64,000 bases of DNA, taken from assembly GCF_017084525.1 (NCBI RefSeq), contig NZ_CP070950.1:372001-436000 (forward strand), read 5' to 3'. Below the pieces are notes generated by a model. That model was not told where the DNA came from. It searched no databases and was given only the letters and a program-made list of their open reading frames with translations. Positions 1 to 64,000 of the stretch are shown in pieces. The position numbers and the translations under genes are program-made. The stretch is from Conexibacter sp. SYSU D00693 (GTDB lineage: Bacteria; Actinomycetota; Thermoleophilia; Solirubrobacterales; Solirubrobacteraceae). Numbering within the stretch: position 1 is the first letter of the stretch; every line of letters begins with the position of its first letter.

Positions 1-505
1 CGTAGACCAGCGCGACCAGCGCGCTGTCGCGCTCGTCGGGCTCCTGCCCGTCGACCAGGACCCGGCGCAGGCGCTCGCGCACCGCGCGCTCGGGCTCCGG
101 ATCGCGCGTCGGGTAGCGCGTGCGGCTGAAGATCCCCAGCAGCTTCGACTGGTCCTCCTCGAGCACCCCGTGCGCGACGAGGTCCGCCGCGGCACGCGCC
201 CGCAGCGGCTTGAGCTCCTTGGGCAGCTTGGCGACCCAGTGCTTCGCGCCCTTCGGGTCGTCCTGTGCGCGCAGGAGCGCCAGCGTGTCGGCCAGCACGC
301 CCTCCGGCGCGCTCGCGTCGTCGAGGACCTGCAACGACTTGTCCTCGTAGCGGACGAGGTCCCGGATCGCGAGCTCCATCAGGATCGCGCCGGCGGTCGC
401 CTGGTCGGCGGTGCTGTACGTCGTGGAGTCCGAGCCCTTCTCGTCGTCGAGCACGAGCAGCAGCAGCTCCTCGTGGAGGCCCAGCCGGTCGGTCGCCATC
501 GCCAT
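1..505 (-). CDS. GPP34 (GOLPH3-like) family phosphoprotein, 3' end outside window
   Basis: Reading the minus strand from the ATG at 505 gives an open frame to the window edge (168 codons). It begins MAMATDRLGLHEELLLLVLDDEKG; the LLLLVLDDEKG stretch, followed by an A-x-LMELAIRDLV helix and an LV-x-HGVLEE segment, matches the GPP34/GOLPH3 fold, which in eukaryotes binds phosphatidylinositol-4-phosphate. Bacterial members are common in actinobacteria and have no settled role. The C-terminus is missing because the window ends. The start is supported by TAGGAC six bases upstream, the leaderless-promoter pattern seen across the window. The gene is divergent from the formimidoyltransferase gene. Family call is confident; cellular role unknown. 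Confidence 0.8.
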   Translation of the reverse strand, partial: MAMATDRLGLHEELLLLVLDDEKGSDSTTYSTADQATAGAILMELAIRDLVRYEDKSLQVLDDASAPEGVLADTLALLRAQDDPKGAKHWVAKLPKELKPLRARAAADLVAHGVLEEDQSKLLGIFSRTRYPTRDPEPERAVRERLRRVLVDGQEPDERDSALVALVY

Positions 506-527
506 GCTCGAGTCCTACCCCACAGAT

Positions 528-548
528 GACCGGTGCCTGGCACCCGTC
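528..548. repeat. GTGCCTGGCAC palindromic repeat
   Basis: Imperfect 21-bp dyad centred on GGTGCC-T-GGCACC with GAC/GTC at its outer ends, in the intergenic space between the divergent GPP34 and formimidoyltransferase genes. The same core recurs at 8049-8102, 26345-26398 and 29043-29057. It supplies a spurious in-frame GTG start upstream of the formimidoyltransferase gene. Confidence 0.75.
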
Positions 549-580
549 ACCCGAACGGATGGCGTGGCAGGGTGGGCGGC

Positions 581-1450
581 GTGGTGCTCCTGGCCGTCCC
601 CAACGTCTCCGAGGGCCGCGACCGCCAGGTCGTCGATGCGATCGGCCAGGCCTACGTGCGCGCCACGCGGGCGACCCTGCTGGACACCCACACCGACCCC
701 GACCACCACCGGTCGGTCCACACGCTGGCCGGCGCGCCGGGCGACCTGGCCGAGGCGCTGGCGCGGGGCGCACAGGAGGCGCTCGCCCGGATCGACCTGC
801 ACGACGACCGCGGCATCCACCCGCACGTCGGCGCGCTCGACGTCGCGCCGGTGGTGCACCTCGACGCCCAGCGACGCGGCGCCGCGTGCGCGGAGGCGCT
901 CGTCGCCGCGGAGCTCATCGGGCAGCTCGGCGTCCCGGTCCTCCTCTACGGCCAGCTCGCGCAGGGCCGCAGCCGCGCGGAGCTCCGCCGCGGCGGCATC
1001 ACCCAGCTCGCGCAGCGCCTGCGCTCCGGCGAGCTGCACGCCGACTTCGGCCCGCAGCGCCCGCACCCGACCGCCGGCGCCACGCTCGTGGGCGCCCGTC
1101 CGCCGCTCGTCGCGTTCAACGCCGAGCTCGCGCCGCCCGCCACGGAGCAGGACGCCAAGCGCATCGCGGCGGCCATCCGCGAGGGTGGCCCCGACGGCCT
1201 GCCCGGACTGCGCGCCATCGGCCTGCGGCTCGCCGGCAAGGGCGGCGTCGCGCAGGTGTCCATGAACGTCGAGGACCACGAGGCGCTGGCGCTGGCCGAG
1301 GTCGTCGCCGCGATCGGCCGCCACGCGCGCGTCGCGCGCTGCGAGCAGGTCGGCCTCGCGCCCGCGCGCGCGTACGACGGGTTCCCGGACGACCTCGAGG
1401 TCGACGGGCGGCGCACGGTCGAGGAGGCCCTCGCCGTCCTAGACTCCTAG
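581..1450 (+). CDS. ftcD: Glutamate formimidoyltransferase
   Basis: Predicted to transfer the formimino group of N-formimido-L-glutamate to tetrahydrofolate (EC 2.1.2.5) in the cytosol, linking histidine breakdown to one-carbon metabolism. The protein (289 aa) opens with VVLLAVPNVSEGRD, equivalent to the family N-terminus VPNFSEGR, and keeps D-H-H-R-S-V-H-T (about residues 45-52) and the GIHPHVGALDVAP segment. Its length matches monofunctional formiminotransferases, so there is no cyclodeaminase domain. GTG 581 is preferred because the frame upstream (from GTG 533) only reads through the palindromic repeat; GTG 572 and 584 are alternatives. A small membrane-protein gene follows 6 bp downstream. 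Confidence 0.87.
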   Translation: MVLLAVPNVSEGRDRQVVDAIGQAYVRATRATLLDTHTDPDHHRSVHTLAGAPGDLAEALARGAQEALARIDLHDDRGIHPHVGALDVAPVVHLDAQRRGAACAEALVAAELIGQLGVPVLLYGQLAQGRSRAELRRGGITQLAQRLRSGELHADFGPQRPHPTAGATLVGARPPLVAFNAELAPPATEQDAKRIAAAIREGGPDGLPGLRAIGLRLAGKGGVAQVSMNVEDHEALALAEVVAAIGRHARVARCEQVGLAPARAYDGFPDDLEVDGRRTVEEALAVLDS

Positions 1451-1456
1451 GCAGCG

Positions 1457-1825
1457 ATGGCCCAGACGAAGCGCAAGCGCCGGACGAAGCACCGCGGCAA
1501 CGCCGCGGGGATGGTCGAGGTGCGCGGCCGCACCGGCCGCCCGATCACCGACGCCGAGCGCCGCGCCTCGCAGGGCCGCAAGCCCGCTCGCGCGACGGGC
1601 ATGGCGAAGTACGACAAGCCCCCGACGTGGCGCAGCGCCGCCAACCGCGGCGCGATCGCCGCGCTCATCTTCGGCCTGGTCACCATCCTCGTGCTCAAGC
1701 AGCCGGTGTCGGCGGGCATCGCCCTCGCCGGCTTCATGCTCGCGATCTACATCCCGATGACGTTCCTCACCGACACGTTCCTCTACAAGCGCCGCCTCAA
1801 GCAGAAGGCGGCCGGGAGGGCCTGA
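1457..1825 (+). CDS. Conserved small membrane protein, two TM helices
   Basis: Protein of 122 aa with a very basic N-terminus (KRKRRTKHRGNAAG) and two predicted membrane helices at about residues 72-90 and 92-110, then a basic tail. The N-terminal half carries a GRTGRP motif and looks like a cytosolic nucleic-acid or lipid-headgroup binding arm; that is inference. Its TGA stop overlaps the ATG of the metallo-hydrolase gene by one base, so the two are probably co-translated ahead of hisS-aspS. Function unknown; it resembles conserved hypothetical membrane proteins of Thermoleophilia as I recall them. Confidence 0.75.
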   Translation: MAQTKRKRRTKHRGNAAGMVEVRGRTGRPITDAERRASQGRKPARATGMAKYDKPPTWRSAANRGAIAALIFGLVTILVLKQPVSAGIALAGFMLAIYIPMTFLTDTFLYKRRLKQKAAGRA

Positions 1826-2463
1826 TGGAGGTCCGGATGTTCACCGTCGGGCCGGTGCAGGAGAACTGCTTCCTCATCCGCCACGACGGCGCCGACCGCG
1901 CGGTCATCGTCGACCCGGGGGAGGAGGCCGAGAAGCTCCTCGGCGCGATCGAGGCGCTCGGCGTCCAGCTCGACGCGATCCTGCTCACCCACACGCACTT
2001 CGACCACGTCGGCGCCGTCGCCCCGATCGCGAAGGCCACCGGCGCGCCGGTGTACTGCCCGAAGCTCGAGGTCCAGGTCCTGCAGGACGTGATGGCCTAC
2101 GTGCCGTGGCCGGGCTTCGGCCCCTACGAGTCCTGGGACCCGGAGCACACCGTGGAGGGCGGCGAGACGCTCGAGCTCGCCGGCTTCACCATCGACGTCG
2201 TCTTCACCCCCGGCCACTCGCCCGGCCACGTCACCTACGCGATCGCCGACGAGCAGGCGCTCTTCAGCGGCGACGTGCTCTTCCAGTCCTCCATCGGGCG
2301 CACCGACCTGCCGGGCGGCGACTTCGAGGTGCTCATGCGCTCGATCGCCGACCTCCTGGGCCGCTTCCCGGACGAGACCCAGGTCTTCCCCGGCCACATG
2401 GGCATCACCTCGCTGGGCGCCGAGCGCGCCACGAACCCCTTCCTCCAAGAGCTCACGGGGTGA
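1825..2463 (+). CDS. MBL-fold metallo-hydrolase (glyoxalase II-like)
   Basis: A 212-aa metallo-beta-lactamase-fold hydrolase. The metal-binding motif THTHFDHVGA (HxHxDH) lies at about residues 54-63, with further ligands in TPGHSPGH (about 131-138), the GDVLF aspartate (about 150) and the PGHM histidine (about 195). Compact proteins of this type are usually thiolester hydrolases related to glyoxalase II or YcbL; substrate cannot be read from sequence. It starts on ATG 1825, overlapping the previous stop by 1 bp, and its TGA overlaps the hisS GTG by 3 bp, consistent with an operon. MBL genes beside hisS are familiar in actinobacteria. Confidence 0.88.
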   Translation: MEVRMFTVGPVQENCFLIRHDGADRAVIVDPGEEAEKLLGAIEALGVQLDAILLTHTHFDHVGAVAPIAKATGAPVYCPKLEVQVLQDVMAYVPWPGFGPYESWDPEHTVEGGETLELAGFTIDVVFTPGHSPGHVTYAIADEQALFSGDVLFQSSIGRTDLPGGDFEVLMRSIADLLGRFPDETQVFPGHMGITSLGAERATNPFLQELTG

Positions 2464-3706
2464 GCGCGGCCAAGCTGCAGGCGCCGCGCGGCACGCAGGA
2501 CGTGCTGCCCGAGGACGCCGCGGCGCGCACCGCCGTGGAGCGGGCGGCCCGCGCCGTGCTCGAGCCCGCCGGCTACCGCCGCATCGAGACGCCGACCTTC
2601 GAGCAGACCGAGCTCTTCTCCCGCGGCGTGGGCGCCTCCACGGACATCGTCCAGAAGGAGATGTTCACCTTCCGCGACCAGGGCGACCGCTCCATGACCC
2701 TGCGTCCCGAGGGGACCGCGCCCGTCGTGCGCGCCTACCTCGAGCACGGGATGCACAAGGAGCCCCAGCCCGTGCGGCTCTGGTACCTCTCGAGCTTCTT
2801 CCGCCAGGAGAAGCCGCAGAAGGGGCGCTTCCGCCAGTTCTGGCAGGTCGGGGCCGAGGCGATCGGCGCCGCCGACCCCGCGGTCGACGCCGAGCTCGTC
2901 GTGCTGCTGCGCGAGCTGCTCGAGTCCCTCGAGGTCCGCCAGGTCCAGCTGCGCATCAACTCGCTCGGGACGCCCGAGTCGCGCGCGGTCTACCGCGAGG
3001 AGCTCACCAGGCACCTGCGCGCGCACGGGGACCGGCTCTCCGACGACGTCCGCTCGCGCATCGAGCTCAACCCGCTGCGCGCGTTCGACAGCGACCACGC
3101 GGGCACGCAGGAGGTCATGGCCTCCGCGCCGCTGCTGCAGGACTTCGTCTCCGACGAGGACCGCGACCACTTCGCCGAGGTCCGCGCGCTGCTCGACGCC
3201 GCGGGCGTCCCGTACGAGATCGACCCCACGCTCGTGCGCGGCCTGGACTACTACACGCGCACGATCTTCGAGTTCACCTCCGGCGAGCTCGGCGCCCAGA
3301 GCGCCGTCGGCGGTGGCGGGCGCTACGACGGCCTCGTCGAGCAGCTCGGCGGCCCGGCGACCCCGGGCTGCGGCTGGGCCGCCGGCATCGAGCGGATGCT
3401 CCTGGCCGCGGGCGCGCGGCCGGAGCCCGAGCCGGTCGTCGACCTCTTCGTCGCCTGGGAGCCGGAGGCCCGCCGGACCGCGTTCGAGGTGCTCACGGAG
3501 GCGCGTCGCGCCGGTCTCGGCGCGCAGATGGACCTCGCCGGGCGGTCGCGCAAGGGCCAGGTCAAGCAGGCCGCGCGCCTGGGCGCGCGCTACGTCGCCT
3601 TCGTCGGCGCGGACGGCTGCGCGCTGCAGGACACCGAGGCGGGCGAGCAGGAGGACGTCGACCCGGCTGCGGTCGTCGCACGGGTCATCAACGGGAGGCA
3701 CTTGGC

Positions 3707-3710
<4 letters not shown>
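2460..3710 (+). CDS. hisS: Histidyl-tRNA synthetase
   Basis: Class II aminoacyl-tRNA synthetase charging tRNA-His, 416 aa, close to the usual bacterial length. Visible signatures: N-terminal APRGTQDVLP, motif 1 region LRPEGTAPVVRAY (about 81-93), motif 2 SSFFRQEKPQKGRFRQF (about 111-127), the histidine-binding LVRGLDYYTRTIFEF (about 256-270), motif 3 GGRYDGLVEQLGG, and a C-terminal anticodon-binding domain (about 325-416). Start is GTG 2460 inside the GTGA overlap with the metallo-hydrolase; its TGA overlaps the aspS ATG. HisS-AspS adjacency is a widespread conserved arrangement. Confidence 0.97.
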
Positions 3711-5462
<1,752 letters not shown>

Positions 5463-5479
<17 letters not shown>

Positions 5480-6620
5480 GCGACGCCACGTAGACGTTGG
5501 GCCTGCTGCTCTGGGCGCTCGACCCGCCCGGAGCGGACTCGCCCGTGGGGTAGGAGCCGGTGGGCGGCGGCTGCTTGTAGGAGGGGAAGCCGCGTGCCGG
5601 GACCGTCTGCAGCGTCCCGGTCGCCTTCGAGCTGTCCCCGGTGCTTGCGACGCTCGTGGCGGTCAGCGGCGCCTTGCGCGTGACCCGCGTGGTCGTCGTC
5701 GCCGGCGCGGCGGTCGAGCGCGCGTACGTCGTGGCCGGGGTCTGCGACGTGGCCGCTGGGGCCTTCTTGGCCGGCTGCTTCCTGGGCGCCGAGGCCGCCT
5801 TGCGCTCCGGCCGGTCGCGCTCGACCTTCGGCGCGCGCTCGAGGACGGGCGGCGCGACGGTCGCGACCGGCACGGCGCCGCCGAGCCCGACCGTGCTGAT
5901 GCACGCCGCGGCGCAGCCCTTGGCGACGAGGCTGATCTGCGGCTCGCTGCCGGGCAGCAGGACGATGAGGTCGCGCAGGCGCTCGCGCAGGCCGTCGAAG
6001 CGGTGGCCGAGCGCCACGAGCAGGCCGTGGGGCGCGAGGACGAGCACGCGGGGGCGACGGCGGCGCGTGTGCGCCTCGTCACCGAGGCGGTGCACGAGCG
6101 TGCGGCGGCTGCGGGCGACGAGCGACTTGGCGGCGACGACGTCGACGTCGAACGCGTCGGCGATCTCACGCAGGCTGCGGCCCTCGAGGACGCTGAGCGC
6201 GAGCGCGCGGCGCTGGCGCGGCGGCAGCTCGGACCAGGTGGCGACGACGCGGTCGAGCTCGGCGGCGGCCGCGACGGCGGCCTCGGGCTCGGTGCTCGCC
6301 GGGGTGGCGAGGACGCAGCGCGCGTCGTCGAGCGGGACGGCGTCGCGCTCCCGGCGCGCCAGGTCGATGGCGCGGCGCGCGGCGATGGTCCGCAGCCAGG
6401 GCCGGAGGTCGTCCGGGACGCTGCCGCCCCGCAGGGCCCGGTGCGCGGCGAGCAGCGCCTCCTGCACGGCGTCCTCGGCCAGCTCGGGCCGGCCGGTGCG
6501 CTTGGCCACGAAGCGCACGAGGGGCGCGCGGTGGCGGTGGACGATCGCCGCGAACGCCTCGTCGTCACCGGCGCTGGTGCGCTGTGCGAGCAGGCGGTCG
6601 TCTCCCTGGTGTGCAGGCAT
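5463..6620 (-). CDS. Sigma-70 family (ECF-type) factor with C-terminal membrane segment and Thr/Pro-rich tail
   Basis: Protein of 385 aa. Residues about 15-95 contain region 2 (EDAVQEALLAAHRAL and RPWLRTIAARRAIDLARR) and about 120-178 contain region 4 (LPPRQRRALALSVLEGRSLREIAD plus a helix-turn-helix). Unlike an ordinary ECF factor it continues for about 200 residues: a basic linker, a hydrophobic segment at about 231-257 rich in A/V/G that could span the membrane, then a K/P/A/T/S-rich low-complexity tail. This suggests a membrane-tethered sigma factor with an exposed tail, though the hydrophobic stretch is marginal. No anti-sigma gene is adjacent. It is convergent with aspS. Confidence 0.82.
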
Positions 6621-6729
6621 CCGCGAGTGAGAACGCCGCGCAGGGGCGAAGGTGTCGCTCGCGTCGGGCAACGTCATCCGAAAGGCGGATCTGCGACACC
6701 TGGTGCCGGCGGCCGGCGACAGAGAGGGC

Positions 6730-7302
6730 ATGACCACCACCAAGTCCCTCCTCAAGGCCGCCGGCGTCCTCGTCGCCGGCGCCACCCTCGCCCTTCCGGC
6801 CGCCGCGAGCGCCAAGTCCGCGCCCACCGCCCCGCCGCAGCACGTCGTGGGTGAGCCCATCACCGAGGAGAACGTCAACCACGTGTTCTTCGAGGCGCGG
6901 ATCGTCGGTGCCGACGGCGGCGTGGTGAAGACGCTGGCCTGCGACTGGAAGCTGCCGGGCGACGACGACCGCGAGTGCCTGCGCTTCCAGGGCGACCCGC
7001 AGAACGCCGTCGAGGCGATCCGCGACGCCGGCGGCGCCCGCGCCGTCAAGCGCGTGACCTCCCCGGAGATCGGGCTGGACTCGACGACGCGCATCACCCG
7101 CCGCGCCGGCGGCTCCTGGCTGTTCCGCACGACCGGCAGGTCCGGCGACCTCGACCTCAACAACGGCTGGGTCTGCGACGAGGACGGCTACGGCTGCACG
7201 ATGTGGGACGCCAACGGCGAGGACTCCGCCAAGGACGAGGTGAAGGCGGCCGCCGCGAAGATGCAGAAGAAGGCGCGCAAGGCCCGCCGGGCCAAGCGCT
7301 AG
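6730..7302 (+). CDS. Secreted protein of unknown function
   Basis: 190-aa protein with a clear Sec signal peptide (basic start, hydrophobic core LLKAAGVLVAGATLAL, cleavage after AAASA, about residue 27). The mature part has three cysteines (CDW, EC and VCDEDGYGC regions), suggesting a disulphide, and ends in a very basic K/R/A tail (MQKKARKARRAKR). No family recognised. It is transcribed away from the sigma-factor gene across a 109-bp gap, and a strong hairpin follows the stop. ATG 6730 is chosen because the signal peptide begins there. Confidence 0.65.
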   Translation: MTTTKSLLKAAGVLVAGATLALPAAASAKSAPTAPPQHVVGEPITEENVNHVFFEARIVGADGGVVKTLACDWKLPGDDDRECLRFQGDPQNAVEAIRDAGGARAVKRVTSPEIGLDSTTRITRRAGGSWLFRTTGRSGDLDLNNGWVCDEDGYGCTMWDANGEDSAKDEVKAAAAKMQKKARKARRAKR

Positions 7303-7312
7303 CCGGAGCGCT

Positions 7313-7351
7313 CCTCGAGACGCGTCCAGGCGCTCTGGACGCGTCTTGAGG
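7313..7351 (+). terminator. Strong hairpin, probable intrinsic terminator
   Basis: 17-bp arms (7313-7329 and 7335-7351, one G-U pair) around the 5-base loop GCGCT, starting 10 bp after the stop of the secreted-protein gene. There is no T-tract, as is common for actinobacterial terminators. Confidence 0.7.
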
Positions 7352-7380
7352 ATCCCGCGGCGACGGCCGATGGACCACCC

Positions 7381-8040
7381 GTGGACCAGGTCAGCCTGCC
7401 CATCCGCCTCGCCCTCGTGGCCGTGCTCGCCTTCGCCGCGCTGTGGTTCGTCGCCCTGCGCCCGAAGCCCGTCGAGACCGCCGCGACGCCGGCGCCGACC
7501 GCCGCCCCGGCCACGCCGGCCGCGGACGCCAGCGGCGCCCCGGGGGTGGACGGGCTCGCGTCGGCGGTCGACAAGGCCAAGGGCGCGGTGGACACGGCGA
7601 ACACGGCCAGCGCGAAGGTCGAGGCCGCGACCGGCGGCACGGGCAGCGCGACGCCGGCCGCCGTCGCCAAGACGCCGGCCAGCGCCGCCGTGAAGCCCGC
7701 CACGCCGGCGAAGGCCGCGAAGCCGGCCGACCTCTCGGTCCCGCTGCTGCGCAGCCTCGAGGCGGGCAAGACCGTCGTCCTGCTCTTCTCCGGCAAGGGC
7801 GCCGACGACCGCGCGGCCAAGCGGGCCGTCAAGGCCGTCCCGCGCCGCGGCGGCGACGTCGTGGTCAAGGTCGCCTCGATCGACCGCGTCGCGAGCTTCG
7901 GCGCGATCACCCGCGGCGTCCAGGTCACGACCGCCCCGACGACGCTCGTCATCGGCCCCGACGGCAAGGCCCGGCAGATCCTCGGCTTCACCGACGCCGA
8001 CGAGGTCGCCCAGGCCGTCGGCGACACCCTGCGCCGCTAG
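7381..8040 (+). CDS. Membrane-anchored protein with thioredoxin-like domain lacking CxxC
   Basis: 219-aa protein: N-terminal signal anchor (about 7-27, LPIRLALVAVLAFAALWFVAL), an Ala/Pro/Thr/Lys-rich linker (about 30-118), and a C-terminal domain (about 119-219) with a thioredoxin-like pattern: beta strand TVVLLFSGKG, an alpha helix, then the cis-proline-type TTAPTTLVIGPDGKA. The active-site CxxC is absent; the strand is followed by GKGADDR. It is therefore unlikely to be a disulphide oxidoreductase, and a structural or binding role outside the membrane is more plausible. GTG 7381 gives a clean signal anchor. A paired palindromic repeat follows, then the MnmA fusion gene. Confidence 0.68.
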   Translation: MDQVSLPIRLALVAVLAFAALWFVALRPKPVETAATPAPTAAPATPAADASGAPGVDGLASAVDKAKGAVDTANTASAKVEAATGGTGSATPAAVAKTPASAAVKPATPAKAAKPADLSVPLLRSLEAGKTVVLLFSGKGADDRAAKRAVKAVPRRGGDVVVKVASIDRVASFGAITRGVQVTTAPTTLVIGPDGKARQILGFTDADEVAQAVGDTLRR

Positions 8041-8048
8041 CACGGGGC

Positions 8049-8102
8049 GGAAAGTGCCTGGCACTTTCCACCCGGCACCGCGGAAAGTGCCTGGCACTTT
8101 CC
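8049..8102. repeat. Paired GTGCCTGGCAC palindromes (33-bp phase)
   Basis: Two identical 21-bp perfect palindromes (arms GGAAAGTGCC / GGCACTTTCC around a central T) at 8049-8069 and 8082-8102, separated by 12 bp, so the repeat period is 33 bp. They lie between the thioredoxin-like gene and mnmA. The same two-unit layout with the same 33-bp period occurs at 26345-26398. Confidence 0.85.
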
Positions 8103-8107
8103 GCCCC

Positions 8108-8113
8108 TAGACT
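8108..8113 (+). promoter_or_regulatory. Putative -10 hexamer TAGACT for leaderless mnmA transcript
   Basis: TAGACT ends 9 bases before the GTG start of the MnmA fusion gene, the spacing expected if transcription starts at or next to the start codon. No convincing -35 box is seen. Confidence 0.4.
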
Positions 8114-8122
8114 CGGCGGACC

Positions 8123-9577
8123 GTGGACGAGCGGTTCGCCGAGCACCTCGAGCACCCGGTCGCACGCGGCCACCGTCCCGACGGCGGCCACGACGGCCAC
8201 GCCGGCGGCGCGCTGTGCGGCGACCTCGTGCGGGTCTCGGTCGCGGTCGCCGGCGACACCGTCGTCGACGCGGGCTTCGACGCGGAGGGCTGTGGCGCGC
8301 TGACCGCCGCGGCGTCGGCCGCGGTCGACCTCGTCCGCGGCGAGGCGCTGCTCGACGCCGCGCACGTCGGCACCCAGCCCATCGCCGCCGCGCTGGGCGG
8401 CCTGAGCGCCGGGAAGCTCCACGCGGCCGAGCTCGTCGCCGACGCCCTGCACGCCGCGCTCGGCCAGGCCGCGTGGCACGACGCGCAGCTGGCGGCCGAC
8501 CCCGGCCGCACGCTCGTGGCCATGAGCGGTGGGGTGGACTCGACGGTCGCCGCCCTGCTCGCCGGCCCCGGCGCCGCCACGGTCACGCTCGAGCTCTGGC
8601 GCGACCCCGAGAACGACGCCGAGGCCTCGTGCTGCAGCGCCAATGCCGTCCGGGCCGCGCGCGCCGTCGCCCACGGGCTCGGCCTCCCGCACCTCACGCT
8701 CGACCTGCGCGAGCCCTTCCGCGAGGGCGTCGTCGACCCGTGGCTGGCCGGCCACGCCGCCGGCCTCACGCCCAACCCGTGCGTGGGCTGCAACGGCCGC
8801 GTGCGCCTCGACGCGATGGTGCAGCTCGCCGACCGCCTCGGCGCGGCCACCCTCACCACGGGCCACTACGCGCGCACAACGCCCGACGGCCTCGTCCGCC
8901 TCGCCGCCGACCCGGCCAAGGACCAGGCCTACGCGCTCGCCGGCCTCGATCCCGCGACGACCCGGCGCCTGCGCTTCCCGCTGGGCGAGCACACCAAGGA
9001 CCAGGTCCGCGCGCTCGCGCGCGAGCACGGCCTCACGGTGGCCGACAAGGCCGACTCCCAGGACCTCTGCTTCCTCGCCGGCACGGGCCGCGCTCGGTTC
9101 CTCGCCCGCCACGGCGGCCTCGACGACCGTCCCGGCGACGTCGTCGACACGGGCGGGGCGGTGCTCGGCCGCCACCGCGGGGCGCACCTCTACACCGTGG
9201 GACAGCGCCGCGGCCTGGGCCTCGACGGCACCGGCACGCCCCTCTACGTCCTGCACACCGACCCCGCGGCGAACACCGTCACGGTCGGCGACCGGGCGCA
9301 GCTCGCGACCACGCGCATCGCGCTCGACGGGCTGCGCCTGCACCGCCCGGCCGCCGCGGTCGACCGCGCCAAGCTCCGCTACAAGGCCGAGCCCGTCGCC
9401 TGCCGCCTCGAGGACGACGTCCTCGTCCTCGACGCGCCGACGGAGGCCGTCGCGCCCGGCCAGGTCGCGGTGCTGCTGCAGGGTGATGCAGTTGTCGGCC
9501 ACGCGGCGGTCTCCGCCAGCCGCCTGCACCTGGACGGTGTGGGCAGCCCCACCGAGGCGTCCAGCGCCGCGGCCTAG
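8123..9577 (+). CDS. mnmA: IscU/NifU-like domain fused to tRNA-specific 2-thiouridylase MnmA
   Basis: 484-aa two-domain protein. Residues about 8-115 resemble the IscU/NifU scaffold: ALCGD (Cys32, Asp34), AEGCGA (Cys57) and GKLHAAELVADAL, where the usual His-Cys pair is His100-Ala101. Three of four typical cluster ligands plus the Asp are kept and the third Cys is lost. Residues about 128-475 are MnmA: PP-loop SGGVDS (135-140), NPCVGCN with catalytic Cys223, TTGHYAR, KDQAYAL, and DSQDLCF with the second catalytic Cys316. MnmA installs 2-thiouridine at position 34 of Lys/Glu/Gln tRNAs. The fusion could couple a sulphur or Fe-S donor to tRNA thiolation; that is inference. Confidence 0.9.
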   Translation: MDERFAEHLEHPVARGHRPDGGHDGHAGGALCGDLVRVSVAVAGDTVVDAGFDAEGCGALTAAASAAVDLVRGEALLDAAHVGTQPIAAALGGLSAGKLHAAELVADALHAALGQAAWHDAQLAADPGRTLVAMSGGVDSTVAALLAGPGAATVTLELWRDPENDAEASCCSANAVRAARAVAHGLGLPHLTLDLREPFREGVVDPWLAGHAAGLTPNPCVGCNGRVRLDAMVQLADRLGAATLTTGHYARTTPDGLVRLAADPAKDQAYALAGLDPATTRRLRFPLGEHTKDQVRALAREHGLTVADKADSQDLCFLAGTGRARFLARHGGLDDRPGDVVDTGGAVLGRHRGAHLYTVGQRRGLGLDGTGTPLYVLHTDPAANTVTVGDRAQLATTRIALDGLRLHRPAAAVDRAKLRYKAEPVACRLEDDVLVLDAPTEAVAPGQVAVLLQGDAVVGHAAVSASRLHLDGVGSPTEASSAAA

Positions 9578-9640
9578 TGTCCCCGGACGTCAGCCCGGTG
9601 GCCGCCCGCCGCCGGTCATCGTCAAGGGGGAAGTCACAGC

Positions 9641-10738
9641 ATGGTCACGAAGTCCCGGCGCATCGCGCCGCTCCTCGGTGCCGCCTGCGTCCTCGTCGCC
9701 GTCCCGGCGACCGCCGACGCCGCCATCTCGACGCAGAGCGTCCAGCAGGGGGTCACCGCCGCACAGCTCGCGCAGACGCTCGCGGGCACCGGCATCACCG
9801 TCGCCAACGCCACCGTCACCGGCAACACGCTCCAGGCCGGCAAGTTCAGCGGCGGGGCGCCGCTGGGCATCGACCAGGGCGTCCTGCTCAGCTCCGGCGA
9901 CATCGCCGACGTCAAGGGCCCGAACAACGCCACGGGCGCCGGCGAGGGCTTCGGCGGCAACGGCGACGCCGACCTCGACGCGCTGGCCGGCGCGACGGGC
10001 GAGGAGCCCGGGACGGAGGACGCCTCGGTCCTCGAGTTCGACGCCACCTCGAACGCCTCGACGCTGTCCTTCAAGTACGTCTTCGGCTCCGAGGAGTACA
10101 CGGAGTACGTCAACAAGGGCTTCAACGACGTCTTCGCCTTCTACGTCGGCAGCGGCAACCAGCGCGTCAACTGCGCCACGGTCCCCGGCGCCAACGGCCC
10201 CGAGCCGGTCTCGGTGGACACGATCCACCCGGGCAAGAACGCCAACCTCTACCGCGACAACGGCAACGGCCAGCTCGACACGCAGCTCGACGGCGTCACG
10301 ACGGTCCTGACCTGCACCGCGCCGGTCACGCCCAACCAGCCCACGCACGTCAAGCTCGCCATCGCCGACCGCGGCGACGACCTCCTCGACTCGGCGGTCG
10401 CCATCCAGGCCGGCTCGCTGCAGTCGGGCCCGGGCAACCAGCAGCCGACCGCGCTCAGCGCCAAGGCCGCGCTGCTGAACCTCAACCCGCTCGGCCTGTC
10501 GCTCTTCTCGCCCAACGCGACGCTCACCTCCAACGGGGCGGCCGTCAGCGGCAAGAAGATCTCGTTCACCGTGAACAAGAAGAGCATCTGCTCAGCGACC
10601 ACGAACGGCAGCGGCGTCGCCACCTGCAGCGGCCTCGCCAGCCTGCTCGACATCGTCCTCGGCGGCGGCTACGTCGCCACCTTCGCGGGCGACGCGCAGC
10701 TCAAGCCGTCCTCGGCCAAGGCCGGCATCATCAAGTAG
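9641..10738 (+). CDS. Secreted choice-of-anchor L domain protein
   Basis: 365-aa exported protein with a signal peptide (about 1-28, cleavage after ADAA). Residues about 45-255 match the choice-of-anchor L domain: GVLLSSGDIADVKGPN, the D-ASVLEFDAT strand, and FKYVFGSEEYTEYVNKGFNDVFAFYV, the family hallmark. Residues about 290-365 form a small Ig-like module (LTSNGAAVSGKKISFTV... CSATTNGSGVATCSG). Such proteins are surface or matrix proteins, but no sorting signal is visible here. A Shine-Dalgarno-like AAGGGGGAAG precedes ATG 9641, and a GC hairpin follows the stop. Confidence 0.85.
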   Translation: MVTKSRRIAPLLGAACVLVAVPATADAAISTQSVQQGVTAAQLAQTLAGTGITVANATVTGNTLQAGKFSGGAPLGIDQGVLLSSGDIADVKGPNNATGAGEGFGGNGDADLDALAGATGEEPGTEDASVLEFDATSNASTLSFKYVFGSEEYTEYVNKGFNDVFAFYVGSGNQRVNCATVPGANGPEPVSVDTIHPGKNANLYRDNGNGQLDTQLDGVTTVLTCTAPVTPNQPTHVKLAIADRGDDLLDSAVAIQAGSLQSGPGNQQPTALSAKAALLNLNPLGLSLFSPNATLTSNGAAVSGKKISFTVNKKSICSATTNGSGVATCSGLASLLDIVLGGGYVATFAGDAQLKPSSAKAGIIK

Positions 10739-10752
10739 CGGCTCGAACCGCC

Positions 10753-10778
10753 CCCGGCCGCCCGCAGCGGCGGCCGGG
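10753..10778 (+). terminator. Probable intrinsic terminator
   Basis: Perfect 10-bp stem (10753-10762 with 10769-10778, CCCGGCCGCC/GGCGGCCGGG) and 6-base loop, 14 bp after the anchor-L gene stop and before alaS. No T-tract. Confidence 0.65.
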
Positions 10779-10808
10779 AGGCGGGCTCGCCGCGCACCGC
10801 GGGCCTCC

Positions 10809-10814
10809 TAGACT
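10809..10814 (+). promoter_or_regulatory. Putative -10 hexamer TAGACT for leaderless alaS transcript
   Basis: TAGACT lies 8 bases before GTG 10823. Same hexamer and nearly the same spacing as at mnmA; no -35 recognised. Confidence 0.4.
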
Positions 10815-10822
10815 CCGGACGC

Positions 10823-13444
10823 GTGACGTCCGACGAGATCCGCGAGACCTTCCTGTCGTTCTTCGCCGAGCGCGGCCACAAGCGGCTGCCCTCGGCCTCG
10901 CTGGTCCCGGCGGCGTTCGACCCGTCGGTCCTGCTCACCACCGCGGGGATGCACCCGCTCAAGCCGTACTTCCTGGGCATCGAGCAGCCGCCCGCCGACA
11001 AGCTCACGTCCTGCCAGAAGTGCTTCCGCACGCCGGACATCGAGAACGTCGGCGTGACCGCCCGGCACCTGACGTTCTTCGAGATGCTCGGCAACTTCTC
11101 GATGGGCGACTACTTCAAGCAGGGCGCCGTCGAGTTCGCGTGGGAGCTGTCGCTCGAGGGCTTCGGCTTCAAGGCGCAGGACATCTGGATCACCGTCTTC
11201 GAGGGTGACCCGGAGCTCGGGATCGGCCCCGACGAGGAGGCCATCGCGGCGTGGGAGTCGGTCGGGGTCCCGCGCTCACGGATCGTCGCGCTGCCGCGCT
11301 CGGAGAACTTCTGGCAGGCAGGTCCGAACGGGCCGTGCGGCCCGTGCTCGGAGCTCTACCTCGACCGCGGGCTGGACTTCGGCAGCGAGGACGACCTCCC
11401 GGGCGGGGAGAACGAGCGCTTCCTCGAGTTCTGGAACCTGGTCTTCATGCAGTACGACCAGGACCCTCCGGGGACCCTGACGCCGCTGCCGGCGCAGAAC
11501 ATCGACACCGGCATGGGGCTCAACCGCATGGCGGCGATCCTCCAGGGCGTCGAGACGGTCTTCGACACCGACCAGTTCGCGCCGCTCATGGCGCTGGGCA
11601 AGGAGCTCGCGCAGCGCCCGGACGACCGTGGCCTGCGGATCCTCGCCGACCACACGCGGGGCATGACGTTCCTCGTCGCCGACGGCGTGGTGCCCTCCAA
11701 CGAGGACCGCGGCTACGTGCTGCGCCGGCTCATGCGCCGCGCGATCCAGCACGGCCACCGGATGGGGATCGAGCCGGGCTTCCTGCCCCGGTACGTCGAC
11801 GTCGTCGTCGAGACGATGGGCGCGGGCTACCCCGAGCTCGAGCGCGAGCGCGACACCATCCTCAAGTGGGTGCGCGCCGAGGAGGAGGGCTTCGGCCGCA
11901 CGCTCGAGACGGGCCTCGGGATGCTCGACCGGATCCTCGAGGCGGGTGAGGTCTCGGGCGACGACGCCTTCCGCCTGCACGACACCTACGGCTTCCCGAT
12001 CGACCTCACCGAGGAGATCGCGGCCGAGCGCGGCGCCTCCGTCGACCGCGCCGGCTTCGACGCCAACATGGAGGCCCAGCGCGTGCGGTCCTCGGCGGGG
12101 GCGGGCGCGTCCAAGAAGGTCGGCGCCGACCAGGAGCTCGTGCGCCAGCTCGCGACCGAGCCGTCGCGCTTCACGGGCTACGAGCACCTCGAGGAGCGCA
12201 CGACCGTCGCCGGTGTCGCCGAGCAGGGCGGCCGGACCTTCGTGAAGCTCGCCACCTCGCCGTTCTACGCCCAGGGCGGCGGCCAGGTCTCGGACACGGG
12301 CACGGTGGCCTGCGCCGACGGCGACTGCCGCGCGACGGTCGTCGAGGTCCTGCGCTCGGGCGAGGACCAGGCGGTCGTCGTCGAGCTGGAGGAGGGGTCG
12401 CTGCGCGAGGGCGAGGAGGTCGTCGCGCGCGTGGACCGCGTCGCCCGGCACGCCACGCAGTGCAACCACACCGCGACGCACCTGCTGCACGCGGCGCTGC
12501 GCCAGCGGCTGGGCACCCACGTGCGCCAGGCCGGGTCCTACGTGGGGCCCGACAAGCTGCGCTTCGACTTCACCCACGGCCAGCGGCTGTCGCCCGAGGA
12601 GCTGCGCGACGTGGAGGACCAGGTCAACGCGTGGATCCTGCGCAACGACCCGGTGGTGCCGCAGACGACGTCGCTGGACGAGGCGCGCGCGAAGGGCGCG
12701 ATGGCGCTGTTCGGCGAGAAGTACGGCGACGTGGTGCGGATGGTCGAGGTCGGCGATGCCCAGTCGACGTCGTCGACGGGCACAGGCGGCATCTACTCGC
12801 GCGAGCTGTGCGGCGGCACGCACGTGCGCTCCACCGCGGAGATCGGCGTCTTCCGCGTCGTCTCCGAGGGCTCGAGCGCGTCGAACGTCCGGCGCATCGA
12901 GGCGGTCACCGGGCCCGAGGCGGTCGGGCTGCTGCGCGCGCACGACGCCATCGCGCGCGAGGCGGCCGACGCGCTGCGCACGACGCCGGAGCAGCTGGTG
13001 GCGCGGATCGGCGCGCTGCGCGACGAGGCCAAGAAGGCGGCCAAGGCGGGGGCGGGCGGCGGCAACGGCGCGGTGGACGTCGACGCGCTCGCGGGGCGCG
13101 CCGAGGAGCTCGGCGGTTTCAAGGTCCTGACGGCGTCGGTGCCGGTCGGTGACGCCAAGGCGCTGCTCGACGCGGCCGACCGCCTGAAGAACAAGCTCGG
13201 CGACGCGGCGATCGTGCTGGGCGCGGCGGGGGAGGGGCGCGTGCACCTCGTCGCCTCGGTCGCGCCGGCGCTCGTCGAGCGCGGGGTGAAGGCCGGCGAC
13301 GTCGTGAAGGTGGCCGCGCAGGTCACCGGCGGCGGGGGCGGCGGCAAGCCGACGATGGCCCAGGCCGGCGGCCGGGACCCCGAGAAGCTCGACGACGCGC
13401 TGGCGGCGGCGCGCGACGCGATCGCGTCCGCGCTCGGCGCCTGA
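10823..13444 (+). CDS. alaS: Alanyl-tRNA synthetase
   Basis: 873-aa class II synthetase charging tRNA-Ala, full length for the family. N-terminal catalytic core opens TSDEIRETFLSFF with FDPSVLLTTAGMHPLKPYF and the motif 2 region GNFSMGDYFK. The editing domain carries the zinc-binding CNHTATHLLHAAL (about 547-559) and CGGTHV (about 663-668), and the C-terminal DHHA1 oligomerisation domain ends GGGGGGKPTMAQAGGRDP (about 834-851). GTG 10823 fits both the family N-terminus and the leaderless promoter pattern. It is followed 15 bp later by ruvX and then mltG and aroE, an arrangement familiar from other actinobacteria. Confidence 0.97.
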   Translation: MTSDEIRETFLSFFAERGHKRLPSASLVPAAFDPSVLLTTAGMHPLKPYFLGIEQPPADKLTSCQKCFRTPDIENVGVTARHLTFFEMLGNFSMGDYFKQGAVEFAWELSLEGFGFKAQDIWITVFEGDPELGIGPDEEAIAAWESVGVPRSRIVALPRSENFWQAGPNGPCGPCSELYLDRGLDFGSEDDLPGGENERFLEFWNLVFMQYDQDPPGTLTPLPAQNIDTGMGLNRMAAILQGVETVFDTDQFAPLMALGKELAQRPDDRGLRILADHTRGMTFLVADGVVPSNEDRGYVLRRLMRRAIQHGHRMGIEPGFLPRYVDVVVETMGAGYPELERERDTILKWVRAEEEGFGRTLETGLGMLDRILEAGEVSGDDAFRLHDTYGFPIDLTEEIAAERGASVDRAGFDANMEAQRVRSSAGAGASKKVGADQELVRQLATEPSRFTGYEHLEERTTVAGVAEQGGRTFVKLATSPFYAQGGGQVSDTGTVACADGDCRATVVEVLRSGEDQAVVVELEEGSLREGEEVVARVDRVARHATQCNHTATHLLHAALRQRLGTHVRQAGSYVGPDKLRFDFTHGQRLSPEELRDVEDQVNAWILRNDPVVPQTTSLDEARAKGAMALFGEKYGDVVRMVEVGDAQSTSSTGTGGIYSRELCGGTHVRSTAEIGVFRVVSEGSSASNVRRIEAVTGPEAVGLLRAHDAIAREAADALRTTPEQLVARIGALRDEAKKAAKAGAGGGNGAVDVDALAGRAEELGGFKVLTASVPVGDAKALLDAADRLKNKLGDAAIVLGAAGEGRVHLVASVAPALVERGVKAGDVVKVAAQVTGGGGGGKPTMAQAGGRDPEKLDDALAAARDAIASALGA

Positions 13445-13459
13445 GCGACCTATAGCCTC

Positions 13460-13861
13460 GTGCGGGTGCTCGCCCTGGACTACGGGTCGGCCCGGTGCGG
13501 CTGCGCGGTCAGCGACCCGACCGGCACCCTGGCGACGCCGATCGAGGCCGTCGCGCGCCCCGCGACCAAGACCGGGTTCGCGAAGGTGGTCGAGCTCGTG
13601 CGCACGCGGGAGGTGGAACGCGTCGTCGTCGGGCTGCCGGTCGGCCTGAGCGGGCGCGACACGCCGCAGACCACGGAGGCCCGCAGCTGGGCGGCCCGCC
13701 TGGCGCAGGCCGTCGACGTGCCGGTCGACCTCTTCGACGAGCGCTTCACCACGTCGATCGCTTCCATGTCCGCTGACGCGCGCACCTCCGAGGACTCCCG
13801 CGCCGCCGCCGTCCTGCTCGAGGACTGGCTGGCCCGCCACGGCTGGGAGCACGCCGGGTGA
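13460..13861 (+). CDS. ruvX: Putative pre-16S rRNA nuclease / Holliday junction resolvase-like YqgF
   Basis: 133-aa RNase H-fold protein of the RuvX/YqgF family, acting in 16S rRNA 5'-end maturation and proposed in recombination. Signatures: N-terminal VLALDYGSARCGCAVSDPTG with catalytic Asp, VERVVVGLPVGLSGRDT, and VDLFDERFTTSIA with Glu and a later SRAAAVLLEDWL. Start is GTG 13460 to retain the family MRVLALD N-terminus, but TAGCCT at 13453-13458 is only one base from it and 7 bases from GTG 13466, so a leaderless transcript would begin at 13466. The TGA overlaps the mltG GTG by 4 bp. Confidence 0.9.
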   Translation: MRVLALDYGSARCGCAVSDPTGTLATPIEAVARPATKTGFAKVVELVRTREVERVVVGLPVGLSGRDTPQTTEARSWAARLAQAVDVPVDLFDERFTTSIASMSADARTSEDSRAAAVLLEDWLARHGWEHAG

Positions 13862-15465
13862 GCATCTTCGGCCGTCGCGACGAGGGCGACCACGGGCCGC
13901 GCTCTGCGGATGAGCGCGAGCGCGCGCGCCTCGAGCGCGAGCGGCGCCGGGCCGAGCGTGAGGGCCGCGCGGCACCCTCGGATGCGAAGAAGGGGACAGT
14001 CCCCTCGTTCGCATCGCCGGAGGACGTGCCTGCAGAGCCGCCGACCTCGCCCGCGCCGGCCGAGGCCCAGCCGCCCGCTGAGGCGCGACAGCGGGGACAG
14101 GCCCCCGAGTCGCAGGAGGCCTGGTTCAGCGAGCCCGCCGCTCCGCCGCCGCCGCCTCCGCCGCCGCTGCGGCGCGAGCCCGCTGCGGAGCCCGAGCCGG
14201 TCGTCGAGCACCACGAGCCCGTCCACGTCGAGCCGGAGCCCGAGCCGGTCGAGCCGGTCGAGCCCGAGCCCGTCACCCAGGTCACCTCGGACGAGCCCAT
14301 CGGCGTGCGCCGCGCGACGGCGCCGTCGGTGCGCGACCTGCCGCGGGTGAGCGGGCCGACGCACAAGACCCCGCGCGCGCCGAAGCCCGCGCGCCGCCGC
14401 GGGACGCCCGGCGACCGGCGCGGCGCCCGCCGCGCCGTGGCGGCGGTGCTCCTCGTCGGCCTGCTGGCCGTCGCCTGGTTCCTCGCTTCGCTCTTCCAGC
14501 CGTTCTCCGGCGACGGCAAGGGCTCGGTGCGCATCACCGTCCCGCCGGGCAGCGACATCGGGGCGATCGGTGACCTGCTCGAGCAGCGCGGCGTCATCAG
14601 CTCGGGCTTCTTCTTCGAGCTGCGCGCCCGCCTCAGCGGCGACGGCGAGTCGCTGCGCGCCGGCAGCCACGTCTTCCGGCGCGACATGTCCTACGGCGCG
14701 GCGCTCGACGTCCTGACCGCGCCCGCCGAGGCGCCCAAGGTCATCCGCGTCACCATCCCCGAGGGCCGCGCGCGCACGGAGATCGTCCCGCTGCTCGAGG
14801 AGTCCGGGCTGAAGGGCTCGTTCCTGCGGGCCAGCGACCGCCACCGGGGCTTCAGCACCCGCCGCTACGGCGCGCCGACGTCCACGAAGACGCTCGAGGG
14901 CTTCCTGTACCCGGCGACCTACGAGCTGAAGGTCGGCTCGACGGCGGGCGACCTGGTCGGCAAGCAGCTCGACGCCTTCACCGAGGTCGCGCGCGACACG
15001 CGGCTGCGCTCCCGCGCGCGCCGGCTGGGCCTGGACGCCTACGAGGTCCTGACGATCGCCTCCATGATCGAGCGCGAGGTGCTCGTGCCGCGCGAGCGGC
15101 GGCTCATCTCCGCGGTGATCCACAACCGCCTCGAGCAGGGCATCCCGCTCGGCATCGACGCGACCATCCGCTACGAGCGGCGCAACTGGACGCGCCCGCT
15201 GCGCCAGTCCGAGCTCGACGCCGACACGCCGTACAACACGCGCAAGCGCCGCGGGCTGCCGCCGACGCCGATCGGCAACCCGAGCCGGCCGTCCATCGAG
15301 GCCGCGCTGCGCCCGGCCAAGAACGACTACCTCTACTACGTGGTCCGCCCGTGCGGGAACGGCGCGCACGCCTTCTCCTCGACCGACGCGGGCTTCCAGG
15401 AGGACGTCGCGGCGTACAACCGCGCGCGCGAGGCGCGCGGCGGCAAGGACCCCTCGGACTGCTGA
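13858..15465 (+). CDS. mltG: Endolytic murein transglycosylase MltG (YceG-like)
   Basis: 535-aa membrane protein that cleaves nascent peptidoglycan glycan strands. Layout: charged E/R-rich start, a Pro/Glu-rich cytosolic region (about 40-180, with PPPPPPPPL and PEPEPVEPVEPEP runs), one membrane helix (about 195-214), then the extracytoplasmic YceG domain (about 222-528). The catalytic Glu lies in LEGFLYPATYEL (about 346-357), followed by IASMIEREVLVP and YNTRKRRGLPPTPIGNPS. The proline-rich extension makes it longer than E. coli MltG (340 aa). A palindromic repeat lies within the coding sequence at 13981-14015. GTG start overlaps ruvX by 4 bp. Confidence 0.93.
   Translation: MSIFGRRDEGDHGPRSADERERARLERERRRAEREGRAAPSDAKKGTVPSFASPEDVPAEPPTSPAPAEAQPPAEARQRGQAPESQEAWFSEPAAPPPPPPPPLRREPAAEPEPVVEHHEPVHVEPEPEPVEPVEPEPVTQVTSDEPIGVRRATAPSVRDLPRVSGPTHKTPRAPKPARRRGTPGDRRGARRAVAAVLLVGLLAVAWFLASLFQPFSGDGKGSVRITVPPGSDIGAIGDLLEQRGVISSGFFFELRARLSGDGESLRAGSHVFRRDMSYGAALDVLTAPAEAPKVIRVTIPEGRARTEIVPLLEESGLKGSFLRASDRHRGFSTRRYGAPTSTKTLEGFLYPATYELKVGSTAGDLVGKQLDAFTEVARDTRLRSRARRLGLDAYEVLTIASMIEREVLVPRERRLISAVIHNRLEQGIPLGIDATIRYERRNWTRPLRQSELDADTPYNTRKRRGLPPTPIGNPSRPSIEAALRPAKNDYLYYVVRPCGNGAHAFSSTDAGFQEDVAAYNRAREARGGKDPSDC
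13981..14015. repeat. GGGGACAGTCCCC palindrome inside mltG
   Basis: A 35-bp near-perfect inverted repeat (outer arms GATGCGAA/TTCGCATC, inner arms AGGGGAC/GTCCCCT) lying in-frame in the low-complexity part of mltG, where it encodes KKGTVPSFAS. A partial copy (GCGGGGACAGGCCCCCG) follows near 14092-14108. It looks like a repetitive palindrome tolerated in a disordered protein region. Confidence 0.6.
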
Positions 15466-16251
15466 GCGCCGTGGCGCGCCTCGGCGTCCTGGGCTGGCCC
15501 GTCGCCCACAGCCGCTCGCCCGCCATGCACACGGCGGCGCTGGCGCAGCTCGGGCTCGGCGGCTGGAGCTACCAGCGCCTGCCCGTCCCGCCCGAGCTCT
15601 TCGACGAGACCGTCCGCGGCCTGCCCGGCGCGGGCTTCGTCGGGGCGAACGTCACGATCCCGCACAAGGAGGCGGCGCTCGCGCTCGCCGACGACGCCAC
15701 GCCCGCGGCCCGGACGATCGGCGCAGCCAACACGCTCAGCTTCTCCCCGGACGGCGCGATCGAGGCCGACAACACCGACGCGCCGGGTCTCCTGGCCGCC
15801 ATCGGCGAGGACGTCGCCGGCATGGACGCCACGGTGCTCGGCGCCGGCGGCAGCGCCCGCGCGGCGGTCTTCGCGCTGCGCGAGGCCGGAGCGCGGGTCG
15901 CGATCTGGAACCGCTCCGCCGCCCGGGCCCGGCAGGTGGCCGAAGAGCTGGGCGCGACCGTCGTGGCCGCGCCGCAAGCCGGAGCGCTGCTCGTCAACTG
16001 CACGTCCGTCGGGCTGCACGATCCGGCGCGGACGTTCAAGGACCTCCCCCTCGATGCCGATGGTCTGGACCGATGGTCGATGGTCGTGGACCTCGTCTAC
16101 CGTCCTTCGGGTACCGCGCTGCTCGACGCCGCCGCGCGGCGCGGGTGCCGGACCGTGGACGGGCTCGAGGTGCTCGTCCGCCAGGGTGCGCTGTCGCTCA
16201 CCCGCTGGACGGGGCGTGAGGCGCCGCTCGCGGCGATGAGGACTGCGGCTC

Positions 16252-18041
<1,790 letters not shown>

Positions 18042-18045
<4 letters not shown>

Positions 18046-19283
18046 CGCGTCGCCTTGCGGACCGTCAGCGCGGCGCGGTTGCCCGTGCGGTCCGTGGCCG
18101 AGACGTCGAAGCGCACCGTCGCCTTGCGCGGCAGCTTGGAGACCTTGAGCACGAACAGCCCCCTGCCGCTGTCGCGGGCGACGACCGTGCGCGCCGTCGT
18201 GGTCTTCTTGCAGGACCTGCGCTTGCGGCCCTTGCGGCACGTGGTCGTGTAGGTCGCGCGGACGCTCGCGCTGACCGCCGCGACCCCGCCGGCGTCCAGC
18301 GCCCCGAGGTGCAGCGTGCACGCCGTCTTGGTGCACGCCCGCGAGAGCAGCGTGACGGTGGGGGCGCTGCGGTCCTCGAGCGGGCGGAAGGCCGGCGGCT
18401 GCGCCGGGGCGGGCTCCTCGGCCTTCGGCGTCTCGGGCCTGGGCTGCTCGGGGACGACGTCCGCGAGGTCCTGCGTCAGCGGCGCGGTGGCGCCCAGCGC
18501 GCCGGTGATGAACGCGCGGATCGACGGGTTGGCGACCTCGGCGTAGACGCCGGGGTAGGCGGCCAGGCCGCAGCCGTTGCCGAAGCTCACGATGCCGACG
18601 AGGGTGTTGGTGCCGGCGAGGACGAGCGGGCCGCCGCTGTCGCCCTGGCAGGAGTCCGTGCCGTCGACGGGCTCGCCGGCGCAGAGGTGGCGCTGCGGGA
18701 CGATCGTGGGGCCGTAGGCGCTCGCGCACGTGCTGTCGGAGACGACGTGGACCGTGACGGCCCGGAGGTCGGTCGGGTACACGCCGTTGCCGGTGAAGTC
18801 CCCCCAGCCGCTGACGGTGACCGCCGTGCCGGTGTCCGGCGTGACGGAGGCCAGCTCGACGGCCTTCGTCGTCGTGCCGTCCAGCGTGAGCGGCGTCGCG
18901 AGGGTGAGGACGGCCGCGTCGTTGAGGCCCTTGGCCGCGTCGTAGCCGGGGTGGCGGACGCTCGAGACGACCGCGACGTCCTGGACCGGCGTCAGCAGCG
19001 ACGTCGTGCCGGCGTAGACGCGGTCGGCGCTGAACTGCGCCGGGTCGTCGAGGCAGTGCGCCGCCGTGAGGACGTGCGTGGCGTCGAGGACCGTCCCGCC
19101 GCAGAACTGCTCGGGGCCGCTGAAGTGCGTGTCGTCGACGATGGCGACCTGCCACGGGACCTCGGTGCTCGTCGCCGTGTGGCCCCCGACGATGCGCGGC
19201 GTCGCACGGGCGAGGGCGTCGGCGGCGGTGGCCGCGGGGAGCACGGCGCAGGTGAGCAGGAGGGTCAGGAGGCGACGCACCAT
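18042..19283 (-). CDS. Secreted trypsin-like serine protease with C-terminal Ig-like domain
   Basis: 413-aa exported S1-family protease. Signal peptide about 1-26, then the mature-enzyme start RIVGGHTATSTEVPWQVAI after a short propeptide. Catalytic triad: His in LTAAHC (about 77), Asp in LNDAAVLTL (about 122), Ser in DSCQGDSGGPLVL (about 217); the Asp six residues before the Ser predicts trypsin-like Lys/Arg specificity. After a Pro/Glu linker (about 280-310) a beta-sandwich-like domain (about 311-413) contains a basic disulphide-type segment and ends TVRKATR, identical to the tail of the secreted protein at 46622-47875. The stop overlaps the pilB stop through a shared CTAG. Divergent from pilT. 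Confidence 0.92.
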
Positions 19284-19460
19284 CGGGTCGTCGGCGCGTC
19301 GCCGCGCGGCCTTGACCTGCGGCCCTGGTGGCCTGGACGCGCGGGCTACCGGGTGCGCGCCGCCGTGCGCGCGAGGGCCGGCCCGGTCGGTGGCGCTGAG
19401 GGCGCACCCGCCCGCCGACCCGGCCGCGCGGCGCCGAGCGCGGGGTAGGACAGACGTCCA

Positions 19461-20612
19461 GTGCCGGGCAAGCCCGAGGCGCGGCGTGCCGATGGGAGAG
19501 ACGTGCGCTTCGACTTCGCCGACCTGCTCATCGACGTCCTGGAGCGGCGGGCCTCCGACCTGCACCTCACCGCCGGCAACCACCCGATGATCCGGGTGCG
19601 CGGTCGCCTCGTGCCGATGGAGGACTACCCCGTCCTGGACGCGACGGACACGCGCGAGGTCGTCTACTCGATCCTCACGAACGACCAGCGCCAGCGCCTC
19701 GAGACCGACTGGCAGCTCGACTTCGCCTACGCGGTCCCCGGCACCGCCCGCTTCCGCGTCAACGCGTACTTCCAGCGCAGCGCGCTGGCCGCCGCCTTCC
19801 GCCTCATCCCGTCGACGATCGTCCCGATCGACGACCTGGGCCTGCCGCCCGTCGCCCACGAGTTCTGCAAGAAGCCGCGCGGGATCGTCCTCGTGACGGG
19901 CCCGACCGGCTCGGGCAAGTCGACGTCACTGGCCTCGATGATCGACGAGATCAACGAGACGCGCGAGGACCACATCCTCACCATCGAGGACCCGATCGAG
20001 TTCCTCCACGGCCACAAGAAGTGCCTGGTCAACCAGCGCGAGCTCGGCTCGGACGCGCCGACGTTCGCCGCCGCCCTCAAGGCCGCGCTGCGCCAGGACC
20101 CCGACGTGATCATGGTCGGCGAGATGCGCGACCTGGAGACGATCCAGACCGCGCTGACCGCCGCCGAGACCGGCCACCTCGTCTTCGGGACGCTGCACAC
20201 CCAGAGCGCGCCGTCGACGATCGACCGCGTCATCGACGTCTTCCCGCCCCACCAGCAGAGCCAGATCCGCGTCCAGCTGTCGGTCGCCCTCCAGGGCGTG
20301 CTCACCCAGACGCTCATCCCGACCGCCGACGGCTCCGCGCGCGTCGTGGCGTGCGAGACGCTCGTGCCGACGCCCGCCGTCCGCAACCTCATCCGCGAGG
20401 GCAAGACCCACCAGATCCCGTCGGCGATGCAGACCGGCGCCGGCGTGGGCATGCAGACCCTCGACGCGTCACTGGCCGGCCTCGTCCGCGCCGGGAAGAT
20501 CAGCCAGAAGGCGGCCGAGGCGCGGTCGTCCACCCCGGACGAGCTGCGGCGCCTGCTCGGCAGCGGCGGCATGCCCGCCGGCGGCGGCTACGGCGGCCTC
20601 CAGGCCGCCTAG
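19461..20612 (+). CDS. pilT: Type IV pilus retraction ATPase PilT
   Basis: 383-aa ATPase that depolymerises pili and drives twitching motility or DNA uptake. It has the N-terminal PAS-like domain start (DLLIDVLERRASDLHLTAG, about 21-39), Walker A GPTGSGKST (about 147-155), Asp box, Walker B DPDVIMVGEMRD, His box GTLHTQSAPST, and AVRNLIREGK (about 312-321), equivalent to the AIRNLIRE motif that separates PilT from PilB. GTG 19461 is preceded by TAGGAC 9 bases upstream, suggesting a leaderless transcript independent of pilB. The 177-bp gap back to the divergent protease gene shows nothing else. pilC follows 26 bp downstream. Confidence 0.94.
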   Translation: MPGKPEARRADGRDVRFDFADLLIDVLERRASDLHLTAGNHPMIRVRGRLVPMEDYPVLDATDTREVVYSILTNDQRQRLETDWQLDFAYAVPGTARFRVNAYFQRSALAAAFRLIPSTIVPIDDLGLPPVAHEFCKKPRGIVLVTGPTGSGKSTSLASMIDEINETREDHILTIEDPIEFLHGHKKCLVNQRELGSDAPTFAAALKAALRQDPDVIMVGEMRDLETIQTALTAAETGHLVFGTLHTQSAPSTIDRVIDVFPPHQQSQIRVQLSVALQGVLTQTLIPTADGSARVVACETLVPTPAVRNLIREGKTHQIPSAMQTGAGVGMQTLDASLAGLVRAGKISQKAAEARSSTPDELRRLLGSGGMPAGGGYGGLQAA

Positions 20613-20638
20613 CCCAGGGACGAGGAGCGAGGAGCGAC

Positions 20639-21847
20639 ATGGCCACCTACGTCTTCAAGGCGATGGACCTCACCGGGGCGAAGGCCGCGGGCGAGGTCGA
20701 GGCCGACTCCAAGCAGGTCGTCGCCGACCAGCTCAAGGCGCGCGGCCTGATCGTCCTGGACATCGCCGACAAGCACAAGTCGCGCGAGCTCAACCTCAAG
20801 CTCTTCCAGCGCGTCAAGGCCGACGACCTCACGATCTTCACCCGCCAGCTCGCGACGATGGTCGCGTCGGGCATGACGATCCTGCGGGCGCTGTTCGTCC
20901 TCGAGTCCCAGACCGAGAACGACCTGCTCAAGGAGACGATCGTCGAGGTCCGCAAGGACGTCGAGGCCGGCCTTCCGCTGTCGGACGCCCTCGAGCGCCA
21001 CCCGAAGGTCTTCAACCCGCTCTTCGTCGCCATGACCCGCTCGGGCGAGACGGGCGGCATGCTCGACCAGTCGCTGCTGCGCGTCGCCGACCAGCTCGAG
21101 AAGGACGCGGCGCTGCGCCGCCAGGTCCGCGCCGCGATGGCCTACCCGCTCGTCGTCCTGAGCTTCGCGGTCTGCGTGCTCATCGCGCTCGTGGCGTTCC
21201 TCGTGCCGGTCTTCGTCGGCGTCTTCGAGCAGTTCGGCGGCGACCTCCCGCTCATCACGAAGTTCACCGTGAAGCTCAGCGAGCTGATGACCGGGTGGTG
21301 GTGGGCGATGATCCTCGCGACCGCCGGCTCGGTCTTCGGCTTCCGCAAGTACATCTCCACCGACAAGGGCCGCGCGAACTGGGACAAGTTCAAGCTCCGC
21401 GTCCCGATGAAGATCGGCGACATCGTCCAGAAGATCGCCCTTGCCCGCTGGTCCCGGACCCTCTCGGCCCTCGTCAGCGCTGGCGTCCCGCTCCTGCAGG
21501 CCCTCGACATCACCGCCAAGACCGCGGGCAACCGCGTCGTCGAGGACGCCATGCGCGCCGTCCAGGAGTCGGTCAAGAACGGCGGCTCCATCGCCGACCC
21601 GCTCAAGGCCTCCCCGGTCTTCCCGGGCATGGTCAGCCACATGGTGGGCGTGGGCGAGGAGACCGGCGCCCTGGACACCATGCTCACGAAGATCGCCGAC
21701 TTCTACGAGGACCAGGTCAACGCCGCGGTCAAGCAGCTCACCTCGATCCTCGAGCCCGTGATGATCGTGGTCGTCGGCGGCATGGTCGGGTTCATCGTGA
21801 TCTCGATGTACCTGCCGCTGTTCAAGGTCTACGACCAGATCAAGTAG
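20639..21847 (+). CDS. pilC: Type IV pilus inner-membrane platform protein PilC (GspF family)
   Basis: 402-aa polytopic protein that links the PilB/PilT motors to pilin assembly. N-terminal short domain (about 1-55, ATYVFKAMDLTGAKAAGEVEA), two homologous GspF cytoplasmic domains (about 65-185 with FTRQLATMVASGMTILRAL, and about 265-390 with WSRTLSALVSAGVPLLQAL), and membrane helices at about 168-198, 218-236 and 372-395. A clear AGGAG precedes ATG 20639 by 4-5 bases, in contrast to the leaderless genes nearby. It closes the pilT-pilC transcript; no terminator hairpin is seen before the next small gene. Confidence 0.94.
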   Translation: MATYVFKAMDLTGAKAAGEVEADSKQVVADQLKARGLIVLDIADKHKSRELNLKLFQRVKADDLTIFTRQLATMVASGMTILRALFVLESQTENDLLKETIVEVRKDVEAGLPLSDALERHPKVFNPLFVAMTRSGETGGMLDQSLLRVADQLEKDAALRRQVRAAMAYPLVVLSFAVCVLIALVAFLVPVFVGVFEQFGGDLPLITKFTVKLSELMTGWWWAMILATAGSVFGFRKYISTDKGRANWDKFKLRVPMKIGDIVQKIALARWSRTLSALVSAGVPLLQALDITAKTAGNRVVEDAMRAVQESVKNGGSIADPLKASPVFPGMVSHMVGVGEETGALDTMLTKIADFYEDQVNAAVKQLTSILEPVMIVVVGGMVGFIVISMYLPLFKVYDQIK

Positions 21848-21883
21848 TCGTCACCGACCGGTCGGTGGGTAGGACCACCGACC

Positions 21884-22069
21884 GTGCTGGACGTCCTGCG
21901 GTCCGTCCTCGGGCTCCTCGGGCTCGTCGCGTGGGCGACGTGGCTCGTCACCTACCTCCGACGGACCGGGTGGCGCGACGAGCACGGCCCGCGCCCGCTC
22001 CTGGCGGCAGCGGCCTCCGCAGGTGCGCTCGTCCTGTTCGGCAGCACGGCTGCGGTGGCGTTCGACTGA
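21884..22069 (+). CDS. Small two-helix membrane protein
   Basis: 61-aa protein with two predicted membrane helices (about 6-24, LLGLVAWATWLVTYL; about 41-59, ALVLFGSTAAVAF) separated by a charged RRTGWRDEHGPR loop. Codon third positions are almost all G/C, as expected of a real gene here, and TAGGAC lies 8 bases before GTG 21884. The TGA overlaps an ATG at 22069. Function unknown. Confidence 0.6.
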   Translation: MLDVLRSVLGLLGLVAWATWLVTYLRRTGWRDEHGPRPLLAAAASAGALVLFGSTAAVAFD

Positions 22070-22220
22070 TGGGGAACCCCACGCACCGGCCCCAGGTCGT
22101 GCGCGCTGGGGCGCGTGCTCGCGTGAGTCGCGCGAGCCGGAAGCCGACGAGCGGCCCGACACGCCGGCGGACGCGCTCGACGGCGTGGACGTCGAGGTCG
22201 TCGTCGAGTGGCACGACTGA
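22069..22220 (+). pseudogene. Possible frameshifted small gene
   Basis: ATG 22069 opens a frame beginning MGNPTHRPQVVRA, but from about 22106 coding-like codon use moves to another frame that reads EADERPDTPADALDG and ends VEVVVEWHD at TGA 22218-22220, an acidic sequence with G/C third positions. One extra base in the run near 22105-22112 would join the halves into a protein of about 50 aa. Alternatives are a gene starting at GTG 22023 inside the previous gene, or chance. Confidence 0.35.
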
Positions 22221-22270
22221 GCCGGGCGCGCGCGGGTGCCGTCCTGCCCTCGGGCTGCGAGAGTCGCGCC

Positions 22271-22651
22271 GTGGCCGACTGGACCAAGAAGAACTTCGAC
22301 GACCTGCGCGACGTGAGCCCGCCGGAGGTCCCGATGCAGTGGCGCTTCTCGCGCAACGCCCTCGGGTCGCCGGAGCTGGGCGTGAGCCGCTTCACCTACG
22401 AGCCCGGCGCGCGGATGCCGTTCGCCCACCGCCATCGCGAGCAGGAGGAGGTCTACGTCGTCGCGGCCGGCTCTGGGCGGGCGTGGCTCGAGGGCGAGGT
22501 CGTCGAGCTGCGCCAGTGGGACGTCCTGCGGTGCGCGCCGGCGGTCGGCCGGTCCTTCGAGGCCGGGCCTGACGGCATGGAGCTCATCTGCGTCGGCGGG
22601 CGGCGGCCCAAGAGCGGGGACACCGAGCGGTTCGACGACCCGTTCGCCTGA
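22271..22651 (+). CDS. Cupin-domain protein
   Basis: 126-aa single-cupin beta-barrel protein. The cupin core runs FTYEPGARMPFAHRHREQEE (about 42-61), with metal-type His residues in AHRHREQEEVYVV, and the second motif in the ELRQWDVLRCAP region (about 78-89). Small cupins of this kind may be enzymes, sugar binders or regulators, and nothing here decides which. GTG 22271 gives VADWTKKNFDDLRDV, a reasonable N-terminus; an upstream in-frame ATG at 22208 overlaps the preceding small gene. The next gene starts 22 bp downstream. Confidence 0.78.
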   Translation: MADWTKKNFDDLRDVSPPEVPMQWRFSRNALGSPELGVSRFTYEPGARMPFAHRHREQEEVYVVAAGSGRAWLEGEVVELRQWDVLRCAPAVGRSFEAGPDGMELICVGGRRPKSGDTERFDDPFA

Positions 22652-22673
22652 GGGCGAGACGGACCTCCTTCGC

Positions 22674-22986
22674 GTGCTGGCGGTGCTCGCCTCCGGGCCG
22701 GTCGGTTGGGTCTTCTGGGACCGCTGGTGGGCGGTCCTCGGCGCCATGCTCCTCCCGGTCGTCGAGGTCTGGGCGTTCTGGGGCCTCGGGTCGTACACCC
22801 GCGATGGGAACGAGAACTGGAGCCTCATCACGGTGCCGGTCCTCGCGGTCGTGTGCGGCGTCCTGTCGTCGGCGGCGATGTGGCTGCGCACCCGTCGCGA
22901 GGCACGGCGGCGAGGTCCCGGACCGAGCGGGCTGGACGGAGCGCGCGAGCGCCTCAGGCGTCCGCCGCCCGTGACACCGTGCGACG
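22674..22986 (+). CDS. Small membrane protein, 3' end unresolved
   Basis: GTG 22674 opens LAVLASGPVGWVFWDRWWAV with three hydrophobic stretches (about 1-16, 19-38, 53-72) and a basic RTRREARRRG end, so a three-helix or hairpin membrane protein of about 80-95 residues is likely. The frame has no stop and runs on into the acetyltransferase at 23151, but codon third positions lose their G/C bias after about 22910 and a different frame becomes coding-like from 22987. Either a frameshift removed the stop or the protein carries a long junk tail. The end coordinate given is nominal. Confidence 0.45.
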
Positions 22987-23154
22987 GTGCTCTGCGCGAT
23001 GACCGGACAGCCGCACCGGCTCTTCTGGATGCGCTCGGCGTGGTGGTGCCAGGACTGCCGCCAGAAGGTCGAGACCTGCTGCGAGGGCGGTGGCTGTCCG
23101 TCGGTGGTCGAGGCGCTGCCGGACGAGCGCCCGGAGCCGCGGCGCGCGGTGTGA
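22987..23154 (+). CDS. Small cysteine-rich (zinc-ribbon-like) protein
   Basis: 55-aa protein read in a different frame from the flanking membrane ORF. It holds WWCQDCRQKVETCCEGGGCP, five cysteines in a CxxC...CC...C pattern suited to zinc binding, then an acidic-Pro tail. Third codon positions are nearly all G/C (the overlapping frame is not), which is the main evidence that this is the coding frame between 22987 and 23154. ATG 22999 is an alternative start. Its TGA overlaps the acetyltransferase GTG by 4 bp, typical of operons here. Confidence 0.6.
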   Translation: MLCAMTGQPHRLFWMRSAWWCQDCRQKVETCCEGGGCPSVVEALPDERPEPRRAV

Positions 23155-24212
23155 GTCCCGAGGTCGAGGTCGTCGACCCGCGCCGCCGCAAGGAGGTGCG
23201 CCGCTGGGCGGGCATCGAGCGCGCCGAGGGCCTGCCGTACGTCCCGACGCAGCGGGCGGAGCTGCGGCGGCGGGCGGGAGGGCGGTCGGCGCTGCGGGCC
23301 TCCTGGGAGGAGGCGCTGGTCCTCGGCGACCGCGCGAGGTGCCTCGTGACCGTCCGGCCCGAGCACCAGGCCAAGCTGGGGGAGGCGGTCGGCGGGATCG
23401 GCCACCTGTGGGCGGCGGACGTCGCGTCGGCGGTCACGCTGCTCGACGACGCGTGCGCGCGGCTGGCGGCGCAGGGCTGCACGACGGCGATCGCGCCGTA
23501 CGACCACTTCCTCAACGCCCAGGCGCAGTGGGCGGTCGACGAGCTGCCGGCGTTCCCCAGGACCGGGGGCTCGCCGGTGGTCCGCGAGTCGCTCGAGACC
23601 GCGGGATTCGCGCGCCGATGGCCGTGGCTGACCTACCGCATCCCCCTCGACGACCCGTCGCGCTTCGACGTGCCGGTGCCGGAGGGCGCCACGATCCGCC
23701 GGGTGCGCCGCGCCGCCTGGTGGCGCGAGCTGGCGGTCCTCGCCGAGGTCCTGGACGAGGCGTTCGAGCCCGAGTGGGAGCACCATCCGTTCGAGGCGCC
23801 CGCCATGCGCGAGGTCTTCGGGCCGCTCCTCGCGCTCGTCGACCCGCGGCAGTTCCTGATCGCCGAGCTCGACGGCCGGGCGGTCGGCCTGTGCCTCGGG
23901 ACCGGGGACCTGGGATCGCAGCTGCAAGCGGCGGCGGGCGGTGCGGGGCTGCGCGACGGCCTGCGCCTCCTGCGCGCCAAGCGCCGACCGGCGCGCGCGG
24001 GCGTCTTCATGGTCGGCGTCACCGAGGCGGGGCGGGGCCGTGGCATCGGTCGCGCACTCGCAGCCCAGGTGCTGCGTCGCGCGGTGGAGCTGGGAGCGAC
24101 GGAGGGCATCTACCACCTCGTCAACGAGCACAACCGCGCGTCCCGCGCCCTCGCCGAGTCGCTCGGCGGGACGGGGCGCGTGGTGGCCCACCACTGGGCG
24201 CGGGCGCTCTGA
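23151..24212 (+). CDS. GNAT-family acetyltransferase
   Basis: 353-aa protein. The C-terminal third (about 245-350) is a GNAT acyl-CoA domain: GVFMVGVTEAGRGRGIGRAL contains the R-x-x-G-x-G/A pyrophosphate-binding motif, followed by the YHLVNEHNRASRALAESLG segment typical of the last conserved helix. The N-terminal part (about 60-230) looks like a degenerate second GNAT fold (DVASAVTLLDDACARL, FLNAQAQWAVDELPAFPR). Substrate unknown. GTG 23151 lies in a GTGA overlap with the Cys-rich gene, so the much longer in-frame extension upstream is not needed. A bidirectional terminator hairpin follows. Confidence 0.78.
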   Translation: MSPEVEVVDPRRRKEVRRWAGIERAEGLPYVPTQRAELRRRAGGRSALRASWEEALVLGDRARCLVTVRPEHQAKLGEAVGGIGHLWAADVASAVTLLDDACARLAAQGCTTAIAPYDHFLNAQAQWAVDELPAFPRTGGSPVVRESLETAGFARRWPWLTYRIPLDDPSRFDVPVPEGATIRRVRRAAWWRELAVLAEVLDEAFEPEWEHHPFEAPAMREVFGPLLALVDPRQFLIAELDGRAVGLCLGTGDLGSQLQAAAGGAGLRDGLRLLRAKRRPARAGVFMVGVTEAGRGRGIGRALAAQVLRRAVELGATEGIYHLVNEHNRASRALAESLGGTGRVVAHHWARAL

Positions 24213-24242
24213 CGAGGGGCGGGCGGCCGTGCGCCCCTCGTC
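24211..24242. terminator. Bidirectional terminator hairpin
   Basis: Perfect 11-bp stem (24211-24221 with 24232-24242) and 10-base loop between the convergent acetyltransferase and spore-associated-protein-like genes; its first bases overlap the acetyltransferase stop codon. Confidence 0.7.
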
Positions 24243-24253
24243 GTGGCGAGCCG

Positions 24254-24709
24254 TCAGCCGCAGTGTCCGAACCGGGGCGTGATCCAGGAGTCCCCGTTGC
24301 CGAGGTGGTCGCGCATCCGGCCGCCGAAGATCACGCACGTGCCCGGCGCGTGGACGTACAGCGGGCCCGCGTAGTACTTGAAGAAGCCGTCCTGGGCCTT
24401 GTAGTTCCCGCCCTTCTTGGCGATGGAGGCCTCGGTCCAGGACGGGATGCCGACGGAGCGGCGCTTGATCGTCACGGCGCAGTTCTTCTTCGTGGCGCCG
24501 CTCCACATGAGGTAGACCGTGCCGAGCACGCCGCCCTTCGGGCCCTTGAGGTCGTGCTGCTGCAGGACGCGGTAGCTGCTGCCGCAGACGCCCTTGGGCG
24601 TGTACGGGTTCGCCGCGGCGTGGGCGGCGGGAGCGGTGGAGACGGCGGCCGCGGTGGCAAGGGCGGCGGTGGACAGGACGGTGCGCAGTCGAGGCATCGC
24701 GTGCTTCAT
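24254..24709 (-). CDS. Secreted protein resembling spore-associated protein A
   Basis: 151-aa exported protein, signal peptide about 1-32 (cleavage after AAHAA). The mature part matches the pattern I know from Streptomyces spore-associated protein A: YTPKGVCGSSYRVL, GTVYLMWSGATKKNCAVTIK, a YYAGPLYVHAPGTCVIFGG block and a final Cys. Four cysteines suggest two disulphides. The family is secreted and of unknown biochemical role; finding it in an organism with no evidence of sporulation here means the name should not be taken as function. ATG 24709 starts the signal peptide. Confidence 0.7.
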   Translation of the reverse strand: MKHAMPRLRTVLSTAALATAAAVSTAPAAHAAANPYTPKGVCGSSYRVLQQHDLKGPKGGVLGTVYLMWSGATKKNCAVTIKRRSVGIPSWTEASIAKKGGNYKAQDGFFKYYAGPLYVHAPGTCVIFGGRMRDHLGNGDSWITPRFGHCG

Positions 24710-24823
24710 GCCCTGACGCGTGAGATGCGGCAGGGTGTCTCACGAAGCTCTCACGCGGCCGCGGGCAAGATCCGGAAGAAGTGCGGACGTGCGAGGCCTC
24801 GCCGTCGTCGATCCTCAAGGGGC

Positions 24824-25024
24824 ATGGACGATCGTCGCTACGTCTGCCGCGGCTGCGGGCAGAAGTGGTTCATCCCGGCCAACCGCCCCGAGGTGCCGGA
24901 CCTCGAGGTGTGCGAGGCCTGCGGTGGAGCGCTCGGGCCGCTCGCCGCTCGGCTCCAGGCGCGAGCTGGTGAGGTGGGGAGATCCGACACCCAGGTGTGC
25001 CGGAACCCCGCAGGACGGCGCTAG
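24824..25024 (+). CDS. Small zinc-ribbon protein
   Basis: 66-aa protein with CRGCGQKWFIPANRP and CEACGGALG, two CxxC knuckles 22 residues apart, the layout of a zinc ribbon. The rest is Ala/Arg-rich. Codon use is strongly G/C at third positions. ATG 24824 precedes the first knuckle by seven codons. Probably a nucleic-acid or protein interaction module; specific role unknown. The secreted protein gene starts 9 bp downstream. Confidence 0.62.
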   Translation: MDDRRYVCRGCGQKWFIPANRPEVPDLEVCEACGGALGPLAARLQARAGEVGRSDTQVCRNPAGRR

Positions 25025-25033
25025 ACCGGAGGC

Positions 25034-26317
25034 ATGACCTCTCGCTCCGTCGTCCTCGGCACCGCCATCGCGTTGACCGTGGCCGCTCCCGCCGCTGCGC
25101 AGGCGCCGTTCTCCGCGCCGACGGCCGTCGGCGGGTTCGGCGCGCAGGTGCAGCTCGCCGGCACCTCGTCGCTCGCCGTCACCGCCGAGGGCCGTTCCGT
25201 GCTCGCCGGCAGCGGCGACACGGCGAACGTGCGCTTCCCGGTCGCCGCGTTCGGCTCGCCGGGGGACGTCCCGCGCGTCGGGCGCAGCCTGAGCGCGCCG
25301 GGCGTCATCACCTCCCAGCCGGTCGTCGCCGCCGAGGGCCGGGTCGCCGCGGTGGTCTGGGGCGCCGGCCACACGGCGTACCTGCGCGTCGCGACCGACG
25401 GCCGCTGGGGCCAGCCGATCGCGGTCGGGCGTTCGCGCCTGAAGCCGCAGCCCGCCGTGGCGATCCAGCCCGCCACCGGGCGGATCACCGTCCTGTGGCG
25501 CGGCTCGTCGCGCAGGGGCAACCGCCTGCAGTGGCGGATCACCACCGGCGGCAAGCTCGGCCGGACCCACACGCTCGGCGAGTTCGGCAACGACCCGCGG
25601 ATCGGCACCGACCGCTCCGGCAAGACGATCGCCGTCTGGACGCCCTACAGCGTGACGACCCGCGGCGTGCGCACCGCCGCCCGCCGGGTCGGCGAGTTCA
25701 CGAAGCCGATGTCGATCACGACGGCGCAGGCCCAGGACGTGCGCCTGGACGTCGGCGCCGACGGCGAGGCGATCGCCGCCTGGCGCACGCCGAGCGAGGG
25801 CGGGGCGGACGTCCAGGCGCCGCGGGGCACGCCCACCTGGTCCACGCGCACGGCGAACACCGCGTTCTCGCGCCCCCAGCAGGTCGCGGGTGTGGCCGAT
25901 GCGTCGACGCTCAGCCTCGACCGCGGCGCCACCGGCGCAGCCGTCCTGGCCTTCGACCGCCAGACCGACGACCTGACGGCCACGGTCTCCGCGGTCTTCC
26001 GCCCGGCGCCGGGCCGGCCCTTCGGCGCGGTCCAGGCGCTGGGCACGCCGGGCTTCGTCGCCGCTCCGGGCGCCAGCGCCGCGGTCGACGACCGCGGGGT
26101 CGCGACCGTCGCGTGGGGCGCGAGCGTCCTGAGCGGCCAGACCGGCGAGCCGGGGCTGTACGCCGCGCGCTCGACGCCCGCCGGGGCGTTCGGCGCGCCG
26201 CAGCGGATCGACGCCGCCGCGGTGCGGGCGCCGGTCCTGGCGGCGGCGGGTGGCTCGACGACCCTGCTGGCGTGGGTGGGGGAGGGCGGCGTCCGCGTCG
26301 CCCGAGCCGCGCCTTGA
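25034..26317 (+). CDS. Secreted repeat protein, probable beta-propeller
   Basis: 427-aa exported protein, signal peptide about 1-22 (cleavage after AAAQA). The mature region is built from repeated units ending in an A-x-x-W-type strand (VAAVVWGAGH, ITVLWRGSSR, TIAVWTPYSV, AIAAWRTPSE, ATVAWGASV, TLLAWVGEG), spaced about 45-60 residues, which suggests a six- or seven-bladed beta-propeller. No catalytic motif is visible. TAGACC lies 6 bases before ATG 25034 (and overlaps the previous stop), fitting a leaderless start. A paired palindromic repeat follows the gene. Confidence 0.65.
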   Translation: MTSRSVVLGTAIALTVAAPAAAQAPFSAPTAVGGFGAQVQLAGTSSLAVTAEGRSVLAGSGDTANVRFPVAAFGSPGDVPRVGRSLSAPGVITSQPVVAAEGRVAAVVWGAGHTAYLRVATDGRWGQPIAVGRSRLKPQPAVAIQPATGRITVLWRGSSRRGNRLQWRITTGGKLGRTHTLGEFGNDPRIGTDRSGKTIAVWTPYSVTTRGVRTAARRVGEFTKPMSITTAQAQDVRLDVGADGEAIAAWRTPSEGGADVQAPRGTPTWSTRTANTAFSRPQQVAGVADASTLSLDRGATGAAVLAFDRQTDDLTATVSAVFRPAPGRPFGAVQALGTPGFVAAPGASAAVDDRGVATVAWGASVLSGQTGEPGLYAARSTPAGAFGAPQRIDAAAVRAPVLAAAGGSTTLLAWVGEGGVRVARAAP

Positions 26318-26344
26318 GCCCCGGTCGCGCAAGGACGAGCGGAT

Positions 26345-26398
26345 GAAAGGTGCCAGGCACCTTCCACGCGCGCGCACGGAATGTGCCTGGCACTTTCC
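26345..26398. repeat. Paired GTGCC(A/T)GGCAC palindromes (33-bp phase)
   Basis: Two 21-bp imperfect palindromes at 26345-26365 (GGTGCC-A-GGCACC core) and 26378-26398 (GTGCC-T-GGCAC core), 12 bp apart, so the period is 33 bp exactly as at 8049-8102. They lie between the convergent propeller-protein and monooxygenase genes, where they could act as terminators. Confidence 0.8.
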
Positions 26399-26420
26399 GG
26401 GTGGCCGAGGCCGGAGGCGC

Positions 26421-27929
26421 CTAGACCGCGACCGGCTCCGCGCGCTCGTCCGGCGCGTCGGCGCCGCCCGCCGCGCCGCCACCCCGCGAGAACCGCAGGC
26501 CCTCGTCCTCGATCGGCCCGTGGCGCAGCATCCGGATGTCGCGCGCGTAGTTCTGGTGCAGGCGCCACGGCGCCCGCGCGCCCTGCTTGGGGAACTGGTC
26601 GAGGGAGCGCAGGACGTAGCCCGAGGCGAGGTCGATGAACGGCTGCAGCGGCTGGCCGTCGTCCGGGGCCAGCGGCCGGACCTCGCGGTAGCCGTGGGCC
26701 TGCATGTGGTTGAGCAGCCGGCAGACGTAGTCGGCGGTCAGGTCGGCCTTGAGCGTCCACGACGCGTTCGTGTAGCCGATCACCGCCGCCAGGTTGGGCA
26801 GGCCGGTGAACATGAGGCCCTTGTAGCCGACGGTCTCGTTGACCGGCACGGCGCGCCCGTCCACCTCGAGCTGCATCCCACCGAGCGCGACGAGGTTCAG
26901 GCCCGTCGCCGTCACCACCACGTCGGCCTCGAGCTCCTGGCCCGAGGTCAGCCGCAGCCCCGTCTCGGTGAAGGTCTCGATCGTGTCCGTGACCACGGAG
27001 GCCGACCCGTCGCGCAGCGCCTTGAACAGGTCGCCGTCGGGGACCAGGCACATGCGCTGGTCCCACGGGTCGTACGCGGGCTTGAAGTGCTTGTCGACCT
27101 CGTAGCCCTTGGGCAGCTGGCGCGCGACGCCCGCCCGGATGAGCCGCCGCACGAGCCCCGGCGCCGCCCGGCTGAGGTTGAAGAACGCCGTCTGCGCCAG
27201 CACGTTCTTCCACCGCACGACCGAGTAGGCGGTCTTCTGCGGCAGGCGCTTGCGCAGCGCGTCGGCGATCGGGTCGCGCGCCGGCAGGGTGAAGACGTAG
27301 GACGGCGAGCGCTGGAGCATCGTCACGTGCGCCGCCCGCTCGGCCATGGCCGGCACGAGCGTGACCGCCGTCGCGCCGCTGCCGATGACCACCACGCGCT
27401 TGCCCGCCCACTCGAGGTCCTCGGGCCAGTGCTGCGGATGCACGAGCGTCCCGGCGAAGCGCTCGACGCCCGGGAACTGCGGCGTGAAGCCCTCGTCGTA
27501 GCGGTAGTAGCCGGTCGCGCCCAGCAGGAACCCGCACGTGAGGTGGACGACCTCGCCGTCGCGCTCGACGTCGAGCGTCCAGCGCGAGTCGGCCGTCGAC
27601 CAGGAGGCCCCCAGGACCTTGTGGCCGAAGCGGATCGTGTCCTCGATCCCGTGCTCGCGCGCCGTCTCGCGCACGTACTCGAGGATCGACGGCCCGTCGG
27701 CGATCGCCTTCGCCGCCGCCCACGGCTTGAAGCTGTAGCCGAGGGTGAACATGTCCGAGTCCGACCGGATGCCGGGGTAGCGGAACAGGTCCCACGTGCC
27801 GCCGATGGCGTCGCGCGACTCGAGGATCGCGAACGTCCTGCCGGGGCACTTCTCGCGCAGGTGGCACGCGGCGCCGATGCCCGAGAGGCCGGCGCCGACG
27901 ATCAGGACGTCGAAGTGCTCGTGCTCCAT
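26421..27929 (-). CDS. Flavin-containing / Baeyer-Villiger type monooxygenase (EthA-like)
   Basis: 502-aa FAD- and NADPH-dependent monooxygenase. FAD-binding GAGLSGIGAA lies near the N-terminus (about 12-21), followed by ESRDAIGGTWDLFRYPGIRSDSDM, the NADPH-binding GSGATAV near 190, and the Baeyer-Villiger fingerprint FAGTLVHPQHWP (F-x-G-x3-H-x3-W-P) at about 158-169. It would insert oxygen into ketones or oxidise soft heteroatoms; closest in style to mycobacterial EthA. ATG 27929 is preferred over GTG 27938. Its 3' end faces the paired palindromic repeat. Upstream lies the LrgB-like gene on the same strand, 46 bp away. Confidence 0.9.
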   Translation of the reverse strand: MEHEHFDVLIVGAGLSGIGAACHLREKCPGRTFAILESRDAIGGTWDLFRYPGIRSDSDMFTLGYSFKPWAAAKAIADGPSILEYVRETAREHGIEDTIRFGHKVLGASWSTADSRWTLDVERDGEVVHLTCGFLLGATGYYRYDEGFTPQFPGVERFAGTLVHPQHWPEDLEWAGKRVVVIGSGATAVTLVPAMAERAAHVTMLQRSPSYVFTLPARDPIADALRKRLPQKTAYSVVRWKNVLAQTAFFNLSRAAPGLVRRLIRAGVARQLPKGYEVDKHFKPAYDPWDQRMCLVPDGDLFKALRDGSASVVTDTIETFTETGLRLTSGQELEADVVVTATGLNLVALGGMQLEVDGRAVPVNETVGYKGLMFTGLPNLAAVIGYTNASWTLKADLTADYVCRLLNHMQAHGYREVRPLAPDDGQPLQPFIDLASGYVLRSLDQFPKQGARAPWRLHQNYARDIRMLRHGPIEDEGLRFSRGGGAAGGADAPDERAEPVAV

Positions 27930-27974
27930 GGCCCGCACATCATGGCAGGGTGGAGCACGAAGGTGACCAGGTGG

Positions 27975-28652
27975 TCACCCACCCCAGAGCGAGGGCAGGA
28001 CGAGGGCGACCGCCAGGCCGCCGAGCCCCATGCCCACCGTGGACGCCGCGCCCTGCGCCTCGCCCTCCTCGAGCATCCGCGCGGTCCCGACCCCGTGCGC
28101 CGCCACGCCGTGCGCCAGGCCGCGGGCGACGGGATGGCGCACGCCGAGGGCGTCGAGCAGCGACGGCCCGAAGGTCCCGCCCGCGATGCCGGCGATGATG
28201 CTCGTGGCGGCGCTGAGCGCGGGGGAGCCGCCCGGCAGCTCCTCGGCGATGGCGATCGACATGGGGCTCGTGGCCGAGCGCGACGTCGCCGCCAGCGACC
28301 ACGCCTCGGGCAGCGACATCACCCGCGACGCGAGCCAGCCGAGCGCCGCCGCGGCGACCGCGCCGGCGACCACGCCGCCGCCGATCGCCCGGGCATGGCG
28401 CAGGATGAGCGCGCGCTCGCGGTGCACCGGCACGGCGAGCGCGACGACCGCGGGCCCGAGCAGCCACGTCAGCGCCTCGGTCCCGTCGTGGTAGTCGTCG
28501 TAGTCGACGCCGGCCGCCACCACCACGACGCCGAGGACCAGCAGCGCGACGAGCGTCGGGTTGGTCAGGGGCGAGTGGACGCGGTCGCGCAGGCGCAGCG
28601 CGCCGACGTAGGCCAGCGCGGTGACCGGGAGCCAGAGGAGCTCCTCAGCCAC
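27975..28652 (-). CDS. lrgB: LrgB/CidB-family membrane protein
   Basis: 225-aa polytopic membrane protein of the LrgB (CidB/YohK) family, partner of LrgA in holin-antiholin-like control of murein hydrolase release and, in some bacteria, pyruvate or glycolate transport. Hallmarks: TNPTLVALLVLG near the N-terminus, a TSRSATSPMSIAIAEELPG segment (about 122-140), and GVAAHGVGTARMLEEGEAQGA near the C-terminus. GTG 28652 overlaps the lrgA stop by 8 bp, so the pair is translationally coupled. Which of the proposed functions applies cannot be told. Confidence 0.85.
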   Translation of the reverse strand: MAEELLWLPVTALAYVGALRLRDRVHSPLTNPTLVALLVLGVVVVAAGVDYDDYHDGTEALTWLLGPAVVALAVPVHRERALILRHARAIGGGVVAGAVAAAALGWLASRVMSLPEAWSLAATSRSATSPMSIAIAEELPGGSPALSAATSIIAGIAGGTFGPSLLDALGVRHPVARGLAHGVAAHGVGTARMLEEGEAQGAASTVGMGLGGLAVALVLPSLWGG

Positions 28653-29010
28653 GTTCGAGGTCCCGCACGACGCCGCGCTGCACCAGCACCCCGACGAGCC
28701 CGATCGTCACCAGGCCGCCCACGAGGATGATCGACCCGAGGCCGAGCCACTCGCCGACGCTGCCCTCGACGTCGAGCACGCCCAGGCCGGCCGGGACGAA
28801 CAGCAGGCCCAGCCAGGCGAGCAGGAGGTCGCCCGACGGCTCGACCCAGGCCAGGCGCACGACGCCGAGCTCGAGCAGCGCGAGGAGCAGGACCATCCCG
28901 ACGACGCTGCCGGGCAGCGTGACCGGGAGGATCGATGCCAGCGCCTGGCCCGCCTCGAGCAGCCCCCAGAGCAGCAGGAAGGAGGCGGCGAGGCGGAGCA
29001 GGCGGGCCAC
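28645..29010 (-). CDS. lrgA: LrgA/CidA-family membrane protein
   Basis: 121-aa protein with four predicted membrane helices, matching holin-like LrgA/CidA (LLLWGLLEAGQAL, LPGSVVGMVLLLALL, LLFVPAGLGVLD). It probably forms a complex with the co-transcribed LrgB. The start is GTG 29010, supported by TAGGCT 7 bases upstream. A longer frame from GTG 29055 is rejected because its first residues (MPGTRH) are just the palindromic repeat translated. It lies 10 bp beyond the DUF4396 stop, so the three genes may share a transcript. Confidence 0.82.
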   Translation of the reverse strand: MARLLRLAASFLLLWGLLEAGQALASILPVTLPGSVVGMVLLLALLELGVVRLAWVEPSGDLLLAWLGLLFVPAGLGVLDVEGSVGEWLGLGSIILVGGLVTIGLVGVLVQRGVVRDLERG

Positions 29011-29020
29011 CCGCCCGAGC

Positions 29021-29665
29021 CTACGAGGCCGGGACCGATGGCGGGTGCCAGGCACCCGTCACCCGTGCGGCGTGCTCGCCGCCGTGCGCCGGCTCGTCGC
29101 CGTCGAGTGCCTCGGCCACCAGGACGGCGGTGCCGAAGGCGAGGGCGACCGCCGCGAGGGCGCCGACGACGCGCGGCGACGGCCCGCCGTGGATGCCCGT
29201 CCGGTGCACGACGGCGTGGCCCTTGCCGCGCGCGATGAGCCACCGGTTGACCGGGATCGCCACGGCGCCCGCCACCGCGAGGGCGAAGGACAGGCTGCCC
29301 CAGAACAGGACGTCGCCCAGCCCCGCCTCCATCGCCCCCGGGACGGCGACCATCACGAGGTTGTCGACGACCTCCATCGTGGCGATGCTCAGCGTGTCGG
29401 ACGCGAGGGCGATCGGGACGACCGCCGCGAGCGCGAGCCCGCCGCGCAGCAACGGGATGCTGGTCAGCAGGTAGCCGAAGAAGAACGCCAGCGTCACGGA
29501 GATGGCGACCGTGCCCAGCTCCGAGAAGCCGGCGGCGGTCCCGATGACCATCCCCAGGACCTCCCCGATGGCGCAGCCGGTGAGGCAGTGCAGCGTCGCG
29601 CTCAGCGCCACACCGGTCAGCGCGCGGCCGCCGTCGGGCAGGTCATGGTGCTCGTGGTGGTCCAT
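29021..29665 (-). CDS. DUF4396-domain membrane protein
   Basis: 214-aa membrane protein. N-terminus MDHHEHHDLPDGG is histidine-rich, followed by LTGVALSATLHCLTGCAIGEVLGMVIGT, the DUF4396 core with Cys-x3-Cys in a membrane helix, and about five or six helices in all. Related proteins are often found near copper or other metal-handling genes; with a CsoR-like operator at 29676-29692 a metal-linked role is plausible but unproven. The last residues (RVTGAWHP region) are encoded by a palindromic repeat, so the C-terminus seems to have been extended by that element. ATG 29677 is an alternative start. Confidence 0.75.
   Translation of the reverse strand: MDHHEHHDLPDGGRALTGVALSATLHCLTGCAIGEVLGMVIGTAAGFSELGTVAISVTLAFFFGYLLTSIPLLRGGLALAAVVPIALASDTLSIATMEVVDNLVMVAVPGAMEAGLGDVLFWGSLSFALAVAGAVAIPVNRWLIARGKGHAVVHRTGIHGGPSPRVVGALAAVALAFGTAVLVAEALDGDEPAHGGEHAARVTGAWHPPSVPAS
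29043..29057. repeat. GGGTGCCAGGCACCC palindrome
   Basis: Perfect 15-base palindrome (odd centre) of the GTGCCAGGCAC family, inside the 3' end of the DUF4396 gene and just upstream of the lrgA start. Confidence 0.75.
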
Positions 29666-29675
29666 GGCGACCAGC

Positions 29676-29692
29676 ATACCCCTATGGGGTAT
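29676..29692. promoter_or_regulatory. CsoR/RcnR-type operator ahead of DUF4396 gene
   Basis: ATACCCC-TAT-GGGGTAT: 7-bp perfect arms around a 3-base centre. C-tract/G-tract dyads with TA flanks are the known operator form of the CsoR/RcnR family of copper, nickel or sulphur-stress repressors. It sits 11 bp before ATG 29665 and overlaps the alternative ATG 29677. No csoR gene is in the window. Confidence 0.55.
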
Positions 29693-29718
29693 CAGGGACG
29701 ACTACGGTCAGCCACACC

Positions 29719-30216
29719 ATGCCCGAGCTCCGTGGCGAGAAGGTGGTCCTGCGCGACGTCCGTCCCGAGGACGGGCCGGCACTGCGGGCGATGCACGCGG
29801 CGCCCGAGGTCGCGGCGTGGTGGGGCCTGCCCAAGGACGACTTCCTCGAGACCGACGACGACGCCGACACGCTGCTGGCCATGGAGGCCGACGGGCAGCT
29901 CGTCGGCTACCTGCAGTTCTACGAGGAGCGCGACGCGGACTGCAAGCACGCCACGATCGACCTCTTCCTCGACCCCGGTCACCACCGCCGGGGCCTCGGC
30001 AGCGACGCGCTGCGCACCGTGATCGGCCACCTCGTCGACGACCGCGGCCACCACCGCATCACCATCGACCCGGCCGTGGACAACGCGCCCGCCATCGCCT
30101 GCTACCGCGGCGTCGGCTTCCGCGACGTCGGCGTGATGCGCGCCTACTGGCGCGACCTCGACGGCCGCTGGCGCGACACCCTGTTCATGGAGCTCGTCGT
30201 GCTCGAGGACGGCTAG
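29719..30216 (+). CDS. GNAT acetyltransferase, aminoglycoside 6'-N-acetyltransferase-like
   Basis: 165-aa single-domain GNAT protein. It opens LRGEKVVLRDVRPEDGPAL, has the AAWWGLPKDDF segment and LDPGHHRRGLGSDALRTVI (acetyl-CoA pyrophosphate loop, about 90-108), then DPAVDNAPAIACYRGVGFRDVGVMR. This is the layout of AAC(6')-type enzymes, but environmental relatives acetylate many amines, so no resistance claim is made. TACGGT lies 10 bases upstream of ATG 29719. The stop overlaps the convergent DUF6510 stop by 4 bp. Confidence 0.82.
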   Translation: MPELRGEKVVLRDVRPEDGPALRAMHAAPEVAAWWGLPKDDFLETDDDADTLLAMEADGQLVGYLQFYEERDADCKHATIDLFLDPGHHRRGLGSDALRTVIGHLVDDRGHHRITIDPAVDNAPAIACYRGVGFRDVGVMRAYWRDLDGRWRDTLFMELVVLEDG

Positions 30217-30482
30217 ACCGGCGTCCGCGGCGCCTCGACGACCCAGCTGCCCTCCAGGTGGACGACGCGGTGCTCGCCGGCGACGACCACCCGCAGCGCG
30301 ACGTCGCCGCAGCCGGGACAGCGCAGGACGAAGCCCGCGCCCTCGTACAGCCGGTGCGCGCCGATGGCGGCGACCTCGCCGCAGCCGTCGCAGCGGCGCA
30401 GCATCGAGGTCATGTCGCCGCCCAGCAGCTCGCTCAGCACGCCACCGAGCGCGTTGCCGTCGAGCCAGGTCTCAGCGGTCAT
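30213..30482 (-). CDS. DUF6510-family zinc-ribbon protein
   Basis: 89-aa protein with two CxxC knuckles (CDGCGEVAAIG and CPGCGDVALRV, about 31-34 and 55-58) and the N-terminal DGNALGGVLSELLG motif of the DUF6510 family. It lies 6 bp after the ferredoxin-reductase-like gene, itself 2 bp after a sulfite-oxidase-like gene; this trio is a recurrent actinobacterial arrangement as I recall it. The zinc ribbon may help assemble or regulate the redox pair; that is inference. Confidence 0.75.
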   Translation of the reverse strand: MTAETWLDGNALGGVLSELLGGDMTSMLRRCDGCGEVAAIGAHRLYEGAGFVLRCPGCGDVALRVVVAGEHRVVHLEGSWVVEAPRTPV

Positions 30483-30488
30483 GTCAGG

Positions 30489-31241
30489 TCAGCTCCCGGT
30501 CGGGCCGAAGCGCTCGGCGTGGATGGCAGACGGTGCGTGGCCGAGCTCCACGAGCAGGTCGGCGACGTGCTCGACGAACCCGGTGGGGCCACAGACGAAG
30601 ACACGTGGCGCCGCGGACGCCGGCGGCCCCGCGGCGCGCAGGAGGGCGGCGTCCACGCGGCCGGTCGCGCCCGTCCAGCCGGCGGGCGCGCTGCGCGTGA
30701 AGGTCTGGTGCAGCCGCACGGACGGCGAGCGCGAGACCAGGTCGTCGAGCTCGGTCGCGTAGAGGACGTCGCCCGCGCCCCGCGCCGACAGCACGAGGTG
30801 GACCTCCGCCTCGCTGCCCTGCGCGGCGTGGTGGCGCAGCATCGCCATCAGCGGCACGAGCCCCGAGCCGCCGGCCACGAGCAGCAGCGGCCCGCCCTGC
30901 TCGGCGCGCCAGGTGAAGTGCCCGCCGATCGGCCCGCGGACCTCGAGCTGGTCGCCCTCGAGCACCTCGTCGACGAGGTACGGCGACACCTCGCCGTCCT
31001 CCAGGCGCTCGACGGTGATCCGCAGGACCCCGTCCTCCGGCGCCGAGGCGATCGAGTACGACCGCTGGGCCTGGTAGCCGTCCTCGGCGGTCAGCCGCAC
31101 GTCGACGTGCTGGCCGGCGCGGTGGCCCGGCCAGTCGTCGACGTCGAGCTCCAGCGTCCGCGCTGCCGCGGTCTCGGGGACCACGCCGGTGACCGTCGCG
31201 ATCCGCCAGAGGACCGGGGCGCGCCGTTCGAGCGTCGCCAC
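30489..31241 (-). CDS. FAD/NAD(P)-binding oxidoreductase (ferredoxin reductase-like)
   Basis: 250-aa protein of the ferredoxin-NADP reductase superfamily. FAD-binding barrel about 1-100 with RSYSIASAPED (the RxYS motif), then the nucleotide-binding domain with LLLVAGGSGLVPLMAML (about 138-154) and RVFVCGPTGFVEHV near the C-terminus. There is no 2Fe-2S ferredoxin domain, so it needs a separate electron partner. GTG 31241 lies 2 bp after the stop of the sulfite-oxidase-like gene, so it probably supplies or accepts electrons for that molybdenum enzyme. Confidence 0.87.
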   Translation of the reverse strand: MATLERRAPVLWRIATVTGVVPETAAARTLELDVDDWPGHRAGQHVDVRLTAEDGYQAQRSYSIASAPEDGVLRITVERLEDGEVSPYLVDEVLEGDQLEVRGPIGGHFTWRAEQGGPLLLVAGGSGLVPLMAMLRHHAAQGSEAEVHLVLSARGAGDVLYATELDDLVSRSPSVRLHQTFTRSAPAGWTGATGRVDAALLRAAGPPASAAPRVFVCGPTGFVEHVADLLVELGHAPSAIHAERFGPTGS

Positions 31242-31243
31242 CC

Positions 31244-31849
31244 TCAGTCGCTCCAGTACCGCTGCTCCCGCCACGGGTCGCCGTGGTTGTGGTAGCCGGC
31301 GAGCTCCCAGAAGCCCGGCTCGTCGTCGATGGTCAGCGTGATGCCGCGGACCCACTTCGCGCTCTTCCAGAAGTAGAGGTGGGGCACGACGAGCCGCGCC
31401 GGCCCGCCGTGCTCGGGGTCCAGCGGCTCGCCCTCGAAGGTGTGCGCGATCCAGGCCTTGCCGTCGACCAGGTCCTCGAGCGGCAGGTTCGTGGTGTAGT
31501 CGCCGTCGCACCACGCGCTGACGAACTCCGCCTCGGTCTCGACGCCCTCGAGCAGCGTGTCGAGCGAGACGCCGGTCCACGTCGTCCCGAGCTTCGACCA
31601 CTTCGTGACGCAGTGGATGTCGACCGTGAACGTCTCCTGGGGCAGCGCCAGCAGCTCGTCCCACGACCACGTCCGCGCCGCGTCGACCGCGCCCTGCACG
31701 GTGAAGGACCACTGCTCGAGCGGCGTGCGCGGGGTCGGCCCGGCCGACAGCACGGGGAAGTCGTCGACGACGTACTGGCCGGGCGGGACGCGCGCGGGGT
31801 CGACCTCCCGGCGCGGGCGCCCGCGGAAGCCACGGGAGATGGGCGGCAT
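31244..31849 (-). CDS. Molybdopterin-dependent oxidoreductase, sulfite oxidase / MsrP-like
   Basis: 201-aa protein with the Oxidored_molyb fold. Key features: PPGQYVVDDFPVLSAGPTP at the start, FTVDIHCVTKWSKLGTTWTG containing the Cys that would ligate molybdenum (about residue 79), and HLYFWKSAKWVRGI plus HGDPWREQRYW near the end, the latter recurrent in YedY/MsrP-like proteins. No twin-arginine signal is visible and it lacks the C-terminal dimerisation domain of true sulfite oxidases, so it may be cytosolic. Operon with the reductase and DUF6510 protein. Substrate unknown. Confidence 0.87.
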   Translation of the reverse strand: MPPISRGFRGRPRREVDPARVPPGQYVVDDFPVLSAGPTPRTPLEQWSFTVQGAVDAARTWSWDELLALPQETFTVDIHCVTKWSKLGTTWTGVSLDTLLEGVETEAEFVSAWCDGDYTTNLPLEDLVDGKAWIAHTFEGEPLDPEHGGPARLVVPHLYFWKSAKWVRGITLTIDDEPGFWELAGYHNHGDPWREQRYWSD

Positions 31850-31899
31850 GGCGGCCGATCGTGTCACGCCGGCCCGCGCCCGTCGAGGCCTCGGAGCTC

Positions 31900-33039
31900 C
31901 TACTCGCAGCCCACGCCGTCGCCGTCGGCGTCGAGGCGGTACTCGTCCGGGCCGGTGACGGTGTACGGGCCGCCGAGCTCGCCGCAGTCGTAGTCGCGTC
32001 CCGTCGGCACGCAGGGTGAGTAGGAGGGGTGGCAGCCGGTCCGCGGCGGTCGGGGTGGATCGGGCGGTGGAGACGGCGCATCCGTTGGCTTGGGCCTCGG
32101 GCACGCGCTCCTGCTCAGCCGCACGCGGCCGCCGCCGACCTTGCGCGCCGTCACGCCGGTCGCGACCCACGTCCCACCCCGTCGGGCGAGCACCCACCGC
32201 ACGCGGAAGAACTGCCGCACGACGTCGCCCGAGCAGGCGTCGCGGTCGCGCGAGCGGATCGCCACCCGGACGACCGCCCGCCCGGAGACCATCCGCACGC
32301 TCGCGCGGTTCACCTTCGTCCCGAGCGAGCGCCGGAACCCGGAGCGCCAGGCGTCGTAGGGCCCGAGCCGGCGCCGGACGCTCGCCGACAGCAACCGCCA
32401 GGCGCTGCGATGGCGTCGCTCGTTGAGCAGGAAGTAGAAGCGGCGGACGACGCGCTCCGCCTCGTCGGCCGGTGAGACGTCGTCGGCGTCGTCGGGCGCC
32501 GGGGTCGTCGCCTCGGAGGGCAGGGGCCTGTGGAAGTCGCCCGCGCAGTCGCGCCACACGCCCGTCACGGCGGCGCGCGCCGCCGTCTCGGCCTGCTGGT
32601 AGCTGGTGACCCGCGCGAACGGCGTCGGCGCGCCGAGGAAGACCTCGCCGTAGCCGCTGGCGATGACCGCGAGGCCGATGTCGGCGCCCGCGACGGTGTC
32701 CGCGTAGGCCAGGACCCGCCCGGCGCTGTCGACGAGGCCCTGGGAGGGCTCCGTCGTGAGCGTGACCTGCTGGCCGGTGAAGCTGGCGACGACCGCCGCG
32801 GCCTGGCGCGCGCCGCACTCGCCGGCAGCGTCGTCGCGCTCGATCTCGGGCGCGTCGACGCCGATGAGGCGGACCGTCGCCGTCCGGCTGTCCGCTCCCC
32901 GCACCTCGACGGTGTCCCCGTCCAGCGCCCGGACGACGGTCGCTGCGACCTGCTGCTGTGCCTGTGCCGCTGCCGGCAGCGACCCGCCGACGGCGAGCGC
33001 GGCGACGGCGATGACCGCACGACGGACCCCTGACCCCAT
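31900..33039 (-). CDS. Secreted thermonuclease-like protein with excalibur domain
   Basis: 379-aa exported protein, signal peptide about 1-27. Residues about 30-165 are a staphylococcal nuclease-like domain (VVRALDGDTVEV, TVRLIGVDAPE, with acidic and Arg positions typical of the fold). A middle region (about 185-310) is basic and lacks a recognised domain. The C-terminus (about 335-379) is an excalibur calcium-binding motif: DCGE, then DEYRLDADGDGVGCE with the DxDxDGxxCE signature. It would degrade extracellular nucleic acids, perhaps linked to DNA uptake by the pili; that link is speculation. AAGACT precedes the start by 6 bases. Confidence 0.88.
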   Translation of the reverse strand: MGSGVRRAVIAVAALAVGGSLPAAAQAQQQVAATVVRALDGDTVEVRGADSRTATVRLIGVDAPEIERDDAAGECGARQAAAVVASFTGQQVTLTTEPSQGLVDSAGRVLAYADTVAGADIGLAVIASGYGEVFLGAPTPFARVTSYQQAETAARAAVTGVWRDCAGDFHRPLPSEATTPAPDDADDVSPADEAERVVRRFYFLLNERRHRSAWRLLSASVRRRLGPYDAWRSGFRRSLGTKVNRASVRMVSGRAVVRVAIRSRDRDACSGDVVRQFFRVRWVLARRGGTWVATGVTARKVGGGRVRLSRSACPRPKPTDAPSPPPDPPRPPRTGCHPSYSPCVPTGRDYDCGELGGPYTVTGPDEYRLDADGDGVGCE

Positions 33040-33093
33040 GGCGCAGTCTTGACGCTGCGCGCAGGGCCCTGCAGCCCGGTGCGACGAACGGCG

Positions 33094-33345
33094 CTAGAGG
33101 GCCGGCTCGCCCTCGACGGCCCGGCGCTCGAGCTCGCGCCAGGCGTCGGCGTCCATCACGTCGAGCAGCGGGTCGCGAGCCAGCACGTAGCCGAGGCCGT
33201 CCTCGCTCTCGGTCACGACGAACCCGGTGGTGCGGGTGCCGGCGATCGTGGTGAGGGGGAAGTGGGCGAGGAAGAGGACGAGCTGTGCCGGGAGCCGGAT
33301 GACGGCACCGAAGAGCGACAGTCGTGCGGAGAGGGAGGAGGGCAT
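33094..33345 (-). CDS. Small hypothetical protein with one membrane segment
   Basis: 83-aa protein. A hydrophobic N-terminal half (LSLFGAVIRLPAQLVLFLAHFPL, about 8-30) is followed by a soluble, acidic half (VVTESEDGLGYVLARDPLLDVMDADAWRELERR). It may be a membrane-associated peripheral protein. Codon usage is typical of the window. No family recognised. It stands alone between the nuclease gene and a 105-bp gap that holds a GCGCTC-c-GAGCGC dyad and nothing else I can name. Confidence 0.5.
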   Translation of the reverse strand: MPSSLSARLSLFGAVIRLPAQLVLFLAHFPLTTIAGTRTTGFVVTESEDGLGYVLARDPLLDVMDADAWRELERRAVEGEPAL

Positions 33346-33450
33346 GGGCCAGGCGGACGCTAGTCCGGTTGGGATCGCGCTCCGAGCGCTTGGTCACACA
33401 CCGGATGCCCGGTGGACGGATGGCGGATGCCAGGGGCGTCAGCACATGAG

Positions 33451-33570
33451 GTGCTGGGCACGTCGGCGTTCGTGTTCCTCTTCTTCAGCAACCGCCTCGG
33501 CTGCTTCGGGTCGCTCGTCGTCTCCCTCGTGGTGACGCTCGTGCTGCTCGCGCTGATCGGCGTGCTCTAG
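33451..33570 (+). CDS. Tiny membrane peptide (39 aa)
   Basis: Frame from GTG 33451 to TAG 33568 encodes LGTSAFVFLFFSNRLGCFG followed by a continuous hydrophobic helix of V/L/I/A ending LALIGVL. Strong G/C third positions and the helix suggest a real single-pass membrane peptide. ATG 33427 is an in-frame alternative within a degenerate GATGCCAGGGG repeat-like sequence. The stop overlaps the convergent MFS gene. Role unknown. Confidence 0.5.
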   Translation: MLGTSAFVFLFFSNRLGCFGSLVVSLVVTLVLLALIGVL

Positions 33571-34820
33571 GCGGCCAGCGGCGCCGGGGCCGGCGCCGCC
33601 GCCCTCGTGAGCAGCGGGCGGACGCTGGCCAGGACGCCGGCGACGAGGATCCCGGCGAAGACGAGCAGGGCGACGCGCGGCTCGAGCTCCTGGGTCAGCA
33701 GGCCGAGGCCGACGACGGGGACGACGAGCCCGAGGTAGCCCGCCAGGAAGAGGCCCGCGAGCGCCTCGGCGCGATGGTCGTCGTCGGCGATCTTCGCCAC
33801 GGTGATGACCGCCCCCTTGAACAGGCTGCCGGCACCGCCGCCGAGGACCACGCCGCCGGCCAGGAACAGCGCGAGGCTGGGCGAGGGCAGCCACAGCGCG
33901 AGGACGAGCGCGGCCGCCCCGAGGACCATCGCGCCGCCGCCCATGGCGACGAGGTCGCGCTCGCCGCGCGAGGCGAGGACGACCTGGGAGGCCGCCGAGG
34001 CGGCGAAGACCACGAACGCCGCGAGGCCCGCGAGCGCGCGGGACGGATGGCCGAGCTCGCCGGCCAGGAACGTCGGCGCGAGCGACGTGAAGAGGCCGAA
34101 GGCGGCGAAGCCGAGCAGCGCCCCGCCGCTGGCGCCGAAGAACGCGGGACGGGCGGCGGCCGGGACGACGACGCGCTGCGGCCGGTAGGCCGGGCGCGCC
34201 GCGTGGGCCGTGCGCGTCTCGGGCGTGCGCCAGACCAGCGCCACGGCGAGCAGCAGCAGGGCCAGGAACACGAGGTACGGGACCGTCAGCGGCGAGGTGA
34301 CCCACTGGGCCAGCACGCCCGACACGAGCGGGCCGAGGCCGATGCCGCCGAGGTTGGCGGCGATCGCGACGACCTCGGCGCGCCGCGGCGGCGCGTCGGG
34401 CCGCGCCGCGCGGTGCAGCTCGGCCAACCAGGCGGTCGCCGTCGCCGTGACGGCGCCGACGCCCAGGCCGCTGACGGCCCGCGCGACGAGGAGCCCGGGG
34501 ACGTCGCGCCAGACGAGGAAGACGACGGCGCTCGCCGCGCTGACCAGCAGGGCGGGGGCCAGCAGCCGGCGCCGGCCGTGGACGTCGGAGAGGTGGCCGA
34601 CGAGGAAGAGCGAGGCCAGGACGCCCGCCGCGTAGGCGGCGAAGACGATCGTGACCGTCAGCGAGCCGAAGCCGTCGCGCGCGGCGTAGATCGCGTACAG
34701 CGGAGTCGGGACCGCGGAGTACGCCATGACCACGAGGAAGGCGAAGGCGACGGCCCAGAAGCCGTGACGGTGGCGGAGCTCAGGCACGAGGACAGCGTCC
34801 CGCGCGACGTCATCGCGCAC
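33567..34820 (-). CDS. MFS transporter
   Basis: 417-aa major facilitator with about 12 predicted helices. The loop 2-3 signature is VGHLSDVHGRRRLLAPALL (about 75-93), and the fifth-helix ARAVSGLGVGAVTATATAWLAEL (about 113-135) resembles drug/H+ antiporters. Substrate unknown. It is divergent from a LysR-type regulator 50 bp away, whose predicted box lies between them, so the transporter is the likely regulated target. GTG 34820 is used; GTG 34787 (VPELRHRHGFWAV) is a good alternative that begins just before the first helix. Confidence 0.85.
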   Translation of the reverse strand: MRDDVARDAVLVPELRHRHGFWAVAFAFLVVMAYSAVPTPLYAIYAARDGFGSLTVTIVFAAYAAGVLASLFLVGHLSDVHGRRRLLAPALLVSAASAVVFLVWRDVPGLLVARAVSGLGVGAVTATATAWLAELHRAARPDAPPRRAEVVAIAANLGGIGLGPLVSGVLAQWVTSPLTVPYLVFLALLLLAVALVWRTPETRTAHAARPAYRPQRVVVPAAARPAFFGASGGALLGFAAFGLFTSLAPTFLAGELGHPSRALAGLAAFVVFAASAASQVVLASRGERDLVAMGGGAMVLGAAALVLALWLPSPSLALFLAGGVVLGGGAGSLFKGAVITVAKIADDDHRAEALAGLFLAGYLGLVVPVVGLGLLTQELEPRVALLVFAGILVAGVLASVRPLLTRAAAPAPAPLAA

Positions 34821-34843
34821 AACGCAGAGTCTCGATGGTCGTC

Positions 34844-34858
34844 ATCTCCGAGAGAGAT
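34844..34858. promoter_or_regulatory. LysR-type T-N11-A box
   Basis: ATCTC-CGAGA-GAGAT: 5-bp perfect arms, a T-N11-A palindrome, in the 50-bp gap between the divergent MFS and LysR genes. Its last base begins the TAGCCT hexamer of the LysR promoter, consistent with autorepression. Confidence 0.5.
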
Positions 34859-34870
34859 AGCCTCCGGGCG

Positions 34871-35821
34871 ATGGAGCTGCGCCACCTGACCGCGTTCGTC
34901 GCCGTCGCCGAGGAGCGGTCCTTCACGCGCGCCGCCGACCGCCTGCACGTCGTGCAGTCGGCGGTCTCCGCGACGCTGCGGGGCCTCGAGGCCGAGCTCG
35001 GCGCCGCGCTCGTGGACCGCAGCACGCAGCCCGTCTCGCTCACCGACGCCGGCGAGGCGTTCCTCGTGGAGGCCCGCCGCACGCTCGAGAGCGCGCAGGC
35101 GGCGCGCGACGCGGTCGACCAGGTCCGCGGCGGCTTGCGTGGCACCGTCCGCCTCGGCGTCATGCAGGCGCGCCGGTCGCCGGGCGCCAGCGTCCCCGAG
35201 GTCCTGCTGGCCTTCCGCGAGCGCCACCCGGCCGTCGAGGTCGTCATCGGCCACACCGGCGGCTCGACGGAGATGGCGGGCCACGTCCGCGAGGGCGTCC
35301 TCGACCTCGCCTTCGTCTCGCTCACCGACCGCCGCCCCGCGGGGCTCGACCTCCTGCCGCTGACCACGGAGCCCGTGGCGCTGGCCTGCCACCCCGACCA
35401 CCCGCTGGCCGGCCGCAAGGAGGTCGAGCTCGCCGAGCTCGTCGACGAGGTCTTCGCCGAGGCGCCCATCGGCTGGGGCACGCGCATGGCGGTCGAGCAG
35501 GCGCTCGCCGCCCGTGGGCTCACCCGCAAGGTCACCTACGAGGTCAACGACGTGGCGAGCGTCGTCGAGTTCGTCGAGCACGGGCTCGCCATCGCGCTCA
35601 TGCCCGAGTCGTTCCTCGCCACCCAGGCCCACGGTCGCGTCGTCGCCGTCGCGCTCGCCGACCCGCCGGCGTTCCGGACCTACCTGGCCAGCTCGTCCGA
35701 GCGCCGGCTCAGCGCCGCGGTCGTCGCCCTGCGCGACACGGTCGCCGAGCTGTCCGAGCGCGCTACGCCGCCGCGGCGCGCGCGGCCGCGGCGACCGCCA
35801 GGACGTCCGCGCGCTCGTTGA
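34871..35821 (+). CDS. LysR-family transcriptional regulator
   Basis: 316-aa regulator. Winged helix-turn-helix about 1-60 (MELRHLTAFVAVAEERSFTRAADRLHVVQSAVSATLRGLE), then a LysR substrate-binding domain (about 88-295) with GTVRLGVMQARR and GLAIALMPES. TAGCCT lies 7 bases before ATG 34871, so the transcript is probably leaderless. The last 20 residues are an Arg/Pro-rich tail that overlaps the convergent rnhA gene by 59 bp and may be read-through of an original stop. Divergent partner is the MFS transporter; the effector is unknown. Confidence 0.88.
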   Translation: MELRHLTAFVAVAEERSFTRAADRLHVVQSAVSATLRGLEAELGAALVDRSTQPVSLTDAGEAFLVEARRTLESAQAARDAVDQVRGGLRGTVRLGVMQARRSPGASVPEVLLAFRERHPAVEVVIGHTGGSTEMAGHVREGVLDLAFVSLTDRRPAGLDLLPLTTEPVALACHPDHPLAGRKEVELAELVDEVFAEAPIGWGTRMAVEQALAARGLTRKVTYEVNDVASVVEFVEHGLAIALMPESFLATQAHGRVVAVALADPPAFRTYLASSSERRLSAAVVALRDTVAELSERATPPRRARPRRPPGRPRAR

Positions 35822-36293
35822 GCTCGTTGCCGACGTGGCCGCGCACCCAGTGCCAGCGCACGGACGCGTGGCGCGTGCACTCGGCCTCGAGCGCCTGCCA
35901 CAGCTCCTGGTTCTTGACCGGATCGCCCCCGGCGGTCTTCCAGCCGCGCTTCTTCCAGCCGGCCATCCACGACGTCATCCCGTCGTGGAGGTACCGCGAG
36001 TCGGTCACCACGCAGGCCAGCGACCCGTCGGGCAGCGCGCGCAGGCCCTCCAGCGCCGCCGTCATCTCCATGACGTTGTTCGTGGTGTGCGCCAGGCCGC
36101 CGCTGAGCTCGACCGGGGCGCCGTCGCCGTCCTCGCAGACGAGCGCCGCCCAGCCGCCCGGGCCCGGGTTGCCCTGGCAGGCGCCGTCGGTCCACACCAG
36201 CACCTCGCCGAGCGCGGCCTCGGGCATCGTCCCCGGCAGGGACTTGGCCTTGCGCTTGAAGGGCGGCTTGCGGGACGACGACGCGGCGGGCAC
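35763..36293 (-). CDS. rnhA: Ribonuclease HI
   Basis: 176-aa RNase HI degrading RNA in RNA-DNA hybrids. The four-carboxylate site is visible: Asp in VWTDGACQGNPGPGGW, Glu in NNVMEMTAALEGLRAL, Asp in VVTDSRYLHDGM, and Asp in ELNERAD; HWVRGHVG carries the catalytic-loop His. GTG 36293 gives a 22-residue Lys-rich N-terminal extension (PPFKRKAKS) and is favoured by TACCCT 8 bases upstream; the internal start at 36227 would give a 154-aa protein of E. coli length. The 3' end overlaps the LysR gene. Confidence 0.93.
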   Translation of the reverse strand: MPAASSSRKPPFKRKAKSLPGTMPEAALGEVLVWTDGACQGNPGPGGWAALVCEDGDGAPVELSGGLAHTTNNVMEMTAALEGLRALPDGSLACVVTDSRYLHDGMTSWMAGWKKRGWKTAGGDPVKNQELWQALEAECTRHASVRWHWVRGHVGNELNERADVLAVAAAARAAAA

Positions 36294-36335
36294 GGCGGCG
36301 CAGGGTACGGCGGCCGGCGGACGGCGCGGCGGCCG

Positions 36336-36701
36336 TCACCAGGGCGTGGTGGGCTGCAGCACGGCCGCCGACAGCGCCTGGGTGCGCAGGTGCGTGATCC
36401 CTTGGTACTCGGGGTCGGCGACCATCTGCGAGAACGCCTGGCGCGACGGGTAGCGCACCAGGAGCACGGCGTCCCACTCGTGCGACGCGGGCGCCACGAG
36501 CGAGCGTCCGCAGTCGCCGACGTGCAGCACCTCGCCGCCGACGCGCTCCAGGAACGGCCGGATGTCGCGGGCGTAGGCCTCGTAGCTCGGCCGCCCGCCC
36601 TGCGCGAAGCGCAGGAGGTTGAGCATCACGACCGGCCCGCCCGGGTCCTCCTCGAGGAAGCGCTTGAGGTCCTGTCCGGTGGGGTCGACGGCGTCGCTCA
36701 T
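36336..36701 (-). CDS. DUF1330 (Dabb-like) protein
   Basis: 121-aa protein of the DUF1330 ferredoxin-like barrel family: DPGGPVVMLNLLRFAQGGRPSYEAY (about 19-43), VGGEVLHVGDCGRSLV, and WDAVLLVRYPSRQAFSQMVADPEYQ (about 76-100). Members are small dimeric alpha/beta barrels, enzymatic role mostly undefined. ATG 36701 agrees with the usual N-terminus. Monocistronic, divergent from the first WS/DGAT gene. Confidence 0.83.
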   Translation of the reverse strand: MSDAVDPTGQDLKRFLEEDPGGPVVMLNLLRFAQGGRPSYEAYARDIRPFLERVGGEVLHVGDCGRSLVAPASHEWDAVLLVRYPSRQAFSQMVADPEYQGITHLRTQALSAAVLQPTTPW

Positions 36702-36800
36702 GCCGCGATCCTGCCGCACGCCGGACGGTCCGTGCATCCGGGCACCCCGCTGTGGGAAGGTCGCCCACGGAGGGTCAACCGAGGAGGAGAGGAGACCGTC

Positions 36801-38309
36801 GTGCGTCAGCTGACGAGCCTCGATGCGCAGTTCCTGGCGATGGAGGGACCGACGACCTACGGGCACGTGTCGGGCCTGGCGGTCTACGACCCGTCGACCG
36901 CCCCGGGCGGGCGGCTGGAGGTGGGCGACGTCTGCCACCTCGTCGGCGAGCGCCTGCACCTGCTCGAGCCCTTCCGCTGGAAGCTCGCCGAGGTCCCGTT
37001 CGGCCTCGACGACCCCTACTGGGTGGAGGACGAGGACTTCGACCTGGACTTCCACATCCGCGAGAGCGCCGTGCCGCCGCCCGGCGACGACCGCAAGCTC
37101 GCCCAGGTCGTGCAGCGCATCTGCGCGCGACCGCTCGACCGCTCCCGTCCGCTCTGGGAGATCTACGTCATCCACGGCCTGCAGGGCGGCCGCGTCGCGC
37201 TGCTGACGAAGATCCACCACGCCGCGGTGGACGGCATGAGCGGCGCCGAGGTGCTCAGCGCGCTGCTCGACCTCGAGCCCGAGGGCCGCGAGCTGCCGCC
37301 CAAGCCCGACCGCTGGGGCGAGCCCAAGCCCGGCCAGCTCGAGATGCTCGGCCGTGGGCTGCTCGCCGCGCCCAGGCACCCGGTGCGCGCCCTGCGGGCC
37401 CTGCCGCGCGCGGCCGCGAACCTCGAGGACCTGCCGGCCGCCGGCGCGCTGCCGGGCGTCCGGCAGGCCGGCCGCGCGGTCACGCGGTTCCGGCGCGCGC
37501 TGCCCGGCGCCCCCGAGCTCGAGCTCCTGGACTCCGAGGCGACCCGCGCGCCCAAGACCCGCTTCAACGACCGCATCACGCCGCACCGGCGCTTCGCGAT
37601 GCGCAGCATCTCGCTGGAGCGCGTCAAGGCGGTCAAGAACGCCATGGGCGTGAAGGTCAACGACGTCGTGATGGCGATGTGCGCGTCGGCCGTCCGCGAG
37701 CTGCTCATCGACCTCGGCGAGCTGCCGGAGGAGCCGCTGGTGGCGATGGTGCCGCTCAGCGTCCGCACCGACGAGCAGATGGGGACCTACGGCAACCGCA
37801 TCTCGGCGATGTTCGTCCCGCTGCCGACAGACGTCGACGGCGCCGAGGAGCGGCTGCTCGCGGCGCACCGGTCGATGAGCGGCGCCAAGGACCGCCACCG
37901 GGCGGTGCCCGCCGACATCCTCCAGGACGTCACGAGGACCCTGCCGCCGGCCGTCTTCGCGCGCGCCACGCGGCTGACGACCCGCCTCGGTGCGCTGGGC
38001 CGGCTGCGCCCGTGCAACCTCGTGATCTCGAACGTCCCGGGCCCGCCGATCCCCCTGTACTGCGCGGGCGCGCGGCTCGAGGCGCACTTCCCGGTGTCGG
38101 TGATCACCGACGGCGTCGGCCTGAACATCACCTGCATGAGCTACCGCGACCACATCGACTTCGGCATCGTGGTCGACCGCGACCAGCTCGACGACCCGTG
38201 GCCGCTCGTCGACGCCCTCGAGCACGCGCTCGAGGACCTCGAGGTCGCCGCGGGGATCACCACGCGCGAGGGCGATCCCGCGCCCCCTCCGCCGGTCAGC
38301 GTCCCGTGA
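36801..38309 (+). CDS. Wax ester synthase / diacylglycerol O-acyltransferase (WS/DGAT), copy 1
   Basis: 502-aa acyltransferase esterifying fatty alcohols or diacylglycerol with acyl-CoA to make storage lipid. It starts RQLTSLDAQFLAMEGPTTYGHV, carries the catalytic HHxxxDG as HHAAVDG (about 139-145), and the C-terminal PLSVRTDEQMGTYGNRIS and NLVISNVPGPP blocks typical of WS/DGAT proteins. A strong AGGAGAGGAG lies before GTG 36801, so this gene is not leaderless, unlike its paralogue. The 3' end overlaps the convergent enoyl-CoA hydratase gene by 14 bp. Confidence 0.93.
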   Translation: MRQLTSLDAQFLAMEGPTTYGHVSGLAVYDPSTAPGGRLEVGDVCHLVGERLHLLEPFRWKLAEVPFGLDDPYWVEDEDFDLDFHIRESAVPPPGDDRKLAQVVQRICARPLDRSRPLWEIYVIHGLQGGRVALLTKIHHAAVDGMSGAEVLSALLDLEPEGRELPPKPDRWGEPKPGQLEMLGRGLLAAPRHPVRALRALPRAAANLEDLPAAGALPGVRQAGRAVTRFRRALPGAPELELLDSEATRAPKTRFNDRITPHRRFAMRSISLERVKAVKNAMGVKVNDVVMAMCASAVRELLIDLGELPEEPLVAMVPLSVRTDEQMGTYGNRISAMFVPLPTDVDGAEERLLAAHRSMSGAKDRHRAVPADILQDVTRTLPPAVFARATRLTTRLGALGRLRPCNLVISNVPGPPIPLYCAGARLEAHFPVSVITDGVGLNITCMSYRDHIDFGIVVDRDQLDDPWPLVDALEHALEDLEVAAGITTREGDPAPPPPVSVP

Positions 38310-39078
38310 ACCGCGGCGCGCGCTTGGCCAGGAAGGCGGCGATGCCCTCGCGGCCGTCGTCGGACGCGGCGCTCGTGGCGATGTCGTCGGCCTCGCGGGC
38401 GAGCTGCTCCTCGAAGGTGGCGGTCGCGCCGGCGCGCAGCAGGCGCTTGGCCCGGCCGTAGGCCCCGGTCGGGCCGGCGGCCAGCGTGGCGGCCAGCTCG
38501 CGCGCGCGGGCCTCGAGCGCGTCGTCGGCCACGACCTCGCTCACCAGGCCGAGCTCGAGCGCCTGCGCGGCCGTGAGGCGCTCGTTGAGCAGCGTCAGGG
38601 CGAGGGCCTTGCGCAGGCCGACGATGCGCGGCAGCGTCCACGACGAGCCGCCGTCGGGCGACAGCGCCGCGGCCGTGTAGGCCATGGTGAACCGCGCGGA
38701 CTCGGCGGCGAGCACCAGGTCGCCGACGATCGCCAGCGAGAAGCCGCCGCCCGCCGCCACGCCCTGGACGACGGTGACGACCGGAGCGTCGAGCGCCTCG
38801 AGGGCGATGATCGCGTCGTGGAAGTCCGAGGCCAGCGCGTGGACCATCGTCCCCGGGTCCTCGGCCGCCGCCATCGCCGCCAGGTCGCCGCCCGCGCCGA
38901 ACGCCCGGCCCTCGGCGCGCAGCAGCACGCAGCGGACGTCGTCGCGCGCCGTGAGCTCCTGGGCGCGCGCCTTGAGCGCCGCCGCGAGCTCGGGGTCGAT
39001 CGCGTTCATCGCGTCCGGGCGGGCGAGGACGAGGTCGGCGACCCCGTCGCGGAGCTCGAGCCGGACGGCCTCAGACAT
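38296..39078 (-). CDS. Enoyl-CoA hydratase/isomerase family protein
   Basis: 260-aa crotonase-fold protein. Oxyanion-hole segments are visible: GRAFGAGGDLAAMAA (about 57-71; CoA-binding region) and VQGVAAGGGFSLAIVGDLVLA (about 104-124). In the catalytic loop the sequence is LSPDGGSSWTLPRIVG, i.e. Asp-Gly-Gly rather than the paired glutamates of classical hydratases, so the exact reaction (hydratase, isomerase or thioesterase) is open. ATG 39078 overlaps the SDR stop by 8 bp; the two are co-transcribed. Confidence 0.9.
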   Translation of the reverse strand: MSEAVRLELRDGVADLVLARPDAMNAIDPELAAALKARAQELTARDDVRCVLLRAEGRAFGAGGDLAAMAAAEDPGTMVHALASDFHDAIIALEALDAPVVTVVQGVAAGGGFSLAIVGDLVLAAESARFTMAYTAAALSPDGGSSWTLPRIVGLRKALALTLLNERLTAAQALELGLVSEVVADDALEARARELAATLAAGPTGAYGRAKRLLRAGATATFEEQLAREADDIATSAASDDGREGIAAFLAKRAPRFTGR

Positions 39079-39910
39079 GGTCGACGAAGAGGTCGACCGC
39101 GAGGTCGGCGTCGGCGCCGGCGCAGTTGTAGACCGACAGGTCCTCGACGCCCTCCTCGAGCAGGACGTCCTCGCAGAGGAAGGAGTTGCCGGTGCACTCG
39201 CGGCTGTCGCGCGTGATGACCGCGTACGCGGCGTCGGAGTAGACCTCGGGCTTGCGCGCCTTGGCCATCGCCGCGTCGCCGCCGAGGAGGTTCTGCACCG
39301 CCGCGGTGGCCACCAGGGTGCGCGGCCACAGCGTGTTGGAGGCCACGCCCTGCTCCTTGAACTCCTGCGCGACGCCGAGGCCCACGAGGGTCATGCCGTA
39401 CTTGGCGATCGTGTAGCCGGTGTGCGGCGCCAGCCACTCGGGCCGCAGGTCGATGGGCGGGGAGAGCGTCAGGACGTGCGGGTTGTCGCTCTCGAGCAGG
39501 TGGGGGAGGCAGGCGCGGGTGACGACGAACGCGCCGCGGCAGTTGATGTCGAGCATGAGGTCGAAGCGCTTGGGCTCGAGGTCGAGGTTGCCCGCGAGGT
39601 TGATCGCGCTGGCGTTGTTCACGCAGACGTCGATGCCGCCGAAGCGCTCGACGGCCTGGTCGACCGCCGACTGCACGGAGCCCTCGTCGCGGATGTCGCC
39701 GACGATGGGCAGCGCCTGGCCGCCGGCCTCCTCGATCGCGGCGGCGGCGGTGTGGATCGTGCCCTCGAGCTTGGGGTGCGGCTCGGCGGTCTTGGCGATC
39801 AGCGCGATGTTCGCGCCGTCCCGGGCGGCGCGCAGGGCGATCGCCAACCCGATCCCCCGGCTCGCGCCGGAGATGAACATCGTCTTGCCCTCGAGGGTGC
39901 GCTTGGACAT
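39071..39910 (-). CDS. SDR-family oxidoreductase, HSDL2-like
   Basis: 279-aa short-chain dehydrogenase. Nucleotide motif SGASRGIG (14-21), NNAS (98-101), and the active site Ser150 with Tyr166-x3-Lys170 (YTIAK). The basic IAKTAEPHPKLEGTIHTAA region after the second strand and the C-terminal NSFLCEDVLLEEGVEDLSVY resemble hydroxysteroid dehydrogenase-like 2 proteins involved in lipid metabolism. TAGGGT lies 9 bases before ATG 39910. It precedes the crotonase gene, suggesting joint action on an acyl-CoA intermediate. Confidence 0.9.
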   Translation of the reverse strand: MSKRTLEGKTMFISGASRGIGLAIALRAARDGANIALIAKTAEPHPKLEGTIHTAAAAIEEAGGQALPIVGDIRDEGSVQSAVDQAVERFGGIDVCVNNASAINLAGNLDLEPKRFDLMLDINCRGAFVVTRACLPHLLESDNPHVLTLSPPIDLRPEWLAPHTGYTIAKYGMTLVGLGVAQEFKEQGVASNTLWPRTLVATAAVQNLLGGDAAMAKARKPEVYSDAAYAVITRDSRECTGNSFLCEDVLLEEGVEDLSVYNCAGADADLAVDLFVDHV

Positions 39911-39938
39911 GGTGTCCGAACCCTAGAGGCGCACCGGC

Positions 39939-41381
39939 TCAGAGCGCGTCCAGCTCCTCGCCCAGCCACGCCATGAGCCGGTCGACGTCGGGCATCTGGT
40001 CGCGGTCGGCCACGATCCCGAAGTCGAGCCTCCCGCAGTAGCTCATCACGGTGATGTTGAGCCCCATCCCGTCGGTGATGACCGACACGGGGTGGTTGGC
40101 CACGAGCCGCGCGCCGGCGCAGTACAGGGGGAACTGCGGTCCCGGCACGTTGGAGATCACGAGGTTCCACGCCGGGCGCGTCGCGCCGCTGGTGGCCAGG
40201 CGGAACGTGAGCCGCGCCGCGCGGCTGAACACCGCGGGCGGGATGAAGTGGTTGGCGTCCTGCAGCAGGTCGGCGGGCAGCGCCTTGTGGCGCTCCTTCA
40301 TGTCGCCCATCGCGTCGTGGGTGAGCTGCAGCCGCGCGACCGGGTCCGGCTCGTCGCAGAACAGCGGCGCGCTCATGAGCATGATCCGGTTGCCGAAGGT
40401 CCCGATCTGCTCGTCGGTGCGCACCGACACGGGGATCTGGGCGACCAGCGGCTCGTCGGGCAGCTCGTCGTGCTCGAGCAGCCAGCGGCGCACCGCGCCC
40501 GCGCACATGGAGACGACGACGTCGTTGACCGTGCAGCCGTGGCGGTTCTTGGCGTCCTTGACCGCCTCCAGCTCGAGCTGGCCGAAGGCGAAGCGGCGAT
40601 GCGGGGAGAGGCGGCCGTTGAACGTCGTGCGCGGCGCGACGAGCGCGGGCGACCGCCGGCCCCGCAGCGCCTGGGCAGCGCGGCCGAAGCGCCGGGCGCC
40701 CGGGATGGCCCCGAAGATCGCCGGGACCTCGTCGGCGTTGGGCAGCGCCGTCGGCAGCGCGCGCAGCAGGCGCATCGGGTAGCGCGGCAGCCCGAGGAGC
40801 CCCCGACCGAGCATCTCCAGCTCCGTCGGCCGGCCCGCCCCCTCGCGCGCCGCGCCGTTGGCGGCCGCGGGCGGCAGCTCACGACCGTCCGCGGAGAGGT
40901 CGAGGAGCAGCCCCATGATCTCGGCGCCGCTCATGCCGTCGATCACCGCGTGGTGGATCTTCGTGAGCATCGCCGTGTGGCCCGACTCGAGGCCGTGGAT
41001 GACGTAGAGCTCCCACAGGGGGCGGGCGCGGTCCAGCGGGCGCGAGGCGATGCGGGCGACCTGCTCGGCCAGCTGCGCGTCGCTGCCGGGCGCCGGCAGC
41101 GCCAGCTCGCGCACGTGGAAGTCGAGGTCGAAGTCGGTGTCGTCGACCCAGTAGGGGTAGTCGAGGCCGAGGGGGACCTCGGCCAGCCGCCAGCGGAAGG
41201 GCGGCAGGAGGGGCAGGCGCTCGCGCAGCAGCGCCTTGACCGTCTCGGCGTCGAAGCGCCCCTCCGGCGCGGTGGTCTGGTCGACGATCGCCAGCCCGCC
41301 GACGTGCCCGGTCTGGCGCGGGCTCTCCAGCGCCAGGAACTGGGCGTCGAGGCTCGTCAGCTGGCGCAGCGTCTCCGGCAC
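39939..41381 (-). CDS. Wax ester synthase / diacylglycerol O-acyltransferase (WS/DGAT), copy 2
   Basis: 480-aa paralogue of the acyltransferase at 36801-38309: same start RQLTSLDAQFLALESPRQTG, catalytic HHAVIDG (143-149), PVSVRTDEQIGTFGNRI and NLVISNVPGPQFP blocks. The two copies flank the SDR-crotonase pair on opposite strands, which could reflect duplication followed by inversion or simply clustering. TAGGGT sits 6 bases before GTG 41381, so this copy looks leaderless whereas copy 1 has a Shine-Dalgarno sequence; the two may therefore respond differently at translation level. Confidence 0.93.
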   Translation of the reverse strand: MPETLRQLTSLDAQFLALESPRQTGHVGGLAIVDQTTAPEGRFDAETVKALLRERLPLLPPFRWRLAEVPLGLDYPYWVDDTDFDLDFHVRELALPAPGSDAQLAEQVARIASRPLDRARPLWELYVIHGLESGHTAMLTKIHHAVIDGMSGAEIMGLLLDLSADGRELPPAAANGAAREGAGRPTELEMLGRGLLGLPRYPMRLLRALPTALPNADEVPAIFGAIPGARRFGRAAQALRGRRSPALVAPRTTFNGRLSPHRRFAFGQLELEAVKDAKNRHGCTVNDVVVSMCAGAVRRWLLEHDELPDEPLVAQIPVSVRTDEQIGTFGNRIMLMSAPLFCDEPDPVARLQLTHDAMGDMKERHKALPADLLQDANHFIPPAVFSRAARLTFRLATSGATRPAWNLVISNVPGPQFPLYCAGARLVANHPVSVITDGMGLNITVMSYCGRLDFGIVADRDQMPDVDRLMAWLGEELDAL

Positions 41382-41422
41382 GGCCCGACCCTAGTCCGGA
41401 CCGCGGTGCCCGCGCCAGCGAC

Positions 41423-42637
41423 CTACGGCTGGTCCGGCTTGTAGGGCGCCAGCTCCCGACGGGCGATCGTCATCTTGTGCACCTCGTCCGGGCCGTCGGC
41501 CAGGCGCAGGGTGCGCATGTGCGCCCACAGCCAGGCCAGCGGGAAGTCGTCGGAGACGCCGCCGCCGCCGTGGACCTGGATCGCGCGGTCGATGACCTTC
41601 AGCGCGACGTTCGGGGCGGCGACCTTGATCGCGGCGATCTCCGTGCGCGCGTGCTTGTTGCCGACCGTGTCCATCATCCACGCGGTCTTCAGCGTCAGCA
41701 GTCGCGCCATCTCGATCTCGATGCGCGACTCGGCGATCCAGTCCTGGACGTTGGCCCGCGTCGCGACGGGCTTGCCGAAGGTCACCCGCTGCGAGGCGCG
41801 CTCGCACATGAGCGCGAGCGCGCGCTCGGCCGCGCCGATCGCGCGCATGCAGTGGTGGATGCGCCCGGGCCCGAGCCGGGCCTGGGAGATGAGGAAGCCG
41901 TCGCCCTCCTGGGCGATGAGGTTGGTCGCCGGGACGCGGACGTCCTCGAAGAGCACCTCGGCGTGGCCCTCCTGGTCGGCGTAGCCGAAGACGTTGAGGT
42001 TGCGCTTGACCGTCACGCCCGGCGTGTCGCGCGGGACGAGGACCATCGACTGCTGGCGGTGGGGCGGCGCCGAGGTGTCGGTCTTGCCCATGACGATGAA
42101 GACCTTGCAGCGCTCGCGCATCGCGCCGGAGGTCCACCACTTGCGGCCGTTGAGCACGTACTCGTCGCCCTCGCGGACGATCGACAGCTGGACGTTCGTC
42201 GCGTCCGAGGAGGCGACGTCGGGTTCGGTCATCGCGAAGGCCGAGCGGATCTCGCCGTCCAGCAGCGGGCGCAGCCACTGCTCCTGCTGCTCCGGGGTCC
42301 CGAAGAGCGACAGGACCTCCATGTTGCCGGTGTCGGGTGCCGAGCAGTTGCACGCCTCGGGACCGATGTGGCTGCGGCCCATGACCTCGGCGAGCGTCGC
42401 GTACTCGACCACCTCGAGCCCCGGACCGTGCTGCTCGTCGGGGTGGAAGAGGTTCCACAGCCCGCGCTCGCGCGCCTGTGCCTTGAGCTCCTCCATGACC
42501 GGCGGCTCGAAGTGCGGGTCGCCGGACTCGCGCAGCTGCTCCTCGTAGACGGCCTCGGCGGGGTGGACGCGCTCGGCCATGAACGCCTCGAGGCGCTCGG
42601 TGTACTCGCGGCAGCGGTCGGAGGGGGCGAAGTCCAT
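41423..42637 (-). CDS. Acyl-CoA dehydrogenase
   Basis: 404-aa FAD-dependent acyl-CoA dehydrogenase, ACAD10/11-like by length and by the segments [15 protein letters not shown] (FAD/substrate strand), [12 protein letters not shown], and the C-terminal [36 protein letters not shown], where the family has the QVHGGxG motif. It catalyses the first step of fatty acid beta-oxidation. TAGGGT lies 6 bases before ATG 42637. Upstream on the same strand is a truncated lipoprotein-like gene; downstream is WS/DGAT copy 2, fitting a lipid storage and turnover locus. Confidence 0.93.
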
Positions 42638-42653
42638 GCCCCGACCCTATGCG

Positions 42654-43331
42654 CTACTCGGTGCGCAGCTCGCGGCTCCCGGCCTCCGCAGGACCGCCGT
42701 CCTCGTCGAACTGCTGCAGCAGCTCGCCGATCGGCCGGCCGCCCGAGGGCGCGTCGATGCGCTGCTCCTCGCCGACCCCGGAGAGCACGAGCTCGAAGCG
42801 CATCGAGCCCTTCGTGCCGCCCTCGTCGGTCTTCGCCTCCGCGGCGATGCGGCGCAGGGTGCCGTCCGCCTTGGCGGCCTCGAGCGCGAAGCGCGAGTCC
42901 GAGACCTGGCGGTCGATCCGGGCGATGGCCTTGGGCCCCAGAGAGCGCAGCTCCTGGAGCGCCGGGTCGGCGGCGCCGAGCGGCGAGTCGGCCAGGCGGC
43001 GCAGACCGCGCAGGGCGGCGGAGAGGTCGAGCGTGCCGGTGACGCGCGTGGTGTCCTCGTCGCCGACCCTGGAGTCCTCGCGGGTGTCGCTCTCGGGGAA
43101 CCAGGAGGGGAGGTCGAGGCCGAGCTCCTGCGCGTCCTCGACGCCGTCGACGTCCTCGCCGGGCTCGGCGCGCATCTCGCGTTCGAGCCGTCCGACCAGC
43201 GCCTCGCCGACCTCGTACGTGCGACCGCCGTACTCGACGAAGACATTGCGGCCCGTCGAGATCGCGCGGAGATCCAGGCCCGCTGCTTCCCCGGCACCGC
43301 GCACGGTCGACCCTGCGGGAGGGAGGCGCAC
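42654..43331 (-). CDS. Probable 5'-truncated LolA/LppX-like exported protein
   Basis: 225 aa from GTG 43331. The sequence from FVEYGGRTYEVGEALVGRL onwards, with TTRVTGTLDLSAALRGLRRL, SMRFELVLSGVGEEQRIDAP and GRPIGELLQQF, matches the C-terminal two thirds of a family of exported beta-barrel (LolA/LppX-type) proteins I know from Thermoleophilia. Those have a signal peptide and an N-terminal strand-rich half; here neither is present, and a plus-strand gene starts 40 bp away. Third-position G/C weakens before about 43280. Best read as a truncated gene or remnant; a novel short form is possible. Confidence 0.5.
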   Translation of the reverse strand: MRLPPAGSTVRGAGEAAGLDLRAISTGRNVFVEYGGRTYEVGEALVGRLEREMRAEPGEDVDGVEDAQELGLDLPSWFPESDTREDSRVGDEDTTRVTGTLDLSAALRGLRRLADSPLGAADPALQELRSLGPKAIARIDRQVSDSRFALEAAKADGTLRRIAAEAKTDEGGTKGSMRFELVLSGVGEEQRIDAPSGGRPIGELLQQFDEDGGPAEAGSRELRTE

Positions 43332-43370
43332 TTCGGGCGCCCTAAGGAATTGCTACCGTCGCGGTCGGAG

Positions 43371-43565
43371 ATGAAGCTCGCCGTCGGCACCCGCATCAAG
43401 GGCAAGAAGAAGTGCTGCAAGGACAAGCCGCGCTGCAAGAAGTGCCCGGTCGTGCTCAAGCGCCTGGAGAAGGAGGGGCTCGTCGAGCGCCTCAGCCAGC
43501 GCGAGGTCGTCGTCGTGGACGTCATCTCCAAGGCGCAGCTGAAGGCCGCGCGCGCCCGCGCGTAG
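43371..43565 (+). CDS. Small basic cysteine-motif protein
   Basis: 64-aa, very basic protein with KCCKDKPRCKKCPVVLKRL (about 14-32): Cys-Cys...Cys-x2-Cys-Pro, a likely zinc knuckle, then an amphipathic helix (LVERLSQREVVVVDVISKAQL). Similar short proteins with a CCxxKPRCKxCPV motif are familiar in actinobacteria; role unknown, nucleic-acid binding plausible from the charge. CGGAG sits directly before ATG 43371. Confidence 0.68.
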   Translation: MKLAVGTRIKGKKKCCKDKPRCKKCPVVLKRLEKEGLVERLSQREVVVVDVISKAQLKAARARA

Positions 43566-43777
43566 TCCTCACGCGCACACCTGGTCCGCACAGCGTTTCG
43601 GGCCCGAAACACGGGGCTACAGTGGAGAGTAGGCCGGAGTCCCTCTGGGCGCACTCCCCCCACACACGCGTCGTCGAGACCTTCCCCCCTGCCCCTCGGC
43701 GATCTGCACGCGCCCGAGGGCTCCGGCCGCCCCGCTTCATGCAGCGTTGATCGGGCGCCCTTAGCCTGTGCAACAGC
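43566..43777. other. 212-bp gap with a perfect 16-bp palindrome
   Basis: No gene is visible. GTTTCGGG-CCCGAAAC at 43595-43610 is a perfect 16-bp palindrome with 8-bp arms, followed 8 bp later by GCTACAGT, a possible -10. The remaining 160 bp contain pyrimidine-rich CCCCCC runs and no open frame with coding-like codons; a small RNA or long leader for the YugP gene is possible. TAGCCT at 43762-43767 is 10 bases before the YugP ATG. Confidence 0.4.
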
Positions 43778-44455
43778 ATGAGCATCGGCCTCTACCTCGC
43801 CTTCCTGATCCCGCCGCTGGTCCTGGGCCTCGGTGCCCAGTGGTGGCTCAAGCGCACCTTCGCGCGCAACGCCGCTCGCGCCGTCGAGTCCGGCCTGAGT
43901 GGCGAGGAGGTGGCGCGCGCCGTCCTGGACCGCAACGGCCTCCACGGCGTGGAGGTCCTGCCCTCGCCGGGCGGGCCGCTGTCGGACCACTACGACCCGC
44001 GCACCCGCAAGGTCTTCCTGTCCGAGCCGGTCCACGACGGCCGGTCGGTGGCCGCCGCCGCCGTCGCGGCCCACGAGGTCGGCCACGCCATCCAGCACGC
44101 CAAGGCCTACGCGCCGCTGGCGTTCCGCACGGCGATGTTCCCGGCGGTGGCGCTGTCGTCCAACCTGTGGATCGTCCTGCTGATGGCGGGCTTCTTCCTG
44201 CAGCTCGCCGGCCTGGTCGTCGTCGCCATCGCGCTCTACGCCGTGGCGGTGCTGTTCCACTTCGTGACGCTGCCCGTCGAGTTCGACGCGTCGCGTCGCG
44301 CGGGGGTGCAGCTGCGCGAGATGGGCCTGGTCACCGCGGGCGAGGCCGGCGGCGTGCGCGGCACGCTGACCGCCGCCGCGCTGACCTACGTCGTCGGCGC
44401 GCTCGCCGCGCTGACGCAGCTCATCTACTTCGTGCTGGCCTTCCTGGAGGACTAG
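43778..44455 (+). CDS. YugP-type zinc metallopeptidase, membrane
   Basis: 225-aa membrane protease-like protein. An N-terminal helix (about 3-20) precedes a cytosolic or periplasmic region with DRNGLHGVEV and LSEPVHDGRSVAAAAVAAHEVGHAIQHA, which contains the zinc motif HEVGH (HExxH, about 106-110). Two further helices (about 132-165) and a C-terminal helix follow. This is the layout of the YugP/DUF2268-like neutral zinc metallopeptidase family, of unknown substrate. ATG 43778. Its stop overlaps the convergent RNase D stop by 4 bp. Confidence 0.85.
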   Translation: MSIGLYLAFLIPPLVLGLGAQWWLKRTFARNAARAVESGLSGEEVARAVLDRNGLHGVEVLPSPGGPLSDHYDPRTRKVFLSEPVHDGRSVAAAAVAAHEVGHAIQHAKAYAPLAFRTAMFPAVALSSNLWIVLLMAGFFLQLAGLVVVAIALYAVAVLFHFVTLPVEFDASRRAGVQLREMGLVTAGEAGGVRGTLTAAALTYVVGALAALTQLIYFVLAFLED

Positions 44456-45636
44456 CCGACGGGCCGGTCCTCGAGGACCGGCTCGACCTCGAGGCGCCGG
44501 CGCGGCCCCACCCGGAGGCTGCGCCGGCCCGCGAGGAGCTCGAGGAGCTCCTGGCCGACGACCTCGCGCCGCCACCCGCCGAGCGTGCGCACCTCCGGCT
44601 CGTCCTCGCCCGTGCGCTGGGAGGTGACGATCCTCTGCAGGTCGGCGCGCGAGGCCAGCAGCTCGTAGGCCAGGCCCTCGGACGCGGCCTTCGTGCGCAC
44701 GAGCGCCTCGCTGAGCGCGATGAGCGGTGCGTCCTCCGGGTCTGGCTGGGAGGGACGGTCGCCGACGACCGGGATCGGCGGCTGCGAGCGCCCGCGCTCG
44801 ACGGCGGCCAGCAGGCCCTTGCCGCGGCGGTGCAGGGTGGGCTCCGAGACGCCGCGGATCTGGCGCAGGCGGTCGAGCGATTGCGGGCGGCGCTTGGCGA
44901 TCTCCACCAGCGTGGCCTCGTGCAGGACCGTGGACGCGGGGCGGTCGGCCTCGCGTGCGGCCTGCTCGCGCCACGCGACGAGCTCGCGCGCCACGGCGCG
45001 CTGCGCGGGCTCGAGCGAGTTGACGCGCGGGAGCTTGGCGAAGAGGACGTCGACGTCGCGGGCGTCGTCGATGAGCTCGAAGGCGCGGCACTCCTCCCGG
45101 GCCCACTCGAGCCGGCCGCGCTCGTCGAGGCGGTCCTGCAGCGCGGAGGCGAGCTGCAGCAGGTGCACGACGTCCTCGCGCGCGTACTGGAGCTGCTCCT
45201 CGGTCAGCGGCCGGTCGTCCCAGCGGGTGAACGACGCCGACTTGCGCAGCCGCACGCCGAGCACCTCCTTGAGCAGCGGCTCGTAGCCGAGCTGCGCGCG
45301 CATCCCGGCGAAGCCGGCGGCGACCTGGGTGTCGAAGACGTTGCGCACCGGGCTGCCCCAGTCGCGGCGCAGCAGGGCGACGTCCTGTCGCGCGGCGTGC
45401 AGGACGACCTCGACGTCCGGGTCGCCCAGCACGTCGGCCAGGGGCGCGTAGTCGTGCTCCTCCGTGAGCGGGTCGAGCACGAAGACGTCCGAGCCGCCGT
45501 CGCCGTCGTCGATCGCGATCTGGACGAGGCAGAGCAGCGGCTGGTAGCGGCCCTCGCCCATGAACTCCGTGTCGATGCCCAGCCGGCCCGCGGCGCGGGC
45601 GCGCTCGGCGAGCTCGGCGGGGGAGGTCGAGGCCAT
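44452..45636 (-). CDS. rnd: Ribonuclease D
   Basis: 394-aa 3'-5' exoribonuclease for tRNA 3' maturation. DEDDy residues are visible: LGIDTEFMGEG (Asp22, Glu24), VLHAARQDVALL (Asp near 84), and YAREDVVHLL (Tyr-x3-Asp near 150). FTRWDDRPLTEEQL is typical of RNase D. Residues about 208-290 form the HRDC domain (REQAAREADRPASTVLHEATLVEIAKRRP), followed by a divergent C-terminal helical region. TAGGGT, which contains the gluQ stop codon, lies 8 bases before ATG 45636, suggesting rnd is transcribed separately. Confidence 0.92.
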   Translation of the reverse strand: MASTSPAELAERARAAGRLGIDTEFMGEGRYQPLLCLVQIAIDDGDGGSDVFVLDPLTEEHDYAPLADVLGDPDVEVVLHAARQDVALLRRDWGSPVRNVFDTQVAAGFAGMRAQLGYEPLLKEVLGVRLRKSASFTRWDDRPLTEEQLQYAREDVVHLLQLASALQDRLDERGRLEWAREECRAFELIDDARDVDVLFAKLPRVNSLEPAQRAVARELVAWREQAAREADRPASTVLHEATLVEIAKRRPQSLDRLRQIRGVSEPTLHRRGKGLLAAVERGRSQPPIPVVGDRPSQPDPEDAPLIALSEALVRTKAASEGLAYELLASRADLQRIVTSQRTGEDEPEVRTLGGWRREVVGQELLELLAGRRSLRVGPRRRLEVEPVLEDRPVG

Positions 45637-45647
45637 GAGCGGCGACC

Positions 45648-46559
45648 CTACAGCCCCGGCAGCGGGCCCGACCCGGGCGGCCGGAACGTGCTGGGGTCGA
45701 AGCGGGCGACGAGCTCCTCGGGGGAGGGCTGCTCGCCCTCGTCGGCCAGGCCGACGGAGTGCGCGAGGCGCGCGCGGACGGCGGCGGGGTCCTCACCGAG
45801 CGCGGCCCGGTCGGCGAGCGTCACCGCGCCGTGGCGCTTGGCCAGGCGCGCGCCGTCCTCGCCGAGGACGAGCGGGACGTGCGCGTGCGCCGGCTGCGCA
45901 AGGCCCAGCTCCCGCGCGAGCCAGAGCTGGCGCGGGGTGGAGGACAGCAGGTCGTCGCCGCGCACCACCTCGCCGACGCCCTGGGCTCCGTCGTCGACGA
46001 CGACCGCGAGGTTGTAGGCGATCGCGCCGTCGTTGCGGCGCACGACGAAGTCGTCGACCACGCCGTCCTGGTCGCCGTGGAGGCGGTCGCGGAACGCGAC
46101 GCGCTCGCTGCCGGCGCGGACGCGCAGCGCCGGAGGGCGCCCCGCCGCCTCGCGCGCCGCACGCTCGGCGCCCGTGAGGCGCAGGCACGTCCCCGGGTAG
46201 GCCCCCTCGGGCAGGTCGCCGTGGGGCGCACCGGCCGCCTCGCGGATCTCCGCGCGGGTGCACCAGCAGGGGTAGAGCAGCCCGGCGCCCTCGAGCCGGG
46301 CGAGCGCGTCGTCGTAGAGGCCGGCACGTTCGGACTGGCGCACGACGTCGCCGTCCCAGTCCAGGCCGATCGCGGCGAGGTCGGCGAGCTGGCGTGCCTC
46401 GTGCTCGGGGCGCGAGCGGCCTCGGTCGAGGTCCTCGACGCGCACGAGGAAGCGGGCGCCCTGGGCCCGCGCGAAGAGCCAGGCCAGCAGGGCGGTGCGG
46501 AGGTTCCCCAGGTGCAGCACCCCGGTGGGGCTGGGGGCGAAGCGTCCGTCGGGGCGCAC
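45648..46559 (-). CDS. gluQ: Glutamyl-Q tRNA(Asp) synthetase
   Basis: 303-aa truncated GluRS paralogue that attaches glutamate to queuosine at position 34 of tRNA-Asp. It begins RPDGRFAPSPTGVLHLGNLRTALLAW (HIGH-type motif as PSPTGxLHLGN), has the zinc-type CWCTRAEI and PGTCLRL, and LAKRHGA as the KMSKS equivalent. There is no C-terminal anticodon-binding domain, which distinguishes it from GluRS. Use of queuosine in this organism is therefore implied but not shown. TAGCGT lies 7 bases before GTG 46559. Confidence 0.92.
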   Translation of the reverse strand: MRPDGRFAPSPTGVLHLGNLRTALLAWLFARAQGARFLVRVEDLDRGRSRPEHEARQLADLAAIGLDWDGDVVRQSERAGLYDDALARLEGAGLLYPCWCTRAEIREAAGAPHGDLPEGAYPGTCLRLTGAERAAREAAGRPPALRVRAGSERVAFRDRLHGDQDGVVDDFVVRRNDGAIAYNLAVVVDDGAQGVGEVVRGDDLLSSTPRQLWLARELGLAQPAHAHVPLVLGEDGARLAKRHGAVTLADRAALGEDPAAVRARLAHSVGLADEGEQPSPEELVARFDPSTFRPPGSGPLPGL

Positions 46560-46573
46560 CCGGCGGACGCTAG

Positions 46574-46606
46574 CGCCGGCCCGGGAAGGGGGGACCCGGG
46601 CCGGCG
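46574..46606 (-). terminator. Strong GC hairpin, probable terminator for the secreted-protein gene
   Basis: Perfect 12-bp arms (46574-46585 and 46595-46606) with a 9-base purine loop, 16 bp beyond the stop of the minus-strand gene at 46622-47875 and immediately upstream of the gluQ promoter hexamer. Confidence 0.65.
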
Positions 46607-46621
46607 TGCCAGCGGGACGCG

Positions 46622-47875
46622 CTAGCGCGTCGCCTTGCGGACGGTCGCGCTGCGGCTGGCCGACGCGATGCCGTCGTTGGTGGCCGACGAGACGCGCACG
46701 CCGATCGAGCCGCCCTTCTTGCGCAGCGTGGCGCGGACCTTCGCGGGGACCGTGAGGGTCACGGTCTTGGACTTGCCCGCGCCGAGCGTGACGGCGACGG
46801 TCTTGCCGGTCGCGGCGCCGGCGTAGCGCAGGCGCGCGGTGCCGTAGCAGCCGAGCAGCGCGGTGGCCGGGCACGTGACCTTCGTGCGGACCTTCTTGCG
46901 GTCCTTGGTGACGCTGACCGACTTCACGCGAGCGCGCATCGCCGCGGTGATGCGGAACTTCGGCTTGGTCGACGGCTTCTGCGTGGCCTTCGTCGAGGCG
47001 GCCTGCGCCTTCTGGCCGAAGAGCGAGCCGAGGTTGCCCAGCAGGCCCGACAGCTGGCTGCCACCGGCACCAGCGCCGGCGAGGCCGCCGAGCAGGTCGC
47101 CGACCTGGCCGAGCAGGTCGCCGCCGACGACGCCGTTGCCGACCGACCGCAGCGAGCCGGTGAGGCCGCCGACGAGGTCGCGCAGCTCCTGGGGCAGCGC
47201 CGGGTTGCTGACGACCGCGTCGAGGACGTCGAGGACCGGGTCCAGCACGCTGCCGAGGACGTCGCCCTCGCCGCCGAGGATGCCGAGCAGCGAGGTCAGG
47301 CCGCCGAGGTCGCCCGGCATGCCCGCGCCGAGGACCTGGCCGACGGCGGCGGTGAGCGCGCCGTCGAGGATCGACTGGTCGGTGACCGAGCCCAGCAGGC
47401 CGTCGACCACCGCGACGACGTTGCCGAGCGGCACGCCGCCGCTGAGCAGGTCGTTGACGAGGTTGCCCGAGAGCGCGCCGCCGGCCAGCGTCCCGGTGAC
47501 CGTCTGGACGAGCGGGCCGACGATCGGCAGCGAGCCGGTGAGGCCACCGCCGAGGAGCGTGGAGACGGTGTTCGTGACGACGCCGAGCGGCAGGCCGTTG
47601 GTCTGCGAGCCGGTGAGACCGCCCACGAGGCTGTTGACGATGTTCGCGTCGGGCGTCGTCGTCTGGGCGCTGCCCAGCAGCGAGTTGGTGAGGCCGCCGA
47701 GCAGGCCGCCGCCCCCTCCGAGCAGGCCGTCGAGCAGACCGCGCTGATGGGCCACTGCCCGGGCGGTGGCGGCGTCGGAGCCGGCGGGCGTGGCGGCCGA
47801 CGCGGCGGGCGCGGCGACGGCGGTGGCGCCGGCCACGAAGATCACGGCGGCGGCGGCGCGGGTCGTGCGGGTCAT
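46622..47875 (-). CDS. Gly/Leu-rich secreted protein with C-terminal Ig-like domain
   Basis: 417-aa exported protein, signal peptide about 1-28 (AAPAASA). Residues about 45-290 are low-complexity and rich in G/L/V/N/T with many GLLGG, LVGGLTGS and LLGG motifs, predicted to be a repetitive structural or adhesive region. After a Lys/Ala/Thr linker (about 291-310) a beta-sandwich-like domain (about 311-417) ends SATVRKATR, the same last seven residues as the protease at 18042-19283. It lies 114 bp downstream of the minus-strand minor-pilin operon, same strand, and may be secreted by or attached to that system; this is inference. Confidence 0.62.
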   Translation of the reverse strand: MTRTTRAAAAVIFVAGATAVAAPAASAATPAGSDAATARAVAHQRGLLDGLLGGGGGLLGGLTNSLLGSAQTTTPDANIVNSLVGGLTGSQTNGLPLGVVTNTVSTLLGGGLTGSLPIVGPLVQTVTGTLAGGALSGNLVNDLLSGGVPLGNVVAVVDGLLGSVTDQSILDGALTAAVGQVLGAGMPGDLGGLTSLLGILGGEGDVLGSVLDPVLDVLDAVVSNPALPQELRDLVGGLTGSLRSVGNGVVGGDLLGQVGDLLGGLAGAGAGGSQLSGLLGNLGSLFGQKAQAASTKATQKPSTKPKFRITAAMRARVKSVSVTKDRKKVRTKVTCPATALLGCYGTARLRYAGAATGKTVAVTLGAGKSKTVTLTVPAKVRATLRKKGGSIGVRVSSATNDGIASASRSATVRKATR

Positions 47876-47989
47876 GTCTCGTTCCCCCCTGGGAAGTCGC
47901 TTGTCGCGCGGGACCTCATGTCCTGCGCGGGTTCTGCATCGGCAGCCGGTGCCAGGACTTGATCGGCGATCCGTCCGCCGTGCCGTCCC

Positions 47990-48601
47990 CTACAGGGCGG
48001 GGCAGCCGGTCAGGGTGAGCGCCGCGCCCGGCGCGGTCGGCCGGCACTCGGCCGTGCGCTTGACGCTGAACAGGCTGAGGATGTTGTCCGGGTTGAGGTC
48101 GAGCTGGATGAGCGCGACCACCCGACGGCCGGCACCGTCCTGCGAGACGACCTTGCGCTGGAGGACGTCGCCGATCGACCCGGTGACCTTGACCGACGAG
48201 GAGACGATGTAGCGGAACTTGTTGGAGCCGACCGCCGTGTCCTCCGTGGCCTCCCACGGGATCGCGGGGCACCATCCGCCGACGGCGAGCGAGCCGACGC
48301 TCAGCGCGCCGGTCAGGGCGTCGACCTGGACGCAGGAGACGACGTCGCTCGCGAGGTTCACCACGCCCGTGATCGAGCTCGTCGCGAGCGTCTTGTTGAG
48401 CCGGTAGACGGCGACGTCGATGGCGGCGTCAGCGGTCGCCGACGCGCGCATGTCCTTGCGGGCCTCGTTGGCCGCCTGCGAGCCCTGCACGGCGTACATC
48501 AGCAACGCGCCGGTGACGAGCGTCACCACGAGCAGGACGCCAAGGACGATGGGCAGGACGAAGCCGCGCTCGTCGCGCCGGGCCGCGAGCCGGCGGGTCA
48601 T
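47990..48601 (-). CDS. PilX-like pseudopilin (minor-pilin operon A, third gene)
   Basis: 203-aa protein with a class III-like signal: basic start TRRLAARRDERG then FVLPIVLGVLLVVTLVTGALL (about 14-34), a membrane helix preceded by a Gly as in prepilins but without the +5 Glu, the pattern of PilX/GspK-type proteins. The exported part (about 45-203) has Cys residues at SCVQV, GWCPAIP, ECRP and GCPAL that could form two disulphides. ATG 48601 overlaps the stop of the preceding pseudopilin gene by 4 bp. Confidence 0.75.
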   Translation of the reverse strand: MTRRLAARRDERGFVLPIVLGVLLVVTLVTGALLMYAVQGSQAANEARKDMRASATADAAIDVAVYRLNKTLATSSITGVVNLASDVVSCVQVDALTGALSVGSLAVGGWCPAIPWEATEDTAVGSNKFRYIVSSSVKVTGSIGDVLQRKVVSQDGAGRRVVALIQLDLNPDNILSLFSVKRTAECRPTAPGAALTLTGCPAL

Positions 48602-49842
48602 CCGAGCAGCCCCGCGTTCGGGTCGCTGATGACGGTCGAGGCCCAGACCGGGCTCTGGGGGCCCGTCCCGTCCTGGTGGTCGACGACGATGGCCACCGTC
48701 ACGCGCTTGGTGTTGTGCGTCGTGTTCGGCGCCACCAGGATCTGCGTGACCGCGGTGGCCAACCCGGTTGCGGTCTCGGCCAACCACGGCACGAGCTGCA
48801 GGCCGTCCCGCGCCAGCGAGGTGATGACGTTCGGGAGGTTCGTGACGACCGTCAGGAGGCTCGACACGATCGAGGGCAGCGAGATCACCGCCTGGGGCAC
48901 CGCGACGAGGAGCGCCAGGACGTTGAGGTTCAGCAGCGGCAGGACGATGTCGTTGACGTCGTCGACGAGCGTGTCGAGGCTCTGCAGCAGCGGCTTGAGC
49001 GTCGTCAGCGCGGTCTTGACGACGTTGAGCTTGCTCAGCTGCTTGAACAGGTTGATGTCGAGGTCGCAGAGGTCCAGGCGCTGGGTCAAGCCGCCGTTGG
49101 TGATCGCGGCGATGGGCGCGACCGCCAACCCGATCGCCGCGAGCGGGGCACCGAGCGGCTTGATGAGGTTCTGGACGTTCGCCAGCGGCGTCAGGACGGG
49201 GTTGAGGATCGAGAGCACGGGGGCCAGGACCGCGCCCAGCAGCGTGTTCTGCGAGTTCAGGAGCTTGTTGATCGTCCCGTTGGGGCCCGTGAGGTTCTGC
49301 AGCAGCCCGCTGACCTGGTTGATCAGGGTGATCGTGGAGGTCAGCGTCGTCTCGAGCTGGCTGAGGTTGAGGAGCGGGCACTCCTCGTCGCGCCAGGTGA
49401 CGTAGCGGTAGATCTTGACCCTGATCGGCGTGCCGGTGTTCCCGACCGCGTCGGAGGTCACCGGGTCGAGCCCGGGGGTGCTGGCGTTCGGGGTGCCGCC
49501 GGACTGCACGAGCTCCTCGAGCGTGCCGGTCTTGATGCGGAAGTTCGTGCCCTGCACGCGCGAGCCCGGGACGCCGTCGGTGGCGGCGGTCCCCCGGATC
49601 TGGAGGTCGGCGTAGGGCAGGGCGCGGGCGCGCTCGAGCGCCAGCTCGGCCTGCTCCACCGCGACGTCGTGGCGCTCGTTGCCGAGCACCGTCTCGCTCG
49701 TGGAGGAGAAGACGGTGAGCATCGACCCCACGCCGATGGCCAGCAGCAGCAGGCCCACCAGGAGCTCGGGCAGGCCGATGCCGGCCTGCTCGCGGCGCAG
49801 GCGGCGCGCGGTCGTGCGCAGGAACGCGGTGACGGCGGTCAT
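48598..49842 (-). CDS. PilV-like minor pilin with a long Leu/Val/Asn-rich insertion (operon A, second gene)
   Basis: 414-aa protein. Prepilin signal: REQAG then IGLPELLVGLLLLAIGVGSML, i.e. cleavage after Gly with Glu at +5. Residues about 50-150 resemble a PilV domain (NERHDVAVEQAELALERARALPYADL). Between the segments EECPLLNLSQLE and RVTVAIVVDH (about 155-385) is a 230-residue insertion of near-repeating hydrophobic heptads (LTSTITLINQVSGLLQNL, VLSILNPVLTPLANVQNLI), unlike any pilin I know; it may form a coiled or amphipathic helical bundle. Overlaps its neighbours by 4 bp on each side. Confidence 0.72.
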   Translation of the reverse strand: MTAVTAFLRTTARRLRREQAGIGLPELLVGLLLLAIGVGSMLTVFSSTSETVLGNERHDVAVEQAELALERARALPYADLQIRGTAATDGVPGSRVQGTNFRIKTGTLEELVQSGGTPNASTPGLDPVTSDAVGNTGTPIRVKIYRYVTWRDEECPLLNLSQLETTLTSTITLINQVSGLLQNLTGPNGTINKLLNSQNTLLGAVLAPVLSILNPVLTPLANVQNLIKPLGAPLAAIGLAVAPIAAITNGGLTQRLDLCDLDINLFKQLSKLNVVKTALTTLKPLLQSLDTLVDDVNDIVLPLLNLNVLALLVAVPQAVISLPSIVSSLLTVVTNLPNVITSLARDGLQLVPWLAETATGLATAVTQILVAPNTTHNTKRVTVAIVVDHQDGTGPQSPVWASTVISDPNAGLLG

Positions 49843-50402
49843 GCCGCGCACTCCGTCGAGAGCAAGGAGGCAGTGCGACAGGTCCGCAGGCTCACGCCGT
49901 CGCGCAGCGTCACCGGGCGCGTGTTGCCCTTGGCGTTCTGGCGCAGGCGGATCTCGACGAAGCGCGACGTCGTCGACCAGGTGAACTGGTTCGTGTTCGT
50001 GAGCCCGTCGACCATCGTCACGGCGGCGGTGCCGGCGGTGAGGTCCTGACGGGTGCAGCGGTAGGCACCGGGGACCTTGACCGACGGCACGGAGCAGTCC
50101 CACTTGACGTCGCGCGTCGTGGCCACGGCGGCCGTGCGTGACCACACTCGGGCCGTGAAGGTCTGCGCGCCGGTGGCGGTGATGCGCTGCGCGAAGCGGA
50201 TCTCGCGCACGAGGCGGTCCATCTGCGGGCGCAGCTCGTTGAGCGCGTCCAGGCGCGAGGCCTGCCGGGTGTAGGTCCCGTTGACCGCGTCGACGACGAA
50301 CAGGGTCGCGCCGAAGGCCGTGAGGCCGACGGCGAGGACCACCAGGTGCTCGGTGAGCGCGAACCCTCCTTGGCCGCTCAGAAGTCGCCTGCGGCCGCTC
50401 AT
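49839..50402 (-). CDS. PilW/GspJ-like minor pilin (operon A, first gene)
   Basis: 187-aa prepilin. Signal: MSGRRRLLSGQGG then FALTEHLVVLAVGLTAFGATLFV, cleavage after Gly with Phe +1 and Glu +5. The helix is followed by RQASRLDALNELRPQMDRLVREIRFAQRIT, the N-terminal alpha helix typical of PulJ/PilW proteins, then a beta-rich head with Cys pairs (WDCSV, YRCTRQ, RTCRTASLLSTEC). ATG 50402 is chosen; in-frame ATGs upstream (50423) are possible. It leads a three-gene overlapping operon ordered W-V-X. Confidence 0.78.
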   Translation of the reverse strand: MSGRRRLLSGQGGFALTEHLVVLAVGLTAFGATLFVVDAVNGTYTRQASRLDALNELRPQMDRLVREIRFAQRITATGAQTFTARVWSRTAAVATTRDVKWDCSVPSVKVPGAYRCTRQDLTAGTAAVTMVDGLTNTNQFTWSTTSRFVEIRLRQNAKGNTRPVTLRDGVSLRTCRTASLLSTECAA

Positions 50403-50529
50403 CCATGAGCAGACCATCTGCATGGGTCGTGCATCGGCGTCCGTGTCGCAGGACGCGACGGGGGGTGGACGGACGGACGACGTGGGTGGCGCGTCGGCGC
50501 GCGGGTGCACCGGGTTCGTGCCCGCCTCG

Positions 50530-50535
50530 TAGGGT
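50530..50535 (+). promoter_or_regulatory. Putative -10 hexamer TAGGGT
   Basis: Lies 6 bases before GTG 50542, the usual spacing for a leaderless transcript in this window. Confidence 0.35.
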
Positions 50536-50541
50536 CGACAC

Positions 50542-51675
50542 GTGCCGCGACCGACGCAGGTCCTCGCCGAGCACCCGCACGCCGACGGCGTGGCCACCGT
50601 GCTGCGCGGGCCGGGCGGCGAGCTGTGGCTGGCGCACGACCGCGCGGACGGTGCGGGCACGCTGTTGCGTGACGGCGCCGCCATCCTCGGGCTCCCCGGC
50701 GCCACCATCGCCGGTGGGCCGGCGCCCGCCGGAGCGGTGGTTGCGGAGGTCGTGGACGGCCGGGGGCGTCGCCACCGCTGCCCTGCGGACCGTGGAGCGT
50801 GGGTCGTCGTCCTCGACGAGGCCGCGGAGGGTCACCTGCCTCCGGTGTGCTTCCGTGACGCCGACGGTGCGCTGGTCGTCCCCCGGCTTGCGCAGACGTG
50901 GGCTCGCGCGCCCGTCGAGGACGCGGTGACGCCCTGTCCGGCATGTCGCGGCGCGCCGGCGTGGGACGTCGTGACGCCCTCCGACGACTCCCGCGGCAGC
51001 CACGAGGTACGGGGCGAGTGGCGGCCGACCCCGGTGGCGGTCTGCCGTCGCTGCGGCCACGAGGAGGACGTCGGGGCCTGGTACGGCGCCGTGGATCCCG
51101 AGGGCCACGAGGACGAGCAAGGCCTTCAGCGGCTGAAGGCCGAGTGGGCCGCCAAGCGCGCGATGGAGGCGGCGGAGGTCGTGGCGGCCGCGACGGTGCC
51201 GGTCATGGCCGCCGACGACGTCGTGCTCGAGGTGGAGGGGTGGGGCACGCGCGACGGAGTGCTCTCGAGCATCAGGACCACGGACGCCGCGAGGTCCGTC
51301 GTCGTGGAGGTGGAGCTGGAGGAGCACGCGTGGGATCGCGTGGAGGACGTCGCCCGGCAGGGGATCGAACAGCTGGTGGAGGACGACGAAGGCGAGGAAG
51401 CGCTGCCAGACGTGCCGTCCGCGGCGGCGATGTCGCTGTCGGCCAACGCGCGACGGCGCCGCGAACGCGAGGCTGCGTGGCGCGCGAGCGTCCGCCCGGC
51501 GACCCTGGTGGTCGACGGTGAGCCGCAGCCGTGCGTCGTCGCCGAGCTGGGCAACGCGTTCTGCGCCGCCGTCCGCGGCGAGGGGATGCTCCTCACCGTC
51601 TGGGGCCGCGCGCCGCACGGCCTCGGCGACCTGCGGCTGCGCAGCACCGCGAGCGCGTGGCGACCACGCGCCTAG
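50542..51675 (+). CDS. Hypothetical protein with a zinc-ribbon-like motif
   Basis: 377-aa soluble protein, no signal peptide. A zinc-binding-type pair is visible at CPACRGAPAWDVV (about 132-144) and CRRCGHEEDVGAWYG (about 170-184). Flanking regions are beta-rich (VATVLRGPGGELWLAHDR at the start, PCVVAELGNAFCAAV near the end), and about 210-310 is a charged helical segment. No family recognised. It is divergent from minor-pilin operon A; the stop overlaps the convergent secreted-protein gene by 4 bp. Confidence 0.6.
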   Translation: MPRPTQVLAEHPHADGVATVLRGPGGELWLAHDRADGAGTLLRDGAAILGLPGATIAGGPAPAGAVVAEVVDGRGRRHRCPADRGAWVVVLDEAAEGHLPPVCFRDADGALVVPRLAQTWARAPVEDAVTPCPACRGAPAWDVVTPSDDSRGSHEVRGEWRPTPVAVCRRCGHEEDVGAWYGAVDPEGHEDEQGLQRLKAEWAAKRAMEAAEVVAAATVPVMAADDVVLEVEGWGTRDGVLSSIRTTDAARSVVVEVELEEHAWDRVEDVARQGIEQLVEDDEGEEALPDVPSAAAMSLSANARRRREREAAWRASVRPATLVVDGEPQPCVVAELGNAFCAAVRGEGMLLTVWGRAPHGLGDLRLRSTASAWRPRA

Positions 51676-52739
51676 AGGGATGGGGATGCGCGAGGCCCCA
51701 GGAGGCGCGGCGGGACGAACGCGTCGTCGTAGAGCAGCGGCTCGCCGGCGCCCGGCAGGAGGGAGCCGGCCGGCAGCGGGGGCAGCCGCACGGCGATGCG
51801 GACCAGGGTGCCGATGGGCGCGCAGGCGATCGGCGGGCCGGCGGGCAGGGGACGTGGCGGCGTGGGCTGCAGGACGAGCATGCCGAGCTCGCGGGCGCCG
51901 CGAGGACGGACCTCGACGCGGACCAGCGAGCGCACCGCCTCGTCACGGACGGCGTAGAGGTCGTCGCCGGAGCAGCCGCCGGTGAGCAGGTCGATCCAGA
52001 CGCTCCGGCGGTCGGGGGAGAGCTGCGCGGTGTCGGGCTGCACCGCGCGCAGCCCGTCGTGGCCGTCGAGCATGCTGCACGCGTAGCCGGCCAGGCCGCC
52101 GGAACGTGGATCGCACGGGCGGGTGGACGGCCGCAGGTCGACCTGTCCAGGGATGGTGCGCAGGACGGCGGGCGACACCGGCCACCGCAAGCGCCGAACG
52201 CGGCGGCCGCCCGTCGTCCATGCCACCCGCCGCCGGCCTTGGTGGAGGTCGCGGATCGGCGCCGCCGACGAGGCGCGGCGCGTCACGTTCCCGCCCGACC
52301 ACTGCGCCAGCGTCCATCTGCGTGCGTCGTGGCGGACCCACAGGACGGCGTCCTCGCGCACGTCGAGTGCCGTGACGCGCCCGGAGAAGCTGCCGACGTG
52401 CGTGTGCGTGGCGAACGTGTCGACGACGACGAGCTGGTCCGCCACGGTCGGACGCCGCCGGCGGACCACGGCGGCGAGGGTGACGCCCTGGGCGTCGCGG
52501 CGGACGAGCGTCTCGTCCTTCGTGAGCGCGCGCACCACCCGCGACCGGCCGGCGACGCAGGTGACCAGCGCGCGCTCCCCGGAGGGCGCGCGTCCCTCCA
52601 CGAGGCCGTCGCGCGCCGGGGAGGGCGAGCACGTGGAGGGGTCTGCCGCGGGCGCGGCGGGGGCCGCCGACGCGAGGACGGCCGTGAGCAGCACCGCCAC
52701 CACCGCCGCACGTCGTTGCCGGTCGACTGCAGGAGGCAC
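51672..52739 (-). CDS. Secreted hypothetical protein, probable beta-propeller
   Basis: 355-aa exported protein. From GTG 52739 it has a signal sequence (RRAAVVAVLLTAVLASAAPAA); ATG 52772 would add 11 residues and overlap the preceding small frame. The mature part begins with a Cys-containing ADPSTCSPSPA segment and contains repeated strands of the V-x-W/V-x-V type (AVLWVRHDARRWTLAQW, RVAWTTGG, SVWIDLLTGGC), suggesting a propeller. Cys residues are spaced through the chain. No family recognised. Convergent overlap of 4 bp with the zinc-ribbon gene. Confidence 0.55.
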   Translation of the reverse strand: MPPAVDRQRRAAVVAVLLTAVLASAAPAAPAADPSTCSPSPARDGLVEGRAPSGERALVTCVAGRSRVVRALTKDETLVRRDAQGVTLAAVVRRRRPTVADQLVVVDTFATHTHVGSFSGRVTALDVREDAVLWVRHDARRWTLAQWSGGNVTRRASSAAPIRDLHQGRRRVAWTTGGRRVRRLRWPVSPAVLRTIPGQVDLRPSTRPCDPRSGGLAGYACSMLDGHDGLRAVQPDTAQLSPDRRSVWIDLLTGGCSGDDLYAVRDEAVRSLVRVEVRPRGARELGMLVLQPTPPRPLPAGPPIACAPIGTLVRIAVRLPPLPAGSLLPGAGEPLLYDDAFVPPRLLGPRASPSL

Positions 52740-52744
52740 GACCG

Positions 52745-52894
52745 TCAGCCTGCCACGCGCACGACCCGCCATCCGCGCGCGTCGCCGATGAAGAGCCGAT
52801 GGGCCGTGCCCGCGAGGTCGGCGCCGACGACGAGGCCCTCGCTGTTCGGATGCAGGCGCACGATGGGCGTGCGGCCGGTGGCGGCGCCCGCCAC
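52745..52894 (-). CDS. Short hypothetical ORF or remnant
   Basis: From GTG 52894 this gives 49 aa: ATGRTPIVRLHPNSEGLV followed by a stretch ending RVVRVAG. Third codon positions are strongly G/C, so it looks translated, but it resembles a few strands of a beta-propeller rather than a complete protein. It ends 5 bp before the start of the propeller-like gene on the same strand, and may be a broken-off N-terminal part of it or an independent leader peptide. Confidence 0.3.
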   Translation of the reverse strand: MAGAATGRTPIVRLHPNSEGLVVGADLAGTAHRLFIGDARGWRVVRVAG

Positions 52895-52986
52895 GCGGCG
52901 TAGGACTGCGGCCCGCCGTCGCGCACGCCCCGCGGCCACCCCTTCGGCGTCGCCGCCAGCAGCCTCGCGCGCTACCGTGGCGCCCC

Positions 52987-53190
52987 TTGAGCGCCGAGGA
53001 GACCCCCGAGACCGCGGATCCGCAGCCCTGCCCGCCCTGTCGCGGGACGGGTCAGGTCGTGTCGAACCTGGGTGGTTCGGCGTCGACGGTGCCCTGCCCC
53101 TGGTGCGACGGGACCGGGACGGTCATCGCCGGGCGCGACGCCCAGGCGCGCTGGCGCGAGCCCGAGCCGGCCGCACCGGCTGAGGGCTGA
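52987..53190 (+). CDS. Small protein with two DnaJ-type CxxCxGxG motifs
   Basis: 67-aa protein from a TTG start. CPPCRGTGQVV and CPWCDGTGTVI are two CxxCxGxG knuckles, as in the zinc-finger domain of DnaJ, here only one zinc site's worth. It is acidic at the N-terminus and Pro/Glu-rich at the C-terminus. Small free-standing proteins of this kind are familiar in Thermoleophilia; role unknown, possibly a redox or chaperone accessory. The 3' two thirds lie antisense to the C-terminal tail of the acyltransferase gene. Confidence 0.62.
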   Translation: MSAEETPETADPQPCPPCRGTGQVVSNLGGSASTVPCPWCDGTGTVIAGRDAQARWREPEPAAPAEG

Positions 53191-54299
53191 GGGCCGCGGG
53201 CCCAGGCCATCGCCGGGCGCTCGACGAGGTACCAGCTGACCGCCGCCACCGCGAGCGACGGCGGGAGCGCGACGGCGAAGGCGCCGAAGGCCGAGGCGGG
53301 GAGGAGGCCCTCCGCGCGCGCGACGAGCAGCACCGGCACGTGCCAGAGGTACAGGCCGTAGCTGACCTTGCCGGTCCACGCGAGCGGGCGCGATCCCAGG
53401 CCGCGGGGCACCTGGGCGGCCGCCGCGACGGCGCCGACGACCAGCGCGAAGCCGATCGCCGCGGGGAGGTCGCGGACGATGCGCAGCTCGATCGCGGTCG
53501 AGCCCTCGAGGGCCTCGCGGTAGGCCCACCACCCGTTGCCGGCGACGAGGAGCGCTCCGAGCGCGACGAGGACGCCGACGGCGCGGCCGTCCAGGCGACG
53601 ACCGCGGACGGCGACCGCGGCGAGCATGCCCACGGCGAAGTACGGCGCCATGGCGGGCAGGACCTTGGTCACGGTGGGCGGCAGGTCGCGGTCGCTGGTC
53701 CACCAGTTCCAGGCGACGCCCCCGACGAGCAGCGCGACCGCCACTGCCACGGGCCCGGCCGCAGGCGCCCCACGCAGCCGGCCACGCGCGAGCCAGAGCG
53801 CGCCGGCGCCGAGCAGCGGGAGCAGGACGTAGAACGTCGCCTCGACCGTCAGCGTCCACATCGGCGGGTCGAGCTTGAGCAGGGTCGACGTCTTGAAGTC
53901 CTGCCCCAGCACGACGAACAGCCAGAGGTCGTCCTCGGGTGGGAGGCGGACGCCGGGCGTGCCCTCCCGAGGCCACAGCAGCGCGATGGACCCTGCGAGC
54001 GCGAGCCAGTAGGCCGGCAGGATCCGCGCAGCGCGGCGCCGCGCGTAGCGCCGCACGGACGGCCCGGCGACGCCGCCGTCCATCGCCGCGCGCACCCACG
54101 GCCCGAACAGCAGGTAGCCGGTCAGGACGAAGAAGAGGACGAGGCCGAGCCGGAGCTCGTGGGCGACCGCGTCGACGGTCGTCTCGCGCGTGGAGGCGGT
54201 GACGCGCGGCAGCGAGTACAGCCACGCGTGGTACGCGAGCACCGCCAGCGCCGCGACGGCGCGCAGACCGTCGAGCGCGGCGTCGCGCGGGCGGCTCAC
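53052..54299 (-). CDS. Acyltransferase family 3 membrane protein (OafA/YrhL-like)
   Basis: 415-aa polytopic protein with about ten helices that would O-acetylate or succinylate a cell-surface glycan. Family marks: ALDGLRAVAALAVLAYHAWL near the start (with the catalytic-type His), FFVLTGYLLFGPWVRA, RRYARRRAARILPAYWLAL (R-x10-type motif), and KVSYGLYLWHVPVLL near the end. The domain ends at about residue 370; the last 45 residues (to 53052) form a polar tail that overlaps the plus-strand zinc-finger gene by 139 bp antisense, and may be fortuitous read-through. GTG 54299 overlaps the upstream gene by 4 bp. Confidence 0.88.
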   Translation of the reverse strand: MSRPRDAALDGLRAVAALAVLAYHAWLYSLPRVTASTRETTVDAVAHELRLGLVLFFVLTGYLLFGPWVRAAMDGGVAGPSVRRYARRRAARILPAYWLALAGSIALLWPREGTPGVRLPPEDDLWLFVVLGQDFKTSTLLKLDPPMWTLTVEATFYVLLPLLGAGALWLARGRLRGAPAAGPVAVAVALLVGGVAWNWWTSDRDLPPTVTKVLPAMAPYFAVGMLAAVAVRGRRLDGRAVGVLVALGALLVAGNGWWAYREALEGSTAIELRIVRDLPAAIGFALVVGAVAAAAQVPRGLGSRPLAWTGKVSYGLYLWHVPVLLVARAEGLLPASAFGAFAVALPPSLAVAAVSWYLVERPAMAWARGPQPSAGAAGSGSRQRAWASRPAMTVPVPSHQGQGTVDAEPPRFDTT

Positions 54300-54673
54300 G
54301 CCGCGGCGCTCACCACCACGGTCCCGAGGCGCCGGCCGTCGAGGCGCAGCGTCACGGGGAACCGCCCCGGCCGGTCGGCCACGAACTCGAGCCGGACCGG
54401 GGTCTGCGGCGTGGCGAAGGACCCCAGCCCGATGCCGCCGATCTCGACGGTGTCGGCCACGGGCGGGTCGACCGTCACGACGACGACCTCTCCCACGCGC
54501 GCGCGTACGGTGCGGTCCTGCGGCAGCACGCCCTCGGCCTCGACCGCGGGCGGCCGCGAGGAGGCCGGGGGCTTCGTCGCCTGCTCCGGATCGCCGATGG
54601 AGCTCAGGACGCTGATGGCACCGACCGCCACCAGCGCCAGGGCGAGAGCGACGAGGAGGCGGCGGTTGCGCAC
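54296..54673 (-). CDS. Membrane-anchored small exported protein, cupredoxin-like strand pattern
   Basis: 125 aa from GTG 54673: RNRRLLVALALALVAVGAISVL signal anchor (about 2-23), a Pro/Ser/Glu linker, and a beta-rich domain (about 50-125) with VRARVGEVVVVTVDPPVAD, VRLEFVADRPGRFPVTLRL and LGTVVVS, the Greek-key order of cupredoxin-like folds but without copper ligands. The stop overlaps the acyltransferase start, so the pair is co-translated; it may assist glycan modification outside the cell. Its promoter region is shared with the divergent pilin riboswitch region. Confidence 0.6.
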   Translation of the reverse strand: MRNRRLLVALALALVAVGAISVLSSIGDPEQATKPPASSRPPAVEAEGVLPQDRTVRARVGEVVVVTVDPPVADTVEIGGIGLGSFATPQTPVRLEFVADRPGRFPVTLRLDGRRLGTVVVSAAA

Positions 54674-54773
54674 GCCCCCATGGTGCCACCACCGACTGTG
54701 GCTAGTACGAACGTCCAATCGCTTGAGGTCCTGGCACGGCGGGCCGATCTGGTCCTTGCAAGGCCAGGACTGA

Positions 54774-54862
54774 GGTGCCAAGGGCAAACCGCGCCGCGAG
54801 GCCGGGACGCAAAGCCACGGACCTCCCGCGGAGAACGCGCGAGGAAGCCGGGTTGCCACCGA
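54774..54862 (+). ncRNA. Class I cyclic-di-GMP riboswitch (GEMM-I) upstream of pilA
   Basis: The conserved GEMM-I blocks are present in order: AGGGCAAACC (54781-54790), a hairpin capped by the GNRA tetraloop GCGA, GGGACGCAAAGCC (54803-54815), a second hairpin (CCTC...GAGG with CGCG/CGCG inner stem, 54822-54844) and GAAGCCGGGTTGCC (54844-54857). GGTG at 54774-54777 pairs with CACC at 54857-54860 to close P1. This RNA class binds cyclic-di-GMP. The aptamer ends about 60 bases before the pilin start; downstream, GGTCC (54889-54893) can pair with GGACC inside the aptamer or at 54863-54867, a plausible switch near AGGAG (54906-54910). Confidence 0.88.
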
Positions 54863-54920
54863 GGACCCGAGGGACTGGCAGCACACCAGGTCCAAACCAG
54901 ATCCCAGGAGATCACCCACA

Positions 54921-55394
54921 GTGCTGCAGCGCTTCAAGAACGACGAGGGCGGCTTCACGCTCATCGAGCTCCTCGTCGTCATCCTGATCATCGGCATCCT
55001 CGCCGCGATCGCCCTCCCGACGTTCCTCGGCCAGCAGAAGAAGGGCCAGGACTCCGCCGCCAAGTCGGATGCCCGCAACGCGGTCACCCAGATCGAGGCG
55101 TGCTACACGGACAAGCAGGACTACGCCCTGTGCGACGGCGCCAACGAGGCCGCCGGCACCGACGAGCTCCCCGAGCTGAACAGCAAGATCGGCACGGGCG
55201 AGGAGCAGATCGTCATCGCCGGCACCGCCACGGGCTGGTCGGTCGTCGCCAAGTCCAAGGCCAAGACCGGCGCCAACAACCACACGTTCACGATCGCCAA
55301 GAACGCCACGACCGGCGAGATCACCCGCGTCTGCTCGCCGGCCGGCGAGGGCGGCTGCGGCGGCTCGGGCGGCGGCAACAACGGCACCTGGTAG
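54921..55394 (+). CDS. pilA: Major type IV pilin 1
   Basis: 157-aa prepilin: short leader ending DEGG, then FTLIELLVVILIIGILAAIALP with cleavage between Gly11 and Phe12 and Glu at +5, the classic type IVa signature. The head (about 45-157) has two cysteine pairs (CYTDKQDYALC; CSPAGEGGC) and ends in a Gly/Asn-rich tail. GTG 54921 has AGGAG 10 bases upstream. It stands directly behind the cyclic-di-GMP riboswitch, so its expression is probably tied to that second messenger. A terminator-like hairpin separates it from the second pilin. Confidence 0.93.
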   Translation: MLQRFKNDEGGFTLIELLVVILIIGILAAIALPTFLGQQKKGQDSAAKSDARNAVTQIEACYTDKQDYALCDGANEAAGTDELPELNSKIGTGEEQIVIAGTATGWSVVAKSKAKTGANNHTFTIAKNATTGEITRVCSPAGEGGCGGSGGGNNGTW

Positions 55395-55421
55395 GGCGCC
55401 GCTCAGACCCACGACTCACGC

Positions 55422-55451
55422 CGCGAGGCGGGCCACCCGGCCCGCCTCGCG
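55422..55451 (+). terminator. Hairpin between the two pilin genes
   Basis: Perfect 13-bp stem (55422-55434 with 55439-55451) and ACCC loop, 27 bp after the pilA stop and 25 bp before the second pilin. Likely a partial terminator or mRNA stabiliser that sets the ratio of the two pilins. Confidence 0.65.
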
Positions 55452-55476
55452 CGCGTCGTGCGCCAAGGGGAGAGAG

Positions 55477-55941
55477 ATGCACAAGCGCGAAGAGGGCTTC
55501 ACGCTCATCGAGCTGCTCGTCGTGATCCTGGTGATCGGGATCCTTGCGGCGATCGCCCTGCCGATGTTCCTCGGCCAGCAGCAGAAGGGCCAGGACGCCG
55601 ACGCCAAGGCGGCGGCGCGCAACCTGGTCACGCAGATCGAGAACTGCGTGACGGAGACCCAGGACTACCGCGACTGCCAGGACGCCGGCCTGCAGGCCCA
55701 GGGCGGGCTCGCCGCCCCGCTGGGCACCGACCCGGGCGAGGTGACCGTCGACGCGGCGACCCAGACGACCTGGCACCTCGTGGCCACGTCCGAGGCCAAG
55801 ACCGGCGGCGTCCAACACCGGTTCTTCCTCGAGCGGACCTCGACGGCCGACGTCACCCGCACGTGCACGCCGGCCGGCAAGGGCGGCTGCGGCGCACCGA
55901 CGGCCGACCCCGGCGACGCCGCCGACGTCGGCGGCTGGTAG
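55477..55941 (+). CDS. Major type IV pilin 2
   Basis: 154-aa prepilin paralogue of the preceding one: leader MHKREEG, then FTLIELLVVILVIGILAAIALP (cleavage Gly7-Phe8, Glu12 at +5). The heads share the spacing of both cysteine pairs (CVTETQDYRDC; CTPAGKGGC), so they probably arose by tandem duplication, but the middle (ATQTTWHLVATSEAK) has diverged. GGGGAGAGAG precedes ATG 55477. There is no riboswitch of its own; a terminator follows. Whether the two form mixed or alternative pili cannot be told. Confidence 0.92.
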   Translation: MHKREEGFTLIELLVVILVIGILAAIALPMFLGQQQKGQDADAKAAARNLVTQIENCVTETQDYRDCQDAGLQAQGGLAAPLGTDPGEVTVDAATQTTWHLVATSEAKTGGVQHRFFLERTSTADVTRTCTPAGKGGCGAPTADPGDAADVGGW

Positions 55942-55973
55942 CCCCGCCGGCCTCCCGACCCGTCGCAGATCCC

Positions 55974-55998
55974 GGAGGCCGCGCGCAGCGCGGCCTCC
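55974..55998 (+). terminator. Intrinsic terminator after second pilin
   Basis: Perfect 11-bp stem (55974-55984 with 55988-55998) with a 3-base loop, followed by GTCGTTGT, 32 bp after the pilin stop. Confidence 0.75.
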
Positions 55999-56062
55999 GT
56001 CGTTGTGAGGGAGCCTCCCCCGACATCGTGAGGGGGCGCTGGACGCCGCCTGGCCACGGCCT

Positions 56063-56104
56063 CCCCAGAACTGGGGACGCGCGCCGCTCAACGCCGTCCA
56101 TCCA
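56063..56104 (+). promoter_or_regulatory. Conserved element upstream of minor-pilin operon B
   Basis: Starts with the palindrome CCCCAG-AAC-TGGGG and continues to AACGCCGTCCATC. Aligned without gaps to 59694-59735, about 35 of 42 bases match. Both copies start exactly 92 bp before the ATG of the first gene of a minor-pilin operon. Likely operator and/or promoter. Confidence 0.6.
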
Positions 56105-56154
56105 CCGCCGATCGACGACGAACGGCGTCATCGTCCGCCGATCTCCTAGAGCGG

Positions 56155-57450
56155 ATGTCCCGCTGGCGGAACTTGCGCTGCGAGGCCGGCTACGCCCTCC
56201 TCGAGGCCGTGGTCGGTGCTGCCGTCCTGGCCGTGATCGCGCTGGGGACGCTGCCGCTGCTCGACGCGCTGGCCAGCCAGAGCGGCCGCACCCGTGATCG
56301 GGGGGTCGAGACGCAGCTCGCGCAGTCCGACCTCGAGCGGATGCGGGCGATGGACGTGCGCGACCTCGCCCACCACCACCGCACCACGCCGGTGAAGGTC
56401 GGGCGCCTGAACTACCTCGTCACCTCGGACGCTGAGTGGATGCGCGACGCGGGCGGCGTCGTCTCCTGCACCGCGGACCCGCAGGCGGTCGACTACCTGC
56501 GGATCCGCTCGACGGTCCGGCCCGCGGGGACGAACAAGCACCACGACCCGACGGTCATGGAGTCCCTCGTCTCGCCGCCCGTCGGCGGCTTCGGGGTCAA
56601 CAGCGGGACGCTCGCGGTCTCGGTGCTCGACGGCGACAGCGCGCCGGTCGCCGGACTGGACATCAGCGCCGGCAACCAGACGGTCCCGACGACGGACGCG
56701 GGCTGTGCGGTGCTCGGGGGCCTGAAGTCCGGCAGCCAGCAGGTCACGTTCTCGCGGCCCGGCTACGTCCTTCCGACCGGCGAGGAGCAGGTGGCCCTGA
56801 CGGCGAACGTCCTCGCCGGCGCCACGAGCACCGTGAGCTACCAGTACGACCGCGCCGGCTCCGCGCCCGTCGCCTTCGACACCGTGCCGAGCAGCGGCCT
56901 GCCGGCGGTCGCCGCGGCGTCGCGCACGGTGAGCCTCTCCCACACGACGCTCACCGGCGATCGCGCGTTCACCGCCGCGGCGCCCGCGGCGCAGCTCACC
57001 GGCACCAGTCTCTTCCCGTTCCGCTCCTCCTACGCCGCCTACGGCGGCGCCTGCCCGGGCAACGACCCGACGACCTACGACGCCGACTACTTCGACAGCC
57101 GCCCCGGCCTGACGACGGTCCCGCCTGGCGGGACGGCGCCCGCGGTGACCGTCCGCATGCCCAGCGTCTGGGTGCGCGTCCTGCGCGGGGGCTCGCCCTA
57201 CCCCGGAGCGCGGCTCACCTTCCGCACGCGTCTCGCCGCCTGCACCGAGACCTTCGACGTGCAGGCCAGCGGCGCGGGCGGCGACGCGAAGGTCGCGCTG
57301 CCCTTCGGTCCGTACACCGTCTGCGCCTCGGACGCCGCCGGCCGGCGCGCGACGGCGACCATCTCCAACGTGCAGCCCGACGGCATGGCCGCGCCGGTCA
57401 GCCTGACGATCCCGACGTCGGGCACTGCGCAGGGGGCGTGCCCCGCATGA
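56155..57450 (+). CDS. PilV-like minor pilin with two carboxypeptidase-regulatory-like domains (operon B, first gene)
   Basis: 431-aa protein. Prepilin-like start RCEAG then YALLEAVVGAAVLAVIALGTL (Glu at +5), then the PilV-type helix QLAQSDLERMRAMDVRDL. From about 150 the head carries beta-sandwich modules like CarboxypepD_reg/SdrD B domains: LAVSVLDGDSAPVAGLDIS...GCAVLGGLKSGSQQVTFSRPGYV (about 153-205) and VWVRVLRGGSPYPGARLTF (about 335-353). This is 2-3 times the size of normal minor pilins, so it likely forms an exposed tip or side adhesin. Its stop overlaps the next ATG by 4 bp. Confidence 0.8.
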   Translation: MSRWRNLRCEAGYALLEAVVGAAVLAVIALGTLPLLDALASQSGRTRDRGVETQLAQSDLERMRAMDVRDLAHHHRTTPVKVGRLNYLVTSDAEWMRDAGGVVSCTADPQAVDYLRIRSTVRPAGTNKHHDPTVMESLVSPPVGGFGVNSGTLAVSVLDGDSAPVAGLDISAGNQTVPTTDAGCAVLGGLKSGSQQVTFSRPGYVLPTGEEQVALTANVLAGATSTVSYQYDRAGSAPVAFDTVPSSGLPAVAAASRTVSLSHTTLTGDRAFTAAAPAAQLTGTSLFPFRSSYAAYGGACPGNDPTTYDADYFDSRPGLTTVPPGGTAPAVTVRMPSVWVRVLRGGSPYPGARLTFRTRLAACTETFDVQASGAGGDAKVALPFGPYTVCASDAAGRRATATISNVQPDGMAAPVSLTIPTSGTAQGACPA

Positions 57451-58124
57451 CCCGCCGGCGGCTGCGCGGCGAGGCGGGTCACAGCCTGCCCGAGATGCTG
57501 GCGGGCATGGTGGTCGCGGCGATCGTCGGGTGGGCGACGGTGACGCTGACGTTGACCGGCTCGCAGGCGGCCACGCAGGTGCAGGACCGCACGGAGGCCA
57601 ACCAGCGCGTCCGCCAGCTGCTGGACCGGATGGTCACCACCCTGTCGTCGCAGGTCTGCATCGACGCCCTGCGCCCGCCGATCGGCGAGGGGACCCGCGA
57701 CGCGGTGACCTTCTACACCGACCTCGGCGGCCAGGACTTCGCGCCCGAGCAGCACCGCCTGGCGTACGACGCGGCGACGCGCACCGTCACCGAGACGGTG
57801 TGGGCCGGCGCCGGCACGCCACCCGACGTGACCTTCCCGGGCCCCGGGGTCACCCGGGTCCTCGCGACCGACGTCGAGCCCGGGCCTGACGGGCTTCTGC
57901 GGTACTTCGCCTTCACCCCGGCACAGCCGACGAAGCCCGAGGTCGAGCTGCCCGTCCCGATCAGCGCCACCGACGCGCGGCGCATCGTGCGCATCCACCT
58001 CTCCGTGCGGGCGACGCCAGAACGCCGCGCAGCGGACCTGCGCAGCGCGTCGCAGGACGCCGACGCGTTCGTCGGCAGCCTCGAGGCGACCACCGACCCG
58101 ACCAACGGCCCGCGATGCACGTGA
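57447..58124 (+). CDS. PilW/GspJ-like minor pilin (operon B, second gene)
   Basis: 225-aa prepilin: leader TRRRLRGEAG, then HSLPEMLAGMVVAAIVGWATV (Glu at +5, His at +1 is atypical), followed by the amphipathic helix RTEANQRVRQLLDRMVTTLSS and a beta-rich head with the TVTETVWAG and RIVRIHLSVRATPE strands of PulJ/PilW proteins. ATG 57447 sits in an ATGA overlap; the stop overlaps the next gene by 10 bp. Confidence 0.82.
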   Translation: MTRRRLRGEAGHSLPEMLAGMVVAAIVGWATVTLTLTGSQAATQVQDRTEANQRVRQLLDRMVTTLSSQVCIDALRPPIGEGTRDAVTFYTDLGGQDFAPEQHRLAYDAATRTVTETVWAGAGTPPDVTFPGPGVTRVLATDVEPGPDGLLRYFAFTPAQPTKPEVELPVPISATDARRIVRIHLSVRATPERRAADLRSASQDADAFVGSLEATTDPTNGPRCT

Positions 58125-59668
58125 GCACCGCTGAGCGCGGGTCCACGCTGTTCGGCGTCCTCGTCGCGCTGCTGCTCGTCCTGGTCGCGGGGGCCAGCGC
58201 CATGGGCGCCGTCGAGGGCGACCTCCCCGCGGCGCGCAACGACCACGACCGCAAGCGTGCGTGGGAGGCCGCGCAGGCGGGCGTCGAGTGGTACGCGTTC
58301 CAGCTCACGCGCGACCCCGCGTACTGGACGACGTGCACCGCGGTCCCGCCGGTGGCGGCCGGTGTCCCCGCACCGGTCAACGCCGCCTGGGACGGGACAG
58401 GGACCGACCCGCGCATCTGGCGCCCGCTGCCGCAGGCCGATGCCCGCTACACCGTCGAGCTCCTGCCCGCCGACGGCCAGGCCGCCTGCGACCCCGCCCA
58501 GCCGCAGACCTCGATGCTCCAGCTCGGCACGCTCCGCCTGCGTGTGACGGGCCAGGCGCGGGGCGAGCGGCGCAGCCTCATCGCGACCTTCAAGCGCCGC
58601 GGCTTCCTCGACTTCCTGTACTTCACCGACTTCGAGACGCTCGACCCGGTCACGTACGACCACCTGGGCAACGGCGCCTCGACCTGGGCCCAGACCAACT
58701 GCGCGAAGTACTGGCGCGACGGGCGCGGCACCGCCCGCCTCTGGGGCTCGGTGACGTGCACGGAGATCCAGTTCACGACCGGCGACGCCATCGACGGCCC
58801 GCTGCACACCAACGACGGGCTGCTCGTCTGCGGTGCCCCCCGGTTCGGTCGCGCCGGCGACCGGGTCGAGATGTCGGGGCCCGCGCCGGGCTACCGCGTC
58901 GCGAGCGGCTGCAGCGACGGCCCGCAGTTCGGCGGCGCGCGCACCGCGCCCGCCACACCGCTGCCGATGCCGCCGAGCAACGCGTCGCTCAAGGCCCTCG
59001 CCGCGCCGGCCTACCGCTTCACGGGGCGCACGTCGATCACGCTCGACGGGACCTCCATGACCGTGACGAACGCGGCGGTCGGGACGAAGACGTTGCCGCT
59101 GCCGGCGCCCAACGGCGTCGTCTACGTCTCCAGCGCCCAGTGCGGGACGCCCTACCGGATGCTCCAGGACTACACGAAGCCCTCGGGCTGCGGGGAGGCG
59201 GTCGTGCGCGGCACCTACGGCGCGGACCTCACGATCGGTGCTGACGACGACATCGTCATCGACGGCGACGTCCGCCGCGACGGTGACCGGATGCTCGGCC
59301 TCATCGCCAACAACTTCGTCCGCGTCCAGCACAAGGTCATGAACCGCTCGGGGCTGGCCTGCCAGGACCGCAGCCCGGTGCTGCGTGACGTGACGATCGA
59401 GGCGGCCATCCTCGCGCTGCAGCACTCGTTCATCGTCGACAACTACTTCTGCGGCGGGGACCTCGGGACGCTGCACGTCGACGGCGCGATCGCGCAGCGC
59501 TTCCGTGGCCCCGTGGGCACGGGCGGCGAGGGGTCGGTGACCAGCGGCTTCCTCAAGGACTACACCTACGACGACCGCCTGAAGTTCCGCGAGCCGCCGA
59601 ACTTCATCGACCCCGTGCAGGCCGCGTGGCAGCTCGTGCGGGTCACCGAGCAGGTGCCGGCGCGCTGA
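58115..59668 (+). CDS. PilX-like large pseudopilin (operon B, third gene)
   Basis: 517-aa protein with N-terminal TAERGSTLFGVLVALLLVLVAG: membrane helix after Gly but no +5 Glu, as in PilX/GspK-type proteins, then ARNDHDRKRAWEAAQAGVEWYAFQL, the conserved PilX helix with the A-E/Q-A-G motif. The large head (about 160-517) has many paired cysteines and strands (DFLYFTDFETLDPVTY, DAIDGPLHTNDGLLVCG, IDGDVRRDGDRMLGLIANN) suggesting a right-handed beta-helix-like fold like that of DUF4900 proteins. It overlaps the previous gene by 10 bp and ends the operon. Confidence 0.75.
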   Translation: MHVSTAERGSTLFGVLVALLLVLVAGASAMGAVEGDLPAARNDHDRKRAWEAAQAGVEWYAFQLTRDPAYWTTCTAVPPVAAGVPAPVNAAWDGTGTDPRIWRPLPQADARYTVELLPADGQAACDPAQPQTSMLQLGTLRLRVTGQARGERRSLIATFKRRGFLDFLYFTDFETLDPVTYDHLGNGASTWAQTNCAKYWRDGRGTARLWGSVTCTEIQFTTGDAIDGPLHTNDGLLVCGAPRFGRAGDRVEMSGPAPGYRVASGCSDGPQFGGARTAPATPLPMPPSNASLKALAAPAYRFTGRTSITLDGTSMTVTNAAVGTKTLPLPAPNGVVYVSSAQCGTPYRMLQDYTKPSGCGEAVVRGTYGADLTIGADDDIVIDGDVRRDGDRMLGLIANNFVRVQHKVMNRSGLACQDRSPVLRDVTIEAAILALQHSFIVDNYFCGGDLGTLHVDGAIAQRFRGPVGTGGEGSVTSGFLKDYTYDDRLKFREPPNFIDPVQAAWQLVRVTEQVPAR

Positions 59669-59693
59669 GCTGGCCGCTTCCTCGACGGGCCAT

Positions 59694-59735
59694 CCCCAGA
59701 AGTGGGGAGGCACGTCGGTGAACGGCGTCCATCGC
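59694..59735 (+). promoter_or_regulatory. Conserved element upstream of minor-pilin operon C
   Basis: Begins CCCCAG-AAG-TGGGG and ends AACGGCGTCCATC, matching 56063-56104 at about 35 of 42 positions, again 92 bp before the start codon (ATG 59786). A second TTCATCGC follows at 59749-59756, echoing CCATCGC at 59730-59736. Confidence 0.6.
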
Positions 59736-59785
59736 GCGTTGACGACCGTTCATCGCAGGTGGACGGCGCCGATGGTCTTCCTCGG

Positions 59786-61390
59786 ATGTCCAGGTCGGTC
59801 CGACGACTGGCGCGCGAGGAGCGCGGCTCGTTCGTGCTCGAAGCACTCGTCGCGTCGACGATCACGCTCGGCGGGCTGCTCGGACTCGGGCTGATGCTCC
59901 TCCAGGCCATGACCACCACCTCGACGACCAAGGCCCGCGAGCAGGGCGTCAGCGTCCAGCGCGAGCTCGTCGAGGCCGTGCGGTCGATCCCCTACGACGA
60001 GCTCACCGCGGGCTCCGTGGTCGGCGACGTCCAGGACCGCGAGGGCAGCGGCCTCTCCGACAGCGCGGACACGGGCGGCTGGACCGTGCGCCGCCGCGGC
60101 ATCACGTACACGCTGGCGGTCGGCGTCTGCTCCGTCGACGACCCCGCCGACGGTCTGGGCACGCACGACCCGGCGTCGTTCTGCGCGACGGGCACCGGCT
60201 CAGCCACGCCCGCCGCCTGCACGCCGGTGCTCGGCGCAGACGCCGCGGCAGGCGCCGCCGCCGCGGCCGCCGCGGCCGGGGTGACGCTCGGCGACTGCGG
60301 CATCGACGCCGACCTCGACGGGGCGGTCGACGGTCTCGTCGAGGCCGAGGCCGGCGTCTGCCTGCTCGGCGCCTGCCCGGCGCCCAGCCCGCAGGACGAC
60401 ACGCCCGATGACTACAAGCGGCTCGTGACGCTCGTGCGGTGGGACCGCGGCCAGGGCGTCCGTGCGGCGCTGCAGTCGACGATCGTGCCCAACCCCGGGC
60501 TCTCGACGGCGCCGCGCATCACCGACATCGCCGCGACCGGCAGCGAACCGGTGCTCAGCGGGACTTCCCTGAGCTTCTCGGCGACCGCCGACCGGCCCGC
60601 GACGGCCGTGCGCTGGTCGGTCGACGGGACGGTCGGCGGCGACGCCTCGGGCGGCGGGACCGGCTGGTCGTTCACCTGGGCGCTCGGCCACGTCGGCTCG
60701 ACCGCGCCGAACGACGGCGAGGTGCTCGACGGCAGCTACGTCATCGGCGCGAAGGCCTTCGACGAGAACGGCTCGCCGGGCCAGCAGCGCGCGGTGACCG
60801 TCCGGGTGAACCGGCGGGCCCCCTACGCACCGCTGCAGGCGGTCGGCGGACGCGACGGGGCGGCGGTCGAGCTGCAGTGGCGCCCGAGCCCCGAGCGCGA
60901 TGTCGTGGGCTACCGCGTCTACCGCGAGACGCTGCTCGGCGCCCTGGAGGCCGCCTGTGGCCTGACGCGCAGGACGTCCTGTCGCCACGCCGACGCGCCG
61001 GCCGGCCAGGCCCTCGTCTACCGCGTCGTCGCCGTCGACCGCGACGCCGCGGGTGCCCTGCGCGAGGGGGCGGCGTCCGCGCCCGTGCTGGTCGCCGTCG
61101 CCAACACGCCGCCCGCGCCGCCGAGCGGCCTGGTCGCCAGTGCCGAGGACGGCAACACGGTGCTGCGCTGGCAGCCCTCCTCCGGCGACCCGGACGCCGG
61201 CGACGCGGTCGACCACTACCGCGTCTACCGCGACGGCGTCGTGGTCGACGACCGCTACGACCGGACCGGGACGGCGCAGGAGCTGACCTTCACCGACGCG
61301 CGCACCAACGGCCTGCCCCACACCTACTGGGTCGCCGCGGTGGACACGCAGCTCGGCGAGTCCGCGAAGCTCGGGCCGGTGAGCCCGTGA
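59786..61390 (+). CDS. PilV-like minor pilin with two fibronectin III-like domains (operon C, first gene)
   Basis: 534-aa protein. Start RLAREERG, then SFVLEALVASTITLGGLLGLG (Glu at +5) and the PilV-type helix REQGVSVQRELVEAVRSIPYDEL. The head includes an Ala-rich stretch with DCGIDADLDGAVDG (acidic, EF-hand-like), an Ig-like module (about 250-340), and two fibronectin III-like repeats at about 346-437 (VELQWRPSPERDVVGYRVYR) and 438-532 (TVLRWQPSSGDPDAGDAVDHYRVYR). Likely an exposed adhesive pilin. GTGA overlap of 4 bp with the next gene. The shared regulatory element lies 92 bp upstream. Confidence 0.8.
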   Translation: MSRSVRRLAREERGSFVLEALVASTITLGGLLGLGLMLLQAMTTTSTTKAREQGVSVQRELVEAVRSIPYDELTAGSVVGDVQDREGSGLSDSADTGGWTVRRRGITYTLAVGVCSVDDPADGLGTHDPASFCATGTGSATPAACTPVLGADAAAGAAAAAAAAGVTLGDCGIDADLDGAVDGLVEAEAGVCLLGACPAPSPQDDTPDDYKRLVTLVRWDRGQGVRAALQSTIVPNPGLSTAPRITDIAATGSEPVLSGTSLSFSATADRPATAVRWSVDGTVGGDASGGGTGWSFTWALGHVGSTAPNDGEVLDGSYVIGAKAFDENGSPGQQRAVTVRVNRRAPYAPLQAVGGRDGAAVELQWRPSPERDVVGYRVYRETLLGALEAACGLTRRTSCRHADAPAGQALVYRVVAVDRDAAGALREGAASAPVLVAVANTPPAPPSGLVASAEDGNTVLRWQPSSGDPDAGDAVDHYRVYRDGVVVDDRYDRTGTAQELTFTDARTNGLPHTYWVAAVDTQLGESAKLGPVSP

Positions 61391-62271
61391 GGGCCTGGCT
61401 GCGCGGCCAGCGCGGCGAGGTCGGCCTGGTCGAGCTCCTCATCGGGGCGGCGATGATGCTCGGCGCGGTCGGCGCGGCGCTGACCGTCTTCGAGACGGCG
61501 CTGCCGGTCGACGCCGAGACGCGCGAGCGCAACACGAGCCAGGACCAGGCGCGCACCGCGCTGGACCGCCTCGCGCGGCAGCTGCGCAACCTCGCCAGCC
61601 CGACGCCCGACCAGCCGCAGGCCGTCGACCGCGCGACGCCCTTCGACGTCGTCTTCCAGTCCGTCGACCCGGTCGGCCCGAACGCCGGCACGAACGCCGC
61701 CAACGTCCAGCGGATGCGCTGGTGCCTGGACGGCGGGACGCCCACGGCCAGGCTCTACCTCCAGACGCAGACGTGGACCACGGCGGTCGCGCCCGCCGTG
61801 CCGTCGGCGACGGCCTGCCCCGGCGCGGGCTGGTCGAGCACGCGCGTGGTGGCCACCGACGTGGCCAACCGGGCGGCCGACCCCGACGTCCCGCTCTTCG
61901 CCGTCGACGGGCAGAGCCTGCTCGACGTCTCGGCCCTGCACGCCGAGCTCGTGATCGACACCGACCCGGGCGCCGGCGCGCCGGCGACCCGCCTGGCCAC
62001 CGGCGTCTTCCTGCGCAACCAGAACCGCCGGCCCGTCGCGCAGTTCACCGCGACGCCGTCGGCCAAGGGGATCGTGCTCAACGGCTCGCTGTCGTCGGAC
62101 CCCGAGGGCCAGGAGCTGCGCTACCGCTGGTTCGACGGCGCCCAGGAGATCGGGACCGGGGTCGTGCTCACCCACCCGGTGCCCACCGGGAGCGGCCACC
62201 AGATCCGCCTCGAGGTCAGCGACCCGGCGGGCCTCACGACGTCGTCCGGCGTGCAGGAGCTCCTCGGATGA
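61387..62271 (+). CDS. PilW-like minor pilin with C-terminal PKD-like domain (operon C, second gene)
   Basis: 294-aa protein: leader RAWLRGQRGE, then VGLVELLIGAAMMLGAVGAAL, a prepilin helix with Glu in place, and TSQDQARTALDRLARQLRNL, the PilW helix. The head has PilW-type strands, and residues about 213-290 form a PKD-like Ig domain (PVAQFTATPSAKGIVLNGS, SSDPEGQELRYRWFDG). GTG 61387 overlaps the upstream stop; ATG of the next gene overlaps its stop by 4 bp. Confidence 0.8.
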   Translation: MRAWLRGQRGEVGLVELLIGAAMMLGAVGAALTVFETALPVDAETRERNTSQDQARTALDRLARQLRNLASPTPDQPQAVDRATPFDVVFQSVDPVGPNAGTNAANVQRMRWCLDGGTPTARLYLQTQTWTTAVAPAVPSATACPGAGWSSTRVVATDVANRAADPDVPLFAVDGQSLLDVSALHAELVIDTDPGAGAPATRLATGVFLRNQNRRPVAQFTATPSAKGIVLNGSLSSDPEGQELRYRWFDGAQEIGTGVVLTHPVPTGSGHQIRLEVSDPAGLTTSSGVQELLG

Positions 62272-63491
62272 CGCGCCGGCTGCGCCAGGAGGAGGGCGGC
62301 TGGGCGCTCGTCACGGCCATCGGCCTGCTGGCCGTGCTCCTGGCCCTCGGGCTCGCGACGTTCTCGCAGGTCGACGCCCAGCAGCAGGCGTCGGGCATGT
62401 CGCGCCAGAAGGAGTCGGCCTTCAACGCCGCCGAGGCGGCGCTGAGCGCCCAGATCTTCGCGCTGGCCCAGGACTGGCCGGGGCGGGGGAGGGCGACGGC
62501 GCCCTACGTGCCGTGCACGCAGGCGTCGGTCTCGCCGCGCTGCCCGAGCGCAGACTCGATGGCGCCCGCGCTCACGACGCCCGACGCGCGACGCGGCGTG
62601 TCGTGGACCACGAGCGTGCGCGACAACGGCACCGGGGCCACGCGCTCGTTCTACGACGACGCACTGACGGCGAGCGCGCCGGGCTACGACGCCGATGGCG
62701 ACGGACGGCTCTGGGTGCGCGCGCAGGCACGCGTCGCCGAGCGCACCCGGACCGTGGTGGCGCTCGTGCGCGTCGAGGAGCTCCAGGAGGAGCTGCCCCA
62801 GGCGGCGATCATCACCGGCCGCCTCCAGATCTCGAACAACGGCAACAAGGTCATCGTCGACGGCAGCCAGGGGTCGCTGCCCACGCTGTCGGTGCGCTGC
62901 ACGCCGCAGGCGCTCGGGGCCGTGCCGTGCCTCGGCCACGGGATCTCCAACGGGCTGTTCAGCACGCTCGCCGGGGTGCTGGCCAAGCTCGACCAGCAGC
63001 TCGCGCCCAACGTCACGGCCACGGGGTACGACGGGGGGCCGGCGCTCGAGGAGGACGCGCACGAGCGCCTAAAGCGCACCGCCATCGCCGACGGCGCGTA
63101 CTTCGCCACCTGCCCGTCGACCCCGCCGTCCGGGCGGATCGTCTGGATCGCCGCGGGGACCTGCACGTGGACGGGCAACCAGGTCGTCAACTCGGCGGCC
63201 GCGCCGGGGCTGCTGGTGCTCGAGCAGGCCACGCTCTACCTCGGCGGCACCGTCGACCTGCACGCGATCGTCTACGCGCCCAACCCCTCGGGGCGCACCG
63301 ACGCGCTCGTGCAGGTCCAGGGCAACGCGCGGGTCATCGGCGGCGTGCTCATCGACGGGCCGGGGACGCTCGTCGCCGGCTCGAGCAAGCTCAACGTGCA
63401 GCTCTCCAAGGCCGCCTACGACCAGGTCCGCAGCTACGCGTCGGCGGGCATGATCCAGAACACCTGGCGCGAGATCGTCCCCGCGTCGTAG
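62268..63491 (+). CDS. PilX-like pseudopilin (operon C, third gene)
   Basis: 407-aa protein: TRRLRQEEGG, then WALVTAIGLLAVLLALGLATF without +5 Glu, followed by SRQKESAFNAAEAALSAQIFAL, the PilX-like N-terminal helix with the AAEAAL motif. The head has several Cys (CTQASVSPRC, CTPQALGAVPC, CPSTPP, CTWTG) and a C-terminal beta-helix-like region (LLVLEQATLYLGGTVDLHAIVY, ARVIGGVLIDGPGTLV). It parallels the third gene of operons A and B. The prepilin peptidase gene starts 41 bp downstream. Confidence 0.78.
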   Translation: MTRRLRQEEGGWALVTAIGLLAVLLALGLATFSQVDAQQQASGMSRQKESAFNAAEAALSAQIFALAQDWPGRGRATAPYVPCTQASVSPRCPSADSMAPALTTPDARRGVSWTTSVRDNGTGATRSFYDDALTASAPGYDADGDGRLWVRAQARVAERTRTVVALVRVEELQEELPQAAIITGRLQISNNGNKVIVDGSQGSLPTLSVRCTPQALGAVPCLGHGISNGLFSTLAGVLAKLDQQLAPNVTATGYDGGPALEEDAHERLKRTAIADGAYFATCPSTPPSGRIVWIAAGTCTWTGNQVVNSAAAPGLLVLEQATLYLGGTVDLHAIVYAPNPSGRTDALVQVQGNARVIGGVLIDGPGTLVAGSSKLNVQLSKAAYDQVRSYASAGMIQNTWREIVPAS

Positions 63492-63532
63492 CGGTGGTCA
63501 AGGGCCACGGCGCCGCTGCCGATGCCCAGAGC

Positions 63533-64000
63533 ATGACCGCGTCGCTGGCCCCGGCCGCCCTGTTCGGCCTGCTGATCGGCTCCTTCCTCAACGTCGTCGC
63601 CTGGCGCCTGCCGCGCGGCGAGTCGCTCCTGCACCCCGGCTCGCACTGCCCGGGCTGCGACGCGCCCGTGCGCCCGTACGACAACGTCCCGGTCTTCTCG
63701 TGGCTGGTGCTGCGTGGGCGCTGCCGCGGGTGCAAGGAGCCGATCTCGGCGCGCTACCCCGTCGTCGAGGCCGTCACCGCCCTGCTGTGGGCCGCCGTCG
63801 TCGCCGGCCTGTGGGGCGAGGGGGCCGACCGCATCGTCCTGGGCCTCGTCCTCGTGACCTTCCTCGTGCCGATGACGCTCATCGACCTCGAGCACCGCAT
63901 CATCCCGAACAAGCTGACGCTGCCCGCCGCCGTCCTGGCGATCGCGCTCGGCGCCGCGCTGGCGCCCGACCGCCTGCCCGAGCAGCTGGCGTGGGGCGCG
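63533..64000 (+). CDS. pilD: Prepilin peptidase (A24 family), 3' end outside window
   Basis: Membrane aspartyl protease that cleaves prepilin leaders and methylates the new N-terminus. ATG 63533 opens TASLAPAALFGLLIGSFLNVVAWRLPRGES, then the cytosolic zinc tetracysteine domain (CPGCDAPV and CRGCKEPISARYP, about 42-70), further helices, and LIDLEHRIIPNKLTLPAA, which contains the first catalytic Asp (about 118). The second catalytic Asp and the last helices lie beyond the window. It is the enzyme expected to process all the pilins listed here. GTG 63494 is an in-frame but weaker start. Confidence 0.93.
   Translation, partial: MTASLAPAALFGLLIGSFLNVVAWRLPRGESLLHPGSHCPGCDAPVRPYDNVPVFSWLVLRGRCRGCKEPISARYPVVEAVTALLWAAVVAGLWGEGADRIVLGLVLVTFLVPMTLIDLEHRIIPNKLTLPAAVLAIALGAALAPDRLPEQLAWGA

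What the first reader, a model, noticed from the sequence alone, without database searches (positions are those of the whole stretch)
54774..54862. Class I cyclic-di-GMP riboswitch controlling the major pilin gene in an actinobacterium
All conserved GEMM-I sequence blocks and both hairpins, including a GNRA loop, are present in order between the divergent promoter region and pilA. Cyclic-di-GMP riboswitches upstream of pilins are documented in Clostridioides difficile (class II) and GEMM elements near pilus genes in some Deltaproteobacteria; I do not know of one described for type IV pili in Thermoleophilia. The 3' flank offers mutually exclusive GGTCC/GGACC pairings and an 8-bp pairing (54746-54753 with 54896-54903) that encloses the aptamer and ends next to the Shine-Dalgarno, giving a possible expression platform.
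Basis: partly seen in the sequence, partly recalled or inferred. Interest (0 to 1): 0.85.

Follow-up and report, generated by a model that had tools for sequence, protein, structure and literature searches.

The report
Cyclic-di-GMP riboswitch before major pilin gene
The RNA leader of the main pilus gene in this actinobacterium carries a sensor for the signal molecule cyclic-di-GMP, and it seems to be transcribed from a promoter type whose sigma factor is itself controlled by cyclic-di-GMP, so one gene may be gated twice by the same signal.

Summary
Confirmed: 54773-54860 is a class I cyclic-di-GMP (GEMM-I) aptamer (48.1 bits, cut-off 35, E 2.5e-6), directly before pilA (GTG 54921). The same pairing occurs in about 27 sampled genomes of the order and sporadically beyond it, so it is a conserved element. 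Comparison instead suggests an outer helix P0 (GCCAG 54763-54767 / CTGGC 54875-54879; swap test p=1e-4) and a hairpin around the Shine-Dalgarno (p<5e-5); both tests are post hoc and ignore relatedness. WhiG-like promoters precede most of these aptamers, and the genome encodes WhiG and a single-motif RsiG, the c-di-GMP-dependent anti-sigma known from Rubrobacter. Best model: pilA is gated twice by c-di-GMP, in transcription by RsiG-WhiG and in translation by the riboswitch, probably OFF when ligand is high; the direction is inferred only and no binding was tested. Five same-genus genomes lack the aptamer at pilA and carry a different conserved leader. Known aptamer class in a new context; no earlier report was found in the open-access library searched.

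The parts
54724..54750 (+). WhiG/sigma28-type promoter: weak -35-like TGAG (54724-54727), 15-nt spacer, -10 GCCGATCT (54743-54750); predicted start about 54757
   Evidence: matrix trained on 23 other genomes ranks it 12th of about 128,000 window positions; 8 of 12 consensus letters here, stronger matches before most other pilA aptamers. Start site inferred, not mapped
54763..54767 (+). P0 5' strand GCCAG, near the 5' end of the predicted transcript
   Evidence: own-versus-swapped duplex test over 27 leaders p=1e-4; compensatory forms in three leaders
54773..54860 (+). class I c-di-GMP aptamer (GEMM-I, RF01051)
   Evidence: cmscan 48.1 bits, cut-off 35; G at the ligand-discriminating position (54783), as in 33 of 33 pilA-linked copies
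54871..54879 (+). GGGACTGGC: holds the P0 3' strand CTGGC (54875-54879); can pair instead with CCAGATCCC 54897-54905
   Evidence: P0 test; alternative pairing -13.4 kcal/mol in the window but not significant across leaders, p=0.24; CCAG downstream enriched, 11 of 21 against 2.6 expected
54897..54905 (+). CCAGATCCC: candidate partner of GGGACTGG; overlaps the 5' arm of the SD hairpin
   Evidence: function inferred
54900..54913 (+). Shine-Dalgarno hairpin GATC-ccagga-GATC with AGGAG at 54906-54910
   Evidence: arms covary across 27 leaders, 0 of 20,000 permutations; in the window only 4 bp, -3.0 kcal/mol
54921..55394 (+). pilA, major-pilin-like protein, GTG start
   Evidence: PF07963 36.6 bits; TIGR02532 over cut-off
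55477..55941 (+). second pilin gene downstream
   Evidence: PF07963 35.2 bits
56088..56114 (+). second WhiG-like promoter candidate, intergenic, before the PilV-like gene at 56155
   Evidence: matrix rank 5 in window; sequence
63498..63525 (+). WhiG-like promoter candidate before pilD (prepilin peptidase, ATG 63533), followed beyond the window by pilM and a PilO-like gene
   Evidence: matrix rank 1 in window; PF06750/PF01478, PF11104, PF04612

Best explanation
A class I c-di-GMP riboswitch in the 5' leader of pilA. Shown by computation: the aptamer, its conservation before pilA, and, with the limits stated, an outer helix P0 that closes the aptamer with a short 3' segment, and a hairpin around the Shine-Dalgarno. 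Inferred: transcription starts from a WhiG-type promoter just upstream; RsiG holds WhiG when c-di-GMP is high; in the RNA, ligand binding stabilises P1 and P0, which keeps CTGG from a downstream CCAG, lets the SD hairpin form and lowers translation; without ligand CTGG pairs with CCAG and opens the SD hairpin. High c-di-GMP would then shut pilA off at both levels. Confidence by step: aptamer 0.95; regulation of pilA 0.85; WhiG-type promoter 0.8; OFF direction 0.6. The single figure below is for riboswitch control of pilA plus the WhiG-type promoter, not for the direction.
For: RF01051 hit; same linkage in relatives; P0 own versus swapped p=1e-4 with compensatory forms GTCAG/CTGAC, GCCAA/TTGGC, GAGCTGGGGCT/GGCTCCGGCTC; SD-hairpin arms p<5e-5; CCAG enrichment 11 of 21 against 2.6; WhiG-like promoters with at least 10 of 12 letters in 57% of pilA aptamers, 8% of other GEMMs, 0.4% of shuffles; WhiG equivalog 370.6 bits over 343; single-motif RsiG 74.6 bits over 27, matching R. 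radiotolerans RsiG crystal chains; 16 GGDEF domains; RsiG-WhiG linked to type IV pili in Rubrobacter (PMC8325347). Relatives L157 and L165 share an anti-aptamer GTGGTTTGCC with a terminator-like hairpin, which also reads as OFF.
Against: Free folding does not separate bound and unbound states; SD accessibility 0.65 in both; leader fold z-score -0.41. The competing pairing is not significant as a class (p=0.24, 0.21). The covariation tests were done on the sequences in which the helices were first noticed, among six pairings tried, and permutation ignores relatedness. The window's -35 is weak and its SD hairpin only 4 bp. Five same-genus genomes lack the aptamer at pilA. RsiG has H for Q in the published motif and is near universal in the genomes tested (39 of 40), so its presence does not discriminate. 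The terminator scan did not call the L157/L165 hairpins (their loops exceed its limit). No binding or expression data.
Confidence: 0.72

Rival explanations
1. ON switch: ligand binding raises pilA expression, as recalled for the class II riboswitch before C. difficile pilA1. With RsiG-WhiG repressing at high c-di-GMP this would give a band-pass, pilA expressed only at intermediate c-di-GMP.
For: Folding does not fix the direction; ON and OFF cyclic-dinucleotide riboswitches both exist (PMC9262584).
Against: CCAG enrichment downstream of CTGGC favours OFF; the layout of L157 and L165 reads as OFF.
Confidence: 0.28
2. Decaying element: in this species the aptamer is a remnant on its way to being lost, as in genus relatives, with little output.
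For: Five same-genus genomes lack it at pilA; score near the low end of the pilA group; weak -35 and SD hairpin.
Against: Core blocks, GNRA loop, G at the discriminating position and P0 are intact.
Confidence: 0.12
3. Same aptamer acting by Rho-dependent or other transcription termination rather than translation.
For: Relatives in another family have terminator-like hairpins with the same aptamer and gene.
Against: No terminator-like site in the window leader; the SD hairpin points to translation.
Confidence: 0.15
4. The ligand is cyclic AMP-GMP, as in Geobacter GEMM-Ib.
For: The same aptamer family binds cGAMP in Geobacter (PMC12285248, PMC8835794).
Against: G, not A, at the discriminating position in all 33 pilA-linked copies (role of the position from own knowledge).
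Confidence: 0.05

Closest known systems
c-di-GMP-I (GEMM-I) riboswitch, Rfam RF01051
   Same: full-length aptamer match over the curated score
   Different: outer helix P0 and SD hairpin as probable platform, before pilA, under a WhiG-type promoter
(RsiG)2-(c-di-GMP)2-WhiG switch of Rubrobacter type IV pili (PMC8325347)
   Same: single-motif RsiG and WhiG present; WhiG-type boxes before pil genes
   Different: that paper mentions no riboswitch; control of pilA here untested; motif Q replaced by H
C. difficile class II c-di-GMP riboswitch before pilA1
   Same: riboswitch control of a major type IV pilin by the same signal
   Different: unrelated aptamer class, Firmicutes (own knowledge; Bordeleau 2015 cited in the paper read)
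Geobacter pilM GEMM riboswitch (PMC9262584)
   Same: GEMM aptamer before type IV pilus genes
   Different: senses cGAMP, transcriptional ON switch, pilM rather than pilA

Membership tests
c-di-GMP-I riboswitch RF01051 | covariance-model score at or over the gathering score | tested here: met
   48.1 against 35 bits, full length
c-di-GMP-I riboswitch RF01051 | core blocks, two stems, GNRA loop | tested here: met
   sequence and alignment
c-di-GMP-I riboswitch RF01051 | G at the ligand-discriminating position | tested here: met
   54783 is G; 33 of 33 pilA-linked copies; role of the position from own knowledge
c-di-GMP-I riboswitch RF01051 | binds c-di-GMP and changes expression | not testable with these tools
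   needs in-line probing and reporters
c-di-GMP-I-GGC RF03167 | score at or over its gathering score | tested here: not met
   44.4 against 59 bits
RsiG-WhiG c-di-GMP switch | WhiG sigma factor in the genome | tested here: met
   NF004935 370.6 over 343 bits
RsiG-WhiG c-di-GMP switch | RsiG with E-X3-S-X2-R-X3-Q-X3-D motif | tested here: inconclusive
   PF22802 74.6 over 27 bits; motif has H for Q
RsiG-WhiG c-di-GMP switch | WhiG-type promoter before the target, TAAA / GCCGATAA | tested here: inconclusive
   clear in relatives; in the window -10 has 6 of 8 and -35 2 of 4 letters

The most novel reading that the evidence does not exclude
One gene, two receptors for one messenger in series: pilA is transcribed by a sigma factor free only when c-di-GMP is low (RsiG-WhiG), and its mRNA is then gated by a GEMM-I riboswitch for the same ligand; the arrangement is shared across an order of deep-branching actinobacteria and replaced in most of one genus by an undescribed conserved leader.
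Probability: 0.5. Interest if true: 0.7.

Novelty: new member of a known kind. Interest (0 to 1): 0.55.

Why it matters
It places the major pilin of a deep actinobacterial class under riboswitch control and, if the promoter reading is right, under two c-di-GMP receptors in series. That makes it a test case for why a cell senses one messenger twice on one gene (double lock or band-pass), and it extends the Rubrobacter link between RsiG-WhiG and type IV pili to Thermoleophilia by promoter evidence.

Tried and rejected
Two-state folding with the aptamer replaced by a hairpin: no difference in SD accessibility. Six pairings were put to the swap test; besides P0 and the SD arms, a P1 extension gave p=0.015, and P0-3' with pre-SD (p=0.24), post-aptamer with pre-SD (p=0.21) and aptamer with 3' leader (p=0.87) failed. 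Exact TAAA/GCCGATA consensus in the whole genome: no match, so the window site is a weaker variant. The matrix hit at 16056 before pilB lies inside the upstream coding frame and may be chance. First alignment of same-genus leaders used wrong minus-strand coordinates and was redone. Terminator scan of L157/L165 negative.

Full report
What is there. Rfam RF01051 matches window 54773-54860 on the + strand over its full length with 48.1 bits (gathering score 35, E 2.5e-6), the only family hit at gathering threshold in 64 kb. The variant family c-di-GMP-I-GGC scores below its own cut-off (44.4 against 59). The gene that follows, GTG 54921-55394, has a prepilin N-terminal methylation motif. A second pilin gene, further pilin-like genes and pilD/pilM follow. 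The genome carries one more RF01051 hit, before a secreted protein.

Conservation. Of 61 genomes taken as relatives, 34 have RF01051 hits; about 20 of these have one shortly before a pilin gene. With a class-level sample (118 of 299 genomes with hits) the pilA linkage reaches about 27 genomes of the order, two of them with the pilin cut by a contig end, three of a second family (L157, L164, L165) and one pseudopilin-like case (L155). Two more pilin cases appeared in a 20-locus sample of the phylum. A named relative with the pairing is Solirubrobacteraceae bacterium Prado029, L082. In five genomes of the window's own genus the aptamer is absent at pilA.

Promoter. I noticed GCCGATA boxes before the aptamers by eye and then scored them against the published flagellar/WhiG consensus TAAA / GCCGATAA (PMC8325347). 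At least 10 of 12 letters match in 57% of pilA aptamers (12 of 21), 8% of other GEMMs and 0.4% of shuffles. A matrix built from 23 other genomes, the window's excluded, ranks the window site (GCCGATCT 54743-54750, weak -35) 12th of about 128,000 positions; its top five include intergenic sites before pilD, before the PilV-like gene and before a secreted-protein gene. In PMC8325347 RsiG with c-di-GMP holds WhiG, and mapped WhiG-type promoters lie in the pilus cluster of Rubrobacter radiotolerans. The window's genome encodes WhiG, an 84-aa single-motif RsiG whose motif reads EVDISYRRRILHGKID, H for Q, and 16 GGDEF domains. RsiG is near universal in the genomes tested, so its presence alone does not discriminate.

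Platform. Pairing each leader's 5' tail with its own 3' segment beats swapped partners (-15.6 against -13.7 kcal/mol, p=1e-4). The core is GCCAG/CTGGC, with compensatory forms in L039, L031 and L137. The arms of a hairpin around the Shine-Dalgarno also covary (0 of 20,000 permutations). Limits: both helices were seen first in these same leaders, six pairings were tried, and swapping ignores relatedness, so the p values are optimistic; the compensatory forms are the stronger evidence. How ligand binding is passed on is inferred. CTGG can pair with a downstream CCAG that overlaps the SD hairpin; CCAG is enriched there (11 of 21 against 2.6 expected), but the pairing is not significant as a class (p=0.24), and folding does not separate two states. 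L157 and L165 differ: no WhiG box near the aptamer, terminator-like hairpins and an anti-aptamer GTGGTTTGCC, which reads as an OFF switch; a consensus terminator scan did not call them.

What it is and what is new. By score and anatomy it is a GEMM-I aptamer; binding and regulation are untested. GEMM-I itself is common in the phylum (128 of 296 genomes). Searches of the open-access library found no paper on a riboswitch in these genera or at actinobacterial pilins; subscription papers were not covered. The new point is the context: a riboswitch and a c-di-GMP-dependent sigma/anti-sigma pair that apparently act on the same gene.

Noticed in passing
L088, L090, L091, L092, L094 (pilA leaders of five same-genus genomes): A different conserved leader stands in place of the aptamer: GGTG..CACC hairpin, CGGGGCTTGCTGC-AAGACCT-GACCCCGG, outer GTGCGG/CCGCAC. 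No Rfam match; covariance model R1 finds it only in this genus, once per genome, at pilA.
   Followed up: partly
L084 upstream of pilin at 1809; L085 upstream of pilin at 2512: A WhiG-like -10 box and a P0-like helix remain but the aptamer is missing.
   Followed up: no
L027, L156, L020: GEMM-I aptamers not linked to pilA with A or C at the ligand-discriminating position; possibly another ligand.
   Followed up: no
L046 1901 and 2783: Tandem duplication of aptamer plus pilA with identical leaders in G024.
   Followed up: no
window 16252-18045: PilB-like ATPase with an MshEN domain (PF05157, 55.2 bits), a possible third c-di-GMP input; binding residues not checked.
   Followed up: partly
window 47936-47962 (-): Strong intergenic WhiG-like site before a 417-aa secreted protein with no Pfam hit.
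   Followed up: partly
L001, G000:C1:1053192-1053278: Second GEMM-I of the genome, with a Shine-Dalgarno directly after the aptamer, before a secreted protein.
   Followed up: no
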